Shown: positions 1 to 64,000 of the stretch, piece after piece | How positions within the stretch are numbered: the stretch's first letter is position 1 | Layout: each line of letters opens with the position of its first letter | DNA from: Amycolatopsis balhimycina FH 1894 | Lineage (GTDB): Bacteria > Actinomycetota > Actinomycetes > Mycobacteriales > Pseudonocardiaceae | Assembly (NCBI RefSeq): GCF_000384295.1 | Contig: NZ_KB913037.1 | Span: 10,718,228-10,782,227, forward strand | Direction: 5' to 3' | DNA length: 64,000 bases | Notes under the pieces: generated by a model | What the model saw: the letters and a program-made list of their open reading frames with translations, nothing else | Database searches by the model: none | What the model was told of the DNA's origin: nothing | Program-made: the position numbers and the translations under genes

Positions 1-255
1 CACCGCCGAGACGATCCGCAGCCTCAGGAGGCCCTTCTTCGACCCGCGGGCGGCGCTGCGGGCGAAGGCGAACGTCAGCAGCGAACTGGCGAAGACGATG
101 GTGGCGCGCACCCAGACCGCGTCGGTCACCATCGCGGGGTGGTTCCGGAACAGGACGATCACGACGAGCGTGAGGACGGAGAGCGCGGCGTACGCGCCGG
201 TGAGCAACAGGACGGGCCGGAAGCCGGCGGCGGCGGTGCGAGGTGTGGTCGTCAT
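1..255 (-). CDS. Membrane protein, N-terminal part (cut by window edge)
   Basis: Reading the minus strand from an ATG at 255 gives 85 residues that run off the window without a stop. The start is MTTTPRTAAAGFRPV. Two hydrophobic stretches follow (about residues 14-35 and 48-65), then a basic segment with ARGSKK. The pattern is a small integral membrane protein with a cytoplasmic N-terminus. No family is recognised. It is divergent from the GH31 gene, with about 210 bp between the two starts. Confidence 0.55.
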   Translation of the reverse strand, partial: MTTTPRTAAAGFRPVLLLTGAYAALSVLTLVVIVLFRNHPAMVTDAVWVRATIVFASSLLTFAFARSAARGSKKGLLRLRIVSAV

Positions 256-315
256 GGAGAAAATGGTGGCTGACCTGGGAGATCGCCCGGCAGTGCCGTC
301 CCGCAGGGGCCGCCC

Positions 316-329
316 ATGACATTTGTCAT
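316..329. promoter_or_regulatory. Short inverted repeat in a divergent promoter region
   Basis: The sequence ATGACATTTGTCAT has 6-base arms (ATGACA/TGTCAT) around two T residues. It sits about 60 bp upstream of the leftmost membrane protein gene and 140 bp upstream of the GH31 start. It looks like a dimeric-regulator operator, but the regulator is unknown. The remainder of 256-468 shows no gene. Confidence 0.3.
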
Positions 330-468
330 CGTCGTCCGCGACGCGCTGATCTGTCCGGACAGTTCCGCTCAGTGGTCTGGACATCTGCGCGTCCGCTGTG
401 CTCAGATCGGAACGGCTTTTCCAACGTTGTAAAACTGCCGAGTCCCTTCACCGGAACGGAGTTCCGCC

Positions 469-3400
469 GTGCGGAGCAGAACAGCGAGAACCATCCGGCG
501 GGCGTGTGCCCTCGCCGTCGCCGGGACAGCCGTCGCGGCCGTGACCGTCGCGACGCCCGCGGTGGCCGGGCCCGCGCGCCAGACCGTCACCGCCGGGAAC
601 GCCCGCTTCCAGGTGCTGTCCCCGACCCTGATCCGCACCGAGTACGCCGGCGACGGCCGGTTCACCGACGCCGCCACCTTCAACGCCGTCGGCCGCGGCG
701 CCTTCACGCCGACGTCGTACACCAGCACGGTTTCCGGCGGCGTCCTCACGATCCGGACCAGCGCGGCGACGCTGACCTACCGGCTGGACTCGGGCCCGTT
801 CGACGGCGGCAACCTCGAGCTCCGGACGACCGCCGGCGCGACCCCGGTGCTCGCGGCGCCCTGGCGGCACCTGACCTGCTCGGCGGGCGCACGTTGCGAG
901 GCCGAGGACCTCATGGCCGACGGGCTCGGCGTCGCCACCGACCACTCGGGCTACACCGGCGAAGGCTTCCTCGCCGGGTTCGAAAGCACCGGGAACTCCG
1001 TGACGGCGGACGTCCTCGCGCCGGCCGCCGGAACGTACTCGCTGACCGCGCGCTACGCCAACGGCCAGGGTGGCGACGGCCAGCACGTCACGCGCACGCT
1101 GAGCGTTTCCGTCGACGGGGGAGCGGCGCAGAAGCTCACCCTGCCGGTGACGGCCGACTGGAACGCCTGGGCCCTCGCCTCGGTCCCGGTCACCTTGGGC
1201 GCCGGTCACCACAGCGTCCGCCTCGAACGGACCGCGGGCGACTCCGGCGACGTCAACCTCGACGGCCTGGCCGTCCTGACCTCCGGCGCGTCCTTCCCGC
1301 CGGCGTCGGCCCGCGCCTTCACCGGCTGCCCGGCCGGCGTGAGCTGCGAGGCGGAAGCCGGGCTGCGGTCGGGTTCCGCCGTCGTCGCGACCGACCACTC
1401 CGGGTATGCCGGGCGCGGGTTCGTCGCCGAGCTCAACCGCGGCTCGACGCTGACCCACCGCGCGGCGGACGTCCCGGCCGACGGCACGTACCTGCTGCAC
1501 GTCCGCTACGCCAACGGCACGGGCGGCGACGGCCGTCACGAGACCAGGACCGCGCCGGTCTCCGCGAACGGCGTGACCCGGACGCTGACCCTCCCGGTCA
1601 CCGACGGCTGGGACGCCTGGCGGAGCGCGTCGGTCCCGGTCGACCTGAAGGCCGGCACGAACGACGTCGTGCTCGGCTGTCCCGACGACACCAGCTGCCA
1701 CGTCAACATCGACACCGTCGCGGTCACCCCGGCCGGCGGCACGGCACCGCCGCCGCACCTCACGCTCGGCGGCTACCGGCGCGGTCTCGACGGCGTCAAC
1801 GGTGACAACGGCGCGCCGTCGACCACCGAAGGGCTCCTGCACCAGGACGGCTGGTACCTGCTCGACGACAGCCCGTCCGCGCTGTACGACACGCGGACCC
1901 GCGCGGTGACGCAGCGGCCGTCGCACGGCGGAAACCCTTACCAGGACGGCTATGTCTTCGCCTTCGGCCACGACTACAAGGCCGGGCTGCGCGACCTGGC
2001 GACGCTGACCGGGCCGCCGCAGCTGCTGCCGCGCTGGGCCTACGGCGTCTGGTACTCCGAGTACATCGACCGCACCGCGGCCGACTACCGCGACACCATC
2101 CTGCCCCGGTTCCGCAGTGAAGGCGTCCCGCTGGACGTCCTGGTGACCGACACCGACTTCAAGGCGCCGGACACGTGGAACGGCTGGCAGTTCGACACCG
2201 CGAAGTTCCCCGACCCGGCCGGGTTCTTCGCCTGGTCGAAGGCACAGGGACTGCACAACAACCTCAACATCCACCCCAGCATCATGGGTTCGGACCCGCA
2301 GTTCGCCCGCGCCCAGGCGACGGCGAAGGGCAAGCTGGTCAAGTCGAACTGCGGGACCGACTGCTACGTCTTCGACTGGGGCGACCCGGACCAGCTCAAG
2401 GCCTACCTGGACCTGCACGCCGGGATGATGAAGCAGGGCAACGACTTCTGGTGGCTCGACTGGTGCTGCGACGCCTCACGCTCGAGCCTGCCCGGCGTCA
2501 CTCCGGACGCCTGGATCAACCAGCAGTACGCGGACCTCGCCGCGCCGGCGACCGGCCGCGGGTTCGTCATCTCGCGGGCGTACGGGTCGCTGCAGGCCGG
2601 CGGCTACGGCGGTCCCACGGGGCTGGCGACCGGGCCGTGGGCGGACAAGCGCAGCACGCTCCACTTCACCGGCGACACGTCCTCGACCTGGGGCACGCTG
2701 CGGATGGAGGTCGGCATCACGCCGGCGGAGTCGGCCGCCACGGGGATGTCGGCGATCAGCCACGACATCGGCGGCCACAACGACACGACGGGCCTGCGCG
2801 GCAGCGAGACCTACACCTCCGGCGGGCAGCAGCGCCAGACGTTCAAGCTGCCCGACGACCTGTACGCGCGGTGGGTGCAGCTCGGCACGTTCCAGCCGAT
2901 CGACCGGCTGCACAGCAACCACAGCGACCGGCTGCCCTGGCAGTACGGCGGCGCGGCGAAGGCGTCGGCGACGAAGTTCCTGAACCTGCGCGAGAACCTG
3001 GTGCCCTACACCTACACACTGGCGCAGGAGGCCGCGACGACCGGCGTCCCGGTGGTGCGGCCGACGTACCTGGAGTACCCGGACGAGCCGGCCGCCTACG
3101 ACGCGGCCGGCAGTGAGTACTTCTACGGGCCGGACATGCTCGTGGCGCCGGTGACGACCGCGGGGACGTCCGCGGCGACGACGGTCTGGTTCCCGCCGGG
3201 ACAGTGGACGGACTACTTCACCGGCAAGACCTACGCGGGCGGGACGACCCAGCAGGTCACGACCGATCTCGGCACCATGCCGGTGTTCCTGCGCGCGGGC
3301 GGCGTCGCGGTGACCCGCACGGCGGACGTGGCGAACGACGTCCAGAACCCGCTGAACCGGCTCACGGTGACGGTCGCGCCGGGCGCGTCCGGTTCCTTCA

Positions 3401-3699
3401 CGCTGTACGAAGACGACGGGACCTCCTCGGCCCGCAGCTCGACCACCCGGGTCACGTACTCCGAGCGCCACGGGGCGCACACGGTGACGGTGGCGCCTTC
3501 GTGCGGCGGGTTCCGGGGCCAGGTCGCTTCGCGGGAGTGGACGGTGAAGTTCCTCGGCGTGACGTCGGCGCCTTCGCGGGTGCGAGTCGGCGAAGGCTGG
3601 GCGCCGTCGGAGAGCTGGAAGTGGGACGCCGCAACGCAGACGCTGACGGTGAAGTCCCCCGCCCACCCGGGCTGGGCACCGGTCACGGTCACGTACTGA
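469..3699 (+). CDS. Secreted GH31 alpha-glycosidase with two CBM35-like modules
   Basis: A 1076-residue exported glycoside hydrolase, probably releasing alpha-linked glucose or xylose from extracellular oligosaccharides. A GTG start follows CGGAG. Residues 1-35 are a signal peptide (basic RTARTIRR, hydrophobic core, cleavage near AVAG/PARQ). Two homologous carbohydrate-binding modules follow a short GH31 N-terminal segment; each has CEAE and ATDHSGY motifs, near residues 143-275 and 290-425. The catalytic (beta/alpha)8 domain begins around 520 with RWAYGVWYSEY. The nucleophile is likely D664 in WWLDWC and the acid/base D736 in FTGDTSSTW, both as expected for family GH31. Insertion of CBMs inside the N-terminal part is unusual. 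Substrate specificity cannot be read from sequence. It appears monocistronic and ends just before a 51-bp hairpin repeat. Confidence 0.88.
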   Translation: MRSRTARTIRRACALAVAGTAVAAVTVATPAVAGPARQTVTAGNARFQVLSPTLIRTEYAGDGRFTDAATFNAVGRGAFTPTSYTSTVSGGVLTIRTSAATLTYRLDSGPFDGGNLELRTTAGATPVLAAPWRHLTCSAGARCEAEDLMADGLGVATDHSGYTGEGFLAGFESTGNSVTADVLAPAAGTYSLTARYANGQGGDGQHVTRTLSVSVDGGAAQKLTLPVTADWNAWALASVPVTLGAGHHSVRLERTAGDSGDVNLDGLAVLTSGASFPPASARAFTGCPAGVSCEAEAGLRSGSAVVATDHSGYAGRGFVAELNRGSTLTHRAADVPADGTYLLHVRYANGTGGDGRHETRTAPVSANGVTRTLTLPVTDGWDAWRSASVPVDLKAGTNDVVLGCPDDTSCHVNIDTVAVTPAGGTAPPPHLTLGGYRRGLDGVNGDNGAPSTTEGLLHQDGWYLLDDSPSALYDTRTRAVTQRPSHGGNPYQDGYVFAFGHDYKAGLRDLATLTGPPQLLPRWAYGVWYSEYIDRTAADYRDTILPRFRSEGVPLDVLVTDTDFKAPDTWNGWQFDTAKFPDPAGFFAWSKAQGLHNNLNIHPSIMGSDPQFARAQATAKGKLVKSNCGTDCYVFDWGDPDQLKAYLDLHAGMMKQGNDFWWLDWCCDASRSSLPGVTPDAWINQQYADLAAPATGRGFVISRAYGSLQAGGYGGPTGLATGPWADKRSTLHFTGDTSSTWGTLRMEVGITPAESAATGMSAISHDIGGHNDTTGLRGSETYTSGGQQRQTFKLPDDLYARWVQLGTFQPIDRLHSNHSDRLPWQYGGAAKASATKFLNLRENLVPYTYTLAQEAATTGVPVVRPTYLEYPDEPAAYDAAGSEYFYGPDMLVAPVTTAGTSAATTVWFPPGQWTDYFTGKTYAGGTTQQVTTDLGTMPVFLRAGGVAVTRTADVANDVQNPLNRLTVTVAPGASGSFTLYEDDGTSSARSSTTRVTYSERHGAHTVTVAPSCGGFRGQVASREWTVKFLGVTSAPSRVRVGEGWAPSESWKWDAATQTLTVKSPAHPGWAPVTVTY

Positions 3700-3707
3700 G
3701 CCCACTG

Positions 3708-3758
3708 CCGTGAATGGCACATTGAGAGACTTCAAGTCTCTCAATGTGCCATTCACGG
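3708..3758. repeat. 51-bp perfect palindrome, copy 1 of 3
   Basis: Two 25-base arms are exactly complementary around a single central C. The left arm begins CCGTGAATGGCACATTGAG and ends GACTT. Related copies are at 38553-38603 and 50392-50442. It lies 8 bp after the GH31 stop, so its RNA would form a very stable hairpin and could act as a terminator. There is no T run. A repeat of this size and conservation also suggests a non-autonomous mobile or REP-like element. Confidence 0.85.
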
Positions 3759-3766
3759 ACTTTCGT

Positions 3767-3928
3767 GCGGCCGTCCGGCCAGCCCGGGCCGCGGTAGCCG
3801 TCGACACGCTGGAAACCGAGGCCCACCGGGCGGACCTGGGGTTCGCCGACCAGGCACACCTGACGCGCACAGTGCGCGAGTACGTCGGCGAGACTCCCGC
3901 GGTCCTACGCCGGCTGCCGGCTGGTTGA
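3767..3928 (+). pseudogene. 3' remnant of an AraC-family regulator
   Basis: The frame ending at 3928 encodes ADLGFADQAHLTR followed by VREYVGETPAVLRR. This matches the second helix-turn-helix and C-terminus of AraC/XylS regulators (GFxDQxHLxRxFRxxxGxTPxxYR pattern). Only about 50 residues remain, and no upstream AraC sequence is present before the palindrome at 3708-3758. It is a decayed gene end, not a functional protein. Confidence 0.6.
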
Positions 3929-4147
3929 GCCGGGGCACAAAGGCGGCCGCTCCACCGGCGTTTCCCGCGGCACGGTTTCGCGGGCGGCGGATGTTCGCGT
4001 CGCGGTTCCCGGCGTGCGCGAGACGAACCCTGGGGAAGCGTGCTCGGACAGGGTGGCGCGGCGGGACAAAGGGGATGGGCGCGTGGCCACCCCCAGCGGC
4101 CACGTGAGTCACCCCGCGGCCGCTGCGCCACCCCGGGTTCCGTGTCA

Positions 4148-4216
4148 TGTTTCCGAAACACCGAACGCGAGTATCGTAGTCTTTCCGGCACGCGCGGTGT
4201 CAAGTTTTCGGAACAG
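4148..4216. promoter_or_regulatory. Candidate operator pair upstream of the EspR-like gene
   Basis: TGTTTCCGAAACA at 4148-4160 is a perfect 13-bp palindrome. A related inverted sequence, AGTTTTCGGAACA, occurs at about 4203-4215. The DNA between them is AT-richer than its surroundings. The positions suit autoregulation of the regulator gene starting at 4262. The rest of 3929-4261 holds no recognisable gene. Confidence 0.4.
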
Positions 4217-4261
4217 CTACGCTGTCGGGTGTCACTTTTCATAGACGAAAGTAGGGGTGTG

Positions 4262-4696
4262 GTGAGCGAAGAGCGCAGTTTCGCCGAACGGCTGGCGCAC
4301 TTGATCGCGACCGTGCACCCACCGGACCGCAAGCCCTACTCCTACCGGGAGATCGCGCACGGCGTCGCCGAGCAGACCGGCGTGACGATGTCGGCGACCC
4401 ACGTGCAGCAGCTCGTCGTCGGCGCGCGCAAGGACCCCAAGCGCTCGCACATCCAGGCCCTCGCCCAGTTCTTCGGCGTGCCGGTGACGTACTTCTTCGA
4501 CGAGCAGGTCGCCGGGCAGGTCGACCGGCAGGTCGAAGACGTCGTGGCCTGGCGTGACAGCGAGGCGCGCAACCTCGCGCAGCGGGCCATGCGGCTCTCG
4601 CCCCGCGACCGCGAAACGGTGACGGCGCTGCTGGACCAGCTCAGCAGTTACGACGACACCCGGCACCGGGAGGGCCGGCGCCGGAAGCCGGAGTGA
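4262..4696 (+). CDS. EspR-like helix-turn-helix regulator
   Basis: A 144-residue DNA-binding protein. GTG at 4262 is preferred because AGGGG lies 5-8 bases upstream; GTG at 4259 is an alternative. The N-terminal half (FAERLAHLIATVHPPDRKPYS, EIAHGV, TMSATHVQQLVVGARKDP) and the following ALAQFFGVPVTYFFDEQ match the extended XRE-type HTH of mycobacterial EspR (Rv3849). EspR is a nucleoid-associated regulator that binds long-range sites. The C-terminal helix (VAWRDSEARNLAQRAMRLS) corresponds to the EspR dimerisation region. It is followed 19 bp later by a metallopeptidase gene, and the pairing of XRE regulator with ImmA/IrrE protease suggests that proteolysis controls the regulator. Function here is inferred from resemblance. 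Confidence 0.75.
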   Translation: MSEERSFAERLAHLIATVHPPDRKPYSYREIAHGVAEQTGVTMSATHVQQLVVGARKDPKRSHIQALAQFFGVPVTYFFDEQVAGQVDRQVEDVVAWRDSEARNLAQRAMRLSPRDRETVTALLDQLSSYDDTRHREGRRRKPE

Positions 4697-4715
4697 CCCG
4701 GGCGCCTCGGCTACG

Positions 4716-5306
4716 ATGATGCCGTCCGTGATCGCGCCCCGGTGCACCCGGCTGGCGCCCGGTGAGCGGGGAGGACCCATCGACGAGCGCGGCCTGGCGG
4801 AGCTCCGCGAACGGGCCCGGGAACGCGTGCGGGCGGTGCTGGCCGCCGTCCCGCTGCCGCGGCCGTGGTCGATGAACGCCTGGGTCGACCGCCTCGAAGC
4901 CTGGCGCGGGCGCGAGATCGACCTCGTGCCGGTCGCCCACCGGCCCGGTCAGCCCTCCGGTGCCTGGCAGGCCCGCCCCGGCTACGACCTGATCGCCTAC
5001 GCCGGGCAAACGTCGGCGCTGCACCAGGACCACATCATCGCCCACGAGCTCGCCCACCTGCTGTGCGCGCACACCGGCACCTGCCTGATGTCGGAGCGGG
5101 AAGCCGCCGAGCTCGCCCCGGACCTGGCGCCGCGGGCGTTGTCGCACCTGCTCACCCGCGTCACGTCCGGCGCCGACGAGTACGAGGCCGAGCTGATCGC
5201 GGTCCTGCTGATGAGCGCGGCGACGAGCGAGCCGCCCGCCGTCCGGCCGGGCGCGTCCGGCCGGGCGGCGGACCAGGCGAGGCGGCTGGCGGCGCTGCTG
5301 CGATAG
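4716..5306 (+). CDS. ImmA/IrrE-type zinc metallopeptidase
   Basis: A 196-residue protein with the zinc motif HELAH (H110, E111, H114), followed by LLCAH. A downstream DEYEAEL segment (154-160) is likely to supply the third ligand. This is the M78/ImmA/IrrE fold, whose members cleave or inactivate cognate XRE repressors. It lies directly downstream of an EspR-like XRE regulator and upstream of a membrane protein, all on the same strand with gaps of 9-19 bp, so an operon is likely. No clear ribosome-binding site precedes the ATG at 4716, and translation may start a little further in. The substrate is unproven. Confidence 0.7.
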   Translation: MMPSVIAPRCTRLAPGERGGPIDERGLAELRERARERVRAVLAAVPLPRPWSMNAWVDRLEAWRGREIDLVPVAHRPGQPSGAWQARPGYDLIAYAGQTSALHQDHIIAHELAHLLCAHTGTCLMSEREAAELAPDLAPRALSHLLTRVTSGADEYEAELIAVLLMSAATSEPPAVRPGASGRAADQARRLAALLR

Positions 5307-5315
5307 TCGCGTCCC

Positions 5316-6395
5316 GTGATCGACATTCTGTTCCTCGGCGTCGGGCTGTGCGCGCTGTTCGCCGGGATCTGGCGGGCCGTCCGCGCGCGGCGCACCGGCG
5401 CGGGCGCGGGCCTGGCCGTCTCGCTCATCGCACTGGGCGCCGCGTTCTGCTTCCTGGCCAACCGGGCCCAGCTCGTCGAGAGCGAGATCCACCCCAGCCT
5501 CGGACGGCTGCTGTCGAACCTGGCGACGATGGTCGCGGCCTACGGCATCGGGTCGACCGTCGCGGAGATCAGCGGCACCCGCGACCGCGGCCGGCGCACC
5601 CGGCTGGTGGCGCTGGGGGCGGCGCTGACCCTGCTGGTGGTGACGTTCTTCAGTACACCAGGCCTGCCGCGCGGCATCGGCGTGTTCGACGAGCTGTACC
5701 GCACCCACCCGACGCTGGTCGTCTACGTCTTCACCTACTCCGTCTACCTCGGGTTCGCGGTCCTCGACATCGGAGTGGTGGCGGCGGTGACGATCCGCGC
5801 GAGCGGCGGCGCGCTGCGCGCGGGGCTGGCGCTGTTGCTGCTGGCGTCGGCGTTCGCGGTGGCCTACCTCGGCGGGAAGGTCGTCGCGACGATCCGCGCG
5901 CTGCAGGACGACCACCCGGCGAAGGCGTTGTGCCGCGGGCCGTTCTCGACGCTGCCGTGCACCCTCGACGTCGGCTTCCCGGCGGTCTCGGTGCTCCTGA
6001 TCGTGGTGGGGTTGACGATCCCGGCGGTCCCGGGCCTGCTGGCGGCTCGTCGCGACGCCCGGACGCTGCGCTTGCTGCGTCCGCTGCGAGCGCACCTGAC
6101 GCGGCGGTTCCCGGAGATCGCCCGCATCGACCCGGGCGGCCGATCCCGCCGCGAGCGCCTCCTGACGGCGATGAGCGAGACGAACGACGGCCTGATCCTC
6201 GCCGGGGTGACCCCGGACCTGCCCCCGTCGGCCGCGGCGAGGCTGGTGCGGGACCTCCCGGACGAGCGGGGTGCGGCCGAGCCGCCCACCGCCGGGGGCG
6301 AACCGTTCGCCGCGGACGTGGCCCGGCTGCGGGCGATCGCCGACGCGTACCGGAACCTGGGCACGGCGGGCGGACCACCGGGCTCGCCGCGGTGA
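5316..6395 (+). CDS. MAB_1171c-like integral membrane protein
   Basis: A 359-residue protein with a GTG start 9 bp after the metallopeptidase stop. Seven or so hydrophobic segments occupy residues 1-235 (for example LFLGVGLCALFAGIW, ALTLLVVTFF, VSVLLIVVGLTIPAVPGLLAA). They are followed by a cytoplasmic tail with RTLRLLRPLRAHLTRRFPEI and a long charged segment. This layout matches actinobacterial proteins called MAB_1171c family putative transporters (DUF6545), which commonly sit beside XRE and ImmA/IrrE genes. Transport has not been shown for the family to my knowledge. A membrane sensor for the protease-regulator pair is an equally good reading. Confidence 0.65.
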   Translation: MIDILFLGVGLCALFAGIWRAVRARRTGAGAGLAVSLIALGAAFCFLANRAQLVESEIHPSLGRLLSNLATMVAAYGIGSTVAEISGTRDRGRRTRLVALGAALTLLVVTFFSTPGLPRGIGVFDELYRTHPTLVVYVFTYSVYLGFAVLDIGVVAAVTIRASGGALRAGLALLLLASAFAVAYLGGKVVATIRALQDDHPAKALCRGPFSTLPCTLDVGFPAVSVLLIVVGLTIPAVPGLLAARRDARTLRLLRPLRAHLTRRFPEIARIDPGGRSRRERLLTAMSETNDGLILAGVTPDLPPSAAARLVRDLPDERGAAEPPTAGGEPFAADVARLRAIADAYRNLGTAGGPPGSPR

Positions 6396-6416
6396 CTGCG
6401 CGGCCGGCCGGCCGGC

Positions 6417-6929
6417 TCAGCCGCCGAACGGCGCCTCGAGCCGCGAGACCCAGCCGTCTTCGGTGAGTGCCACCAGCCGAAGGGCCTCCGCCCGGTCGGT
6501 CAGCGGTAGCAGCGGCCGGACTTCGCGAGCCACTCGCTCGAGGGTCTCTTCGTCACCGCCCAAGGCGACGGTCACGTGCGCCGGCGGCCGCGCCCCGAAC
6601 CGGCCGCCGTACGGCGAGACCTCCGGCCAGCGCGCGCACACCGCGTCGGTGACGGGCTGCAGCGAAGGAGCCGGGATGGCCGCGAACCCGGGCCGGGTCA
6701 GGAACTCGCCGAGCCGCACGTCGACCGGCGGGACGGCCGCCGCCAGCTCGCGGACCGCGGTGGCGACCTTCTCGGTCAGCTCGCCGTCCGGCAGGAACGG
6801 GTACAGCGCCGTCACGTGCGCGGGCAGGCCGGGGCGGACCAGAGCGGGGTCGACGCGCCGGGCGGCGGCCAGTGCGGGTTCGGCGGCGGGCAGCAGGATC
6901 AGCAGCGCGGTGGTTCCGGGAGCGGGCAC
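6417..6929 (-). CDS. 2H phosphoesterase (2'-5' RNA ligase family)
   Basis: A 170-residue protein with the two HxT motifs that define 2H phosphoesterases: HVTALYPF (H38) and HVTVALGG (H118), about 80 residues apart as expected. Members hydrolyse 2',3'-cyclic phosphates or 2'-5' linkages; the physiological substrate in actinomycetes is unknown. It is the second gene of a minus-strand pair behind the zinc-ribbon gene (16 bp gap) and convergent with the MAB_1171c-like gene. The start is ATG at 6929. Confidence 0.8.
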   Translation of the reverse strand: MPAPGTTALLILLPAAEPALAAARRVDPALVRPGLPAHVTALYPFLPDGELTEKVATAVRELAAAVPPVDVRLGEFLTRPGFAAIPAPSLQPVTDAVCARWPEVSPYGGRFGARPPAHVTVALGGDEETLERVAREVRPLLPLTDRAEALRLVALTEDGWVSRLEAPFGG

Positions 6930-6945
6930 CGCCGCATCATGGCAG

Positions 6946-7365
6946 TCAAGCGACGGCGGCCTCCGGGAACCGGCCCGAGCGGGCCAGGGCGAGGCTGCGC
7001 CGGCACAACTCGACGAGCTCCCGGTTCGCGCGGCTGCGCGGGACGCGGCCGCAGAGTCCGCAGTGGATGGACACCTCGCCGGCCAGCTCGTCCACAGCGA
7101 CCAGCGCCTGGTGGTCGCAGCGGCGGCACCAGCGGTACCCGATGGCGGGGTTCGTGTGCACCGGGGACGCCACGCAGTCGTGCAGCCAGCGGCGGTGCGT
7201 GCGGCAGGTGACGCGGTCGGTCGGGTCGAGGCCGCCCGCGTCTTCCACGTGGTCTTCGCGCGCCAGCGTCGAGGCCAGCAGTGGCTGCCGCGCGGCGGTG
7301 GGCCGGTCCTGTGGATTCGGTGCGGCCCATGCGTGGTGATCGCCGCATCGGCACTTCTCGGTCAT
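6946..7365 (-). CDS. Cysteine-rich zinc-ribbon-like protein, function unknown
   Basis: A 139-residue protein starting at ATG 7365, chosen because GGGGG lies just upstream; an upstream ATG at 7416 lacks such support. It carries MTEKCRCGDHH at the N-terminus, a CRTHRRWLHDC segment, and paired YRWCRRCDHQ and IHCGLCGR knuckles near the C-terminus, which would bind one or two zinc ions. No characterised family is recognised. It is divergent from dinB and in line with the 2H phosphoesterase gene. Confidence 0.55.
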   Translation of the reverse strand: MTEKCRCGDHHAWAAPNPQDRPTAARQPLLASTLAREDHVEDAGGLDPTDRVTCRTHRRWLHDCVASPVHTNPAIGYRWCRRCDHQALVAVDELAGEVSIHCGLCGRVPRSRANRELVELCRRSLALARSGRFPEAAVA

Positions 7366-7507
7366 GTCGCCCCCAGTGGTCGGGTCGTTCGCTGCTTCGA
7401 GTGTGAGCGCGGCCACGGAGCGTCGACAACCGGGAAAACGCGCAATTTCGGTCGGCGGCGGGTCACCCGCGGCGGGCGGACGAGCGGACTTCGGCCCTCG
7501 GGTATGC

Positions 7508-7519
7508 GAACATATGTTC
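7508..7519. promoter_or_regulatory. SOS box (LexA site) for dinB
   Basis: GAACATATGTTC fits the actinobacterial LexA consensus GAAC-N4-GTTC and is a perfect palindrome. It ends one base before the dinB ATG at 7521. LexA bound here would cover the transcription start, and the message is probably leaderless because there is no space for a ribosome-binding site. Confidence 0.75.
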
Positions 7520-7520
7520 T

Positions 7521-8711
7521 ATGGAGGACGAGGGGCCCATCCTGCACGCCGACCTCGATTCGTTCTACGCGTCGGTCGAGCAGCGCGACGACCCGGCGCT
7601 GAAGGGGCGGCCGGTGATCGTCGGCGGCGGGGTGGTGCTCGCGGCGAGTTACGAGGCCAAGGCCTACGGCGTGCGCACCGCGATGGGCGGCGCGCAGGCC
7701 AGGAAACTCTGCCCGCACGCCGTCGTCGTGCGCCCGCGGATGTCGGCGTACGTGGCCGCCAGCCGGGCGGTGTTCGACGTCTTCCACGACACCACGCCGT
7801 GGGTGGAAGGCCTCTCGATCGACGAAGCGTTCCTCGACGTCGGCGGGCTGGCCAGGATCGGCGGGCGGCCGAGCCGCATCGCCGAACGGCTGCGCGCCGA
7901 CGTCGCCGAGCGGGCCGGGCTGCCGATCACCGTCGGGGTGGCGAGGACGAAGTTCCTCGCCAAGGTCGCCAGCCGCGTGGCCAAGCCGGACGGCCTGCTC
8001 GTCGTGCCGCACGACGCCGAACTGGAGTTCCTGCACCCGCTGCCGGTTTCGGCGCTGTGGGGCGTCGGCAAGGTCACCGCGGAGAAGCTGCGCGCCCGGG
8101 GCATCGTGACGGTGGGCGAGCTCGCCGCGTCGGAGCGGGTGGACCTGGTCGGGATGCTCGGCCGGGTCGCCGGGACGCACCTGCACCACCTGGCGCACAA
8201 CGAGGACCCGCGCCGCGTCGAGATCGGCAGGCGGCGGCGCTCGATCGGTGCCCAGCGGGCCCTCGGGCGCGGCAGGCGGACGCCGGCCGAGCTCGACGTC
8301 GTGCTGGTGGCGCTGATCGACCGGATAGCCCGCCGGTTGCGCGCGGCCCGCCGCGTCTGCCGGACGGTGACGATCCGCCTGCGCTTCGCCGACTTCTCCC
8401 GCGTCACCCGCTCGCACACGCTGAACGACCCGACGGCCGGCACCGGCGTGCTGCTCGCCGCGGCCCGGGAACTGCTCGTCGCCGCGCTGCCGCTGATCGC
8501 CGACCGCGGGATCACCCTGCTGGGCGCCGCGCTGTCCAACCTGGCCGACGAAAACCCGTTCCAGCCGGCCCTGCCGTTCGAACGGCAGCGGGCGAGCGAG
8601 CTCGACACCGCGCTGGACGCGGTACGGGACCGGTTCGGGAAGGCCGCGGTCACCCGGGCGGTCCTGCTCGGCCGCCCGGACGACCTCGAAATGCCGATGC
8701 TGCCCGACTGA
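7521..8711 (+). CDS. dinB: DNA polymerase IV (Y-family translesion polymerase)
   Basis: A 396-residue error-prone polymerase that bypasses damaged template bases. The catalytic carboxylates are visible in HADLDSFYASVEQ (D11, D13) and SIDEAFLD (D101, E102). The steric-gate residue is F14 in DSFYAS. The little-finger domain occupies about residues 240-350, and a FQPALPF motif near the C-terminus resembles a beta-clamp-binding peptide (QxxLxF). Length is normal for the family. The LexA-type palindrome immediately before the start codon indicates DNA-damage induction. Confidence 0.92.
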   Translation: MEDEGPILHADLDSFYASVEQRDDPALKGRPVIVGGGVVLAASYEAKAYGVRTAMGGAQARKLCPHAVVVRPRMSAYVAASRAVFDVFHDTTPWVEGLSIDEAFLDVGGLARIGGRPSRIAERLRADVAERAGLPITVGVARTKFLAKVASRVAKPDGLLVVPHDAELEFLHPLPVSALWGVGKVTAEKLRARGIVTVGELAASERVDLVGMLGRVAGTHLHHLAHNEDPRRVEIGRRRRSIGAQRALGRGRRTPAELDVVLVALIDRIARRLRAARRVCRTVTIRLRFADFSRVTRSHTLNDPTAGTGVLLAAARELLVAALPLIADRGITLLGAALSNLADENPFQPALPFERQRASELDTALDAVRDRFGKAAVTRAVLLGRPDDLEMPMLPD

Positions 8712-8723
8712 GCGGGACGTTGT

Positions 8724-9614
8724 TCAGCTCCCGCCGCCGGAGTGGCAAGGAATGCGCGCGTGGGTCAGCGCGGAAAGCGTGGCGGGCCGCAGCGCGTCGG
8801 TGCGGTGCCACAGCCGCGGGGCGACGCTCTCCCGCTGCCCGGCTTGGCCGACGACGTCGAACCCGGCTTCGCGCAGGAGCCCGGCCATGTCCGCGGGGGA
8901 GAGGAAGGTGCGCCACGGCTCGCCCTGTTCGGCGGCCACCGGCCCGACCGCCTCGGCGTAGCCGTTTCCGGCCGCGTCGCGCAGCTGTGCGGGCAGCAGG
9001 TGATCGGCCACGATTTCCGATCCCGGCGCGAAACCGCCGAGCTGGGCCAGTGTGCCGGCGACCGCCTCGCGCGTCAGGTACATGGTGACACCGAGCCAGC
9101 TCGCGAACACGGGGCGAAACGGGTCGAGTCCACTCTGGACGACACATTCCCGGAGTGGATCGGTTTCGAAGTCGATCGGGACGAAGGTGACCGAAGGCGG
9201 AACGGCGATGCCGGCGCCGTCGAGCAGTTCCCGTTTCACGGTCTGGGTCGCCGAGCGGTCGACCTCGAACACCCGGAATCGGCCCGGCGGGGTCCGATAG
9301 GCGAAGGAATCGAGGCCGGCGCCCAAAATCAGATACTGGTCTATACCAGAATTGACGCGGGTGAGCCGTTCCTCGGTGAAGCGGCTGCGGCACGCCGCCT
9401 CGGCGCGGGCGCCGGCGAGGACCGGATGTGTACCGTGGAGCCGGTGGTAGGCCAAGAGTTCCTCGGCCTGCCCGCCGAGAAGGGTCGCGGCGAGGGTGTC
9501 GGAGAAGATGAACGGCTCGGCGTCGACGAGCAAATGTGCCGCCCGTGCGGCGGCCGCGGTGAAGGCGGTGCGGCTGACATGGGGAGCATTAGCGGAAAAA
9601 TCGCCGGTCGTCAT
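8724..9614 (-). CDS. SAM-dependent methyltransferase, TIGR00027/LCMT-like family
   Basis: A 296-residue protein. ATG at 9614 is chosen because residues upstream of MTTGDFSANA do not look coding and cross an AT-rich promoter-like stretch. YLILGAGLDSFAYR is the SAM-binding glycine loop, FRVFEVDRSATQTVKRELL the acidic end of beta strand 2, and VTFVPIDFETD strand 3. WLGVTMYLTREAV is diagnostic of the actinobacterial putative SAM methyltransferase family related to leucine carboxyl methyltransferases. The substrate is unknown; mycobacteria carry many paralogs. It is convergent with dinB. The AT-rich stretch 9629-9670 probably holds its promoter. Confidence 0.8.
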   Translation of the reverse strand: MTTGDFSANAPHVSRTAFTAAAARAAHLLVDAEPFIFSDTLAATLLGGQAEELLAYHRLHGTHPVLAGARAEAACRSRFTEERLTRVNSGIDQYLILGAGLDSFAYRTPPGRFRVFEVDRSATQTVKRELLDGAGIAVPPSVTFVPIDFETDPLRECVVQSGLDPFRPVFASWLGVTMYLTREAVAGTLAQLGGFAPGSEIVADHLLPAQLRDAAGNGYAEAVGPVAAEQGEPWRTFLSPADMAGLLREAGFDVVGQAGQRESVAPRLWHRTDALRPATLSALTHARIPCHSGGGS

Positions 9615-9832
9615 GTCACCACGGTACCGATTTGATTTCGAGCATATCACAAATACAAATATTCTACAAGACAGCGAGCATTTCGGCTCGGTTGCGGTCA
9701 CCCTGGACCCGGGCGACCCACTCGCCCGGGCGGCCATTGTGGACGCTTCACGGGTGTCGCGCGTGCCGGACGTGATTCGACAGGTTAGGGTCTGTCCGAC
9801 CGTGTTCTGGAGAAGATGAGGAACGAAGAACC

Positions 9833-10243
9833 ATGGCGCAACGGGTGCAAGTCCAGATGGTGGACGATCTCGACGGGAGCGAGGCTTCGCAGACCGTCCC
9901 CTTCAGTCTCGACGGCGTGACCTACGAAATCGACCTGTCCGAGGACAACGCCTCCGCGCTGCGGGACGAACTCGGCCGCTACGTCTCGGCCGCGCGGCGC
10001 ATCGGCGGCCGCAAGGTCCGCCTCGCGACCGGCCAGACGCTGGCCGGGCCGGCCGGCTCGGGCACCGACCGCGAGCGCAACCGGCAGATCCGGGAATGGG
10101 CCCAGGCCAACGGCTACGACGTCGCCGAGCGAGGCCGGCTGTCCAGCGAGATCATCGCCGGCTTCGAAGCCGACCAGGCCGCGCAGGCCGAGCCCGTCGA
10201 GGCCAAGCCGGCGCGCAGGCGGGCGACTCGCAAGAAGTCTTGA
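9833..10243 (+). CDS. lsr2: Nucleoid-associated silencer Lsr2
   Basis: A 136-residue H-NS-like protein that binds AT-rich DNA and silences acquired genes in actinomycetes. The N-terminal oligomerisation part (VQVQMVDDLDGSEA, TYEIDLSEDNASALRDEL) and the C-terminal DNA-binding part (IREWAQANGYDVAERGRLS, containing the AT-hook-like RGR) are intact. A basic tail (KPARRRATRKKS) extends beyond the length of mycobacterial Lsr2. A GGAGAAG-type ribosome-binding site precedes ATG 9833. It is followed by a strong hairpin cluster. Confidence 0.93.
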   Translation: MAQRVQVQMVDDLDGSEASQTVPFSLDGVTYEIDLSEDNASALRDELGRYVSAARRIGGRKVRLATGQTLAGPAGSGTDRERNRQIREWAQANGYDVAERGRLSSEIIAGFEADQAAQAEPVEAKPARRRATRKKS

Positions 10244-10262
10244 GCCGTGTTCGCGGACGCGT

Positions 10263-10333
10263 GCTGACGAAGCCGCGCTGTCGTGCCCGAGCGCGCTGAC
10301 GAAGCTGTGCCGCTGGGCGCGGCTTCGTCAGCG
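10263..10333 (+). terminator. Nested alternative hairpins after lsr2
   Basis: GCTGACGAAGCCGCGC (10263-10278) is the exact reverse complement of 10317-10332. A second copy of the left arm, CGCTGACGAAGC (10294-10305), pairs perfectly with 10322-10333. The two left arms therefore compete for one right arm. The position directly behind lsr2 suggests a terminator, and the alternative pairing could make it adjustable. Confidence 0.6.
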
Positions 10334-10841
10334 AGGCGCGAGTCGAAGTGGATGGCGCGGCCGCTGTACTCGCGTGCTGTGCCCGGCGACCTCTCCGGGG
10401 TCGCCTTTGTTGTTGCGTCCGGGGTAGCCGGGCCGTTGCGGTGAGTGCTCGCCGCCCGGCGACGCCCGGACCGGTTCTGCTCCCGTGCACCCGTCCGGCG
10501 TCCGGTGCGTTTGTTCCCCTCTGTTCCGGGTGTCGCGAAACTGGGTTTCGGGAACGGGCCCCGCGCGGGGTCTGCGTGGGGTCCGGCTGACGGTTTTGGT
10601 TCGGGCGAGCGCGAATCGCACGGTCAAAGCTTGTCGGCGGGGGCTCGGGTCGCCAGACTGTCAGTGCTCCTCGCGGCCGGTACCGCGCCGGAGCACCGGT
10701 CCGGTGGCCGCCTCCTCCCTCGATGGCCACCGGGCCGCCTCCCTTTCCTCCGTCGATCGACCTGCGGCAGGTCCGTCCGGGCGGCTCATCCGACATTCCG
10801 GTGGACTTCCCCGGCGAACACGCGCACACTCGGACTACTGA
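10334..10841. other. Intergenic region without a supported gene
   Basis: About 500 bp between the lsr2 hairpins and the transporter promoter. Open frames exist on both strands but none shows a recognisable motif, ribosome-binding site or consistent coding bias. It is likely a long leader or remnant DNA. Confidence 0.4.
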
Positions 10842-10855
10842 ATACTGCATACAAT
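10842..10855 (+). promoter_or_regulatory. Putative GntR operator upstream of the first transporter
   Basis: ATACTGCATACAAT lies 28 bp before the start of the MFS gene. It differs by two bases from ATACTGTATGCAAT at 22716-22729, and the palindromic core TGYATRCA is typical of GntR/FadR-family sites. Confidence 0.55.
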
Positions 10856-10882
10856 CTTCAGTTGGTCGAGGAGGCGGTCGCC

Positions 10883-12193
10883 ATGGCCGAGGTCCGCGAG
10901 CTCCGGGACGTCTACGGACGGCGCTACCGCGTCGGAGAGTCCGATCGCGACCTGCTCGGCCGGCCGAGGAGCCGGATCGCCTGGCTCGCCACGGCCGCCA
11001 TGCTCGCCGCCGGGGTGCAGCAGTACGGCTTCGGCGCCATCGTGCCCGCGCTGAGCCGGGCGCACGGCTGGACGTTCGGCGGGATCGTGCTGTCGCTCGT
11101 GGTGTGGGCGATCTGCCAGGCCGGTGCGGCCTTCCCGGCCGCCTGGCTCCGCGAACGCGGCCGGCTCCCCGCGCCGGCGGCGATGGCGACCGGCGCGGTG
11201 CTGTGCGCCGCCGGCCTCGTGACGCTCGGCCACGCGAGCAGCCTGCTCGCCGTCTTCCTCGGCTACTCGCTGCTCGGCGGCCTCGGCACTGGCCTGGTCT
11301 ACGCCACCTGCGTCGGTGCGGTGCTCGCCTGGTTCCCGGACCGCACGGGCTCCCGCGCCGGCGTCGTCAGCGGCGCCTTCGCTTACGGCAGCGTGCCTTT
11401 CGTCGTGCTCGCCGCCGCGCTGCCGGCCGCGCGGCCGGTGCTCCTGGACGTCACCGCCGCCGTCGTGCTCACGGTGATCGCCGGCTGTGGCGCGGCGCTG
11501 CGGTACCCGCCGCGGCACTGGTGGCCGGCCACGCCCGAGCCCCGCGCCTGGGCACTGGACCGGGCGCACAACCGGCGTCCGGCGGTCCGGCACTACCGGC
11601 CGGCGGAACTGTTCCGGTGCGGCACCACGCTTTCGCTCTACCTCGTGGTCGTCCTCGCGGCCGCCGTGCTGCTGTTCGACCTGGCCTACCTGGCGACGTT
11701 CGTCACCGCCCGCAGCGGGCCCGGGCTCGCCGCGGCCGCGCTCGCCTCGCTCGCCGCGGCCACCGGCAGCGGCCGGGTCCTGATCGGACGGCTCGCCGAC
11801 CGGCTGGGCCGGCACCGGATCCTGCGCTTCGCGCTGTTCGCGGGCGGCGTCGCGCAGTTCGTGCTGTGCTACTCCGGCGAGCATCGGCACGCCGTCGGCC
11901 TGCTGCTGGGGGTCGCACTGGCCGGGCTGGGGAACGGCTGCTGCTACACGCTGCTGGTCGGCCTGGTCCGCGAGTACTTCGGCGACGAGTCGGCGGCCCA
12001 GAACTTCGGGATCCTGTATTCCGCCAAGGCCGTCGGCGCGGTGGTCGGGATCGGGCTGGCCGCGCTCGTGGTCACTTCGCACGGGTTCGTGGGCGCGTTC
12101 ACCGCGGCCGGGGCGCTGAGCCTCGCCGGCGCGGTCCTGTCCGGGCGGCTTACCCAGCCGGGCCGGCCCAAATCGCTACTGCCGGCGGCGTGA
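10883..12193 (+). CDS. Oxalate/formate-antiporter-family MFS transporter (paralog 1)
   Basis: A 436-residue protein with about 12 membrane segments, starting at ATG 10883 behind GAGGAGG. The N-terminus (YGRRYRVGESDRDLLGRPRS) and first helices resemble the transporter at 20440-21816 (YRVGESAHDIMGRSRS), and both match the OFA subgroup of MFS, whose type member OxlT exchanges oxalate for formate. Motif A-like RLADRLGRHRI lies between TM8 and TM9. A putative GntR site precedes it, matching one in front of the oxalate operon, so it may import oxalate or a related acid. It is transcribed alone and convergent with the lysR gene. Confidence 0.8.
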   Translation: MAEVRELRDVYGRRYRVGESDRDLLGRPRSRIAWLATAAMLAAGVQQYGFGAIVPALSRAHGWTFGGIVLSLVVWAICQAGAAFPAAWLRERGRLPAPAAMATGAVLCAAGLVTLGHASSLLAVFLGYSLLGGLGTGLVYATCVGAVLAWFPDRTGSRAGVVSGAFAYGSVPFVVLAAALPAARPVLLDVTAAVVLTVIAGCGAALRYPPRHWWPATPEPRAWALDRAHNRRPAVRHYRPAELFRCGTTLSLYLVVVLAAAVLLFDLAYLATFVTARSGPGLAAAALASLAAATGSGRVLIGRLADRLGRHRILRFALFAGGVAQFVLCYSGEHRHAVGLLLGVALAGLGNGCCYTLLVGLVREYFGDESAAQNFGILYSAKAVGAVVGIGLAALVVTSHGFVGAFTAAGALSLAGAVLSGRLTQPGRPKSLLPAA

Positions 12194-12274
12194 CATGGGG
12201 CGGATGACCAGCAGGCGCCGGGTGCTGCGCGTCCACGACGGCGGGCACACGACGCGGCCGGACCGGCTGGGTCT

Positions 12275-13150
12275 TCAGCCGAGCTGAGCGAGCACCGCGG
12301 CCACGGTGGCCGAGAGCCGGCCCCGGTGCACGGCGGCGAGCTGCCACGAGGGCGCCCGGCCGAACCGTCGCACGGTGAGCTCGGCAAACCGGGCGGCGGC
12401 CGAGGCGGGCAGCACGCAGGCGGCGAGCCCGGCCCGCACGAGCCCGGCCGCGACGGCGAGATCATCGACTTCGAGGCTGACCGGGCGGCCGGGAAAGGCC
12501 CGGTCGACGGCCGCGCGGATCGCCCAGCCGGCCGGGAAGTCCACAAGGGACAGTCCGGTGAGGTCGGCGGGGGTCGAGCGGGACCCGTCAGGCGCGGTGG
12601 CGAGGACCAGGTCTTGGCGCGGAAGCAGGGCGGTGACCGGACCGGTCGCGGGAGCGAAGTCACCTGCCGCTGTGTACTCGTCCGCAACGCTTTCGGCGAT
12701 CGGCTCGTCGGCGCAGCCGGGCGCGAGCGTCAACGCCAGGTCCACAGTGGACTCCGCGACCGCCCGCCGAACCTCGGGATCCGGCAGTTGCCTGACCTCG
12801 ACGGCCAAGCCCGGGTGCGCCTGCCGGAGCCTGGCGAGTACACAGTGGAGGTCGGCCAACAGGCCAGGGCACACGCCGAGCCGGACGCGGCCGGTCAACG
12901 GGGAGACCGCCGCGCGGGCTCGCTCCGCCGCTTCGAGGGCCGCCCGCGCGGCGGGGACGAAGGCCTCGCCGGCGGGCGTCAGGACCACCCGGTGCGTCGT
13001 GCGTTGGAACAGCGGTGTGCCCAGGTCGCGCTCCAGCGCCCGGACCACCGTGGATACTGTCGACTGCACCGTCCGGAGCCGCTGGGCGGCCGCGGTGAAG
13101 CCGCCCTCCTCGGCGACCGCCACCACCACCGCCAGCTGGCGCAGCTCCAT
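12275..13150 (-). CDS. LysR-family transcriptional regulator
   Basis: A 291-residue protein. The N-terminal winged HTH (ELRQLAVVVAVAEEGGFTAAAQRL, STVSTVVRALERDLGTPLFQR) is followed by a substrate-binding domain beginning at VRLGVCPGLLADL. ATG 13150 is preferred over GTG 13153 because GAGGAG is spaced correctly for it. It lies 28 bp behind sucD on the same strand, so it may be cotranscribed with the sucCD-like pair. The effector is unknown; a C4 or C2 dicarboxylate is plausible from context only. Confidence 0.85.
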   Translation of the reverse strand: MELRQLAVVVAVAEEGGFTAAAQRLRTVQSTVSTVVRALERDLGTPLFQRTTHRVVLTPAGEAFVPAARAALEAAERARAAVSPLTGRVRLGVCPGLLADLHCVLARLRQAHPGLAVEVRQLPDPEVRRAVAESTVDLALTLAPGCADEPIAESVADEYTAAGDFAPATGPVTALLPRQDLVLATAPDGSRSTPADLTGLSLVDFPAGWAIRAAVDRAFPGRPVSLEVDDLAVAAGLVRAGLAACVLPASAAARFAELTVRRFGRAPSWQLAAVHRGRLSATVAAVLAQLG

Positions 13151-13178
13151 CACGGCTCCTCGCCGCGCACGGACGGCA

Positions 13179-14060
13179 TCAGCCGAGGACCTCGCGTGCG
13201 AGGGCCGCGGTTTCGCTCGGGGTGCGGCCGACCCGGATTCCCGCGGCTTCCAGGGCTTCCTTCTTGGCCGCGGCCGTCCCCGCCGACCCCGAGACGATCG
13301 CGCCCGCGTGGCCCATCGTCTTGCCTTCCGGTGCGGTGAACCCCGCCACGTACCCGACGACCGGCTTCGAGACGTTCGCGCGTACGAACTCCGCGGCCCG
13401 TTCCTCCGCGTCGCCGCCGATCTCGCCGATCAGCACGATCAGGTCGGTCTCGGGGTCCTTTTCGAACGCCTCCACCGCGTCGATGTGCGTCGTCCCGATA
13501 ATCGGGTCGCCGCCGATGCCGACGCACGTCGAGAACCCGATGTCGCGCAGCTCGTGCATCAGCTGGTAGGTCAGCGTGCCGGACTTCGACACCAGGCCGA
13601 TCCGGCCCGGCCCGGTGATGTCGGCCGGGATGATCCCGGCGTTCGACCTGCCGGGGGAGATGATGCCCGGGCAGTTCGGGCCGATGATCCGGGTCCGCCC
13701 GCCCGCGGCGACGGCGTGCGCCCACAGCCTGGCGGTGTCGTGCACCGGGACACCTTCGGTGATCACCACGGCGAGGCCGATCCCGGCGTCCACCGCTTCG
13801 ATGACCGCGTCGGAAACGAACGGCGGCGGCACGAACAACACGCAGACGTCGGCGCCCGTCGCCGCCATGGAGTCCGCGACGCTGCCGAACACCGGCAACG
13901 ACGCCGCACCGATGTCCACGTGCCGCCCGGCCTTGCGCGGGTTCACCCCGCCGACGACGTTCGTCCCGGCGGCCAGCATCCGCCGCGTGTGCTTCGCGCC
14001 TTCGGAACCGGTGATGCCGGAGACGACGACCCGGCTGTTCTCGTCCAGGAAAATGGCCAC
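13179..14060 (-). CDS. sucD: Succinyl-CoA ligase alpha subunit paralog
   Basis: A 293-residue protein of normal SucD length. It has the CoA-binding Rossmann domain ([28 protein letters not shown]) and the ligase domain with [13 protein letters not shown]. The phosphohistidine loop [18 protein letters not shown] contains the active-site His. It begins 3 bp after sucC. A second sucCD copy beside oxalate genes may act on another acid such as oxalate or malate, or feed succinyl-CoA to the CoA-transferase. Its partner SucC is internally deleted here, so the complex may not work. Confidence 0.85.
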
Positions 14061-14063
14061 GGC

Positions 14064-15038
14064 TCAGCCCTCCGCGATCGCGAGCTTCGCCGCCTCGCGG
14101 GCGGCGTCGTCCATGGTGGCCACCACAGTGACCAGGGGATGGGCGGCTTCGGCGAGGATCCGCCTGCCTTCGGTGACGTTGTTCCCGTCGAGCCGGACCA
14201 CACCGATGTCGAGGAAGTTCGCCGGCCCCCGCGCGCCCGCCTCGGCCGCGGCCGCCGCCACGACGTCCAAAGTGGACATGACGAGCCCGGCGCCGTTGCC
14301 GATCACGCCGATGTCGCCGTCGAGCTTGACGTAGTTGAGGCCTTTCGCGCGGGCCTCGCGCTCGAGCGCCTCGCTGCCGGACGCCTCGTCGAAGGAGGCG
14401 GAACGGCGGAAGGCCGCGTTGTCGTCCAAGGTGATCTTGCCGTCCAGGGCGACGATCCCGGCCGGCGTGCTCGCGAGGGGATTGACCTCGACGAGCGTGC
14501 AGTCTTCGGCGACGAACACTGCCCACAGCTTTTCGACGACCTCCGCGGCCTCCGCCCGGACGCCGGCCGGGAACGCCGCCGCCACCGAAGCGGCATCGAC
14601 GCCGTCCAGGGGATTCACCGGGACCCGGACCAGGGCGTCCGGCCGGGATGCCGCGACTTCCTCGATGTCCGTCCCGCCTTCGACCGACGCCATGGCCAGG
14701 AACGTGCGCGCGGCACGGTCCAGCAGGAAGGAAACGTAGTACTCCTCGGCGATTTCACCGGCTTCGGTCACCAGGACGCGGTGCACGGTGTGGCCCTTGA
14801 TGTCCATCCCGAGGATGTCGTCGGCGGCCTGCTCGGCGTCGTCGGCCGTCGGCACCACGCGGACGCCGCCCGCCTTGCCGCGGCCGCCGGTCTTCACCTG
14901 GGCCTTGACCACCACAGGGCCGCCCCAAGCGGCGGCCGCCGCCCGGGCCCCGCCCGGATCGGCGGCGACCCGGCCGCGGGGGACGGGTACGCCGTGCTTC
15001 TCGAAGAGATCACGGGCTTCGTGTTCGAAGAGATCCAT
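14064..15038 (-). CDS. sucC: Succinyl-CoA ligase beta subunit paralog with internal deletion
   Basis: A 324-residue protein; complete SucC proteins are about 385-395 residues. The ATP-grasp start ([38 protein letters not shown]), EVNPL and [14 protein letters not shown] are present. After PANFLDIG the sequence jumps straight to [16 protein letters not shown]. In family members known to me about 55-60 residues lie between these blocks, including the GGA...FGGIT ligase segment that forms the phosphate-binding loop at the subunit interface. The frame is kept. This looks like an in-frame deletion, or possibly an assembly error, near 14200. ATG 15038 is the first plausible start. Confidence 0.75.
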
Positions 15039-15175
15039 GCGGGAGCGTCCTTTCCGGGGCAGGGCAAGGAGGTCCGCCGTGTCCGGGCGCGGGCCGGCGG
15101 GTCCACCAGGCGGGAAAAAACCTTGCCGATGGGCCTGGACAGGGGCTGCTAGAAGAGTGACTATATGCCTACCCC

Positions 15176-15189
15176 ATACGGTATGCAAT
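15176..15189 (+). promoter_or_regulatory. Putative GntR operator in the sucC-oxc divergent promoter
   Basis: ATACGGTATGCAAT differs by one base from the site at 22716-22729. It lies about 110 bp upstream of the oxc start and 140 bp upstream of sucC, so one bound regulator could control both directions. The rest of 15039-15297 holds no gene. Confidence 0.6.
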
Positions 15190-15297
15190 CTACAGTCTGC
15201 CGAGAAGGGGCCGCTGACCTCGGAGAAAAGGCGAGGGGACCGGGACACGGAGCGCCGGACAGGAGAGATCCGGCGGCGGACCAGAGGAGCTGAGCCC

Positions 15298-17034
15298 ATG
15301 GCGCTGACAACGACCGGCACCACCGCGGGGGAGAGTGCCGCGGCGACGAACGGCGCCGAGCCCGCGCCCGCCGGAATATCCGGCGGCCACCTGGTGGCCA
15401 AGGCGTTGAAGGCCGAAGGGGTCGACACGATCTTCACCCTGTGCGGCGGCCACATCATCGACATCTACGACGGCTGTGCCGACGAAGGCATCGAGGTCAT
15501 CGACGTCCGGCACGAGCAGGTCGCGGCGCACGCGGCCGACGGCTACGCGCGGATCACCGGGAAGCCGGGCTGCGCGGTGGTCACCGCGGGGCCGGGTACC
15601 ACCGACGCCGTCACCGGGGTCGCGAACGCCCTGCGCGCGGAGAGCCCGATGCTGCTGATCGGCGGCCAGGGCGCGCTGACGCAGCACAAGATGGGATCCC
15701 TGCAGGACCTCCCGCACGTGGACATGATGGCGCCGATCACCAAGTTCGCCGCCACCGTGCCGCACACCGCCCGCGTGGCCGACCTCGTGAGCATGGCCTT
15801 CCGCGAGGCCTACGCCGGCGCGCCCGGACCGTCGTTCCTGGAGATCCCGCGCGACGTCCTCGACGCGCGCGTACCCCTCGACAGCGCGAGGATTCCCGAA
15901 GCCGGCCGCTACCGCGCGTCGACGAAGAACGCCGGCGACCCGGCCGACGTCGAGAAACTCGCCGACCTGCTCGTCCACGCGAAGAAGCCGGCCATCCTGC
16001 TCGGCAGCCAGGTCTGGACCACCCGGGCCACCGGGCCGGCCGTCGACCTGGTCCGCACGCTCACCATCCCGGCCTACATGAACGGCGCCGGCCGCGGCAC
16101 GCTCCCGCCGGGCGACCCGCACCACTTCCAGCTCTCGCGCCGCTACGCCTTCGACAACGCCGACGTCATCGTCATCGTCGGCACGCCGTTCGACTTCCGG
16201 ATGGGCTACGGCAAGCGGCTGTCGAAGGACGCCACTGTCGTCCAGATCGACCTCGACTACCGCACGGTCGGCAAGAACCGCGACATCGACCTCGGCATCG
16301 TCGGCGACGCCGGCCAGGTCCTCGCCGCCGTCGCGCAGGCCGCCTCCGGCCGCGCCGACAACGGCGCCGCCGGCCGCAAGACGTGGCTCGAAGAGCTGCA
16401 GGCCGTGGAGGACAAGGCGAAGCAGAAGCGGCTGCCGCTGCAGCACTCCGACGCGAGCCCGATCCACCCGTACCGGCTGGTCCACGAGATCAACGAGTTC
16501 CTCACCGAGGACTCGATCTACATCGGCGACGGCGGCGACATCGTCACCTTCTCCGGCCAGGTCGTGCAGCCCAAGTCGCCGGGCCACTGGATGGACCCCG
16601 GTCCACTCGGGACACTCGGCGTCGGCATCCCGTTCGTCCTGGCCGCCAAGCACGCGCGCCCGGAGAAAGAGGTCGTCGCGCTCTTCGGTGACGGCGCCTT
16701 CAGCCTCACCGGTTGGGACTTCGAGACGCTCGTGCGGTTCGACCTGCCGTTCGTCGGGATCGTCGGGAACAACTCGTCGATGAACCAGATCCGCTACGGC
16801 CAGGCCGCGAAGTACGGCCTGCCGCGCGAGCGCGTCGGCAACACCCTCGGCGACGTCCGCTACGACGAGTTCGCCCGGATGCTCGGCGGGCACGGCGAAG
16901 AGGTCCGCGACCCGGCCGACATCGGGCCGGCCCTGCTGCGGGCCCGCGAGTCCGGCAAGCCGTCGCTGATCAACGTCTGGGTCGATCCCGACGTGTACGC
17001 CCCCGGAACCATGAACCAGACCATGTACAAGTGA
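15298..17034 (+). CDS. oxc: TPP-dependent decarboxylase, probable oxalyl-CoA decarboxylase
   Basis: A 578-residue thiamine diphosphate enzyme of the acetolactate synthase/oxalyl-CoA decarboxylase fold. ATG 15298 follows GAGGAGC. The PYR domain carries the cofactor-activating glutamate E73 in [17 protein letters not shown]. The PP domain carries GDG at 464-466 and GNN at 490-492, the Mg-TPP motif. By sequence alone it could be called an acetolactate synthase. The operon partner is an unmistakable formyl-CoA:oxalate CoA-transferase followed by an oxalate/formate-type transporter, which makes oxalyl-CoA to formyl-CoA plus CO2 the most likely reaction. It is the first gene of an operon continuing to 21816. 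Confidence 0.7.
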
Positions 17035-17048
17035 GCGGAGGCCAAGGC

Positions 17049-18278
17049 ATGGGTAAGGCACTGGAGGGCGTCCGCGTCCTCGACATGACGCACGTGCAGT
17101 CCGGTCCGTCGTCGACGCAGCTGCTCGCCTGGCTCGGCGCGGACGTGATCAAGCTCGAAACCCCCGGCCGCGGCGACATCACCCGCGGGCAGCTGCGCGA
17201 CCTGCCCGGCGTGGACAGCCTCTACTTCACGATGCTCAACGCCAACAAGCGCAGCATCACGCTCAACATGAAAAGCACCGAAGGCAAAGAAGTCTTCGAG
17301 AAGCTCGTGTCCGGTGTGGACGTTCTGGTGGAGAACTTCGGCCCGGGCGTCGTCGACCGGTTCGGCTACCCCTGGGAGAAGCTGGCCGCGCTGAACCCGC
17401 GGCTGATCTACGCCTCGATCAAGGGCTTCGGTCCCGGCCGCTACGCCGGCTTCAAGGCCTACGAAGTCATCGCGCAGGCCATGGGCGGCGCGATGAGCAC
17501 CACCGGCTTCGAGGACGGCCCGCCGACGGCGACCGGCGCCCAGATCGGCGACTCGGGCACCGGCATCCACCTGGTGGCCGCCATCCTCGCCGCGCTGTAC
17601 CAGCGGACCTCCACCGGCCGCGGCCAGCGCGTCCAGGTCGCCATGCAGGACGCCGTGCTCAACCTGTGCCGCGTCAAGCTGCGAGACCAGCAGCGGCTGG
17701 CGCACGGCCCGCTCGGCGAGTACCCGAACGACCAGTTCGGCGACGAGGTCCCGCGCTCGGGCAACGCCTCCGGCGGCGGCCAGCCCGGCTGGGCGGTCAA
17801 GTGCGCGCCCGGCGGGCCGAACGACTACATCTACGTGATCGTCCAGCCGCCCGGCTGGGCCCCGCTCGCCCGGCTGATCGGCAAGGCGGAGCTGGCCGAG
17901 GACCCGGCGTGGGCCACGCCCGAGGTCCGGCTGTCCAAACTGGACAAGATGTTCGCGCTCGTCGAGGAGTGGACCGAGAAGCACACCAAGTGGGAAGTCC
18001 TGGAAAAGCTCAACGCCCGCAACATCCCGTGCGGCCCGATCCTGTCCACGAAGGAGCTGATCGAGGACGAGACCCTCGCCGAGCTCGGCTCGGTCGTCGA
18101 GGTCCCGCACCCCGGACGCGGCACCTTCAAGACCGTCGGCTGCCCGCTCAAGCTGTCCGACTCGCCGGTCGAGATCGAACGGCCGCCGCTGCTCGGGGAG
18201 CACAACGACGAGGTACTGGCGGAACTCGGCTATGGCGAAGCGGAGCTCGAGAAGTTCCGCGCGGCGGGGGTGATCTGA
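17049..18278 (+). CDS. frc: Formyl-CoA:oxalate CoA-transferase
   Basis: A 409-residue class III CoA-transferase that moves CoA from formyl-CoA to oxalate. ATG 17049 follows GGAGG, 14 bp after oxc. Similarity to enterobacterial Frc recalled from memory is extensive: [53 protein letters not shown] and [12 protein letters not shown]168 in IGDSGTG corresponds to the catalytic aspartate that forms the acyl-CoA anhydride intermediate. With Oxc it makes a catalytic cycle that consumes oxalate and releases CO2 and formate. Confidence 0.93.
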
Positions 18279-18279
18279 C

Positions 18280-20424
18280 GTGGCGGATCGCGCGGCGGTC
18301 GAAAAGATCCTGGACCGGGCGGCAGCCGAAGGCCGGTCCTCGCTGACCGCGCCCGAGGGGCGTGCGGTCTGCGAGGCATACGGTATCCCGACTCCAGCAG
18401 AACGGCTGGCCACCACGGCGGAGGAGGCCGTGGCCCACGCCGGAACCATCGGGCTGCCGGTCGTGCTCAAGATCGTCTCCCCGGACATCCTGCACAAGAC
18501 CGAAGCCGGCGGCGTGCTCGTCGGGCTGCCGGACGTGGATGCAGTATCCGCAGGATTCGCACAGATCGTAGACAATGCCAAGGCGTACAACGCCGACGCG
18601 GAGATCCTCGGTGTCCAGGTCCAGCAGATGCTGACCGAAGGCCAAGAGGTGATCATCGGCTCGGTCACCGACCCGACGTTCGGCAAGATCGTCGCGTTCG
18701 GCCTCGGCGGCATCCTGGTGGAGGTGCTCAAGGACGTCACCTTCCGCCTCGCCCCCACAGCCAGCGAAGAAGCACTGTCGATGGTCGACGGTATCCAAGC
18801 GGCCGAAATCCTCCGGGGTGTCCGCGGATCGGATCCTGTCGACCGTGACGCCCTCGCCGCCGTGATCACCGGCCTCGGCCGGCTGGTCACCGACTTCCCG
18901 CAGCTGTCCGAAGTCGACCTCAACCCGGTGCTCGCCACGGCGGGCGGGGCCACCGCGGTCGACGTCCGCATCCTCGTCGACCCGGACGCCGCGAAGGAGC
19001 CGTACAGGTTCACCCGGGAGGAGATCCTCGCCTCCATGAACCGGATCATGAAACCGGCGTCGGTCGCCGTCATCGGCGCGTCGGCCGAGGCCGGGAAGAT
19101 CGGCAACTCGGTGCTGAAGAACCTGGTCGACGGCGGGTACGCGGGCGAGATCCACCCGATCAACCCCAAAGCGGCCGAGATCCTCGACCGCAAGGCCTAC
19201 GCGAGCATCACCGATGTCCCGGGCGACGTCGACGTCGCGGTCTTCGCCATCCCGGCGGAGTTCGTCCCCGCCGCGCTCGAAGAGGCCGGCAAGAAGGGCG
19301 TGGCGGGCGCGATCCTCATCCCGTCCGGCTTCGGCGAAACCGGCAACATCGAGCTGCAGGACGAGGTCGTCGCGATCGCGCGCAAGCACGGCGTCCGCGT
19401 CCTCGGGCCGAACATCTACGGCTACTACTACACGCCGGAAAACCTGTCGGCGACATTCTGTACACCGTATGACGTCAAGGGCGGCGTGGCGCTCTCGTCG
19501 CAGAGCGGCGGCATCGGGATGGCGATCCTGGGCTTCAGCCGCTCGGCGAAGATGGGCGTCTCCTCGATCGTCGGGGTCGGCAACAAGGCCGACATCGACG
19601 AGGACGACCTGCTCACCTTCTTCGAACAGGACGACAACACCCAGCTCGTCGCCATGCACCTCGAAGACCTCAAGGACGGCCGGTCTTTCGCGGAGACGGC
19701 GAAGCGGGTCTCGAAGCGCAAGCCGGTCGTGGTGCTCAAGGCCGGCCGGACGTCCCAGGGCGCCAAAGCGGCGAGTTCGCACACCGGCGCGCTCGCCGGT
19801 AACGACAAGGTCTACGACGACATCCTCCGCCAGAGCGGCGTGATCCGGGCGCCCGGGCTGAACGACATGCTCGAGTACGCCCGCGGTATCCCGCTGCTGC
19901 CCACGCCGAAGGGCGAGAACGTCGTCATCATCACCGGTGCCGGCGGCTCGGGTGTGCTGCTGTCGGACGCCTGCGTCGACAACGGGCTGAGCCTGATGGA
20001 GATCCCGCCGGACCTCGACACGGCGTTCCGGAAGTTCATCCCGCCGTTCGGCGCGGCGGGCAACCCGGTCGACATCACCGGCGGCGAACCGCCCTCGACC
20101 TACCGCAACACGATCGCGCTGGGCCTCGGGGACGACCGCGTCCACGCCCTGATCCTGGGCTACTGGCACACCATCGTCACCCCGCCGATGGTGTTCGCGG
20201 AACTGGTCGCCGCGGTGGTCGAGGAGTACCGCGCGAAGGGCATCCACAAGCCCGTCGTGGCGTCGCTCTCCGGTGACGTCGAAGTCGAGGAGGCGAGTGA
20301 CTATTTGTACGACCGCGGCGTCGTCGCGTACCCGTACACGACCGAGAAGCCCGTGGCGGTGCTCGGCGCGAAGTACCGCTGGGCGCGGGCCGCGGGCCAG
20401 CTGCCGGACCTGAGTCAACGGTGA
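18280..20424 (+). CDS. ADP-forming acyl-CoA synthetase (acetate-CoA ligase family)
   Basis: A 714-residue fused NDP-forming acyl-CoA synthetase. The ATP-grasp part comes first (about 1-235: VVLKIVSPDILHKTEAGGV, EVDLNPVLA). The CoA-binding domain follows (about 250-380: PASVAVIGASAEAGKIGNSVLKNL), then the ligase domain with the phosphohistidine loop SSHTGALAGN. This order is permuted relative to many archaeal enzymes. The GTG start lies one base after the frc stop, so translation is coupled. In this operon it may activate oxalate or recycle formate as a CoA ester. Substrate choice is an inference from neighbours. Confidence 0.82.
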   Translation: MADRAAVEKILDRAAAEGRSSLTAPEGRAVCEAYGIPTPAERLATTAEEAVAHAGTIGLPVVLKIVSPDILHKTEAGGVLVGLPDVDAVSAGFAQIVDNAKAYNADAEILGVQVQQMLTEGQEVIIGSVTDPTFGKIVAFGLGGILVEVLKDVTFRLAPTASEEALSMVDGIQAAEILRGVRGSDPVDRDALAAVITGLGRLVTDFPQLSEVDLNPVLATAGGATAVDVRILVDPDAAKEPYRFTREEILASMNRIMKPASVAVIGASAEAGKIGNSVLKNLVDGGYAGEIHPINPKAAEILDRKAYASITDVPGDVDVAVFAIPAEFVPAALEEAGKKGVAGAILIPSGFGETGNIELQDEVVAIARKHGVRVLGPNIYGYYYTPENLSATFCTPYDVKGGVALSSQSGGIGMAILGFSRSAKMGVSSIVGVGNKADIDEDDLLTFFEQDDNTQLVAMHLEDLKDGRSFAETAKRVSKRKPVVVLKAGRTSQGAKAASSHTGALAGNDKVYDDILRQSGVIRAPGLNDMLEYARGIPLLPTPKGENVVIITGAGGSGVLLSDACVDNGLSLMEIPPDLDTAFRKFIPPFGAAGNPVDITGGEPPSTYRNTIALGLGDDRVHALILGYWHTIVTPPMVFAELVAAVVEEYRAKGIHKPVVASLSGDVEVEEASDYLYDRGVVAYPYTTEKPVAVLGAKYRWARAAGQLPDLSQR

Positions 20425-20439
20425 CGAAGGAGAACTCTC

Positions 20440-21816
20440 ATGACCGCAGCCACGTACCAGGAGATAGTTGACGAGAACGGAAGAATTTACCGGGTCGGCG
20501 AGTCCGCGCACGACATCATGGGCCGCTCGCGCAGCTGGATGGTCTGGCTGCCCTGGATCGCCATGATGGCGGTCAGCGTGTTCGAGTACGGCTGGGGCGC
20601 CGTCGAGGGCACGCTGGAAGAGAAGTACGGCTGGACGCTGTCGGACGCGTTCTGGCTGGCCAGCATCTGGGCGGTGTTCCAGGCCGGGGTGGCGTTCCCG
20701 GCGGGACGGCTCCGCGAGCGCAACGTCGTCTCGGCGAAGACGGCGATGCTGCTCGGAGCCGTGTTCAGCGGCATCGGCTATTTCACCATCGCGCACAGCG
20801 GGAACCTCACGCTGGCATTCGTCGGGTACTCGGCCCTTGGCGGCACCGGCGCCGGGCTCGTGTACGCGACCTGCATCAACATGGTCGGCAAGTGGTACCC
20901 GGAGAAACGCGGCGCGCGGACCGGGTTCGTCAACGGCGGCTTCGCCTACGGCTCGGTGCCGTTCATCTACCTCTTCAGCGCGTTCCTCGGCCACGAGAAC
21001 GTCACCGGGGTGCTGGACGGCATCGGCCTGTACATGGTGATCGTCGTCGGCGTCTGCGGGTTCCTGTTCAAGGACCCGCCGAAGAGCTGGTGGCCGAAGG
21101 AGGTCGACCCGATCACCTGGGCGAAGGGCAAGACCGGCGTGCGGAGCCTGGCCAAGAACCCGCCCGCGGTCCGCCAGTTCACGCCGATGGAGGCGATCCG
21201 GACCGGCATGCTCCCGCTGATGTGGGTGTGCCTGGTGATCATCGGCGGGGTCTCGCTCTTCGGCATCAACTTCCAGGTGCCCTTCGCCAAGGAGAGCCAC
21301 TTCGGCGCGTTCGTCGCGGCTTCCTCGGCGGGTGTGCTGGCGATCGTCAACGGCACCGGCCGCGCGGTCGTCGGCTGGGCGTCGGACAAGCTCGGCCGCC
21401 GTCAGACGCTGACGATCGTGCTGCTGATCGCCGGCGGCGCGCAGTTCGGCGTGCTCTACGCCGGCAACACGCACAACCTGGTCCTGTTCATGGTGTTCGC
21501 GTTCCTGACCGGGTTCGGCGGCGGGGCGTTCTACCCGCTGTTCGCCGCGCTCGTGCCGGACTACTTCGGCGAGAACAACAACGCGTCGAACTACGGCCTG
21601 GTCTACAGCGCGAAACTGGTCGGCGGCGTCGGCGGTGGCGGGCTCGCCGCGGGGGTCATCAGCGCGTGGGGCTACACCGGCGCGTACGTCCTGGCCGGGT
21701 GCATCGCGGTGCTTTCGGCCGTGCTGACGCTGTTCCTGCGCCAGCCGGGCCGGATGCGCCACCAGCTCGCCGAAACCGAGCTGGTGGCGCGACCGTCGGC
21801 CGCGGCAGGCGGCTGA
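20440..21816 (+). CDS. Oxalate/formate-antiporter-family MFS transporter (paralog 2)
   Basis: A 458-residue, 12-helix transporter starting behind GAAGGAG. It belongs to the OFA group (FEYGWGAVEGTLEEKYGW, GYSALGGTGAGLVYATCINMVGKWYPEKRG, ending LFAALVPDYFGENNNASNYGLVYSAKLVGG). As the last gene of the oxc-frc-synthetase operon it most likely imports oxalate, perhaps in exchange for formate. A strong hairpin follows. Confidence 0.87.
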   Translation: MTAATYQEIVDENGRIYRVGESAHDIMGRSRSWMVWLPWIAMMAVSVFEYGWGAVEGTLEEKYGWTLSDAFWLASIWAVFQAGVAFPAGRLRERNVVSAKTAMLLGAVFSGIGYFTIAHSGNLTLAFVGYSALGGTGAGLVYATCINMVGKWYPEKRGARTGFVNGGFAYGSVPFIYLFSAFLGHENVTGVLDGIGLYMVIVVGVCGFLFKDPPKSWWPKEVDPITWAKGKTGVRSLAKNPPAVRQFTPMEAIRTGMLPLMWVCLVIIGGVSLFGINFQVPFAKESHFGAFVAASSAGVLAIVNGTGRAVVGWASDKLGRRQTLTIVLLIAGGAQFGVLYAGNTHNLVLFMVFAFLTGFGGGAFYPLFAALVPDYFGENNNASNYGLVYSAKLVGGVGGGGLAAGVISAWGYTGAYVLAGCIAVLSAVLTLFLRQPGRMRHQLAETELVARPSAAAGG

Positions 21817-21828
21817 CCATCCGGTATC

Positions 21829-21865
21829 CGCTCCCCGGTCCTGCCGAAATCAGGATCGGGGAGCG
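21829..21865. terminator. Bidirectional hairpin between convergent genes
   Basis: CGCTCCCCGGTCCTG pairs with CAGGATCGGGGAGCG (15-bp arms, one G-U) across a 7-base loop. It sits between the transporter stop at 21816 and the oppositely oriented gntR, overlapping the gntR stop codon, and could end transcription from both sides. Confidence 0.65.
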
Positions 21866-22587
21866 TCCGGACGTTCGTGGTAGGCCTGGCGGGTCCGTTC
21901 GGTGTGCTTGGCCATGATCTGTTCCGCCGTTTCGACGTCCCCGTCGGAGATGGCGTGGATCAGCTCGTCGTGTTCGTTCCACGCGTCCCGCCCGCGGGGC
22001 CGGGCGATCGGTGTGTAGTACCAGCGGACCCGGCGGTCGACCAGGCCGATCAGTTCCGCGAGCACCGAGTTCCCGGACAGCTGGGTGACAAACGCGTGGA
22101 GGGCGGCGTTGGCCGCGACCAGGCCTTCGGTGTCCTCCTCGTGCAGCGCGTCGACGCCGGCCTGCTGCAGTTCCCACAGGCGCCGGACGTCGTCCGGGGT
22201 CGCGTTGCCGGCGGCGAGCTTCGCGGAGTGCGCCTCCAGCACACCGCGGACGCTCAGCAGCTGGTCGGCCTCCTCGTCGGTCGGCAGGTGCACGAACGCG
22301 CCTTGAGCGGGGCGGAGGTCGACCCAGCCTTCGCTCTGCAGACGCTGCAGGGCTTCGCGGACGGGCTGCCTGCTGACGCCGAGGTACTCGGCCAGGTCGG
22401 CCTCGACCAGGTGCTGCCCGGGTTCGAGGGTGCGGTTGATGATCAGTTCGGCGAGGGCCTCGTACACGACCTGGCGCAGCGGAGCGGGCCGTTCGACGCG
22501 CTTGGCGGCGGTCGAGCTGAGCGAGCCCTTGGCCGTGCGGCGGCCGGTCGGGCCGCGGTCGGGGAGCGGGGAAGCGGGCTGGCTCAC
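21850..22587 (-). CDS. GntR/FadR-family regulator of the oxalate region
   Basis: A 245-residue regulator. The winged HTH (LRQVVYEALAELIINRTLEPG, LVEADLAEYLGVSRQPVREAL) is followed by an all-helical FCD ligand domain. Probable metal-binding histidines sit in ALHAFV, NEHDELIHAI and AKHTERT. GTG 22587 is preferred over ATG 22650 because family proteins start close to the HTH and a GAGGTG lies upstream. It is convergent with the oxalate operon and divergent from the ketopantoate-reductase-like gene. Sites with core GTATGCA occur at its own promoter and three others, suggesting a small regulon responding to an organic acid. Confidence 0.85.
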   Translation of the reverse strand: MSQPASPLPDRGPTGRRTAKGSLSSTAAKRVERPAPLRQVVYEALAELIINRTLEPGQHLVEADLAEYLGVSRQPVREALQRLQSEGWVDLRPAQGAFVHLPTDEEADQLLSVRGVLEAHSAKLAAGNATPDDVRRLWELQQAGVDALHEEDTEGLVAANAALHAFVTQLSGNSVLAELIGLVDRRVRWYYTPIARPRGRDAWNEHDELIHAISDGDVETAEQIMAKHTERTRQAYHERPDAPRS

Positions 22588-22638
22588 AGGACACCTCGGA
22601 GGGGAGAGAAAAGCGGTGATCTCCCTCAGGATACAGGT

Positions 22639-22652
22639 TTTGGTATGCAAAA
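22639..22652 (-). promoter_or_regulatory. Putative operator in the gntR promoter
   Basis: The stretch TTTGGTATGCAAAAT around 22638-22652 shares the GGTATGCAA core with the 15176-15189 site. It lies about 55 bp upstream of the gntR GTG start, as expected for autoregulation. Confidence 0.4.
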
Positions 22653-22715
22653 TCCCAGAATCTCACCCGTCTGAGATTCGGCTTTGAAGCCTCTGGGCTG
22701 GATCCTGAATCTAGG

Positions 22716-22729
22716 ATACTGTATGCAAT
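22716..22729 (+). promoter_or_regulatory. Putative GntR operator upstream of the reductase gene
   Basis: ATACTGTATGCAAT is the best-centred copy of the shared 14-bp motif. It is 31 bp upstream of the ATG at 22760, overlapping the region where a promoter would lie. Confidence 0.55.
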
Positions 22730-22759
22730 CGCGTGCTGGACCGAAGTGGGAGGCACATC

Positions 22760-23755
22760 ATGAAGGTGGCTGTTCTCGGCGCCGGGGCGATCGGCGCCTA
22801 CGTCGGAGCCGCGCTGCACCGCGGCGGGACCGAGGTGCACCTGATCGCCCGGCGGGCCCACCTCGCCGCGATGCGGGAGCACGGCGTCCGCGTGCTCAGC
22901 CCGCGCGGCGACTTCACCGCGCATCCGCACGTCACGGACGACCCACACGAAGTCGGCGAGGCCGACTTCGTGTTCCTCGGCCTCAAAGCCAACTCCTACG
23001 CTTCGTGCGGGCCACTGATCGCCCCGCTGCTCGGCCCCGAAACGGCGATCGTGGCCGCGCAGAACGGCATCCCGTGGTGGTACTTCCACGGCCTGAAGGG
23101 ACATCCGCTCGAAGGACGGCGGGTCGAGACCGTCGACCCCGGCGGCTCGGTGACCGCGGTGCTCGAACTGCGGCGCGCGATCGGCTGCGTCGTCTACTGC
23201 TCCACGGTGATCGAAGAACCCGGCGTGATCCGGCACCTCGAGGGCACCCGGTTCTCCCTCGGCGAGCCGGACGGCGAAATCTCCGCGCGCGGCAAGGTGC
23301 TCAGCGCGGCGATGATCGCCGGCGGGCTCAAGGCCCCGGTCGAACCCGACCTCCGCAACGACATCTGGGTCAAGCTGATGGGCAACGTCGCGTTCAACCC
23401 GCTGTCGGCGCTGACCCGGGCGACCATGGCTCAGATGTGCGAGCACGACGACACCCGGGCGCTCGTCGCCACGATGATGACCGAGACCCTCGCCATCGCC
23501 CGCGCGGCGGGCAGCGACCCGGGGATCTCGGTCGAGAAGCGCATCGACGGCGCCTGGCGCGTCGGCCACCACAAGACGTCGATGCTGCAGGACCTCGAAG
23601 CGGGCAAGCCACTGGAGATCGACGCGATCGTCGGGGCGGTCGTCGAGCTGGCCGGCCTGACCGGCGTGCCCGCGCCGGCCCTGCGGTACGTCCACGCCGC
23701 CGTTTCCCTGCTCGACCACACCAGCACCACACCCGTCCCCGTCGGATCGCCCTGA
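22760..23755 (+). CDS. Ketopantoate-reductase-family 2-hydroxyacid dehydrogenase
   Basis: A 331-residue NAD(P)-dependent dehydrogenase of the PanE/ApbA family, with ATG behind GGGAGG. The nucleotide-binding loop is VLGAGAIGAYVG (residues 5-16). The catalytic lysine is probably in NDIWVKLMGNVAFNPLSALT. Context argues against a pantothenate role: it shares a 14-bp operator with the oxalate operon and is divergent from the GntR gene. It may reduce a 2-oxo acid linked to oxalate or glyoxylate metabolism. The true substrate is unknown. Confidence 0.75.
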   Translation: MKVAVLGAGAIGAYVGAALHRGGTEVHLIARRAHLAAMREHGVRVLSPRGDFTAHPHVTDDPHEVGEADFVFLGLKANSYASCGPLIAPLLGPETAIVAAQNGIPWWYFHGLKGHPLEGRRVETVDPGGSVTAVLELRRAIGCVVYCSTVIEEPGVIRHLEGTRFSLGEPDGEISARGKVLSAAMIAGGLKAPVEPDLRNDIWVKLMGNVAFNPLSALTRATMAQMCEHDDTRALVATMMTETLAIARAAGSDPGISVEKRIDGAWRVGHHKTSMLQDLEAGKPLEIDAIVGAVVELAGLTGVPAPALRYVHAAVSLLDHTSTTPVPVGSP

Positions 23756-23761
23756 CCGGAG

Positions 23762-23995
23762 GTGCCCGGGATCCGCCAGACCCCGAAGAGCATGGGGCCC
23801 GAGCTGAAGCTCGAGGTCGGCGCCGACATCCCGCTCGCCCACGCGATCGCGCGGGAGATCATCCACTCCGGACCGGCGAACGAGACGTTCATCGAGCGCG
23901 CCACCGAAGGGTTCGCCGACTTCGGTGGGTTCCCGCTGCGGATCGCGGAGTTCTTCCGCGACGAGTCGCGCGGGCAGTGCGTCCAGAACCGCTAA
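23762..23995 (+). pseudogene. Fragment of a molybdopterin formate-dehydrogenase-like gene
   Basis: This 77-codon frame encodes LKLEVGADIPLAHAIAREI, IHSG, ETFIERATEGFADF. It resembles the internal segment of formate dehydrogenase/molybdopterin oxidoreductase alpha chains (LRPGTDIALANAMAHVII...FI..HTEGF). Everything else of the roughly 700-900-residue enzyme is missing. It overlaps the convergent response regulator by 4 bp. A lost formate dehydrogenase beside oxalate genes is meaningful, because oxalyl-CoA decarboxylation yields formate. Confidence 0.55.
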
Positions 23996-24660
23996 CGCGG
24001 CCGGACCAGGCCGGTCTCGTACGCCAGGACCACGGCCTGGACCCGGTCGCGCAGGCCCAGTTTGGTGAGGATGCGGCCGACGTGGGTCTTCACGGTCGCT
24101 TCCGACAGCACCAGCTCGCCCGCGATCTCCGCGTTCGACAGCCCGGCGGCCACCTTCCCGAGGACTTCGAGCTCGCGTTCGGTGAGCCGGTCGAGGCCGC
24201 GCGCGGTCGGGGGCTCGCCGGCCGGGGTGGCGTCGGGCAGGTGCCCGGCGACGGTGTCCAGCAGCCGCCGGGTGACGCTCGGGGCGACCACCGCGTCGCC
24301 GCGGGCGACCGCGCGGATCGCGGTGAGCAGGTCGTCGGGCGGCACGTTCTTCAGCAGGAACCCGCTGGCCCCCGCCTTGAGCCCGGGGAAGGCGTACTCG
24401 TCGACGTCGAAGGTGGTCAGGATGAGCACCCGCGACCGGGGGTGGGTGCGGACGATCTCGCGGGTGGCGGCGATCCCGTCGACGCCGGGCATCCGCACGT
24501 CCATCAGCACGACATCGGGGTCGAGCTCGGCCGTGCGGGCCACGGCGGCGGTCCCGTCGGCGGCCTCGCCGACGACCGTCAGGTCCGGCTGGGAGTCCAG
24601 CACCAGCCGGAAACCCAGCCGCAGCAACGGTTCGTCGTCCACCAGCAGGATGGTGATCAC
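23992..24660 (-). CDS. NarL/LuxR-family response regulator
   Basis: A 222-residue regulator with a receiver domain (ILLVDDEPLLRLGFRLVL; phospho-acceptor Asp in VVLMDVRMPGVDG; Lys in FLLKNVPPDDL). The C-terminal LuxR HTH is LTERELEVLGKVAAGLSNAEIA and LSEATVKTHVGRILTKL. The GTG start overlaps the histidine kinase stop by 4 bp (GTGA). It is the last gene of a four-gene minus-strand operon with an ABC transporter and probably controls that transporter. Confidence 0.92.
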   Translation of the reverse strand: MITILLVDDEPLLRLGFRLVLDSQPDLTVVGEAADGTAAVARTAELDPDVVLMDVRMPGVDGIAATREIVRTHPRSRVLILTTFDVDEYAFPGLKAGASGFLLKNVPPDDLLTAIRAVARGDAVVAPSVTRRLLDTVAGHLPDATPAGEPPTARGLDRLTERELEVLGKVAAGLSNAEIAGELVLSEATVKTHVGRILTKLGLRDRVQAVVLAYETGLVRPR

Positions 24661-25853
24661 GAGCGGACCCCGAACCGGCCGCGCACCAGCCAGCCACCGC
24701 CGGCCCGCGGTCCCGCGTCGACCACGCCGCCGGTGATGCTCGCACGTTCGCGCATACCACCCAGCCCGTGACCGTCGCTGGTGACCGGGACCGGCGCGGG
24801 CCGTCCGTCGTCGAGCACTTCGAGGGTGACGAGCGGGTCTTCGTAGGTGAGGTGGATCTTCGCCGACGTCGGCGCGACGGCGTGCTTGAGGACGTTGGTG
24901 AGCGCTTCCTGGGCGACCCGGTAGACCGCCAGCTCGACCGTCGGCGGGAGCGGGAACCGCCGTCCGGTAACCGTCCACGTCGCCGGCAGCCCGGTGACCC
25001 GGACCTGGTCCACGAGTTCGTCGATGTCGGCGATGCCGGGCTGCGGGGCCCGCGGGCTGTCCTCGCCCGTGCCGCGCAGCACGCTGAGCAGCCGGTGCAT
25101 CTCGTCGAGCGCCTGCCGCCCGGTGGCCGAGACGTGCTTCGCGGCCGCCTCGGCCTGCCCGGCGTCCGTGCGGGCGGCGAACGCGGCGCCGTCGGCGAGG
25201 GCGATCATGACCGACAGGTTGTGCGCGATGATGTCGTGCATCTCGCGGGCGATGCGGGCCCGCTCGCGTGCCGCCGCGATCTGGCTCTCCTGGTCGCGTT
25301 CCCGCTCGGCCCGCACCGCGCGGTCGTGCAGCGAAGCCAGGTACGCCCGGCGCGTGCGCACGGTCACCCCGAGCGCGAACGCCGCCGTGACGAGCGCGGT
25401 CGCGAACACCAGATGCGCGACGAACACCGCGAGCCCGATGTCGCCGCCGAGGTCGGCCGCGGCGAGCGCGACGACCGTCCCCGCGGCCGCCGCGACGCGG
25501 TACCGGTCGCGGTACGCGGCGACGGTGTACACCGCGACCAGCACCGCGACCGTGGTGGGCGGGAACGAGGTGCCCAGCAAGCCCAGGGCCAGGCTCAGCG
25601 CGGCGGTGACGGCCAGCGCGGTCAGCGGGAACCGCCGCCGGAGCGCGAGCGCCGTGAGCAGCACGACCACGATCCCGGCCAGGAACCGCCGGTCCGGGCC
25701 GGGTGCCTGGGCGCCGACCACCAGGGCCAGGCCGAGAACCCCGAACGCCAGCACGAGGTCCGTGGACACCGGGTGCCGCCGCGCCCACGCGCGCAGCGGC
25801 TCGAGGCCCGGCCAGGCAGGGCGGAAAGCGGGGTCGATCAGTGCTCCGGTCAC
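24657..25853 (-). CDS. Membrane sensor histidine kinase (HisKA_3 type)
   Basis: A 398-residue kinase. Five or six membrane helices fill residues 30-175. They are followed by the dimerisation helix with the phospho-acceptor His in ARIAREMHDIIAHNLSVMI and a HATPase domain (VAQEALTNVLKHA, DDGRP, GHGLGGMRERA). The GTG start at 25853 is about 10 bases behind GGAGGAG. The short extracellular loops suggest intramembrane sensing of membrane stress or an antimicrobial, as in related ABC-linked systems. Confidence 0.9.
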   Translation of the reverse strand: MTGALIDPAFRPAWPGLEPLRAWARRHPVSTDLVLAFGVLGLALVVGAQAPGPDRRFLAGIVVVLLTALALRRRFPLTALAVTAALSLALGLLGTSFPPTTVAVLVAVYTVAAYRDRYRVAAAAGTVVALAAADLGGDIGLAVFVAHLVFATALVTAAFALGVTVRTRRAYLASLHDRAVRAERERDQESQIAAARERARIAREMHDIIAHNLSVMIALADGAAFAARTDAGQAEAAAKHVSATGRQALDEMHRLLSVLRGTGEDSPRAPQPGIADIDELVDQVRVTGLPATWTVTGRRFPLPPTVELAVYRVAQEALTNVLKHAVAPTSAKIHLTYEDPLVTLEVLDDGRPAPVPVTSDGHGLGGMRERASITGGVVDAGPRAGGGWLVRGRFGVRS

Positions 25854-25894
25854 CCGGCCATCATCTCCTCCCGGTCGCCGCGCGGGCACGGCTT

Positions 25895-26692
25895 TCAGGC
25901 ATCCCGCCGCTTCAGCACGACGGCGGCCGCGGCCAGCGCGACGACGACGTAACCGCAGAACCACGCGAAGCCGGTCCACGGCGGGAGGCTGAGCGGCGCC
26001 GGCCGGACCGTGACCATCGCCTGCCCGGCGTTGCTCGGCAGGTACGGCACGACGTGGGGAAGCCAGCTTTCCGGGAGCACCCCGGCCAGGCCCGGGACGA
26101 TCATGACCAGCGCGACCAGCGCCGCGATCGCCCCGGCGGTGTGGCGGATCAGCCAGCCGAGCGCGATCCCGAGCAGCCCGATGCCGGTCAGGTAGAGCCC
26201 GGTCCCGGCCACCGCCCGGAAGACGCCGGGCGCGGCCAGGCTCGTCCCGATGTCCTGGGAGGACAGGAAAGCCTGGCCGCCCAGGAAGGCCGCGAACGCG
26301 GCGACCTCGCCGACCACGAGCGTGACCGCGGCGAACACGGCCGCCTTCGCCGCCAGCACCGGTGTGCGGGCGGGGACGGCGGAGAACGTCGAGCGGATCT
26401 GCCCGGTCGTGTATTCGCCGGACACCACGAGCACCCCCAGGACGCCGAACGCCAGCTGGACGAGGACGTACCCCTGCAGGCTCAGCGCGGTCGGTTCGAG
26501 GCGCGCCCGGGTCTGCGCGCTCAGCTGCGGCCACCGGTCGGCGTTGAGTGCGCAGGTGAGCCAGCCGAGGGCGATCATGGCGGCGACCGCCGTGCCGACC
26601 GTGATCGGTGTGGACTGCAGCGAGCGGAACTTCACCCATTCCGAGCGCATCACGCGGCCGAAGGTCACGCCGGGCGGGTTCGTGGTCGTCAT
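25895..26692 (-). CDS. ABC-2 type transporter permease
   Basis: A 265-residue protein with six predicted membrane helices. The N-terminal VMRSEWVKFRSLQSTPITV and the EYTTGQIRSTFSAVPART loop are characteristic of actinobacterial ABC-2 permeases. Its ATG overlaps the ATPase stop by 4 bp. It probably exports a lipid, peptide or drug together with the ATPase. Confidence 0.88.
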   Translation of the reverse strand: MTTTNPPGVTFGRVMRSEWVKFRSLQSTPITVGTAVAAMIALGWLTCALNADRWPQLSAQTRARLEPTALSLQGYVLVQLAFGVLGVLVVSGEYTTGQIRSTFSAVPARTPVLAAKAAVFAAVTLVVGEVAAFAAFLGGQAFLSSQDIGTSLAAPGVFRAVAGTGLYLTGIGLLGIALGWLIRHTAGAIAALVALVMIVPGLAGVLPESWLPHVVPYLPSNAGQAMVTVRPAPLSLPPWTGFAWFCGYVVVALAAAAVVLKRRDA

Positions 26693-27612
26693 GCGGGAAG
26701 TCCTTCGGGGGTGGGGACGCGGTACTCCAGCGCGCCGTCGGTGAGTTCCATGAACGCCTCTTCGAGCGACGCCTGGACCGGCGCCAGCTCTTCGAGCGGG
26801 ATGCCGTGGCGGCAGGCGATCAGGCCGACCTCGGCGCTGCCGAGGCCGTGCACGTCGAGCAGCCCGGGTTCGGTGGTGGTGACGTCGATCCCGGGGCCGG
26901 TGAGCAGCGCGCGCAGCTCGGCGGCCCGCGGCGTGCGGACCCGGACGACCTTGGCCGAGGCGCGGTCGATGACCTCGCGCACCGACGCCTCGGCGATGAT
27001 CCGGCCCTTGCCGATGACCACGAGGTGGTCGGCGGTCAGCGCCATTTCGCTCATCAGGTGCGAGGAAACGAACACCGTTCGTCCCTCGGCGGCGAGCCGG
27101 CGCAGCAGCGTGCGGATCCACAGGATGCCCTGCGGGTCCAGGCCGTTGACGGGTTCGTCGAGGATCAGCGTCGCCGGATCGCCCAGCAGCGCCGCGGCGA
27201 CGCCGAGCCGTTGTCCCATGCCGAGGGAGAAGGCGCCGACCCGCTGGTGCGCGACGTCGGTCAGGCCGACCAGGCCGAGCACCTCGTCGACGCGCCGCCG
27301 CGGGATGCCGGTGGTGAGGGCGAGCGCCAGCAGGTGGTGGTAGGCCGACCGTCCGGTGTGGACGGACCGGGCCTCGAGCAGCGCGCCGACTTCGCGCAGC
27401 GGCGCGGCGTGCCGGGCGTAGGCCTTGCCGTTGACGGTCACCGAGCCCGAGGTCGGCGCGTCCAGGCCCATGATCATCCGGATGGTGGTGGACTTGCCCG
27501 CGCCGTTCGGGCCGAGGAAGCCGGTCACCGCCCCGGACCGGACGGTGAACGTCGCCCCGTCGACGGCGGTGCGGCGGCCGTACCGCTTCGACACCGCCCG
27601 TGCCTCGATCAT
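26689..27612 (-). CDS. ABC transporter ATP-binding protein
   Basis: A 307-residue ATPase with Walker A GPNGAGKST (about 35-43), signature FSLGMGQR and Walker B LILDEPVNGLD, followed by the H-loop SSHLM. A C-terminal extension of about 90 residues is typical of drug or lantibiotic-type exporters. A GAAAGGA ribosome-binding site precedes ATG 27612. It is the first gene of the operon ATPase-permease-kinase-regulator. Confidence 0.92.
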   Translation of the reverse strand: MIEARAVSKRYGRRTAVDGATFTVRSGAVTGFLGPNGAGKSTTIRMIMGLDAPTSGSVTVNGKAYARHAAPLREVGALLEARSVHTGRSAYHHLLALALTTGIPRRRVDEVLGLVGLTDVAHQRVGAFSLGMGQRLGVAAALLGDPATLILDEPVNGLDPQGILWIRTLLRRLAAEGRTVFVSSHLMSEMALTADHLVVIGKGRIIAEASVREVIDRASAKVVRVRTPRAAELRALLTGPGIDVTTTEPGLLDVHGLGSAEVGLIACRHGIPLEELAPVQASLEEAFMELTDGALEYRVPTPEGLPA

Positions 27613-27753
27613 CCTGTGGTCCTTTCGCCGGTCGTGGCGGCCCAACGTAGGCGTGTTCCCCGGCTCGATCGACCGTCCCGCGGACGATCCGGCGGGCGCC
27701 GATGTCCGACCGGCGGCGTACGGGCTACGCCGGAGGTCGCACCCGCCCGGGCG

Positions 27754-27783
27754 TTGACCACCCGGCCACCGGACAGCTATTCT
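27754..27783 (+). promoter_or_regulatory. Candidate sigma-70-type promoter for the glyoxylate operon
   Basis: TTGACC (27754-27759) and TATTCT (27778-27783) are 18 bp apart, resembling -35 and -10 hexamers, about 45 bp upstream of hyi. The remainder of 27613-27828 holds no gene. Confidence 0.4.
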
Positions 27784-27828
27784 CGATATGCGAAAGAAAG
27801 ATTCCGGATAGTGAAATTTGAGGTCGCG

Positions 27829-28647
27829 ATGCCTGAAGAGGGTCACTCCCTGCCGTACGTCGCCAACCTGTCGATCCTGTTCAAGGAGGTGCCGCTGCCC
27901 GAGCGCGCGGCCGCCGCGCGGGAGGCCGGGTTCACCGACGTCGAGTACTGGTGGCCGTTCGACACCGCGGTCCCGGCGCGCGACGAGGTCGACGGCTTCA
28001 TCGGCTCGCTCGAGCGGGCCGGGGTCCGGCTGCGCGGGCTGAACTTCTACGCCGGGGACATGGCGGCGGGGGAGCGCGGCCTGGTCTCGTGGATCGGCCG
28101 CGAGACGGAGTTCGCCGACAGCCTCGTCGTCGCACTCGGGATCGCCGAACGCACCGGCTGCCGCAGCTTCAACGCGCTCTACGGCAACCGGCTCGACGGC
28201 GAGGACCCGGCCAAGCAGGACGACCTGGCCAGGGCACACCTGGACAAGGCGGCCGACGCGGCCGCGCGGATCGGCGCGCAGCTGGTCATCGAACCGCTCT
28301 CCGGCGCGGACCGCTATCCGCTCAAGACCGCCGCGGACGCCGTGGCCGTGCTCGATGACCTCGGGCGCGAAAACGTGCGGCTGCTGGCCGACCTCTACCA
28401 CCTGGCGGTCAATGCCGACGACCTCGACGCGCTCGCGACGCGGCACGTCGCCCGGATCGGGCACGTGCAGATCGCCGACGCGCCCGGCCGGCACCAGCCC
28501 GGCACCGGGTCCCTCGACCTCGACGGTCACCTGCGGCGGCTCGAAGCCGCGGGCTACACGGGGTTCGTCGGGATCGAGTACGTCCCGGAACCCGACACCG
28601 TCACGTCGCTGGCCTGGCTGCCGATCACCCGAAGGGGACGAGCATGA
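27829..28647 (+). CDS. hyi: Hydroxypyruvate isomerase
   Basis: A 272-residue TIM-barrel enzyme interconverting hydroxypyruvate and tartronate semialdehyde. ATG 27829 is preferred; GTG 27811 would add six residues. Recognisable segments are VANLSILFKEVPLPERAAAA, LNFYAGDMAAGERGL, QLVIEPLSG (catalytic Glu), LLADLYHL, HVQIADAPGRHQPGTG and GIEYVPE (second Glu). It forms an operon with glxR (4-bp ATGA overlap) and gcl, the glyoxylate-to-glycerate route that receives glyoxylate from purine or C2 breakdown. Confidence 0.9.
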   Translation: MPEEGHSLPYVANLSILFKEVPLPERAAAAREAGFTDVEYWWPFDTAVPARDEVDGFIGSLERAGVRLRGLNFYAGDMAAGERGLVSWIGRETEFADSLVVALGIAERTGCRSFNALYGNRLDGEDPAKQDDLARAHLDKAADAAARIGAQLVIEPLSGADRYPLKTAADAVAVLDDLGRENVRLLADLYHLAVNADDLDALATRHVARIGHVQIADAPGRHQPGTGSLDLDGHLRRLEAAGYTGFVGIEYVPEPDTVTSLAWLPITRRGRA

Positions 28648-29531
28648 AACTGGGATTCATCGGACTGGGCGTGATGGGCGCCCCGATGGCGGCGCACCTG
28701 GTCGCGGCCGGGCACGACGTCAGCGGCTACGACGTCAACACCGCGGCGGGGGAGAAGCTCGCCGCCGCGGGCGGCCGCGCGGCTACCGGCGTCGCCGACG
28801 CGGTGGCCGGGGCGGAGGTCGTGCTCACGATGCTGCCGAACCACCCGCAGGTCGAGGCGGTCGTGCTCGCCGCCGGCGGGGTGCTGGACGCCGCCGAGCC
28901 GGGCGCGCTGCTGATCGACATGAGCACCATCCGGCCGGAGACGTCGATCGCGCTCGCGGACGCCGCGCGGGAGAAGAAGATCCGCGTCCTGGACGCCCCG
29001 GTGTCCGGGGGCCAGGCCGGGGCCGAGCAGGCGTCGCTGTCCATCATGGTCGGCGGCTCCGAAGCGGACTTCGAGGCCGCCAAGCCGGTGCTCGACGCCG
29101 TCGGCAAGACCATCGTGCACGTCGGGCCGCACGGCGCCGGCCAGGTGGTGAAGGCCGCCAACCAGCTCGTCGTCGGCGGGATCTACGGCCTCGTGGCGGA
29201 GGCGATCGTGCTGCTCGAAGCGTCCGGTGTGGACGCCGTCACCGGCCTCGACGTGCTCGCCGGCGGCCTCGCGGGCAGCCGGATCCTCGAGCTCAAGCGG
29301 CAGTCCATGGTGGACCGCCGGTTCGCCCCCGGCTTCCGGATCGACCTGCACCACAAGGACATGGGGATCGCGCTGGCCGCCGCCCGGCAGGCCGACGTCG
29401 CGCTCCCGCTCACCGGGCTGGTCGCCCAGCTCGTCGCCGCCGGCCGCGCCATGGGGTACGGCTCCCTGGACCACTCGGCCCTGCTGAAGGTCGTCGAACA
29501 GTTGTCGGGCCGCGTCCCGGCGGAGGTGTGA
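28644..29531 (+). CDS. glxR: Tartronate semialdehyde reductase
   Basis: A 295-residue beta-hydroxyacid dehydrogenase reducing tartronate semialdehyde to D-glycerate. The N-terminal dinucleotide loop is GFIGLGVMGAPMAAHL. The substrate-binding motif is DAPVSGGQAGAEQASLSIMV, and the catalytic Lys lies in VVKAANQLVVGGIYG. Start and upstream stop overlap as ATGA. The neighbouring gcl and hyi fix its function within the dehydrogenase family. Confidence 0.92.
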   Translation: MKLGFIGLGVMGAPMAAHLVAAGHDVSGYDVNTAAGEKLAAAGGRAATGVADAVAGAEVVLTMLPNHPQVEAVVLAAGGVLDAAEPGALLIDMSTIRPETSIALADAAREKKIRVLDAPVSGGQAGAEQASLSIMVGGSEADFEAAKPVLDAVGKTIVHVGPHGAGQVVKAANQLVVGGIYGLVAEAIVLLEASGVDAVTGLDVLAGGLAGSRILELKRQSMVDRRFAPGFRIDLHHKDMGIALAAARQADVALPLTGLVAQLVAAGRAMGYGSLDHSALLKVVEQLSGRVPAEV

Positions 29532-29532
29532 C

Positions 29533-31221
29533 ATGCCCAGAATCCCCGCGATGCAGGCGGTCGTCGACGTCCTGGAGAGCGAAGGCGTCGACACCGTCTT
29601 CGGCTGCCCCGGCGCCGCCATCCTCCCGCTGTATAACGCCCTACAAGGCCGGGTGATCGAGCACCTGATCGTCCGCCACGAAGAGGGCGCGACGCACATG
29701 GCCGACGGCTGGGCAAGGACGAACGGGAACGTCGGCGTCGCCATCGGCACCTCCGGTCCGGCCGGGACGAACATGATCACCGGGCTCTACACCGCGCACG
29801 CGGACTCGATCCCGATCATCTGCATCACCGGCCAGGCCGCGACGACGAAGCTGCACCAGGAGGCGTTCCAGGCGGTCGACATCGTCGAGATCGCCAAGCC
29901 GGTGACGAAGTGGGCGGTGCAGGTCAGGGAGGCGGCGCAGCTGCCGTGGATCTTCCGCGAGGCGTTCCGGATCGCGCGGTCCGGCCGTCCGGGTCCGGTG
30001 CTCATCGACCTGCCGATCGACATCCAGAAGCAGGACATCGAGTGGGACTCCTCGATCGACTCGCCGCTGCCGGTCACGGCGGTGAAACCCGCTCCCGCGC
30101 GCGTCGAGCGGGCTGTTGAGATGCTTCTCCGGGCCGAACGCCCGCTGATCCTGGCCGGCGGCGGCGTCGTCCTCGGCGAGGCGAGCGAGCGGCTGCGGGC
30201 CGCGGCCGAGCGTCTCGGCGTCCCGGTGCAGGTGACGCTGATGGGCAAGGGCAGCTTCCCCGAGGACCACGAGCTGTTCGCCGGAATGGCCGGCATCCAG
30301 ACGTCCCAGCGCTGGGCGAACGCAGCCTTTCTGGAGTCCGACCTCGTGCTCGCGCTCGGCGCCCGGTTCGGCGACCGGCACACCGGCGAGCTGTCGGTCT
30401 ACCGGGGCGAGCGGAAGTTCATCCACGTCGACATCGAGCCGACCCAGCTGGGCAAGGTGTTCGGCCCGGACCTCGGGATCGTCTCGGACACGCGCGAGTT
30501 CCTCGACGCGCTGCTGACGGCCCTGGACCGCCGCTCGGCAACGCCACGGCGGGAGTGGGTCGCCCGGATCGGCGAGCTGAAGGAGGCACTGCCCCGGCGC
30601 GACGACTTCGACAGCCTGCCGATCAAGGCGCCGCGGGTGTTCAAGGAGATCAACGAAACCTTCGGTGCGGACACCTACTTCGTCACCGCGATCGGGCTGT
30701 ACCAGATCTGGTCGGGCCAGTTCCAGCAGACGCACAAGCCGCGGCACTACCAGGTGTGCGGCCAGGCCGGCCCGCTCGGCTGGGAGATCCCGGCCGCGAT
30801 CGGCGTCAAGAAGGCGCGGCCGGACGCCGAAGTCGTCGGCGTGGTCGGCGACTACTCGTTCCAGTTCCTCGTCGAGGAGCTGGCGGTCGCCGCCCAGTAC
30901 GACGTCGGGTTCGTGCTGATCATGCTGAACAACGAGTACCTCGGGCTCATCCGCCAGGCCGAGACCGGCTACGAGATGAACTTCGAGGTCGACATCCACT
31001 ACGACGCGATCGGCACGGACAACGTGAAGATCATGGAGGCCTACGGCTGCTCGGGCACCCGCGTGCACGAGCCGGGCGAGATCCGCACGTCCCTGGAGTG
31101 GGCGCGCAAGGAGGCCGAGCGCACCAGCCGGCCGGTCCTGGTGGAGATCATGATCGAACGCGAGGGCAACGCCGCCATGGGCGCCGCCCTCGACGCCGTC
31201 CGCGAGTTCGAGCCGGCGTAA
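29533..31221 (+). CDS. gcl: Glyoxylate carboligase
   Basis: A 562-residue TPP and FAD enzyme condensing two glyoxylates to tartronate semialdehyde and CO2. It aligns with E. coli Gcl through FGCPGAAILPLYNAL, GTSGPAGTNMITGLY, FQAVDIVEIAKPV, CGQAGPLGW and EYLGLIRQ. The position occupied by the noted valine (V51) in E. coli Gcl is glutamate here (E50 in VRHEEGATHM). The enzyme thus has the canonical TPP-activating Glu that classical Gcl lacks. A GGAGG site precedes ATG 29533, one base after glxR. A strong hairpin follows the stop. Confidence 0.9.
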   Translation: MPRIPAMQAVVDVLESEGVDTVFGCPGAAILPLYNALQGRVIEHLIVRHEEGATHMADGWARTNGNVGVAIGTSGPAGTNMITGLYTAHADSIPIICITGQAATTKLHQEAFQAVDIVEIAKPVTKWAVQVREAAQLPWIFREAFRIARSGRPGPVLIDLPIDIQKQDIEWDSSIDSPLPVTAVKPAPARVERAVEMLLRAERPLILAGGGVVLGEASERLRAAAERLGVPVQVTLMGKGSFPEDHELFAGMAGIQTSQRWANAAFLESDLVLALGARFGDRHTGELSVYRGERKFIHVDIEPTQLGKVFGPDLGIVSDTREFLDALLTALDRRSATPRREWVARIGELKEALPRRDDFDSLPIKAPRVFKEINETFGADTYFVTAIGLYQIWSGQFQQTHKPRHYQVCGQAGPLGWEIPAAIGVKKARPDAEVVGVVGDYSFQFLVEELAVAAQYDVGFVLIMLNNEYLGLIRQAETGYEMNFEVDIHYDAIGTDNVKIMEAYGCSGTRVHEPGEIRTSLEWARKEAERTSRPVLVEIMIEREGNAAMGAALDAVREFEPA

Positions 31222-31236
31222 CCCCCGCGTGAACCC

Positions 31237-31275
31237 AAGGCCGCCGTACGAGACCTGACCTCGTACGGCGGCCTT
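31237..31275 (+). terminator. Hairpin terminator after gcl
   Basis: AAGGCCGCCGTACGAG pairs perfectly with CTCGTACGGCGGCCTT (16-bp arms, 7-base loop), 15 bp behind the gcl stop and followed by TTCC. It separates the glyoxylate operon from the xanthine dehydrogenase operon. Confidence 0.8.
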
Positions 31276-31416
31276 TCCGCGCGCTGGGCCGAGCGGTTGT
31301 CGGAAAGTACAAACGCGAGCCCGAAATTCACCCGTCTTTCAGGGGTTCAGCCGTGGTCGGAGCCACACCGGAGCGTGTGTACTTCTTGCCGAAGCACCCC
31401 CGAAAGGACGTCCACA

Positions 31417-32286
31417 GTGGAATTCCTCCGACCCGGCTCGCTGGCCGGCGCGCTCGCCGCGAAGGCCGCGAACCCCGGTGCGGTCCCGATCGCCGGCGGC
31501 ACGGACGTGATGGTCGAGCTCAACTTCGACCACCGCCGTCCCGAGTCGCTGCTCGACCTCGGCCGCGTCGCCGAACTGCACGAGCACGGCACCGACGGCA
31601 GCCGGATCCGGATCGGTGCGGCCGTGCCGTACAGCCGGATCATCAGCGAGCTCGGTACGCAGTTGCCCGGCCTGGCGATGGCCGCGCGGACCGTCGGGTC
31701 CCCACAGATCCGCAACCGCGGCTCGGTGGGCGGCAACCTGGGTGCGGCCTCACCCGCGGGCGACTCGCACCCGGCCCTGCTGGCCGCCGATGCCGAGGTC
31801 GAGATCGCCTCGGTCCGCGGCACCCGGATCGTCGCGGCCGAGGACTTCTACACCGGCGTCAAGCGGAACGTTCTGGAGCCGGACGAGCTGATCACCGCAG
31901 TACTCCTGGCCCCGGCCACCGGGCCGCAGCAGTTCAGCAAGATCGGCACCCGCAACGCGATGGTCATCGCCGTCGCCGCCTTCGGTCTGGCCCTGCACCC
32001 CGGTGAGAAACGGGTCGGCACCGGTGTCGGGTCGGCCGCACCCACGCCCCGGCGGGCGTTCGACGCCGAGGAGTTCCTGGCCGCCGAGCTGGACTGGGAC
32101 TCGCCGAAGCCGATCACCGACTCGGTGAAGCGCCGCTTTGGCGACCTGGTCGCCGCGGCCGCGGCGCCGATCGACGACGTCCGGGGGAGCGCGGCCTACC
32201 GGCGGCACGCTCTCGGCGTCATGGCGCGCCGGACGCTGACCTGGGCCTGGACCGAATATTGCGGAGGGAGCGCGAAGTGCGCGTGA
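31417..32286 (+). CDS. xdhB: Xanthine dehydrogenase FAD subunit
   Basis: A 289-residue FAD-binding subunit of a molybdenum hydroxylase. The GTG start follows GAAAGGA. FAD motifs are PIAGGTDVMVE near residue 30 and GSPQIRNRGSVGGNLG near 110, followed by SPAGDSHP. The CO-dehydrogenase flavoprotein C-terminal domain follows. It overlaps the next gene by 10 bp. The order FAD, Fe-S, Mo subunit resembles Bacillus pucC-pucE-pucD. Confidence 0.88.
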   Translation: MEFLRPGSLAGALAAKAANPGAVPIAGGTDVMVELNFDHRRPESLLDLGRVAELHEHGTDGSRIRIGAAVPYSRIISELGTQLPGLAMAARTVGSPQIRNRGSVGGNLGAASPAGDSHPALLAADAEVEIASVRGTRIVAAEDFYTGVKRNVLEPDELITAVLLAPATGPQQFSKIGTRNAMVIAVAAFGLALHPGEKRVGTGVGSAAPTPRRAFDAEEFLAAELDWDSPKPITDSVKRRFGDLVAAAAAPIDDVRGSAAYRRHALGVMARRTLTWAWTEYCGGSAKCA

Positions 32287-32747
32287 ACGTCACTGTCAAC
32301 GGCGAATCCCGCCGGGCGGACAACGTCTGGGAAGGCGAGAGCCTCCTCTACGTCCTGCGCGAGCGGCTCGGCCTGCCCGGCTCGAAGAACGCTTGTGAGC
32401 AGGGCGAATGCGGTTCGTGCACGGTCTACCTCGACGGCGTCCCGGCGTGTGCGTGCCTGGTCGCGGCGGGGCAGGCCGAGGGCCGCGAGGTCGTCACGGT
32501 CGAAGGGCTCGCGACCGGCGAGGCCCTCGACCCGGTGCAGGAGGCGTTCGTCGAGCACGGCGCCGTGCAGTGCGGTTTCTGCACGCCCGGTCTGCTGGTC
32601 GCCGCCCACGACCTGATCGAACGCGTGCCGGACCCGAGCGACGTCGAGATCCGCGAGGCGCTCGCCGGGAACCTCTGCCGCTGCACCGGGTACGAGAAGA
32701 TCCTCGACGCCGTCCGCGACGCGGCCGCGAAGAAGGCCGTCCGATGA
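32277..32747 (+). CDS. xdhC: Xanthine dehydrogenase 2Fe-2S subunit
   Basis: A 156-residue protein with two [2Fe-2S] clusters. The plant-ferredoxin-type site is CEQGECGSC plus a further Cys. The second cluster lies in the helical domain (CGFCTPG, CRCTGY). GTG 32277 is chosen because GGAGGGAG lies upstream; GTG 32283 is possible. It relays electrons from the Mo centre to FAD. Confidence 0.9.
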
Positions 32748-35077
32748 GCGCCGCGGCCCGTTCCCCGCAGGAGCTGCACGACACCATCGCCGGCGGCATC
32801 GGCGAGAGCCCGCTGCGCCCGGACGGCACGCTCAAGGTCCGCGGCGAGTTCGCCTACTCCTCGGACCTCTGGCACGAGGACATGCTGTGGGGCGCCACCC
32901 TGCGCAGCCCGCACCCGCACGCCCGGATCGTCCGCCTCGACGTCTCCCGCGCGCTCGCCCAGCCGGGCGTGCACGCGGTGCTGACCCACGAGGACGTGCC
33001 CGGCGAGAACGTCTACGGCCTGAAGTTCCAGGACACCCCGGCGCTGGCCGAAGGACTCGTGCGCTACCAGGGCGAACCGGTCGCGATCCTCGCCGCCGAC
33101 CACCCGGAGATCGCGCGGCAGGCGCTCAAGGAGATCGTCGTCGAGTACGACGTCCTCGAACCGATCACCGATCCCGAGCGGGCCGCGCACGACGACACCC
33201 TGCCGAAGCTGCATCCCGGCGGGAACCTGGTGCGCCACCAGCGGATCGTCAAGGGCGACCCGGCCGCCACCGCGGACGTGGTCGTGTCCGGCGTGTACGA
33301 GATCGGCATGCAGGACCAGGCGTTCCTCGGGCCGGAGTCCGGGCTCGCGGTCCCGGCCGAGGACGGCGGCGTCGACCTCTACCTGGCCACCCAGTGGCTG
33401 CACGTCGACCAGCGCCAGACGGCGAAGGCCCTCGGGCTGCCCCTGGAGAAGGTGCGGCTGACGCTCTCCGGGGTCGGTGGGGCGTTCGGCGGCCGCGAGG
33501 ACCTGTCGATGCAGATCCATTCCTGCATGCTCGCGCTGCGTACCGGCCGTCCGGTGAAGATGGTATACAACCGACTGGAGTCGTTCTTCGGGCATGTGCA
33601 CCGCCACCCGGCGAAGATGTACTACGAGCACGGCGCCACCCGCGACGGCAAGCTCGTCTACGTCCGCGCGAAGCTGTACTTCGACGGCGGCGCGTACGCG
33701 TCCAAGACCCCGGTCGTGGTCGGCAACGGCACCACGCTGAGTGTCGGTCCATACGATGTACCGAACGCGCACATCGAGGGCTGGGGTGTATACACCAACA
33801 ATCCGACCTGCGGCGCGATGCGCGGTCTCGGCGCGGTGCAGCCGACGTACGCCTACGAGTCCCAAATGGACAAACTCGCCGCGGCGCTGGGCATGGACCC
33901 GGCGGAGCTGCGGATCCGCAACGCGCTGAGTGAAGGGTCCACTGTGGTCACCGGCCAGGTGGTCGACTTCCCGGCGCCGGTGGCGGAACTCGTCCAGCGG
34001 GTCCGCGACCTGCCGCTGCCACCTTCGCGCAGCGGTGACGTCGACATCCGCGAACTGCCCGGCGGCGCGTCCAACACGACGCACGGCGAAGGGGTGGTGC
34101 GGGGTGTCGGCTACGGCGTGACGATCAAGAACATCTCCTACGCGGAAGGCCTCGACGACTACTCGACCGCCCGCGTCCGCCTGGAGGTGATCGGCGGCGA
34201 AGCGGTCGCGATGGTGCACACCGCCGCGGCCGAGGTCGGGCAGGGTCTGGTGACGCTGCAGCAGCAGATCGCCCGCACCGAGCTGGGTGTGACGCGGGTG
34301 AGCGTGCACCCGGCCGATACAAGCGTCGGCGACGCGGGATCCAGCTCGGCGTCGCGCCAGACGTATGTCACCGGCGGCGCGGTCCGCAACGCCTGCCGGG
34401 CGGTTGCGGATACGGTATACAGTCGGCTGGGTCTCGCCGCGGAAGGTATGTCGTTGACTGGCGGCAAGGTGGTCGCGGCGGACGGCGAAGTCGTCGCCGA
34501 CCTGGCCGAGTTGCTTGGCGACACGGCGATCGAGGAGACCCGGGAGTTCCACCACCGCCCGACGTATCCGCTCGACCCGGAGACCGGCCAGGGCGACGCC
34601 CACGTGCAGTACGGCTTCTCGGCCCACCGCGCGGTGGTCGACGTCGACCTGGACCTCGGCCTGGTCAAGGTGGTGCAGCTCGACTGCGCGCAGGACGTCG
34701 GCAAGGCGATGAACCCCGACGCCGTCGTCGCCCAGATCCAGGGCGGCTCGGCCCAGGGCCTCGGTCTCGCCGTGATGGAGGAGATCCTGGTCGAGGGCGG
34801 CAAGGTGCGGAACCCGTCGTTCACCGACTACCTCATCCCGACCATCCTCGACATGCCGCCGATGCGCGTCGAGGTCCTCGAACGGCCCGACCCGCACGCG
34901 CCCTACGGCGTCCGCGGCGTCGGCGAGCCGCCCACGATCTCGGCCACGCCGGCGATCGCCAACGCCATCCGCGCGGCCACCGGCCTCGAGCTGCCGCGCG
35001 TCCCGATCCGCCCCGAGCACATCACCGGAGTTCGAGATGACCACGTCGCCTTCCGTCGAGCGGGAATGGCTCGATGA
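32744..35077 (+). CDS. xdhA: Xanthine dehydrogenase molybdenum-binding subunit
   Basis: A 777-residue catalytic subunit. ATG 32744 overlaps the Fe-S subunit stop (ATGA). Molybdopterin contacts include [12 protein letters not shown] and [16 protein letters not shown]. The catalytic Glu is in [15 protein letters not shown] near the C-terminus. The substrate is likely xanthine or hypoxanthine, given a guanine deaminase and a purine permease directly downstream. No XdhC-type maturation chaperone is in the window. A related hydroxylase specificity cannot be excluded from sequence alone. Confidence 0.85.
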
Positions 35078-35519
35078 AGCCGTCCGGATCGCCATGCGCA
35101 ACGTCGAGAACGGCGGCGGCCCGTTCGGCGCGCTGATCGTGCGGGACGGCAAGGTCGTCTCGACCGGCGTCAACCGTGTCACGGCGAACCTGGACCCGAC
35201 CGCGCACGCGGAAGTGGTCGCGATCCGCGCGGCCTGCCAGGAGCTGGGCACGTTCAAGCTCGACGGCTGCGTGCTCGTTTCGAGCTGCGAGCCGTGCCCG
35301 ATGTGCCTGTCGTCCGCTTTGTGGGCGCGGGTGGACAAGGTTGTCTACGCCGCCGACCGCGACGACGCGGCCAGGGCGGGCTTCGACGACCGTGCCTTCT
35401 ACGAACTCTTCGACCGTCCGCGTGAGACGTGGACGGTTCCCGTGACGCGACTGTCCGCAAAGGACGGTTTCGCGCCCTTCGCGGCTTGGCTCGACAAGAG
35501 CGACCGCACCGACTACTGA
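35037..35519 (+). CDS. guaD: Guanine deaminase (cytidine-deaminase fold)
   Basis: A 160-residue zinc deaminase converting guanine to xanthine, the substrate of the adjacent dehydrogenase. The zinc site is TAHAEVVAI (His and catalytic Glu) and [13 protein letters not shown] (two Cys). The [14 protein letters not shown] tail is typical of Bacillus-type GuaD. Its ATG lies inside the end of xdhA (41-bp overlap, different frame) behind CCGGAG, so translation is coupled. Confidence 0.85.
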
Positions 35520-35628
35520 CCCACAAGGCCAGCTGACCGGAGCACAACCCCATCGAACGTCCCGCTCGCCCAGGCACGGCGTGGTGCCTAGGCCTGGCCG
35601 AGCACACCCACCGGCAAGGGCAGGACGC

Positions 35629-37074
35629 ATGACCCAGACCGAAATTCAGGAACCGGACCTCGTCGAAGTACCCGCAACACGTCGTGCGCTCCTCGACAAG
35701 CTGTTCGAGCTTCGCGCAAGGCAATCCACGATCGGCCGCGAAGTCCGCGGCGGCGTCACGACGTTCGTCGCGATGGCTTATATCGTGCTGCTCAACCCGC
35801 TCATCCTCGGCGCCTCCGCCGACATCACCGGCGCCCGGCTGTCGGCCGCGCAGGTGACCACGGCGACCGCGCTGGCCGCCGCCGTGATGACCGTCCTCAT
35901 GGGACTCGTCGGCAACGCACCCCTCGCGCTGGCCGCCGGGCTCGGCGTCAACGGCATCGTCGCCTTCCAGATGGCGCCCGAGATGACCTGGCCACAGGCG
36001 TTCGGCCTGGTCGTGCTCGAAGGCGTGTGCATCGTGCTGATGGCCGTCAGCGGCGTCCGTGAACGGATCATGAACGCCATCCCGCGGCCGCTCAAGACGG
36101 CGATCACCGTCGGGATCGGGCTCTACATCGCGCTCGTCGGGCTGGTCAGCGCCGGGTTCGTGTCGCGGGTGCCGGACGCGGCGGCCACTCCGGTGCCGGT
36201 CCGCCTCGGCGCCGACGGGCACCTGTCCGGCTGGCCGATCGTCGTGTTCTGCGTCGGGCTGCTGCTGATGATCGTGCTGGTGGCGCGCAAGGTCCCGGGC
36301 GCGGTGCTGATCAGCATCGGCGTCGCGACAGTCCTGGCCGTGGTGTTGCACGACGGCTTCGGCGTCGGTGGCTGGGGCCGCACGGACCCGGCGTTGCCCG
36401 ACCATGTCGTCGCCGCACCGGACTTCGGCCTCTTCGGTCACATCGACCTGTTCGGCGGCTTCGCGTCGGCGGGCGCGCTCGCGGCGACGGTGTTCCTGTT
36501 CACCCTGGTGCTGTCCGGATTCTTCGACGCCATGGGCACGATCACCAGCGTCTCCGACGAGGCCGGGCTGTCGAAGAACGGCAAGGTTCCGCGGATGGGC
36601 CGCATCCTGCTCGTCGACGGTGCGGGCGCGATCGCGGGCGGTGTCACCGGATCGTCGCCGAACACGGTGTTCCTGGAATCGGCGGCCGGTGTCGGCGAAG
36701 GCGCGCGGACCGGGCTGGCGAGCGTCGTCACCGGCCTGCTGTTCGCCGGGACGCTGCTGTTCACGCCGCTGGCCGGGGTCGTCCCGGCCCAGGCCGCGGC
36801 ACCCGCGCTGGTGGTGATCGGCGGGATGATGGTCGCGCAGTGCCGGACCATCCCGTGGCACGACCCGGACTACACGATCCCGGTGTTCTTGACTGCCGCA
36901 CTGATCCCGTTCACCTACTCGATCACCAACGGTGTCGGCGCCGGCCTGATCGCGTTCGTGCTGATCAAGATCGGCCGCGGCAAGTGGCGCGAGGCCGGCT
37001 GGCTGCTCTCGCTGCTGGCGCTGGTCTTCGCGGTGTACTTCGCCATCGACGGCGTCGAAGCCCTCTTCCGCTAA
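35629..37074 (+). CDS. Purine permease (AzgA/PbuG type, NCS2)
   Basis: A 481-residue protein with about 12 membrane helices. Diagnostic segments are REVRGGVTTFVAMAYIVLLNP, ALAAGLGVNGIVAF, DAMGTITSVSDEAGL and GSSPNTVFLESAAGVGEGARTGLASVV, as in adenine/guanine/hypoxanthine transporters. ATG 35629 follows CAAGGGCAGG. The gap 35520-35628 has no gene. It supplies purines to the deaminase and dehydrogenase. Confidence 0.9.
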   Translation: MTQTEIQEPDLVEVPATRRALLDKLFELRARQSTIGREVRGGVTTFVAMAYIVLLNPLILGASADITGARLSAAQVTTATALAAAVMTVLMGLVGNAPLALAAGLGVNGIVAFQMAPEMTWPQAFGLVVLEGVCIVLMAVSGVRERIMNAIPRPLKTAITVGIGLYIALVGLVSAGFVSRVPDAAATPVPVRLGADGHLSGWPIVVFCVGLLLMIVLVARKVPGAVLISIGVATVLAVVLHDGFGVGGWGRTDPALPDHVVAAPDFGLFGHIDLFGGFASAGALAATVFLFTLVLSGFFDAMGTITSVSDEAGLSKNGKVPRMGRILLVDGAGAIAGGVTGSSPNTVFLESAAGVGEGARTGLASVVTGLLFAGTLLFTPLAGVVPAQAAAPALVVIGGMMVAQCRTIPWHDPDYTIPVFLTAALIPFTYSITNGVGAGLIAFVLIKIGRGKWREAGWLLSLLALVFAVYFAIDGVEALFR

Positions 37075-37083
37075 GGAGTTCCC

Positions 37084-37461
37084 GTGACCCTGATGTTCTT
37101 CAACGGCGGCGCCATGCGCGGCGAGCCGCTGCACCACCTCCTCGACGGCTCGCCGTTCGTCGGCGCGGCGCGGACCGCGGCGAAGTACCGGTTCTACGCG
37201 GTCGGCGACCAGTGCCCGGCGCTGTACCCGGTGTCCCACGGCGGCGCCTCGGTGACCGGCGAGGTGTACGACGTCTCGCTCGACGACCTGCGGGACAGGG
37301 TATTGCCATCGGAGCCGCATGAACTGGAGCTGGGCGTGGTGGAGCTGGCGGACGGCAGTTCGGCGTTCGCGATGCTGCTGCGGCGGCCCTACACCTCGCA
37401 CGTCGCGCTGCGGGACATCACCGAGATCGGCGACTGGCGGGCCTTCAAGGCGAGCGCGTGA
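37084..37461 (+). CDS. Allophanate hydrolase C-terminal domain-like protein
   Basis: A 125-residue protein with a GTG start behind AAGGAG. LMFFNGGAMRGEPLHHLL followed by FYAVGDQCPALYPVSHGGASVTGEVYDV resembles the gamma-glutamylcyclotransferase-like C-terminal domain of AtzF allophanate hydrolases, here as a stand-alone protein. It sits between the purine permease and glycerate kinase genes, overlapping the latter by 4 bp (GTGA). A role in the urea/allophanate end of purine breakdown is plausible but unproven. Confidence 0.6.
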   Translation: MTLMFFNGGAMRGEPLHHLLDGSPFVGAARTAAKYRFYAVGDQCPALYPVSHGGASVTGEVYDVSLDDLRDRVLPSEPHELELGVVELADGSSAFAMLLRRPYTSHVALRDITEIGDWRAFKASA

Positions 37462-38558
37462 AGGTCCTGGTCGCGCCGGACAAGTTCAAGGGCTCGCTGA
37501 CCGCGGCCGAGGCGGCGTCGGCGGTGGCCGCCGGCCTCGCCGACGTCCGCCCCTCCCTCGACGTGCGGTGCCTCCCGGTGGCGGACGGCGGCGACGGCAC
37601 GGTCGACGCCGTCCTCGCCGCCGGGTTCCGCCGTGTGCCGGTCCCCGCCCGGGGACCGACCGGTGCGCCGCTGACCGCGTCCTACGCGGTCCGCGGCGAC
37701 ACCGCGGTCGTCGAGCTGGCCGAGGCGTCCGGGCTGTACCGGCTGCCCGGCGCGCCGGAACCGCTCGCCGCGACCAGCGCGGGCACCGGAGACGTCATGG
37801 CCGCCGCGGTGGCCGCCGGGTGCCGCCGGATCGTGCTCGGCGTCGGCGGCAGCGCCGGCACCGACGGCGGCGCGGGGATGCTGACCGCACTCGGAGCCCG
37901 CCTGCTGGACGGTGCCGGACGCGAGCTTCCCCCTGGCGGCGCGGCCTTGGCCCGGATCGCCGCGCTTGATCTGTCCGGTTTGGACCTGTCCGAAGTGGAC
38001 ATCGAATTGGCGAGCGACGTGGACAACCCGCTGTACGGGCCGCGGGGAGCAGCGTACGTCTACGGCCCGCAGAAGGGCGCGTCGCCCGGCGATGTCGAGA
38101 CGCTCGATGCCGCGTTGCGCCACTGGGCGTCGATCGCCGGCCCGGAATTCGCTTCGCGACCGGGCGCCGGAGCGGCCGGGGGAGTGGGCTTCGCGGCGAT
38201 GGCCGTGCTCGACGCCCGGATGCGCCCGGGCATCGAGCTGCTGCTCGACCTGCTCAGGTTCGACGCCGCGCTGGGAGGGGCTTCGCTGGTCGTCACCGGC
38301 GAGGGTTCCCTCGACGCGCAGACGTTGTCCGGCAAGGCCCCGGCCGGGGTGGCCCGCGCGGCGGCGGCCCGGGGCATCCCGTGCGTCGCCGTTTCCGGGC
38401 GGTGCCTGGTGCCCGCGCCGGACCTGGCCGCGGCCGGCATTTCGGCCGCGTATGCGCTGACGGACCTGGAGCCGGACCCGGCCCGGTGCCTGGCCGAGGC
38501 GGCACCCCTGCTCCGCCGCCTCGCCCACCGCGTCGCGGCGGACCACCTGAGTCCGTGA
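37458..38558 (+). CDS. glxK: Glycerate kinase
   Basis: A 366-residue kinase of the GlxK/GarK family (VLVAPDKFKGSLTAAEAA, PVADGGDGTVDAVLA, GVGGSAGTDGGAGML, TGEGSLDAQTLSGKAPAGVA). It phosphorylates the glycerate made by Gcl and GlxR. The last codons and the TGA stop fall inside the 51-bp palindrome at 38553-38603, so the repeat has supplied the C-terminus. It is the last gene of the xanthine dehydrogenase operon. Confidence 0.92.
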   Translation: MKVLVAPDKFKGSLTAAEAASAVAAGLADVRPSLDVRCLPVADGGDGTVDAVLAAGFRRVPVPARGPTGAPLTASYAVRGDTAVVELAEASGLYRLPGAPEPLAATSAGTGDVMAAAVAAGCRRIVLGVGGSAGTDGGAGMLTALGARLLDGAGRELPPGGAALARIAALDLSGLDLSEVDIELASDVDNPLYGPRGAAYVYGPQKGASPGDVETLDAALRHWASIAGPEFASRPGAGAAGGVGFAAMAVLDARMRPGIELLLDLLRFDAALGGASLVVTGEGSLDAQTLSGKAPAGVARAAAARGIPCVAVSGRCLVPAPDLAAAGISAAYALTDLEPDPARCLAEAAPLLRRLAHRVAADHLSP

Positions 38559-38603
38559 ATGGCACATTGAGGGACTTCAAGTCCGTGAATGTGCCATTCA
38601 CGG
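38553..38603. repeat. 51-bp palindrome, copy 2 of 3
   Basis: Same ends and length as copy 1 (CCGTGAATGGCACATT at the left, its complement at the right). Arms of 25 bases have two mismatches around a central C. It contains the glxK stop codon and may terminate the operon. Confidence 0.85.
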
Positions 38604-38649
38604 CTTTGCTCCGAACGAGTGCTACCGGAGTTTTGTTATCATTGGAACC

Positions 38650-39345
38650 ATGGTGACGAAGGTGGCGATGGACACCCGGGAGCGGATCCTCCAAGCGGCG
38701 GCCGCGCTGCTGGCGGCGGAGGGGCGCGACGGTCTTTCGACCCGCGCGGTCAGTGCCGCGGCCGGGGTCCAGCCGCCCGCGCTGTACCGGCTCTTCGGCG
38801 ACAAGGACGGCCTCCTCGACGCCGTCGCCGCGTACGGCTTCGACGAGTACCTCACGAGCAAGCGGGCCCTGGGCCCGACCGGCGACCCGGTGGAAGACCT
38901 CCGTCGCGGCTGGGACCTGCACATCGAATTCGGGCTGTCCCGCCCGGAGTTCTACGTGCTGATGTACGGCGACGCCCACCTGGGCCGCACGTCGCCGGCG
39001 GCCAGGGAAGGCGAGGCGATGCTGCGAAGCGTCGTCGAGCGTGTCGCGGCGGCGGGACTGCTGCGGGTGAGCGTCGAACGCGCGGCCCGGCTGGTGCACG
39101 CGACCGCGATGGGGGTCGTGCTTTCGCTGATCGCGACCCCGGAGGAGGAGCGCGACGCGGAGCTGTCCGCGACGGCTCGCGATACCGTGCTGAACCGCAT
39201 CCTCACCGGCGCGGTGGAGCCGGCGGGCTCCGACCTGCCGGAACGCGCGGTCGCGCTGCGGGCCGGGCTCGACGGCGCCACCGTGCTCACCGAGGCTGAG
39301 CGCGTCCTGCTGGCCGAGTGGCTGGACCGCATCGCCGACGCCTGA
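38650..39345 (+). CDS. TetR-family regulator
   Basis: A 231-residue regulator with an N-terminal HTH (TRERILQAAAALLAAEGRDGLSTRAVSAAAGVQPPALYRLFGDKDGLLDAV) and a helical ligand domain. It lies upstream of, and parallel to, the GH15 gene. Two palindromes in the 106-bp gap between them could be its sites. The ligand is unknown. Confidence 0.85.
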   Translation: MVTKVAMDTRERILQAAAALLAAEGRDGLSTRAVSAAAGVQPPALYRLFGDKDGLLDAVAAYGFDEYLTSKRALGPTGDPVEDLRRGWDLHIEFGLSRPEFYVLMYGDAHLGRTSPAAREGEAMLRSVVERVAAAGLLRVSVERAARLVHATAMGVVLSLIATPEEERDAELSATARDTVLNRILTGAVEPAGSDLPERAVALRAGLDGATVLTEAERVLLAEWLDRIADA

Positions 39346-39363
39346 GCCCGCTGGATCGGTTCA

Positions 39364-39426
39364 GTCCGATCGGACATTGTTTGGCGCCGGCGGGTGGCCC
39401 AATATGTTGCGGCTCGCAACATATTG
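39364..39426. promoter_or_regulatory. Two palindromic operators upstream of the glucoamylase gene
   Basis: GTCCGATCGGAC at 39364-39375 is a perfect 12-bp palindrome. At 39400-39426 the arms CAATATGTTGCG and CGCAACATATTG (12 bases each) surround GCT. The second is 25 bp before the GH15 ATG and is strongly AT-biased for this genome, typical of a repressor site over a promoter. Confidence 0.6.
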
Positions 39427-39451
39427 ACGACAACGCCGTCGGAGGGTCCCG

Positions 39452-41674
39452 ATGATCAGGTGGAAAGCGGTCCTGGCCTGCGCCGGAGCGGGAATCTTGC
39501 TGGCCGGGGCGCTGCCGGGAACGGCCGTGGCGAGCGGCACCGCGACCGACTGCTGCGGCGGTGGCGCGTCCTGGGCGACCGGCAACAAGTCCGCCCTCGG
39601 GACCTCGACGACCTCCGCCAGCCCGGTGTGGTTCACCGTCGCGGGCGGCGTCACGTCGGAGGTCTTCTATCCGCGCGCCGACGTCCCGAACACCCAAGAC
39701 ATGCAGTACGTCGTCACCGACGGCAGCAGTTTCGTCGACCTCGAGCGCGACGCGACGAACCACGTCGTCTCGATGCCCGACGAAAAGGCGCTGCAGTACA
39801 CCGTCACCAACACCGCGAAGAGCGGCAAGTACCGGATCACCACCGACTACGTCACCGACCCGGCCCGCGCGACCCTGGTCACCAGCACCCGTTTCCAGTC
39901 CCTCGACGGCGGCAGCTACCGGCTGTACCTGCTGGCCAACCCGTCGATGGCGGGCGGCGGCTCGAACGACAACGCCTGGTGGGACAACGGCGCCCTGCTG
40001 GCGAGCGGCACCGAGACGCTGTTCGGCGGGACGGCGACCACAGTCGTCTCCGCGGTGCGCGTCTCGACCGGCTTCACCGCGCACGACAACGGCTACAGCG
40101 GCGCGGCCAGCGACTGCCTGGCCGACCTGCGCGCCGACAAGAACCTGACCAACCAGTTCGACACCGTCTCCGGCACCGGCAACGTCGTCCAATGTGGACA
40201 GATTCCGGTCGGTGCGGACACGACGTTCACCGTCGCGCTCGGCTACGGCGGCACCGCGGCCGCCGCGTCCTCGGCGGCGAGCGGGTCGCTGAGCAGCGGC
40301 TTCGCGAGCGTGTCGGCGTCCTACCGCAGCGGCTGGAACTCCTACGCCGGGGGCTTGAAACCCGCGCCGGCGAGCGTTTCCGGGGACACGCAACGGCGTC
40401 GCGCCTACTACGTCGCGGCGATGGCGCTGAAGACCGCCGAGGACAAGCAGCACCCGGGCGCGAGCGTCGCGGGACTGGCGACGCCGTGGGGCGACTTCAC
40501 GAACGGCGACCAGCTCAACGACGGCTACCACCGCGTCTGGGGCCGTGACCTCTACCAGCAGGCGACCGGCCTCCTGGCCGCCGGCGACAGCGCGCAGGCC
40601 AAGCGGATGGCCCAGTTCCTCTGGAACTCACAGTGGATCGGCAGCCCCACGGCCGGCGATGGCACGACGTACCCGGCCGGGTCGTTCCCGCGCTACAGCC
40701 CGGTTTCCGGCGTCGCGGGCGCGAGTGCCCAGCAGCTCGGCTGCTGCGAACAGCTCGACCAGGACGCCGACGCGATCCTGCTGGCCTGGTTGACCGGACT
40801 CACCGACGCCTCGACCTACGCCAAGGTCAAGACGACGGCGAACCACCTCGTTTCGACCGGCCCGGACACCACCGAGCGGTGGGAGGAGCAGTACGGCAAG
40901 TCGCCGTCGTCGGTGGCCGCCGAGATCGCCGGGCTGATCGCCGCCGGGGCCATCGCCCGGGCGAACGGCGACACGGCGAGCGCGTCGTCGTGGGAGTCCA
41001 CCGCGGACTCCTGGCGGAACTCCCTGGCCGGCTGGACCGTCACGACGTCCGGCTACTGGGGCGGCCACACCTACTACGAACGCCTCGACCGCGCCGGGAA
41101 CCCGAACGACACCGCGACGATCTGCTTCGACGAAGGCTGCTTCTACGAGCACGACGTCACCGACTTCGGGTTCCTCGACCTGGTCCGGCTCGGGATCCGC
41201 CCGGCGGGCGACGCCACGATCGCGAACTCGGTCGCGCCGGCCGCCGCCGCGTCCGACGGCAACTCGGCAATGCAGGTGACGTTGCCGAACGGTGACGTCT
41301 ACTTCCACCGCTACCCGCACGACAACTACGGCGAAAGCACCGCGAACTGCGGTGGCTGGCCGGCGGGTGGCGCGCAGCGGTTCGGACGCCTGTGGCCGGT
41401 GCTGTCGGGCGAGCGTGGTGAGTACGAGCTGGCGAACGGCCGTTCGGCGGCGGTGTACCTCAAGTCCATGGCGGACTCGGTCAACGACGGGTACTTCGTG
41501 CCCGAGCAGGTCTGGGACCGGTCGGACGCCGGCTGCTTCGGGCTCGGCCGCCCGACCGGCAGCGCGGGCCCGCTGATGTGGGCGGAAGGCCAGTACCTCC
41601 GGCTGGCCCAGAGCATCGACGCCGGCCACAACCTGGACACGCCGTCGATCGTCAAGGCGCGGTACGGGACCTGA
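39452..41674 (+). CDS. Secreted GH15 glucoamylase/glucodextranase-like enzyme
   Basis: A 740-residue exported glucan hydrolase. Residues 1-28 form a signal peptide (MIRWKAVLACAGAGILLAG...AVAS). An N-terminal beta-sandwich domain (about 30-300) is followed by an (alpha/alpha)6 barrel. VWGRDLYQQATGLL binds substrate. The catalytic acid is E478 or E479 in RWEEQYG, and the base is E712 in PLMWAEGQYLRLA. It likely releases glucose from alpha-1,4 or alpha-1,6 glucans outside the cell. It is preceded by strong palindromic operators and followed by a stem and repeat cluster. Confidence 0.87.
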   Translation: MIRWKAVLACAGAGILLAGALPGTAVASGTATDCCGGGASWATGNKSALGTSTTSASPVWFTVAGGVTSEVFYPRADVPNTQDMQYVVTDGSSFVDLERDATNHVVSMPDEKALQYTVTNTAKSGKYRITTDYVTDPARATLVTSTRFQSLDGGSYRLYLLANPSMAGGGSNDNAWWDNGALLASGTETLFGGTATTVVSAVRVSTGFTAHDNGYSGAASDCLADLRADKNLTNQFDTVSGTGNVVQCGQIPVGADTTFTVALGYGGTAAAASSAASGSLSSGFASVSASYRSGWNSYAGGLKPAPASVSGDTQRRRAYYVAAMALKTAEDKQHPGASVAGLATPWGDFTNGDQLNDGYHRVWGRDLYQQATGLLAAGDSAQAKRMAQFLWNSQWIGSPTAGDGTTYPAGSFPRYSPVSGVAGASAQQLGCCEQLDQDADAILLAWLTGLTDASTYAKVKTTANHLVSTGPDTTERWEEQYGKSPSSVAAEIAGLIAAGAIARANGDTASASSWESTADSWRNSLAGWTVTTSGYWGGHTYYERLDRAGNPNDTATICFDEGCFYEHDVTDFGFLDLVRLGIRPAGDATIANSVAPAAAASDGNSAMQVTLPNGDVYFHRYPHDNYGESTANCGGWPAGGAQRFGRLWPVLSGERGEYELANGRSAAVYLKSMADSVNDGYFVPEQVWDRSDAGCFGLGRPTGSAGPLMWAEGQYLRLAQSIDAGHNLDTPSIVKARYGT

Positions 41675-41678
41675 GCGG

Positions 41679-41754
41679 GGAGGGACGACACGCCCCCTCG
41701 ACGTGTCGTCCCTCCAATCACGCGTGTCGTCCCGCTGATCACGCGTGTCGTCCC
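41679..41754. repeat. Hairpin plus 21-bp-period direct repeats
   Basis: GGAGGGACGACACG (41679-41692) pairs perfectly with 41702-41715. CGTGTCGTCCC then recurs at 41702, 41723 and 41744, exactly 21 bp apart, within a 17-bp repeat ATCACGCGTGTCGTCCC at 41717 and 41738. It fills the gap between convergent genes. The stem is a good terminator. Confidence 0.7.
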
Positions 41755-41759
41755 TTCCG

Positions 41760-42629
41760 TCACCGCACGAGGCGGACGGTCTTCGCCGCGGGAGCGAAGG
41801 TCGCCGTCTGGCCGCGGGTGAGGGTGACGGTGTCGGCTTCGAGGCCGTCACCGAAGGCGACCAGCCGGTCGGACTCGACCTCGACCGTCAGCGGCGCCTT
41901 CGTCAGCTCGCCCTCGGTGTGCGTGGTCCCGGTCGTCGGCGACGGCCACGCCTCCCGCACGAACCAGACCAGCCGGGCCTCGCCGGGGGCGGGCAGGCGC
42001 AGGCCGCTGTGGCGGTCCCGCCACACCGACCCGCACCAGCCGGTGGCGCCGGTGCCGGTGCCGACCAGGATCCCCGACGACGCCTGGCGTTCGGCCGACC
42101 CGCCGCCGGTGCCCAGCCGGTAACGGGCCGTCTGGTGCCCGGCGTGCCCGAGGTAGATCTCGTTGAGCGCCAGCAGCCGCTGGCCGTCGTCGGCGGTGAG
42201 CCCCGCCATCGTCCGGTGCTCGGCGTCCGATGTGGACCGCAGGAGATCCGCGACGGCCTCGACGGGGTGCTTGACGAGGACGCCGGGCTCGGCGGGCGCG
42301 ATGCCGATCACCGGCTGGCCGTCGAGGTACTTGGCCACGTTGGCGACGAGGCCGTCCTGCCCGACCACGACGACGACGTCTTCCGGCGTGAACAGGAACC
42401 GGTCGAGGTCCGCGCGTTCGACCTCGCCGCGGCGCCAGTCCAGCGGGATGGCCGCGGACGCCGCGGCGAGCGCGGCGCGCACGGCCGCGTCCGCGCCGGT
42501 GACTTCGGCGAGGTCGCGCCCGCGCGTGCGCAGGAAGAACTCGGCTTGGCCACGGGTACCGTGCCGGGCGAGGAGCTCGTCGAGCTCGGTGCGCCGGTGT
42601 ACGAGCACGACGCGCGGGGCGAGGCTCAC
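41760..42629 (-). CDS. NAD-kinase-like protein
   Basis: A 289-residue protein with the NAD kinase fold. VVVVVGQDGLVANVAKYL corresponds to the GGDG loop (here GQDG, keeping the catalytic Asp). LLALNEIYLGH matches the NE motif, and SSGILVGTGTGATGW the conserved T-G-S/T-A-W turn. The N-terminal part is unlike housekeeping NAD kinase. Its start overlaps the SPFH gene stop by 4 bp. The divergent NrtR-like Nudix regulator supports a role in NAD(H) or ADP-ribose metabolism. It may be a specialised paralog of the main kinase. Confidence 0.72.
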   Translation of the reverse strand: MSLAPRVVLVHRRTELDELLARHGTRGQAEFFLRTRGRDLAEVTGADAAVRAALAAASAAIPLDWRRGEVERADLDRFLFTPEDVVVVVGQDGLVANVAKYLDGQPVIGIAPAEPGVLVKHPVEAVADLLRSTSDAEHRTMAGLTADDGQRLLALNEIYLGHAGHQTARYRLGTGGGSAERQASSGILVGTGTGATGWCGSVWRDRHSGLRLPAPGEARLVWFVREAWPSPTTGTTHTEGELTKAPLTVEVESDRLVAFGDGLEADTVTLTRGQTATFAPAAKTVRLVR

Positions 42630-43627
42630 GAGCGGACACCGAGCTTCGTCAGCAGCGGGGCGAGCAGATCAGGGGTCACCGTGAGGCTGTCGATCTGCGG
42701 GAGGTTGCCGGCCAGTTCCTTCAGTGCGAGACCCGTCAGCACGCCGTCGGGCAGGTCGCGGTACGCCGCCAGCCGGGCCGCCTCACCGGCCGCTTCCGCC
42801 TCGCCGAGTGCCCGCTTGCCCGCGGCCTGCACCTGGGTCAGCCGTTCCTCGCGCGACGCCTGGGCTTCGGTTTCGATCCGGTTCGCCGCCGCGGCTTCTT
42901 CGGCCTGGCGCCGGGCGTTCGCCCCGCGCTGGACGAGCAGCTGCTCCTCGCGGCGGGCCAGCTCGATCTGGCTCTGCAGCTCGTTTTCGCTGATCGCGCG
43001 TTCGCGCTCGACAGCGAGCGCGCGCCGCTCGAAGGTCGCCCGGTCGGCCTCCTGCTGGACCTTCTCCCGCGCGGTCGTCTGCAGTGCCTTCTCGACTTCG
43101 GGTTCGGCCCGGATGGAGACGACGCGCACGTCGATCACCGCCGAGCCGGTCTGCGCGAGGCGCGTGTCCTCCTCGGCGAGCCCGGCGCGGATCCGGTCGC
43201 GGACCGCGCGGACGCCGTCGACGAGCGCCGTGGCCAGGGGAGTGCGGGTCAGCACCTCGACCGCGTACTGCTGGACGTTCTCGGTCAGGAGCCCGCTGAT
43301 CTGGGCCAGGGGGTCGCTTCTCCAGCGTCCGGTGTCCGGGTCGATGGAGAAGTCGATGCGCCGTGCGGCCAGCGCGGGGTCCTCGATCCGGAACGTCAGC
43401 GCGAGCTGGACGGTGACGTCCTGGAAGTCGGCCGTGCGGGCGTGGAACAGCAGCGGCAGCTCGCGGTCGTCGACGGGGACCTCCGAGACCACCGCCGTCA
43501 GCGGCCGGTACCAGAACGACAGCCCGACGCCGTCGTGCGCGAGCTTGCCGCGGCGGTAGTGGCGGATGTGCACGGTGGGCGCGCCGCGCAGGTGCCGGAA
43601 CCCGAACCGGCGGTCGATGTCGGCCAT
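42626..43627 (-). CDS. SPFH/Band 7 domain protein
   Basis: A 333-residue stomatin/prohibitin-like protein with no clear N-terminal membrane helix. The SPFH domain spans about 20-190 (FQDVTVQLALTFRIEDP, LTENVQQYAVEVLTRTPL, VIDVRVVSIRAEPEVEKALQ). It is followed by an Ala/Glu/Arg-rich coiled coil (about 190-285), as in proteins that form membrane microdomains or large rings. A strong AGAGGAGG site precedes ATG 43627. It is cotranscribed with the NAD-kinase-like gene and controlled from a region with two matching palindromes. Confidence 0.85.
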   Translation of the reverse strand: MADIDRRFGFRHLRGAPTVHIRHYRRGKLAHDGVGLSFWYRPLTAVVSEVPVDDRELPLLFHARTADFQDVTVQLALTFRIEDPALAARRIDFSIDPDTGRWRSDPLAQISGLLTENVQQYAVEVLTRTPLATALVDGVRAVRDRIRAGLAEEDTRLAQTGSAVIDVRVVSIRAEPEVEKALQTTAREKVQQEADRATFERRALAVERERAISENELQSQIELARREEQLLVQRGANARRQAEEAAAANRIETEAQASREERLTQVQAAGKRALGEAEAAGEAARLAAYRDLPDGVLTGLALKELAGNLPQIDSLTVTPDLLAPLLTKLGVRS

Positions 43628-43639
43628 GGAGCCTCCTCT

Positions 43640-43693
43640 TATCGTCGGTGTGACGATATGCGGTCGGCGCCCTAATCGTCAACATGACGATTA
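43640..43693. promoter_or_regulatory. Twin NrtR-type operators
   Basis: ATCGTC-N5-GACGAT occurs twice (43641-43657 and 43675-43691), 34 bp apart centre to centre. The second extends to TAATCGTCA/TGACGATTA. They occupy the whole 83-bp divergent promoter between the SPFH gene and the Nudix regulator. Confidence 0.75.
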
Positions 43694-43710
43694 GCGGGTA
43701 GGGTGGTGGC

Positions 43711-44388
43711 ATGGGTCACCCGCCGTTCGCCGTCACCGTGGACCTCGTCGTGCTCACCCTGACCGGGGACGAACTGTGCGCGCTGGTGGTGCGCCGCGGA
43801 GTTCCGCCGTACCGGGGGGAGTGGGCGCTGCCCGGCGGGTTCGTCCGGGAGGACGAGGACCTGGCGCATGCGGCCCGCCGGGAGCTGGCGGAGGAGACCG
43901 GGCTGGCGCCGGGCACCGTCCACATCGAACAGCTCGCCGGCTACGGCGCGCCGGACCGGGACCCGCGGATGCGGGTCGTCACGGTCGCGTACCTGGCGCT
44001 GGCACCGGACCTGCCGGTCCCGCGCGCGGGCACGGACGCGGCCGAGGCCCGCTGGGCACCGGTCCGTTCGCTCACGAGCGAACGGCTGGCGTTCGACCAC
44101 GACCGCATCCTCGCCGACGGCCTCGAGCGAGCCCGCGCGAAACTGGAGTACACCCCGCTGGCCACGGCGTTCTGCGCACCGGAGTTCACGGTCGCGGAGC
44201 TGCGCCGGGTGTACGAGCTCGTCTGGAACACCCGGCTCGACCCCCGCAACTTCCACCGCAAGGTGACGGGCGCGGAGGGGCTGCTGGAGCCGACAGGCCA
44301 CACGACAACCCGGGACGGCGGCCGTCCCGCCCAGCTGTACCGCCGGGGCAAGGCCGACCTGCTGTACCCGCCGATGCTGCGGGCTTGA
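43711..44388 (+). CDS. NrtR-like Nudix transcriptional regulator
   Basis: A 225-residue protein with an N-terminal Nudix domain (LPGGFVREDEDLAHAARRELAEETGL, close to the GX5EX7REUXEEXGU box). The C-terminal winged helix (FTVAELRRVYELVWNTRLDPRNFHRKV, RGKADLLYPP) is typical of NrtR, which represses NAD metabolic genes and is released by ADP-ribose. The Nudix box retains REUXEE, so hydrolase activity cannot be excluded. It is divergent from the SPFH and NAD-kinase-like operon. Confidence 0.85.
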   Translation: MGHPPFAVTVDLVVLTLTGDELCALVVRRGVPPYRGEWALPGGFVREDEDLAHAARRELAEETGLAPGTVHIEQLAGYGAPDRDPRMRVVTVAYLALAPDLPVPRAGTDAAEARWAPVRSLTSERLAFDHDRILADGLERARAKLEYTPLATAFCAPEFTVAELRRVYELVWNTRLDPRNFHRKVTGAEGLLEPTGHTTTRDGGRPAQLYRRGKADLLYPPMLRA

Positions 44389-44406
44389 GTCCCGTTTGCC
44401 CGCGGG

Positions 44407-45552
44407 TCAGGCGGCGCAGGCGGGAACCAGCCGGCGCACGGCACCGACCAGCGGCAGCAGCCGCGTGCCGAGGTTGCGCGCCGCCAAACCGCCGCGCGTG
44501 GCCGGGATCAGCAGAGCCGCGGCCGTGGACACGTTGCGCTGCTTCGGTTCCACCAGCTTCCGGTGCGTGCTCTCGTACCGCCGGAACGCCGACGTCGCGT
44601 CCAGCGGCGTGCGGCCCAGCGCTTCCGCCAGCGTGAACGCGCCCGCCATCGCGAGGGTCGAACCGTCGCCGAACAGCGACACGCACGATGCCGCGTCGCC
44701 GGCCAGGGCGATGCGGCCGGTGTGCCAGCTGTCCAGCCGTACCCGGCTCACCGCGTCGAGGTAGAGGTCGTCCGCCTCCCGCACGCGCTCCAGCAACTCC
44801 GGCACGCGCCAGCCCGCGCCCGCGTAGGCCTCGGCGAGCATCCGCTTGTGCTGCCCGGTGTCGCGGTGGTCGAACCCCGGCACCGCGTCGCCGCGGAACA
44901 TGAACGCCGCGATCCCGTGGCCGCGCGACGGGTGCACCGCGACGGCGCGGCCCGGCGAGTTGTACATCACGATCGCCGTCGGGTCGGCCGGTGGTTCGGC
45001 GAGCGGCAGCGTCGCGATGTAGACGCCCATGTGCTCGGTGAACGCCTCCTCCGGCCCGAACGCCAGCCGCCGCACGGCAGAGTGCAGGCCGTCCGCGCCG
45101 ATCACCAGGTCGAAGCGCCGCGGGGCGCCCCGCTCGAACGTGACGTCGACGCCGCCTTCGTCATGGTGCAGTTCGGCGATCGAGTCGTGGAAGACGAACT
45201 CGGCGTGGTCACGGGCCGCGTCGTGGAGGATCTCCGCGAGGTCGGTGCGGGGCAGTTCGATGTCGCTGTCGGCGCCGAGCACGCTCATCGGCACCTGGCC
45301 CGTCCGCCGTCCCGCGTCGTCGACGAACTTCAGCGATCGCGCGCCGGTGCTCGCCTCGCGCAGCTTCGCGGTGATGCCCATCCGGTCCGCGACGCGCGCC
45401 GCCGGCCCGCGGACGTCGACCGGGCTGCCGCTCGAGCGCAGCCCGGCGGCGCGTTCCACCACGGTGGGCCGGAAGCCCGCGCGGGCCAGCCAGTAGGCCA
45501 GCGTCGGCCCGGCGACTCCGGCACCGGAGATCAGTACGGTTCGTTCGGTCAT
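44407..45552 (-). CDS. FAD-dependent monooxygenase
   Basis: A 381-residue aromatic-hydroxylase-type flavoprotein. The N-terminal FAD loop is VLISGAGVAGPTLAYWLARAG, the middle motif VIGADGLHSAVRRLAF (GADGxxSxVR) and the C-terminal one RIALAGDAASCVSLFGDGSTLAMAGA (GDAA). ATG 45552 follows a run of G. It is divergent from a TetR gene, with two palindromic operators between. Related enzymes hydroxylate or inactivate aromatic compounds and antibiotics; the substrate is unknown. Confidence 0.87.
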   Translation of the reverse strand: MTERTVLISGAGVAGPTLAYWLARAGFRPTVVERAAGLRSSGSPVDVRGPAARVADRMGITAKLREASTGARSLKFVDDAGRRTGQVPMSVLGADSDIELPRTDLAEILHDAARDHAEFVFHDSIAELHHDEGGVDVTFERGAPRRFDLVIGADGLHSAVRRLAFGPEEAFTEHMGVYIATLPLAEPPADPTAIVMYNSPGRAVAVHPSRGHGIAAFMFRGDAVPGFDHRDTGQHKRMLAEAYAGAGWRVPELLERVREADDLYLDAVSRVRLDSWHTGRIALAGDAASCVSLFGDGSTLAMAGAFTLAEALGRTPLDATSAFRRYESTHRKLVEPKQRNVSTAAALLIPATRGGLAARNLGTRLLPLVGAVRRLVPACAA

Positions 45553-45575
45553 GGTGTTACCCCCCCAGCTCGGTC

Positions 45576-45621
45576 CTGACCATCGGTCAGTTCCGACCGT
45601 ACGCTCCTGTCCACCGGTCAG
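45576..45621. promoter_or_regulatory. Paired TetR-type operators
   Basis: CTGACCATCGGTCAG (45576-45590) and CTGTCCACCGGTCAG (45607-45621) share 13 of 15 bases and are 31 bp apart. They lie in the 90-bp divergent promoter between the monooxygenase and TetR genes, fitting repression of both. Confidence 0.65.
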
Positions 45622-45642
45622 GCAAGCGGTTAGGCTCGGGGG

Positions 45643-46335
45643 ATGACGGACGACACCCGGGCGCGGATCCTGCGGGCGGCGCTGGCGGAGTTCTCGGCGC
45701 GGGGTTTCCACGCCACGTCGGTGCGGGAGCTGGCCGAGCGCGTCGGCGTGACCAAGACCGCGGTGCTCTACCACTTCCCGGGCAAGGCGGACATCGTCAC
45801 GGCGCTGGCCGAGCCGATGCTGGCCGATTTCGACGCGGCGCTGGCGAAGGCGGCGGACGCCCCCGACCCCCGCCGGGCGGCGATCGAAGGACTGCTCGAC
45901 GTCTGGCTGGCCCACCGGTACCTGCTCCGGATGAACCTGCGGGACCTCAGTCTGACCGCGTCGGACGAGGTGTTCGAACGCTTCCGCGACGGCATGCTCA
46001 AGGCCAACGGCCTGGTCGCCGGGCCCGAACCGGCCTTCGCGGACCAGGTTCGCGCGGCGCAGGCGATCGCGATGCTCAGCGACCCGGTGGTCCTGTTCGC
46101 CGACACGCCGCCGGCCGAACTGCGCGCGGCGATCCTGGCCGGCGTCGACCGGCTGTTCACGGCCGAGCCCGCGGCCAAGGTCCGCGGCCGCCGCGGCAGG
46201 CCGCCGGCGATGAGCCCGGAAACGCTCGAGGCGGCCCGGCGCCTGCACGACGCCGGGCACACGCCGTCCGACATCGCGACCACGCTCGGCGTCTCCCGGG
46301 CGACGATCTACCGCCACCTGCCGGGCGCGGATTAA
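45643..46335 (+). CDS. TetR-family regulator with an extra C-terminal HTH
   Basis: A 230-residue protein. The N-terminal TetR HTH is TRARILRAALAEFSARGFHATSVRELAERVGVTKTAVLYHFPGKADIV, with a helical core to about residue 180. The C-terminus is a Hin/resolvase-type HTH (GRRGRPPAMSPETLEAARR, HDAGHTPSDIATTLGVSRA, TIYRHL). Two DNA-binding units in one chain are uncommon. It probably represses the divergent monooxygenase gene through the twin 15-bp sites. Confidence 0.85.
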   Translation: MTDDTRARILRAALAEFSARGFHATSVRELAERVGVTKTAVLYHFPGKADIVTALAEPMLADFDAALAKAADAPDPRRAAIEGLLDVWLAHRYLLRMNLRDLSLTASDEVFERFRDGMLKANGLVAGPEPAFADQVRAAQAIAMLSDPVVLFADTPPAELRAAILAGVDRLFTAEPAAKVRGRRGRPPAMSPETLEAARRLHDAGHTPSDIATTLGVSRATIYRHLPGAD

Positions 46336-46365
46336 TGAGACGACTTGTGAGACTTTTGAGACTGT

Positions 46366-49311
<2,946 letters not shown>

Positions 49312-50310
49312 TCAGGCGGATTCGCGCAGGTGGAGGCCCGCGCGGATGATCAGCTCGCCGGGCTCGAGCGGGGCGGCACCGGTCACGAGCCGGGCCGCCT
49401 GCTCGACGGCCAGCGCGCCGAGCGCGCGCGTGTCGATGGCGACGCTCGAGAGCTCCGGCTCGACCAGGGTGCCGAGCGCGAGCCCGTCGAACCCGATCAC
49501 GGCGAGATCGGCGGGCACACGCAGGCCGAACCGGCGCGCCTCGCGCAGCGCGCCGATGGCCATCACGTCGTTGAACGCGAACACGGCAGTGACGTCGGGG
49601 TGCGCGGCGAGCAGCGCGGCCAGCGCCGTGCCGCCGCCGCCGACGGTCTGGGCGGCGGCGGTGATCCAGCCGGGGTGCACGGCGATCCCGCACTCGGCGG
49701 CGGCCCGCCGGAACCAGGTCTGCCGGACGCTCGGCGCGGGGTGGCCGTCGAGCATCCCGATCCGCCGGTGCCCGCGCGAGACCAGGTGGGCGACGGCCTC
49801 GCGGACGCCGTCCTCGCCGTCGATCCCGATGCCGCTGAACCGCGGGATGCGCGGCTCCCGGCCGATCAGCACCACCGGGATGCCGGCGGTGAGGCGGTCG
49901 AGGTCCTCGTCGGACCGGCTGAAGTAGCCGACGACCGCGTCGACCTGGGCGCCGATCACCCGCAGCGTGGCGAGCTCCTGCTCGGGGTCGTCGGTGGTGT
50001 CGTGGACGACCACGTGCCAGCCGCGGGCCCGGGCCGCCTCCAGCGCCCCGGAGGCGACCTCGGTGAAGAACGGGTTGAGCAGGTCCGGCACCACCAGGCC
50101 GATCGTGGTGGTGTCCGGCCGGACCAAGCCGCGGGCGAAGCGGCTGGGGCGGTAGCCGAGCTCACGGGCGACGTCGAGGACGCGCTGCTTGGTCGAGCCG
50201 TCGATCTCGGCCTTGTCGTTCAGCGCCCGCGACACCGTCTGCCGGGACACCCCGGCCGAGCGGGCGACGTCGTGGATCGTCACCCGCCGCGTCTCCGTGC
50301 TCTCCGGCAC
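49312..50310 (-). CDS. LacI-family regulator
   Basis: A 332-residue repressor. GTG 50310 is chosen because GGGAGG lies 7 bases upstream; earlier in-frame starts fall inside the 51-bp repeat. The HTH is VTIHDVARSAGVSRQTVSRALN, the hinge helix YRPSRFARGLVR, and the periplasmic-binding-like domain starts at TIGLVVPDLLNPFF. It precedes lacZ on the same strand. Confidence 0.9.
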   Translation of the reverse strand: MPESTETRRVTIHDVARSAGVSRQTVSRALNDKAEIDGSTKQRVLDVARELGYRPSRFARGLVRPDTTTIGLVVPDLLNPFFTEVASGALEAARARGWHVVVHDTTDDPEQELATLRVIGAQVDAVVGYFSRSDEDLDRLTAGIPVVLIGREPRIPRFSGIGIDGEDGVREAVAHLVSRGHRRIGMLDGHPAPSVRQTWFRRAAAECGIAVHPGWITAAAQTVGGGGTALAALLAAHPDVTAVFAFNDVMAIGALREARRFGLRVPADLAVIGFDGLALGTLVEPELSSVAIDTRALGALAVEQAARLVTGAAPLEPGELIIRAGLHLRESA

Positions 50311-50391
50311 CGCCCACCTCCCTCTCCGGAGGTCGAGTATGCCCGCCCGCGGCCGGCGCGCTACCCCGGCCGCCCCGCTCAGGCCGGAAGT

Positions 50392-50442
50392 CCGTGAATG
50401 GCACATTCACGGACTCTACGTCCCTCGATGTGCCATTCACGG
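50392..50442. repeat. 51-bp palindrome, copy 3 of 3
   Basis: The outer 15 bases match copies 1 and 2. In the left half, AGTCCGTGAATG is mirrored by CATTCACGGACT, so this copy can also form a shorter internal hairpin. It lies between the lacI-type gene and a small membrane ORF. Confidence 0.8.
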
Positions 50443-50457
50443 ACTTCGGCCGTCGCG

Positions 50458-50673
50458 CTACCCGGCCGGGTTGCGGTCGCGGCGCTTCACGACGAACCGC
50501 CAGCCGATCGCGAAGATGACCGCCTGCAGTGTCATCAGCGCGACGCCGATGCCCGCCGGGAAGAGTCCACTGTGGCCGGTCAGGTTGTGCGCGCCGGCGG
50601 GGGTGCCGCCGATGTCGGCGCCGGTCAGCACCAGGCCGGCGCCGGTGATCAGGAAGACGATGATGGCCAGCAC
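50458..50673 (-). CDS. Small two-helix membrane protein or gene remnant
   Basis: A possible 71-residue protein from GTG 50673: a hydrophobic helix ([18 protein letters not shown]), a polar loop ([13 protein letters not shown]), a second helix ([18 protein letters not shown]) and a basic tail [13 protein letters not shown]. Its start abuts exactly the first recognisable residue of a glutaminase remnant on the other strand. This may therefore be the 3' part of a longer gene truncated by a deletion. No family is recognised. Confidence 0.4.
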
Positions 50674-50838
50674 GGCCTGCCCGGCAAGAGCGGGGTGGGT
50701 GGCGGCATCGTCGCGATCGTGCCGGGCCGGTGCGCGGTCTGCGTCTGGAGCCCGGGGCTGGACGCGCGCGGCAACTCCGTCGCCGGCGTCGCCGCGCTCG
50801 ACCGGTTCACGACGCTGACGGGCTGGTCGGTCTTCTGA
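50674..50838 (+). pseudogene. 3' remnant of a glutaminase gene
   Basis: The frame reads [51 protein letters not shown] and stop. This is the C-terminal part of GlsA-type glutaminases (AKSGVGGGI, VFSPPLDxxGNSVxG). The upstream 250 or so residues are absent. It is a truncated, non-functional gene end. Confidence 0.7.
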
Positions 50839-50918
50839 GAACCTTATTCTGGTTAGGACCGCAGCTCGCCCGCCTGCGGTGACTCTCGCGCCGGCCGACG
50901 GCTGAACAAGGTTCTGAG

Positions 50919-51536
50919 TCAGCGCAGGTAGTTGTAGACGCTGGCGCGGGAGATCCCGAGCAGGTCGGTCAGCGACGGCACCGCGTTCTTCAGCTCGAGG
51001 AAGCCACGCGCCTTCAGCAACCGCACCAGGTCCTTCTTCGCGGCCGCCGGCAGGCTGTGCGGGGTGTGGCCGTGCTCGGCCGCGTAGTCCTCGACCAGGG
51101 CGCGCAGCTCGTCGGCGGTGCGGGCGCGCAGGGATTCGGTGAGCGGGGCGGGATCGTCGGTGCGGGACAGGCGGGTCAGGGCGCGGGCGGCCGAACCGAG
51201 CAGGGAGACGTCGAGGTTGAGGCACAGCGCCGCGACGTACTCGCCGCGCCCGTTGCGGATGCCGATCGACGTGCTCTTCGCGGGGCGCCCGTCCGGGAAG
51301 CGGTTCGGGTAGTTCTGGAGCACGTCCGGGAACTCCGGGTCGGCGATCCGGGCCAGGCCCAGCTCGGTCGCGGGGTCGCCGACGGCGCGCCCGGACAGGC
51401 TGCCTTCGATCGCGCGCACGGCTTGAGCCGGGTCGCGCAGGTCGTGCAGGACGACCTCGCACAGGCCAGGGAACATCCGGCCGACGGCGTGGGCGATCTT
51501 CTCCGCCTCGCGCAGCAGCAGCTCGTCCTCGGTCAT
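50919..51536 (-). CDS. YheO/DauR-type regulator
   Basis: A 205-residue protein with a YheO-like PAS domain (LCEVVLHDLRDPAQAVRAIEG, KSTSIGIRNGRGEYVAALCLNLD) and a C-terminal HTH (LPAAAKKDLVRLLKARGFLEL, SLTDLLGISRASVYNYLR). The start overlaps the PLP-enzyme stop (ATGA). Family members such as DauR sense amino acid catabolism. Being in one operon with a PLP enzyme suggests control of its own amino acid pathway. Confidence 0.82.
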   Translation of the reverse strand: MTEDELLLREAEKIAHAVGRMFPGLCEVVLHDLRDPAQAVRAIEGSLSGRAVGDPATELGLARIADPEFPDVLQNYPNRFPDGRPAKSTSIGIRNGRGEYVAALCLNLDVSLLGSAARALTRLSRTDDPAPLTESLRARTADELRALVEDYAAEHGHTPHSLPAAAKKDLVRLLKARGFLELKNAVPSLTDLLGISRASVYNYLR

Positions 51537-52651
51537 CCGATCAGCTCCCGCAGCTTGTCCGCCGCCTTCAGGCCCGACCCGGTGAGCACGACGACGGTGG
51601 TTTCGCCGGGCCGGATCGCGCCGCGGGCGCGGAAGACGTCGATGGCCGCGGCGGCGGTCGCGCTCGTCGGCTCGGCGTAGAGACCGAGGGACGCGAGACG
51701 GCGGGCGGCCGCGGCGATGGCGTCCTCCTCGATCGCGGCGGTGTCGCCGCCCGAGCGCCGGATCGCCGCGACGACTTCGGGGAGCCGCACCGGCTGCCGG
51801 ATCGCGGTCCCCTCGGCGACGGTCGGGGCGAACGGCGGTGGCGGCCGGTCGTGGAAGGCCGCGTCGACGGGCGAGCAGTTCCGCGGCTGGGCGACCAGCA
51901 GCCGCGGTCGCTTCGCGATCGACCCGGCGGCCAGCAGCTCGCCGAACCCGAGGTCGCAGCCCAGCACGATGCTGCCCGCGCCGGCGACGGTGACGACGGC
52001 GTCCGGCGCGCGGAAGCCGAGGTCTTCCCACAGCTCGTAGGCGAGGGTCTTGGTGCCCTGCAGGAAGAACGGGTGCCAGTTGTGGCTCGCGTAGGTCGTG
52101 CGGGCCGAGCGGCGGACAGCTTCGGCGGCGGTGTCGTCGCGCGTGCCGGGCACCAGTTCGACGGCCGCGCCGTACGCTCGGGTTTGCAGCACCTTCGCGG
52201 GTGACGTCCCCTGGGGGGCGAGGACGGTCGCCGAGATCCCGGCCGCGGCGCTGTAGGCCGCCACCGACGAGCCGCCGTTGCCGGAGCTGTCTTCCAGGAG
52301 CTCCCGCACCCCGGCGCCGGCCAGCGCGGAGATCATGACGCTGGAACCGCGGTCCTTGAAGCTGCCGGTCGGGCTGAACCACTCGAGCTTGAACCGGACG
52401 TCGCCGCTGTGACCGCCGTCCCAGGCCCGCGGGACCAGGGGAGTGCAGCCTTCGCCCAGCGACACCGGATCGAGGTCGCCGGGCAGGGCGGCCCGGTACC
52501 GCCAGAGCGAGCGGACGCGTGCGTCGACGTCGCCGGGCGTGAGGCCGGCCAGCGGAGGCACCGTCAGCGGCGCGCCGTCGTCACCGCGCCAGCGCCGCGG
52601 GTCGCCGGGGTACCGCACCCCCGAGCGCTCGTCGGTGTACCAGTACTCCAC
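51533..52651 (-). CDS. PLP-dependent enzyme, threonine-synthase-like (fold type II)
   Basis: A 372-residue protein. The PLP lysine is in PTGSFKDRGSSVMISAL and the phosphate-binding loop is EDSSGNGGSSVAAYSAAAG. GTG 52651 is preferred because GGAGG is well spaced. An N-terminal zinc-ribbon or clamp region of true threonine synthase is missing, so a beta-elimination or amino acid lyase role (diaminopropionate or threonine/serine ammonia-lyase type) is as likely. It is coupled to the YheO-type regulator gene. Confidence 0.75.
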   Translation of the reverse strand: MEYWYTDERSGVRYPGDPRRWRGDDGAPLTVPPLAGLTPGDVDARVRSLWRYRAALPGDLDPVSLGEGCTPLVPRAWDGGHSGDVRFKLEWFSPTGSFKDRGSSVMISALAGAGVRELLEDSSGNGGSSVAAYSAAAGISATVLAPQGTSPAKVLQTRAYGAAVELVPGTRDDTAAEAVRRSARTTYASHNWHPFFLQGTKTLAYELWEDLGFRAPDAVVTVAGAGSIVLGCDLGFGELLAAGSIAKRPRLLVAQPRNCSPVDAAFHDRPPPPFAPTVAEGTAIRQPVRLPEVVAAIRRSGGDTAAIEEDAIAAAARRLASLGLYAEPTSATAAAAIDVFRARGAIRPGETTVVVLTGSGLKAADKLRELIG

Positions 52652-52688
52652 GACCACCTCCGCTGCTGCTGGACATACAGTCCAAGTG

Positions 52689-52703
52689 TAGACGATACGT
52701 CTA
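52689..52703. promoter_or_regulatory. Palindromic operator upstream of the PLP-enzyme operon
   Basis: TAGACGATACGTCTA has 6-base arms around ATA and lies 38 bp upstream of the GTG start. A site for the YheO-type regulator is a reasonable guess. Confidence 0.5.
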
Positions 52704-53419
52704 TTGCTACTGGCTGGTATGCGAATCCTCTTCAGCTTTTTCTCAGGAAAAGCGTTAACGCGACGATGGAAAATTTCAGTCATCGCCGCCAATCGGAGTA
52801 CCGATGGTGGTCGCCCGAATGCTCTCGGTCGTCCGCGCCGTGAACCCGGCCGCCTTCGCGGCTTCCTCTTCACGCTCGCGTGAGCACCGGGAACCCCGGT
52901 GTTCGCCTAATCCACAGTGGACCAGAAGCGGTGTGCGGTGGCGGTCGTCGAATTCTTCGGACGGTTCTGAGGGCACTTCGTAAAATTGACGGAAAACGTA
53001 TCCCTCCGGCCGGTGAACCGGCGGTCTTCGCGCTTGCCGAAGCGGAGTTCGAACGGCTCGGGTTTACCGTCCGGATACTTCGTGGTGGCCCGGCGGAAAC
53101 GCCGTACCCGCCGGTCGGAGTGGGCCGGTGTGGGCAACCGTACTGCGTCCACCAGGCGGGAGGGCTTGCGCCGTCCGGTCGGCACGTCCGCCGGACCAGC
53201 GGCGGAACCGGTCCGGAGGCCGGGCGCGGACAATGCTCCTCCGGTGCCCGGGTGCGGGGAACGTGACGGCGGCGTTAAATTCTTGCGCCATCGGCCTGGT
53301 CGGTCCCGAATTTTCTGAACCGCCGCTATGAAATCGTGGCGGGTTGTTGACGTCATCGAAGGAACCCGCTTAAGTACTCCCCGTTACCCATCACCCTTTC
53401 GTGCGTAGCGGGAGTTCCC
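52704..53419. other. Long intergenic region before the synthase genes
   Basis: About 700 bp with lower GC than the flanks (for example AGCTTTTTCTCAGGAAAAGC near 52733 and AAAATTTCAG near 52770). Short open frames occur on both strands, but none has a motif or a convincing start. It probably carries the promoter and leader of the PUFA-synthase-like operon. A GGGAG site precedes the ATG at 53420. Confidence 0.4.
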
Positions 53420-56400
53420 ATGCGTCTCTCGAAAGACGACTCCGTGCCGGCCGACCTGGTCGTCGCCGTGTCGCCGCTGCGATCGCCGTCGGCGCGCGGG
53501 GTCGCGGCCGCCGCGCGTGGGGGCGGGCTCGGCGTGCTCGACCTGACCGGCGGCGGTGCCGCGGCCGCGGAAGAGCTCGCGGTGCTGGGAGAATGGGGCG
53601 TGCCGGCGTTCGGGGTCCGGCTCGCGGGCCCGGCCGGCCCGGCACTCCCGGACGCCGTGACCACCGTCCTGCTGACCGAAGACTGCCCGAGCCCGGCCCG
53701 TGACTTCCCGGGACGCCGGGTGCTGGCCGAGGTCACCTCCCGCGCGTCGGCCGCGCGGGCGGTCGCCGGTGGCGCTCACGGCCTGATCGCCCGCGGTCAC
53801 GAATGCGGCGGCCGCACGGGTGAGCTCAGCACGTACGTGTTACTTCAAGCCTTGCTCGACGACGAGACCCTGGACGTCCCGGTGTGGGCGGCGGGCGGGA
53901 TCGGGCCGCACACCGCCGCGGCGGCGGTCGCGGGCGGTGCGGCCGGCGTCGTGGTGGACACGCAGCTCGCGCTGCTCCCGGAGGCCGAACTGCCGTCGGC
54001 GCTGACCGTCGCCCTGACCGGTCTCGACGGCTCCGAAACCGTGGTCGTGGACGGTGTCCGCGTCCTGTCCCGCCGGGGGCCGGCCGGCGGAACGACGATC
54101 GAAGCCGGGCAGGACGTCTTCCTGGCCACCCGGTTCCGCGACCGCTGGGGCACGGTAACCGCCGCGGTGCGGGGCCTGCGCGACGCCATCGGCGAGGCCT
54201 TGGGCGCCGAGACCCCGGTGCTGGGCCCCGGCAGCGCGGGCAGCCGCGCCTTCGGCACGGCACTGCCGGTCGCGCAGGGCCCGATGACGCGCGTCAGCGA
54301 CCAGCCCGCGTTCGCGGCCGCGGTCGCTTCGGGCGGCGCGCTGCCGTTCATCGCGCTGGCCCTGTCCGGCGCGGACCAGACCCGCGACGTCCTGGAACGG
54401 ACCCGTGAAACCGTCGGCGACGCGCCTTGGGGCGTCGGTGTCCTCGGGTTCGCCGCCGACGACGTCAAAGCCGCGCAGCTGGCGGTGATCCGCGAGGTAC
54501 GGCCGACGCACGCGATCATCGCCGGCGGCCGCCCGGCCCAGGCCGCCGCCCTGGAGGAAGCCGGCATCTCGACGTTCCTCCACGTGCCCTCGCCGGGACT
54601 GCTCAAGCAGTTCCTCGAGGCAGGCGCGCGCAAGTTCGTCTTCGAAGGCTCGGAATGCGGCGGGCACGTCGGCCCGCGCACCAGCTTCCCGTTGTGGGAA
54701 GCCCAGCTCGGCGTCCTCGCCGACTTCCTCGCGGGCACGCCGGACGCCGCCGCGGACCTGCAGGTGCTCTTCGCCGGCGGGATCCACGACGAGCGTTCGG
54801 CCGCCATGGTGGCCGCCCTCGCCGCCCCGGTGGCGACACGCGGCGCGGCCGTCGGGGTGCTGATGGGCACCGCCTACCTGTTCACCCGCGAGGCCGTCGA
54901 CGCGGGCGCCGTCCTCCCGCTGTTCCAGCGCCGGCTCCTGGCAGCCGAGCGGACCGACCTCCTGGAAACCGCGCCGGGCCACGCCACCCGCTGCGTCCGC
55001 AGCCCGTTCACCGAGGAGTACGCGGCGATCAAGGCGGACCTCGCCGAGCGCGGCGTGCCGAGCCGCGACGCGTGGGAACACCTGGAGACGCTCAACGTCG
55101 GACGGCTGCGCCTGGCGAGCAAGGGCATCGAGCGCGTCGGCTCCGAACTGCGTGACGTCGGTGAAGACCGCCAGCTCGCCGAGGGCATGTTCATGGCGGG
55201 CGAGGTCGCCGTGCTCCGCTCGGCCGTCACCACGATCGCCGGCCTGCACCACTCGGTGGGTGCGGGTGCGAACGCGTTCCTGCGCGCGCGGGCCGCCGAA
55301 TTCGGCATCGCCGCGACGGAACAGCCGGAACCGGCGGCACCCGCGCCGCTGGACATCGCGATCGTCGGCATGGCCTGCATGTTCCCGCAGGCCCCGGACT
55401 TGGCCGCGTTCTGGGCGAACGTGCTGTCCGGCGCCGACGCGGTGACCGAGGTGCCCCCGCAGCGCTGGGACACCTCCCTCTACTACGACCCTGACGGTCA
55501 GGGGGAGCGGACGCCGTCGCGCTGGGGCGGGTTCCTGCCGGAGATCGGGTTCGACCCGCTGAAGTACGGCATCCCGCCGGCCTCGCTCGCCAGCATCGAA
55601 CCCGTGCAGCTGCTGGCCCTCGAGGCCGCGCACCGCGCGCTGGCCGACGCGGGGTACGCCGAGCGCGCGTTCGACCGGGCCCGGACGTCGGTGGTGTTCG
55701 GCGCGGAGGCGGGCAGCGACCTGTCGAACGCGATGACCCTGCGGTCGGTGCTGCCGTCGTATCTGGGCGAACTGCCGTCCGAACTGGACGAACGGCTGCC
55801 GCGGATCACCGACGACTCCTTCCCGGGCGTGCTCGCCAACGTGATCGCCGGGCGGATCGCCAACCGGCTCGACCTGGGCGGGGCCAACTACACCGTCGAC
55901 GCCGCGTGCGCGTCTTCGCTGACCGCCGTCGACGTCGCCTGCAAGGAGCTGACCGCCGGCACCAGCGACCTCGTCCTCTGCGGCGGCGCGGACCTGCACA
56001 ACGGCATCAACGACTACCTCCTGTTCGCCTCGGCGCACGCCCTCTCGCCGACCGGGCGGTCGGCGACGTTCGACAGCGCGGCCGACGGCATCGCGCTGGG
56101 CGAAGGCGTCGCCTGCGTCGCGCTGAAACGCCTCGCCGACGCCGAACGCGACGGCGACCGCGTGTACGCCGTGATCAAGGGCGTCGGGGCGGCTTCGGAC
56201 GGCCGCGCGCTCGGGCTCACCGCGCCACGCCCGGAAGGCCAGCACACCGCGTTGACCCGGGCCTACCGCAACGCCGGCGTCTCGCCCGCGCGCGTCGGGC
56301 TCGTCGAGGCGCACGGCACGGGCACCGTCGTCGGCGACCGGACCGAGCTCGGCACGCTGACGAAGGTGTTCACCGAGGCCGGCGCCGAGCCGGGCGCTTG

Positions 56401-59400
56401 CACGATCGGGTCGGTGAAGTCCCAGATCGGGCACACCAAGTGCGCCGCGGGCCTGGCCGGGCTGATCAAGGCCGCGCTGGCGCTGCACACCGGCGTCAAA
56501 CCGCCGACGCTGCACCTTTCGTCGCCGAACCCGGCGTGGGATCCCGAGACCAGCCCGTTCGTGTTCCAGTCGGCCGCGCAGCCGTGGACCGCGCCGCCGG
56601 CCGACCGGCTCGCCGGGGTCAGCGCGTTCGGCTTCGGCGGGACCAACTTCCACGTCGTGCTCCGCGCGCACGACGGCGTGCCGCCCGCGCAGGCGGCGGA
56701 CGAGTGGCCCGCCGAGCTGTTCACCTTCACGACGGACTCCGCGGCGCGGGCGCTGCTGGCGCTGGCTTCGGAAGTCCCGGCGGACCGGCAGCCGTGGCGG
56801 CTGCGCGACCTCGCCCTCAGCGCGTCCCGGCGGGCCGAAGCGGCGGGCGGGCGGATCCGCCTGGCCGTCGTCGCGTCCACTGTGGACGAACTGGCCGGCC
56901 TGCTGCGGCGGGCGCTCGCCGGTGAGGACGCGCCGGGCCTCTACCGTGCGGGCGACGACGAGCCGGGTGCGGTCGCGGTGTTGTTCCCGGGCCAGGGCAG
57001 CCAGCGGCCGGGCATGTTCGCCGAGCTGTTCGTCACCTTCCCCGAGCTGCAGCGGTACCTGCGCCTGGACCCGGACACGGCCGAGGTCGTGTTCGGGCCC
57101 GCGGTGTTCGGCGAACGCGAGCGCCAGGCGCTCGCCGAGCGCGTCACGGACACCCGCGTCGCCCAGCCCGCGCTCGGCCTCACCGGGCTGGCCGCCTTCC
57201 GGCTGCTGACCCGCGCCGGCGTGCGGCCCGCGATGGTGGGCGGGCACAGCTACGGAGAACTGACGGCGCTGGCCGCGGCCGGCGCCCTCACACCCGAAGC
57301 GCTGCTGCACGCCAGCCACGTCCGGGCCGGGGCGATCCTCGACGCGGTGCCGCCGTCCGACCCGGGCGCGATGGCCGCGGTCGCCGCGTCCGCGGCGGAC
57401 ACCGGGAAGGTGCTCGCCGACGCCGGGCTCGACGCGGTCGTCCTCGCGAACCACAACTCGCCCCGGCAGACGGTGATCTCCGGGCCGACCGCCGACGTCG
57501 AAGCGGCCGTCGTCCAGCTGCGCGACGCGGGGCTCGGCGCGAAACGGATCCCGGTCGCCTGCGGCTTCCACAGCCCCCTGGTCGCCCCCGCGGGGGAGGC
57601 GCTCGGCCGCGCCCTGGAAGCGATCGGCGTCGTGCGGCCCGCCGTCCCGGTGTACGGCAACCGGACCGCGGCGCCCTATCCGGCGGACCCCGACGAGATC
57701 CGCGCCGAACTGGCCGCGCAAGTGGGTTCACCCGTCCGGTTCGTCGAACAGGTCGAAGCGATGTACTCGGCTGGGGCGCGCGTGTTCGTCGAGGCCGGCC
57801 CCGGAGCCGTGCTGGCCAAGCAGGTCGCCGCCATCCTCGGCGACCGGCCGCACCGCACGGCCGGGTTCGAGCAGCCGGGCCGCCGCGGCCTGCCGGGCTT
57901 CCTCGGCGCGCTCGCGCAGCTGGCGGTGTCCGGGGCGCCCGTCGAGACCGGCTGGCTGTTCCGCGGCCGCGACGCGGTCGACGCGGCGACGGCCCCGCGG
58001 CCGAAGCGTCCCGGGTGGACGGTCGACGGTCACCTGCTCCGCACCGCGGACGGCGCGATCCCGGCTGGTGCGTTGCGGCCGGCCGAACGGGTTTCGCTCG
58101 GTTTCGCGCCCGCGGCCCCGCAGGCGGCCACGTCGGAGGCGATGGTCGCGGACTTCCTGCGCACGAGCCGCGAGATGATCGCGGCCCAGCGGGACGTGCT
58201 CCTCGGCTTCCTCGGCACCGACGCGCCCTTGCCGCTCTCCGCGCCGCTCCCGGTTTCGCCGCCGGTCATCGAGCAGCCCACGGTGGTGCCGGTCGTGGTT
58301 TCACCGTCGAAGGCCGCGTCGGTGCTGGAGACGGTGGTGGAGGTGATCGGGGAGCGGACGGGGTATCCGGTGGAGATGATCGAGCCGGATCTCGATCTGG
58401 AAGCCGACCTGAGCATCGACTCGATCAAGCGGGCCGAGATCGCGGGCGAACTGGCCTCCCGGCTGGGGCTGGCCGGTGGGGACGTGGAGGAGTTCGCGAA
58501 GGCCCGGACGGCTGCCGCGATCGCCGAGCTGATCGGTGACGAGCCCTCCGATGCGGCGCCGGAGACGGTGTCGGTGCTGGAGACCGTGGTCGAGGTGATC
58601 GGGGAGCGGACCGGGTATCCGGTGGAGATGATCGAGCCGGATCTCGATCTGGAAGCCGACCTGAGCATCGACTCCATCAAGCGGGCCGAGATCGCCGGTG
58701 AGCTGGCCACCCGGCTGAACCTCGACACCGGTGGCGACGTCGAAGAGCTGGCCAAGGCGCGGACCGCCGCGGCGATCGCGAAGCTCGTCGGCAGAGGACA
58801 GCCGGAACCGGACAAGCCTGCGGCACCGCCGGTGCAGGCTCCCACCGAGCCCGCACCGGTCATCGTCGCGCCGAAACGCCTGGTCATGGCCGAGTTCGAG
58901 CTGGCGACGGCCGAGACCCCCGACGTCACCGGCCGCAAGTTCCTCCTCCTCGGCCGCGGGCCACTCGCCGAGGCCGTCCGGACCCGGCTCACCGGGCTGG
59001 GCGCGACCGCCGAACTCGCCGACGACGTCCGTGCCGGGTTCGACGGGGTCCTCTTCCTGCCGGACGGCGGCCCGGTCCTGCCCGCCGCCTTCCCCCAGTA
59101 CCAGGCCGCCCTGGCGGCGAAGCCCGCCTGGCTGCTGACCGCCGGGCCCGGCGAGGGCTTGCGCGGCTTCCACCGCAGCCTCGCCCGCGAGTACCCGGAC
59201 ACGCTCACCCGCGTGGTCGAACTGTCCCCGGCCGAAAGCCCGGAAACGCGGGCCGCCGCGTTCGCCGCCGAGCTGTCCACTGTGGACCGCGAGCCCGTCG
59301 TCGTGCGGGAAGCCGGCTCCCGCAGGGGGCTCCGCATGACCGAGCAGGGACTCGGCCTGCTCGGCAGCAGCGGCGCGGGCCCGGCAGGCGACGGGGCCGC

Positions 59401-60253
59401 CGAAGCGGCCGCGCTCGGCCTGGACCGCGACTCGGTCGTCCTGCTCGTCGGCGGCGCCAAGGGCATCACCGCCCGCTTCGCCGTCACCCTGGCCGGCACC
59501 GCCCGCTGCCGGATCGAACTGCTCGGCCGGACGCCGGTGCCCGCGGCGGAAGACGAGTACCCGCAGGCGAAGACGGCCAAAGATCTCCGGGCGGCCCTGA
59601 TCGACGCGGGCCTGAAGAGCCCCGCCGAGATCGAACGGACGGTCCGCCGGATCCTCGGCGAACGCGAGGTCCGGCAGACCCTGGACAAGCTCGAAGCCCT
59701 CGGTAGCCCGGTGCGCTACCAGTCGGTCGACATGCTCGACGCCGAAGCCGTGCACCGCGCGGTCAAGGAGATCCACGCCGAGCACGGCCGCCTCGACGGC
59801 ATCGTCTACGCGGCCGGGGTGATCGAGGACAAGCTCGTCGCCGAAAAGACGCCGGAGTCGTTCGGCCGCGTGTACGGCACGAAGGTCGACGGTGCCCGGA
59901 CTCTCCTGGAGGCGACCGCCGACCTGCCCGACGAGCCGACGTTCGTCGTCCTGTTCGGCAGCATCGCCGCGACGCTCGGCAACCGCGGCCAGTCGGACTA
60001 CGCCGCCGCCAACGACGCACTCGAGTCGCTGGGACGCCGGTGGCCCGCCGGGCGGGCGGTGACCGTCCACTGGGGACCGTGGGCCCCGACCGGTGACCAC
60101 GACGGCATGGTGACACCCGAGCTGATGCGCGACTACGCCCGCCGCGGCATCGCGCTGATCGATCCGGAGGAAGGCACCCTCGGCCTGCTGCGCGAGCTGG
60201 CGTGGGGCCGCCCGGAAACCGCCGCCGTCGTCCACACCGCTTCGGGCTGGTGA
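53420..60253 (+). CDS. PUFA-synthase-like megasynthase: PfaD-like x2, KS-AT-ACP-ACP-KR
   Basis: A 2277-residue iterative type I synthase. Residues 1-235 resemble half of a nitronate-monooxygenase/PfaD flavin domain (GHECGG at 126-131, WAAGGI). Residues about 275-620 are a fuller PfaD-like enoyl reductase (ALPVAQGPMTRVSD, GSECGGHVGPR at 410-420, LFAGGIHDERS). KS follows at about 644-1080 with C830 (DAACASS), H965 (EAHGTGT) and H1005 (SQIGH). AT is at about 1185-1480 (GQGSQ, GHSYGE with S1277, GFHS). Two ACPs carry S1668 and S1752 (LSIDSIK). KR is at about 1845-2270 (VGGAKGIT, FGSIAATLGNRGQSDYAAAN). In marine Pfa systems the reductase is a separate protein. All active sites appear intact. The product is unknown. 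Confidence 0.9.
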   Translation: MRLSKDDSVPADLVVAVSPLRSPSARGVAAAARGGGLGVLDLTGGGAAAAEELAVLGEWGVPAFGVRLAGPAGPALPDAVTTVLLTEDCPSPARDFPGRRVLAEVTSRASAARAVAGGAHGLIARGHECGGRTGELSTYVLLQALLDDETLDVPVWAAGGIGPHTAAAAVAGGAAGVVVDTQLALLPEAELPSALTVALTGLDGSETVVVDGVRVLSRRGPAGGTTIEAGQDVFLATRFRDRWGTVTAAVRGLRDAIGEALGAETPVLGPGSAGSRAFGTALPVAQGPMTRVSDQPAFAAAVASGGALPFIALALSGADQTRDVLERTRETVGDAPWGVGVLGFAADDVKAAQLAVIREVRPTHAIIAGGRPAQAAALEEAGISTFLHVPSPGLLKQFLEAGARKFVFEGSECGGHVGPRTSFPLWEAQLGVLADFLAGTPDAAADLQVLFAGGIHDERSAAMVAALAAPVATRGAAVGVLMGTAYLFTREAVDAGAVLPLFQRRLLAAERTDLLETAPGHATRCVRSPFTEEYAAIKADLAERGVPSRDAWEHLETLNVGRLRLASKGIERVGSELRDVGEDRQLAEGMFMAGEVAVLRSAVTTIAGLHHSVGAGANAFLRARAAEFGIAATEQPEPAAPAPLDIAIVGMACMFPQAPDLAAFWANVLSGADAVTEVPPQRWDTSLYYDPDGQGERTPSRWGGFLPEIGFDPLKYGIPPASLASIEPVQLLALEAAHRALADAGYAERAFDRARTSVVFGAEAGSDLSNAMTLRSVLPSYLGELPSELDERLPRITDDSFPGVLANVIAGRIANRLDLGGANYTVDAACASSLTAVDVACKELTAGTSDLVLCGGADLHNGINDYLLFASAHALSPTGRSATFDSAADGIALGEGVACVALKRLADAERDGDRVYAVIKGVGAASDGRALGLTAPRPEGQHTALTRAYRNAGVSPARVGLVEAHGTGTVVGDRTELGTLTKVFTEAGAEPGACTIGSVKSQIGHTKCAAGLAGLIKAALALHTGVKPPTLHLSSPNPAWDPETSPFVFQSAAQPWTAPPADRLAGVSAFGFGGTNFHVVLRAHDGVPPAQAADEWPAELFTFTTDSAARALLALASEVPADRQPWRLRDLALSASRRAEAAGGRIRLAVVASTVDELAGLLRRALAGEDAPGLYRAGDDEPGAVAVLFPGQGSQRPGMFAELFVTFPELQRYLRLDPDTAEVVFGPAVFGERERQALAERVTDTRVAQPALGLTGLAAFRLLTRAGVRPAMVGGHSYGELTALAAAGALTPEALLHASHVRAGAILDAVPPSDPGAMAAVAASAADTGKVLADAGLDAVVLANHNSPRQTVISGPTADVEAAVVQLRDAGLGAKRIPVACGFHSPLVAPAGEALGRALEAIGVVRPAVPVYGNRTAAPYPADPDEIRAELAAQVGSPVRFVEQVEAMYSAGARVFVEAGPGAVLAKQVAAILGDRPHRTAGFEQPGRRGLPGFLGALAQLAVSGAPVETGWLFRGRDAVDAATAPRPKRPGWTVDGHLLRTADGAIPAGALRPAERVSLGFAPAAPQAATSEAMVADFLRTSREMIAAQRDVLLGFLGTDAPLPLSAPLPVSPPVIEQPTVVPVVVSPSKAASVLETVVEVIGERTGYPVEMIEPDLDLEADLSIDSIKRAEIAGELASRLGLAGGDVEEFAKARTAAAIAELIGDEPSDAAPETVSVLETVVEVIGERTGYPVEMIEPDLDLEADLSIDSIKRAEIAGELATRLNLDTGGDVEELAKARTAAAIAKLVGRGQPEPDKPAAPPVQAPTEPAPVIVAPKRLVMAEFELATAETPDVTGRKFLLLGRGPLAEAVRTRLTGLGATAELADDVRAGFDGVLFLPDGGPVLPAAFPQYQAALAAKPAWLLTAGPGEGLRGFHRSLAREYPDTLTRVVELSPAESPETRAAAFAAELSTVDREPVVVREAGSRRGLRMTEQGLGLLGSSGAGPAGDGAAEAAALGLDRDSVVLLVGGAKGITARFAVTLAGTARCRIELLGRTPVPAAEDEYPQAKTAKDLRAALIDAGLKSPAEIERTVRRILGEREVRQTLDKLEALGSPVRYQSVDMLDAEAVHRAVKEIHAEHGRLDGIVYAAGVIEDKLVAEKTPESFGRVYGTKVDGARTLLEATADLPDEPTFVVLFGSIAATLGNRGQSDYAAANDALESLGRRWPAGRAVTVHWGPWAPTGDHDGMVTPELMRDYARRGIALIDPEEGTLGLLRELAWGRPETAAVVHTASGW
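58319..58694 (+). repeat. Near-identical tandem ACP-coding repeats
   Basis: A 124-bp block (58319-58442) recurs at 58571-58694, exactly 252 bp (84 codons) later, with about four differences, all at third positions. Both copies keep less-favoured codons such as TAT and GAT, so they were recently duplicated or homogenised by gene conversion. Confidence 0.85.
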
Positions 60254-63200
60254 CGCGGATGCCGGGCCCCGTGGCGATCGTCGGGATGTCGGTGCTGCTG
60301 CCCGGCGCCCCCGACCTGGCGGCCTACTGGCGCAACCTCGTCGGCGGCGTCGACGCGATCACCGAGGTCCCGCCGGAGAAGTGGGACGGCGAGCACTACG
60401 CGCCGGGTGAGCGGCGGGCCGACCGGGTCTACTGCCGGCGCGGCGGCTTCGTCGACGAACTGGCCGAAGTGGACGTCACCGGGTTCGGGATCATGCCGAA
60501 CTCCGTGCCGTCCACCGAACCCGACCAGCTGATCGCGCTGCGGGTCGCCGCGCAGGCCGTCGCGGACGCGGGCGGGCCGGACCGGCTGCCCGCCGACCGT
60601 GCGAAGGTCGGCGTCGTCCTCGGCCGCGGCGGTTACCTGACGCCGGGGCTGGTCCGGCTCGACCAGCGCGTCCGCACCGCGAGCCAGCTCGTCCGCACCC
60701 TCGGCGAGCTGCTGCCCGACCTCGATCCGGCGCGCTTGGACGCCGTCCGCCAGGCCTTCACCGACCAGCTCGGCCCCGAGGCACCGGAGTCCGCGATCGG
60801 GCTGGTGCCCAACCTGGCCGCGTCGCGGCTGGCCAACCGGCTCGACCTGCGCGGGCCCGCGTACACAGTGGACGCCGCGTGCGCGTCCTCGCTGATCGCC
60901 GTCGACCACGCCGTGCGCGAACTCGCCACCGGACGCTGCGACGTCGTGCTCGCCGGCGGGGTGCACCACTGCCACGACATCACCTTCTGGAGCGTGTTCA
61001 ACCAGCTCGGCGCGCTGTCGCCGTCCGAGCGCATCCGGCCCTTCCACCGGGACGCCGACGGCGTGCTGATCGGCGAAGGCACCGGAATCGTCGTGCTCAA
61101 ACGCCTCGCCGACGCCCAGCGCGACGGCGACCGCGTCTACGCCGTGATCACCGGCACCGGCGTCGCCTCCGACGGGCGGACCGCGAGCCTGGCCAACCCG
61201 GACTCCGGCGGCCAGGTCCGGGCGGTCCGTCAGGCGTGGGCGGCGGCCGGCCTCGACCCGGCCGACCCGGACTCCCTCGGCCTCTTGGAGGCGCACGGCA
61301 CGGCGACCCCGGCCGGCGACGCGGCCGAGCTGGCCACGCTGGCGGAGGTGTTCGGAAGCGCGGGCTCCGCCGTGCTGGGCTCGGTCAAGTCGATGATCGG
61401 CCACACGATGCCCGCGGCCGGGATCGCCGGGCTCGTCAAGGCGGCACTGGCCGTGCACCACGGCGTCCTGCTCCCCACCCTGCACTGCGACGACCCGCAC
61501 CCCGCTCTCGCGAAGACCCGCTTCTCTACTTTGGACAGTGCCCGGCCGTGGGACGCGCCGGTTCGCCGCGCCGGGGTCAACGCGTTCGGGTTCGGCGGGA
61601 TCAACGCCCACGTCGTGCTGGAGCAGGCACCGGGCCACGCGAAGCCGGTCGTGGTGCGCGAGCCCGAACGCGTGCTGCGGCTCGCCGCGCGGTCGGTCGG
61701 CGAGCTGCGGGACCAGCTCGACCGGCCCGGTCACCCCGAGCTCGGCGACGGCCCGGTCCGGCTCGGCATCGTCGACCCGACGGAGAAGCGGCTGGCCCTG
61801 GCGAGGAAGGCGGTCGGCCGGGGCAAGCCGTGGCGCGGGCGCAACGACGTCTGGTTCGCCGACCGCCCCCTGCTCGGGCCGGGCGGCGGCAAGGTCGCCT
61901 TCGTCTTCCCCGGCCTCGAGTCGGAGCTCACGCTGAACTGCGGCGACGTCGCCCGCCACTTCGGCCTGCCGTGGAAGCACGCGGACGTCGAGGTCGGCGA
62001 CGTCGGACGGCAGGGCGCCGCGGTGTTCGAGCTGGGCAGGCTGCTGCACGCCGCCCTCGGGCGGATCGGCGTCACGCCGGACGCCGTCGCCGGGCACAGC
62101 CTGGGCGAATGGACGGCGATGGCGGTGGCCGGCGTCCACGCCGAAGCCGAGGTCGACGCCTTCCTCGCCGGGTTCGACCCGGACGCGCTCGCCGTCCCCG
62201 GCCTCACCTTCGCCGCGATCGGCGCGCCCGCGCCCCGGGTGCTCGAGGAGCTGGCCGGCCGCGCGGACGTCGTCCTCTCCCACGACAACTCCCCGAACCA
62301 GGCCATGGTCTGCGGCCCGGCCGCGGCGGTCGGCGCGCTCGTGGACCGGTTCCGGGCCGCGGGGATCGTGGCGCAGGTACTGCCCTTCCGGTCCGGCTTC
62401 CACACCCCGATGCTGCGGCCGTACCTCGACCCGATCCGCGAAGCGGCCGGGAGTTTCGCCCTGTACCCGCCGAAGCTGCCGCTGTGGTCGGCGACCACGG
62501 TGTCGGAGTACCCGGCGGGCGAAGCCGAGGTCCGCGAGCTGTTCGTGCGGCACCTGCTGGAACCGGTCCGGTTCCGCCCGCTCGTGCGGGCGCTGCACGC
62601 CGCCGGGTTCCGCGCGTTCGTCCAGGTGGGCGCCGGGCAGCTCGGCTCCCTGGTCGGCGACACCCTGCACGGCGAGGAACACCTCGTCGTGGCGGCGCAC
62701 TCGGCGCACCGCCCCGGCCTCGCGCAGCTGCGCCGGGTCGCGACCGGGCTGTGGGTCGACGGGCTCGACGTCGATTTGACCCGCCTGCCTGGTGAGCGCC
62801 CGGCCGCGCCAAGGGGCGTCAAGCTCGACCTCGGCGGCCGCCTGATCTCCCTGGACGAGCAGGTCCGCGCCCGGATCGCGCTGCCGGCCACCGGAAAGTC
62901 CACTGTGGACGAACTGGCCGGGAAGGGACCGCTCGCCGCGGAGTTCGCCGCGCTGCTGGCCGACACCGCCGAGCTGGCGTCCACCGTGCTCGCCGGCCGC
63001 CCCGATGCGTCGCTTTCCCGTGAAAGCGACGACCTGGGGCGTCGCTTTCACGTGAAAGCGACGCCACCGATGGAGCTGGACACCACCCTCGAGGTGTCGG
63101 TCGAAGCGATGCCGTACCTGCTCGACCACTGCTTCTTCAAGCAGCCGCCGCAGGCCGGCCCGGGCGACCGCTGGCCGGTCGTGCCCGCCACGACGGTGAT

Positions 63201-64000
63201 CGGCCACCTCATGCGCTTCGCCGAGCAGGCCGCGCCGGGCCACCGGGCGGTCGCGGTGCACGACGTCCGCCTCACCCAGTGGATCACGGCGGTCCCGCCG
63301 GTCACCGTGCCGGTGCGCGTCCGGCCGCACGCCCCCGGCCGGGTGCTGGCGGCCCTGGCCGGCTACTCCCAGGCCATCGTGGAACTCGCCCCGGCGTACC
63401 CGGCCGGCGCGCCCGCGCCGTGGCGGTTCCCGGCGTCGGCCGAGCAGGTGCCGGAAACCACGGCGGCCGAGCTCTACGACGACCGCTGGATGTTCCACGG
63501 CCCGCGTTTCCAGGGCGTCACCGAGCTGACCGCCGTCGGCGAACGGCACGTCCGCGCCGTGCTGACGACGCCGGCCGCGCCCGGCGCGCTGCTCGACAAC
63601 GTCGGCCAGGTGCTCGGCTACTGGATCATGTCCCGGCTGGCGGAACGCACCACCGTCTTCCCGGTCGCCATGCGCGAGATCCGGTTCCACGGCCCGCACC
63701 CGCCGCCGGGGGAGCGGCTGGAGTGCCTGGTCCGGATCACCGCGCTGACCAAGGAGTTCCTCGAAGCCGACATGCAGCTGGTCCGCGACGGGGGAGTCTG
63801 GGCCGAGTTCACCGGCTGGCGTGACCGGCGGTTCGACAGCACCCCGCACATCCGGCAGGCCGACCGCACCCCCGAGCGCTCGACGCTGTCGCTCGAGCAG
63901 CCGGGCGGCTGGGCGCTGGTGCACGAGCAGTGGCCGGACCTGGCCACCCGTGAGCTCATCATGCGCAACTACCTCGCCGGCCAGGAGCGCGACGCCTACG
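60250..64000 (+). CDS. PUFA-synthase-like second subunit: KS-AT-DH, start of PPTase (cut by window end)
   Basis: At least 1250 residues with no stop before the window ends. GTG 60250 overlaps the upstream stop by 4 bases; ATG 60259 is the alternative. Numbering from GTG: KS with C211 (DAACASS), EAHGTAT and KSMIGH; AT with S617 (AGHSLGEW); then a hot-dog dehydratase with H960 (YLLDHCFF), VVPATTVIG, FHGPRFQGV and D1116 (LLDNVGQVLGYW). The last residues (GGWALVHEQWPDLATRELIM, RNYLAGQERDAY) look like the beginning of a fused phosphopantetheinyl transferase. Unlike PfaC there is an AT in place of a chain-length factor and only one DH. Confidence 0.87.
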   Translation, partial: MTRMPGPVAIVGMSVLLPGAPDLAAYWRNLVGGVDAITEVPPEKWDGEHYAPGERRADRVYCRRGGFVDELAEVDVTGFGIMPNSVPSTEPDQLIALRVAAQAVADAGGPDRLPADRAKVGVVLGRGGYLTPGLVRLDQRVRTASQLVRTLGELLPDLDPARLDAVRQAFTDQLGPEAPESAIGLVPNLAASRLANRLDLRGPAYTVDAACASSLIAVDHAVRELATGRCDVVLAGGVHHCHDITFWSVFNQLGALSPSERIRPFHRDADGVLIGEGTGIVVLKRLADAQRDGDRVYAVITGTGVASDGRTASLANPDSGGQVRAVRQAWAAAGLDPADPDSLGLLEAHGTATPAGDAAELATLAEVFGSAGSAVLGSVKSMIGHTMPAAGIAGLVKAALAVHHGVLLPTLHCDDPHPALAKTRFSTLDSARPWDAPVRRAGVNAFGFGGINAHVVLEQAPGHAKPVVVREPERVLRLAARSVGELRDQLDRPGHPELGDGPVRLGIVDPTEKRLALARKAVGRGKPWRGRNDVWFADRPLLGPGGGKVAFVFPGLESELTLNCGDVARHFGLPWKHADVEVGDVGRQGAAVFELGRLLHAALGRIGVTPDAVAGHSLGEWTAMAVAGVHAEAEVDAFLAGFDPDALAVPGLTFAAIGAPAPRVLEELAGRADVVLSHDNSPNQAMVCGPAAAVGALVDRFRAAGIVAQVLPFRSGFHTPMLRPYLDPIREAAGSFALYPPKLPLWSATTVSEYPAGEAEVRELFVRHLLEPVRFRPLVRALHAAGFRAFVQVGAGQLGSLVGDTLHGEEHLVVAAHSAHRPGLAQLRRVATGLWVDGLDVDLTRLPGERPAAPRGVKLDLGGRLISLDEQVRARIALPATGKSTVDELAGKGPLAAEFAALLADTAELASTVLAGRPDASLSRESDDLGRRFHVKATPPMELDTTLEVSVEAMPYLLDHCFFKQPPQAGPGDRWPVVPATTVIGHLMRFAEQAAPGHRAVAVHDVRLTQWITAVPPVTVPVRVRPHAPGRVLAALAGYSQAIVELAPAYPAGAPAPWRFPASAEQVPETTAAELYDDRWMFHGPRFQGVTELTAVGERHVRAVLTTPAAPGALLDNVGQVLGYWIMSRLAERTTVFPVAMREIRFHGPHPPPGERLECLVRITALTKEFLEADMQLVRDGGVWAEFTGWRDRRFDSTPHIRQADRTPERSTLSLEQPGGWALVHEQWPDLATRELIMRNYLAGQERDAY
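63008..63063. repeat. Two 24-bp parS-like palindromes inside the synthase gene
   Basis: 63040-63063 is a perfect 24-bp palindrome built as CGTCGC-TTTCACGTGAAA-GCGACG. 63008-63031 is the same with one central change (TTTCCCGTGAAA). They are 8 bp apart and encode the AT-DH linker (SLSRESDD, RRFHVKA). The inner 12 bp equal the core of the parS site, but the next base on each side differs. Confidence 0.8.

Follow-up and report, generated by a model that had tools for sequence, protein, structure and literature searches.

A five-gene actinomycete operon predicted to encode an iterative fatty acid synthase with one intact and one degenerate enoyl reductase barrel

The window, a stretch of 64,000 nucleotides from Amycolatopsis balhimycina FH 1894, ends within the second gene of a conserved operon. 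Judging from its sequence, we consider it likely that this operon specifies a type I fatty acid synthase that works iteratively and belongs to the secondary lipid class of actinobacteria. Its product is probably the acyl chain of a glycolipid, long and hydroxylated in part. The features that point to this are the domain order, the intact KS, AT, ACP, DH and PPTase residues, the degeneracy of one of two fused flavin barrels, and the five-gene operon itself. The degree of reduction, the chain length and the sugar are not readable from the sequence.

The first gene, P1 (53420..60253; like all features below, on the + strand), encodes 2277 amino acids. Pfam matches to NMO (two stretches), ketoacyl-synt, Acyl_transf_1, PP-binding (two stretches) and KR were obtained, with domain E-values of 1.8e-64 to 5.7e-11; the open reading frame, the Pfam matches and homologues give the order degenerate ER barrel, ER barrel, KS, AT, ACP, ACP, KR. 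A first-pass annotation, made from the letters of the sequence, had proposed a KS-AT-ACP2-KR protein with the reductase fused at its N-terminus, and the uninterrupted frame and the Pfam matches bear this out. KS1 (55352..56668) carries the active Cys830 (DAACASS) and AT1 (56981..57937) the active Ser1277 (GHSYGE), each kept in 120/120 proteins. ACP1 (58319..58537; PP-binding stretch 1638-1705, attachment Ser1668 in DLSIDSIK) is followed by a near-copy, ACP2 (58571..58792; also a PP-binding stretch, attachment Ser1752); the ends of both are estimated, and the ACP Ser was kept in 116 of the 116 sequences aligned (of 120 proteins). The KR lies at 59435..60085 (Pfam E-value 1.8e-33), with YAAANDALE at residue 2194. 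P1 residues 1-640 matched 4388 proteins of similar length, from 7979 candidates that shared most words and were about 1250 to 3985 amino acids long; among the 120 proteins listed of these 4388, 96 had the NMO, KS, AT, ACP and KR Pfam matches all together. The domain E-values and the 4388 matching proteins exclude chance as the source of this architecture.

The second gene, P2, runs from 60259 to the window's end at 64000 and on to 64587, and encodes 1442 amino acids in the order KS2, AT2, DH, PPTase, counted from the ATG picked by the gene finder. KS2 (60268..61710, Pfam) has its active Cys208, counted from the ATG, and AT2 (Pfam stretch 62050..62634) its active Ser614 (GHSLGE) in 120/120 proteins each. 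In the DH (63061..63873, ends estimated; Pfam PS-DH), both members of the catalytic pair, His957 and Asp1113, were likewise present in 120/120. Altogether, eight of the nine catalytic residues tested in P2 were kept in all 120 proteins, and the ninth, a KS2 His, in 119. Since its active Cys is kept, KS2 is not a chain length factor. A PF01648 (ACPS) match was found in the P2 frame at genome positions 10782467-10782778, 240 bases beyond the window end, which confirms the earlier proposal of a KS-AT-DH protein with a probable PPTase tail.

The two N-terminal barrels of P1 differ in their catalytic residues. Barrel 1 (53459..54169, residues about 14-250) is a FabK-fold TIM barrel with Arg132 at the catalytic-His position and without the GPMTRVSD motif, while barrel 2 (54212..55315, residues about 265-632) is an FMN-type enoyl reductase with motif I GPMTRVSD (287-294) and motif III ECGGH, containing His416. 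Across 115 loci, the catalytic His was present in barrel 2 of all 115 and in barrel 1 of two (L037 and L122); the barrel 1 position was occupied by R in 76, P in 22, Q in 3, K in 3, A in 2, H in 2, L in 1 and V in 1, with a gap in 2 and 3 unaligned. A second set of 120 proteins gave the same picture (His in barrel 1 of one, in barrel 2 of 120). The three hallmarks of a FabK-type enoyl reductase, namely the TIM-barrel fold, the motif I Met and the motif III His, were found together in barrel 2 only; barrel 1 has the FabK-like fold without the FabK catalytic residues, the window's copy having no GPM/APM-like motif I and hence no motif I Met. The first-pass annotation had called every visible active-site residue intact, which is wrong for barrel 1 (Arg132, no such motif I). 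Its duplicated reductase holds as two tandem barrels, but one copy is active and the other degenerate, with the catalytic His lost, and its term "PfaD-like" is loose, FabK aligning better with both barrels than PfaD does. Two active reductases in the window were rejected, barrel 1 being without the catalytic His.

Barrel 1 probably has a structural role. TIM-barrel enoyl reductases are described as needing a dimer (PMC13311796); from this, together with conservation, we infer that barrel 1 may be a dead partner in cis, standing in for the second subunit of the enoyl-reductase dimer. That both barrels work is improbable, whether barrel 1 used another residue for catalysis or contributed a further oxidation as a nitronate-type oxidase: its motif III Gly-Gly pair is retained in 108 of 115 loci and its motif III Glu in 30/30 aligned, so that binding of FMN or phosphate may persist, but its His position varies (R, P, T, Q, K, S, A, L, V), unlike a conserved catalytic replacement, and the window's copy is missing the motif I Met. 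The conserved live/dead enoyl-reductase pair offers a clean example, open to testing, of a pseudoenzyme that is joined in cis to an active copy of itself.

P1 and P2 are separated by 5 bases, and three further genes beyond the window each overlap their neighbour by 1 to 4 bases. In window numbering continued, these are a discrete ACP gene (64584-64901, operon gene 3), an alpha/beta hydrolase gene (64898-65707, gene 4) and a glycosyltransferase gene (65707-66876, gene 5). In 33 loci, our own and the Ars-type L056 among them, the sequence continues for more than 4 kb past P2; of these, the hydrolase was found in 31, the ACP in 30 and the glycosyltransferase in 29; the glycosyltransferase is missing from four (L048, L050, L051 and the Ars-type L056), the ACP from three and the hydrolase from two. 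The same gene order, with a SAM methyltransferase in addition, occurs on two named Streptomyces plasmids; a methyltransferase gene is present in 11/33 loci and absent at the window locus. The GNAT and SDR genes behind the glycosyltransferase were rejected as operon members, as they are not conserved (GNAT had no match outside its own locus, and SDR a strong match, 89%, in L026 only). A scan of 52600-53700, whose scope was σ70 promoters and no other promoter types, found none. The conserved operon thus comprises five genes, and the notion of two genes forming a self-sufficient factory is not borne out, the ACP, hydrolase and glycosyltransferase having to be added.

In the fatty acid synthase reading that we prefer, the system would activate itself, the PPTase fused in P2 loading the P1 ACPs and the discrete ACP; AT1 would load malonyl units, and KS1 (with KS2) would carry out iterative condensation. 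Each cycle would be completed by the P1 KR, the P2 DH and FMN barrel 2, with hydroxyls left where DH or ER is skipped in some cycles. The finished acyl (or beta-hydroxyacyl) chain would then be handed over to the discrete ACP; a sugar would be put on a hydroxyl by the macrolide-type glycosyltransferase, and the alpha/beta hydrolase would take care of release, transfer or lactonisation of the chain. Because the synthase genes precede a sugar-attaching gene, the product is probably an unusual sugar-bearing lipid. The best matches of the hydrolase were generic alpha/beta hydrolase models; against Pfam Thioesterase it scored 29 bits, just above the cut-off of 26.4, the copy from Allokutzneria albata falling below it (22.7), and among the 25 NCBIfam models listed none was over its cut-off. 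A hydrolase able to serve as a thioesterase, a glycosyltransferase resembling the macrolide family (TIGR01426, at 159.9 bits under the cut-off of 260) and the name "type I polyketide synthase" given to some homologues would also suit a reduced iterative PKS, whose product would be a short or medium, glycosylated, drug-like bioactive polyketide and no lipid. We hold this to be rather improbable, as long acyl chains are what the closest relatives of known function (Ars, Type P) produce, the reductive set of KR, DH and ER is complete, and KS1 lies outside the modular clade.

In the KS tree, KS1 falls among the Ars-type KS domains (99/96), with PfaA-like KS weakly placed nearby (84/56). A clade of its own holds KS2 (100/100); the deeper connection of this clade to modular and other KS domains is weakly supported (79/77), at a point where long branches meet. 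The modular clade (99/97) consists of ten KS from the same genome, taken as modular out of 30 such KS, with 20 left out of the tree and no row from the published Type M list in it; neither KS1 nor KS2 falls inside. The PfaA-like group does not include L176, a row that had been given this label, and row L060, assigned to the Ars group, has no adjoining type III PKS gene. The outcome that the first-pass annotation had itself set against its reading, both KS domains within modular PKS clades, was not obtained for KS1, which stands outside with Ars-type domains, while for KS2 the separate clade comes with a weak deep placement. Its broader view of an iterative, PUFA-synthase-related type I system is supported by the domain order, the fused reductase and the PPTase on the KS-AT-DH protein.

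TIGR02813 (PfaA) was the best NCBIfam match of both P1 and P2 (932.6 and 456.8 bits; curated cut-off 1010.1). This match, the tandem ACPs and the weak proximity of KS1 to PfaA-like KS are what a true PUFA synthase of the Pfa type, with a PUFA for membrane lipids as product, would have in its favour. There is, in our estimate, very little chance of it: the P1 score stays below the PfaA cut-off; P2 has neither the KS-CLF nor the two DH domains of PfaC, KS2 keeping its Cys in 120/120 proteins and so being no chain length factor, and a single PS-DH match being found; and the reductase is FabK-like and fused in P1 in place of a separate PfaD, while other PfaA-like clusters of A. albata have a separate gene read by eye as PfaD.

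Near-full P2 was found in 40 of 150 host-family genomes, our own included (71/150 at E 1e-100 with partial matches), and some, for example G085 and G022, hold second near-full copies. On sequence grounds, the architecture is widespread among actinomycetes, with Streptomyces avermitilis as one example. Novelty of the fusion is not supported, given the 4388 matching proteins, the publication of the class in 2011 and a fused pfaD-pfaA in print, reported in Ottowia among hybrid PUFA-like clusters (PMC13291983). NMO matches also occur in Beijerinckia and Methylosinus proteins (Pfam), and novelty of the fusion was rejected. The breadth within the family would agree with a membrane or cell-envelope lipid synthase in the style of Ars cyst or heterocyst glycolipids, its product being a lipid with a structural role in spores or differentiated cells and not a sugar-bridged macrocycle; Ars lipids are structural cyst lipids (PMC4824345), and the secondary lipid types include heterocyst glycolipid synthase as well (PMC3098273). 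We regard such a role as possible but doubtful: the patchy occurrence within the family, the second near-full copies and the Streptomyces plasmids argue rather for specialised metabolism.

A tentative lead to a product comes from A. albata, whose locus has the same operon and two methyltransferases side by side, and whose sequenced strain we take to be the cycloviracin-producing type strain. Cycloviracin, fattiviracin and glucolypsin are described as long hydroxy fatty acids, glucosylated and ester-joined (PMC4365757). It is conceivable, though on balance somewhat unlikely, that the P1-P2-ACP-hydrolase-glycosyltransferase operon is the pathway for actinomycete macrodilactone glycolipids (cycloviracin, fattiviracin and relatives). 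The synthase with its live/dead reductase pair would build long polyhydroxy acyl chains, the glycosyltransferase would glucosylate them on the discrete ACP, and the hydrolase would join two glycosyl-acyl units head to tail into a macrodilactone; the adjacent A. albata methyltransferases would account for the O-methyl sugars of cycloviracin. As methyltransferases are absent at the window locus, the Amycolatopsis compound would be unmethylated and fattiviracin-like. Besides this locus, A. albata contains two further PfaA-like clusters, one above the curated PfaA cut-off, each with a separate gene read by eye as PfaD (motif ADSGGH). In 40 kb around each, a search covering homologues of the window ACP, hydrolase and glycosyltransferase and of the methyltransferases (other kinds of glycosyltransferase lay outside it, and the remaining genes were read by eye) gave no match at E 1e-4. 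Because A. albata has the operon and its other PfaA-like clusters gave no nearby match to these sugar-side genes, macrodilactone glycolipids are a testable, unproven product. The presence of the operon in A. albata is by itself weak evidence, near-full P2 being found in 40/150 family genomes, and the methyltransferase is not special to this organism, as it occurs in 11/33 loci. Against the link stands also the single adjacent glycosyltransferase, as compared with the five glucoses of cycloviracin (PMC4365757). A literature search that took in few subscription journals gave, among the papers listed, none on a gene cluster for cycloviracin, fattiviracin or glucolypsin. The Allokutzneria link offers a concrete first product guess, antiviral macrocyclic glycolipids; among known systems, these compounds are tied to the window operon by genome content only.

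The class to which the locus fits is the secondary lipid synthase Type M of Shulse and Allen 2011, reported in Actinosynnema, Frankia, Renibacterium and Streptomyces avermitilis and defined with a PPTase in direct proximity, with motifs P1a x(G/D)xP and P1b' hShxH (PMC3098273); the fit is to the text description rather than to the published domain drawing. Like Type M, the window system is actinobacterial, and both PPTase motifs were read by eye in P2 as AGRP (P1a) and ISVAH (P1b'). Two proteins named as S. avermitilis, P0081 (2374 amino acids) and P0086, share 72% and 71% identity over residues 1-640 and may or may not be the gene of that paper; reading P0081 by eye shows the barrel motifs of P1 together with KS, AT, a pair of ACPs and KR, the precomputed Pfam list of this protein being without NMO. 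The text on Type M (PMC3098273) is silent on a degenerate barrel and on ACP, hydrolase and glycosyltransferase genes. Type M was catalogued in 2011 without a product, and since near-full P2 occurs in 40/150 family genomes and the operon in Streptomyces, a product assignment for one member would annotate many clusters at once.

The closest characterised kin, as sequence comparison indicates, are the Ars fatty acid synthases (Type P, arsABCD). In Azotobacter, the fatty acid synthase ArsA produces C23-C25 chains, which type III PKSs then use (PMC4824345, PMC6274091). Ars systems have one protein with tandem NMO-type barrels, KS, AT, ACPs and KR, as P1 does, and a DH-PPTase partner (Pfam, Beijerinckia and Methylosinus proteins). 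At the Beijerinckia Type P locus, the P1 order is identical, with 42-44% identity, and as in P1 the barrel 1 His is lost (Q) and the barrel 2 His kept. The Beijerinckia partner, however, is a protein of 629 amino acids with DH and PPTase only, and the two synthase genes are separated by two genes annotated as KAS III C-terminal domain proteins, which correspond to the type III PKS described in the literature; the window operon has no type III PKS genes and instead has ACP, alpha/beta hydrolase and glycosyltransferase genes behind P2. No homologue of these three is found at the Ars-type locus, where another glycosyltransferase gene is annotated behind. With the PUFA synthase PfaABCDE, the window system has in common the iterative KS-AT-tandem ACP-KR order, an FMN TIM-barrel reductase and a dedicated PPTase; it differs in having two ACPs, no CLF, one DH match, a fused FabK-like pair and a KS2 with its Cys.

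The window (positions 10718228-10782227) belongs to a one-contig genome of 10.86 Mb, and the nearest homologues bearing an organism name, among the matches listed, are from Amycolatopsis. The first protein of the system, P1, is encoded by an open reading frame at 53420-60253 (plus strand, window numbering), and its Pfam matches are NMO (two stretches), ketoacyl synthase, acyl transferase, PP-binding (two stretches), and KR. The gene for the second protein, P2, lies on the plus strand at 60259-64587, its end outside the window; with the ATG chosen by the gene finder (60259) as the start, the gap between the two genes is five bases. Inside the window, P2 has Pfam matches to KS, AT, and PS-DH, and an ACPS/PPTase match appears just past the window end with the frame unchanged. 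The architecture proposed in the first-pass annotation, two barrels-KS-AT-ACP2-KR in P1 and KS-AT-DH in P2, was right, and the PPTase tail that it had placed beyond 64000 was located. The partner genes to be sought there were found as well: behind P2 come genes for an acyl carrier protein (ACP, 105 aa), an alpha/beta hydrolase (269 aa), and a glycosyltransferase (GT, 389 aa), in this order, each overlapping its neighbours by 1 to 4 bases. The best model for the GT was the macrolide family TIGR01426, with a score under the model's cut-off.

Catalytic residues were compared in 120 proteins for each position. The KS1 cysteine and the AT1 serine were each kept in 120 of 120 proteins, as were the KS2 cysteine, one KS2 histidine, the AT2 serine, the DH histidine and aspartate, and four PPTase residues; the second KS2 histidine was kept in 119 of 120. 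The ACP serine was present in all 116 proteins, out of 120, that could be aligned at this position. Since its catalytic residues are conserved, KS2 is, as judged from sequence, an active-looking KS rather than a chain length factor. The earlier statement that all active sites are intact does not hold for barrel 1, the first of the two N-terminal barrels of P1: among 115 loci, a histidine at the catalytic position was seen in two only (L037 and L122).

In the family, a P2 match at E 1e-100 was present in 71 of 150 genomes, and P2 was near-full length in 40 of 150, own genome included (counted from individual rows). Among the 80 listed of 588 confirmed loci matching the P1 N-terminal region, those bearing an organism name came from Amycolatopsis, Streptomyces, Micromonospora, Kutzneria, Kitasatospora, and others. 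Neighbours were counted at the 33 loci where over 4 kb of sequence followed P2, the own and Beijerinckia loci included. The hydrolase was found downstream of P2 at 31 of these loci, the ACP at 30, the GT at 29, and a related methyltransferase at 11. Two Streptomyces plasmids carry the order P1-P2-ACP-hydrolase-GT-methyltransferase.

Elsewhere in the own genome, two adjoining large genes of unrecognised type (587 and 1455 aa, minus strand; L005, 8874-14997) lie ca. 17-23 kb past the window end. Outside the window, 35 KS matches occur in a run at ca. 65000-258000 of the contig (G000:C1), where the longest frame reaches 11672 aa; this run, near the chromosome end, is a very large PKS region, probably a modular one.

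A lead to the product came from the P2 of locus L035: at 100% identity over the query, it matches a protein that carries the name Allokutzneria albata, the NCBI taxonomy name for Kibdelosporangium albatum. The latter is the species described as the cycloviracin producer (PMC5168871, PMC4365757). Cycloviracins and fattiviracins are described as macrodilactones built from hydroxy fatty acids that carry glucose, and methoxylated sugars are present in cycloviracin (PMC4365757). Two methyltransferases come after the A. albata operon, and no homologue of the GT behind P2 or of the methyltransferases was detected in the 40 kb around each of the two other PfaA-like clusters of A. albata. These observations fit a link to the cycloviracins; against it, the operon is common, and there is a single adjacent GT. 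It is possible, though doubtful, that the operon makes macrodilactone glycolipids of the cycloviracin/fattiviracin type, a candidate link drawn from genome content. A PfaA/PfaBC/PfaD-like cluster of A. albata (L185/L186, G034:C1 1742000-1781999) is preceded by genes that look like the oleABCD hydrocarbon genes; this likeness, judged by eye, suggests that an actinomycete has a pathway to polyunsaturated hydrocarbons.

A survey of secondary lipid synthases from 2011 places Type M in Actinosynnema, Frankia, Renibacterium, and S. avermitilis, gives no product in the text seen, and defines PPTase motifs for this type (PMC3098273). P2 has the motifs that are given there for Type M (PMC3098273). Two proteins named S. 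avermitilis match the P1 N-terminal region (among the matches listed), and one of them, its whole sequence inspected by eye, has its domains ordered as in P1. We therefore class the window system as a probable further member of Type M, as placed by the text description of the survey. The novelty initially claimed is unsupported, since the system fits this class; what remains of interest is a conserved dead twin, barrel 1, and, for a class that so far has no product, one that can be tested.

A tree was built from 61 KS domains, with 10 of 30 own-genome KS taken as modular kept and 20 dropped beforehand. As to whether the KS domains belong with ordinary modular PKSs, as the first-pass annotation had asked, KS1 falls outside the modular clade (support of that clade 99/97), while KS2 forms a separate clade (100/100) whose deeper place is uncertain (79/77). 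KS1 is weakly placed near PfaA-like KS (84/56) and clusters (99/96) with KS domains from a Rhodobacteraceae plasmid locus and from the ars-type loci of Beijerinckia and Methylosinus. In Azotobacter, ArsA produces C23-C25 fatty acids, and ArsB and ArsC, both type III PKSs, directly receive the fatty acids that are bound to its ACP domain (PMC4824345, PMC6274091). At the Beijerinckia ars-type locus, the domain order of the P1 homologue is identical to that of the window P1, and two genes with a KAS III C-terminal domain (by annotation) and then a DH-PPTase protein follow it. At three further loci (L052, L053, and L054), the best P2 match starts only near residue 466-472, so the partner protein seems to be without the KS part, and in this it resembles the shorter Ars-type partner.
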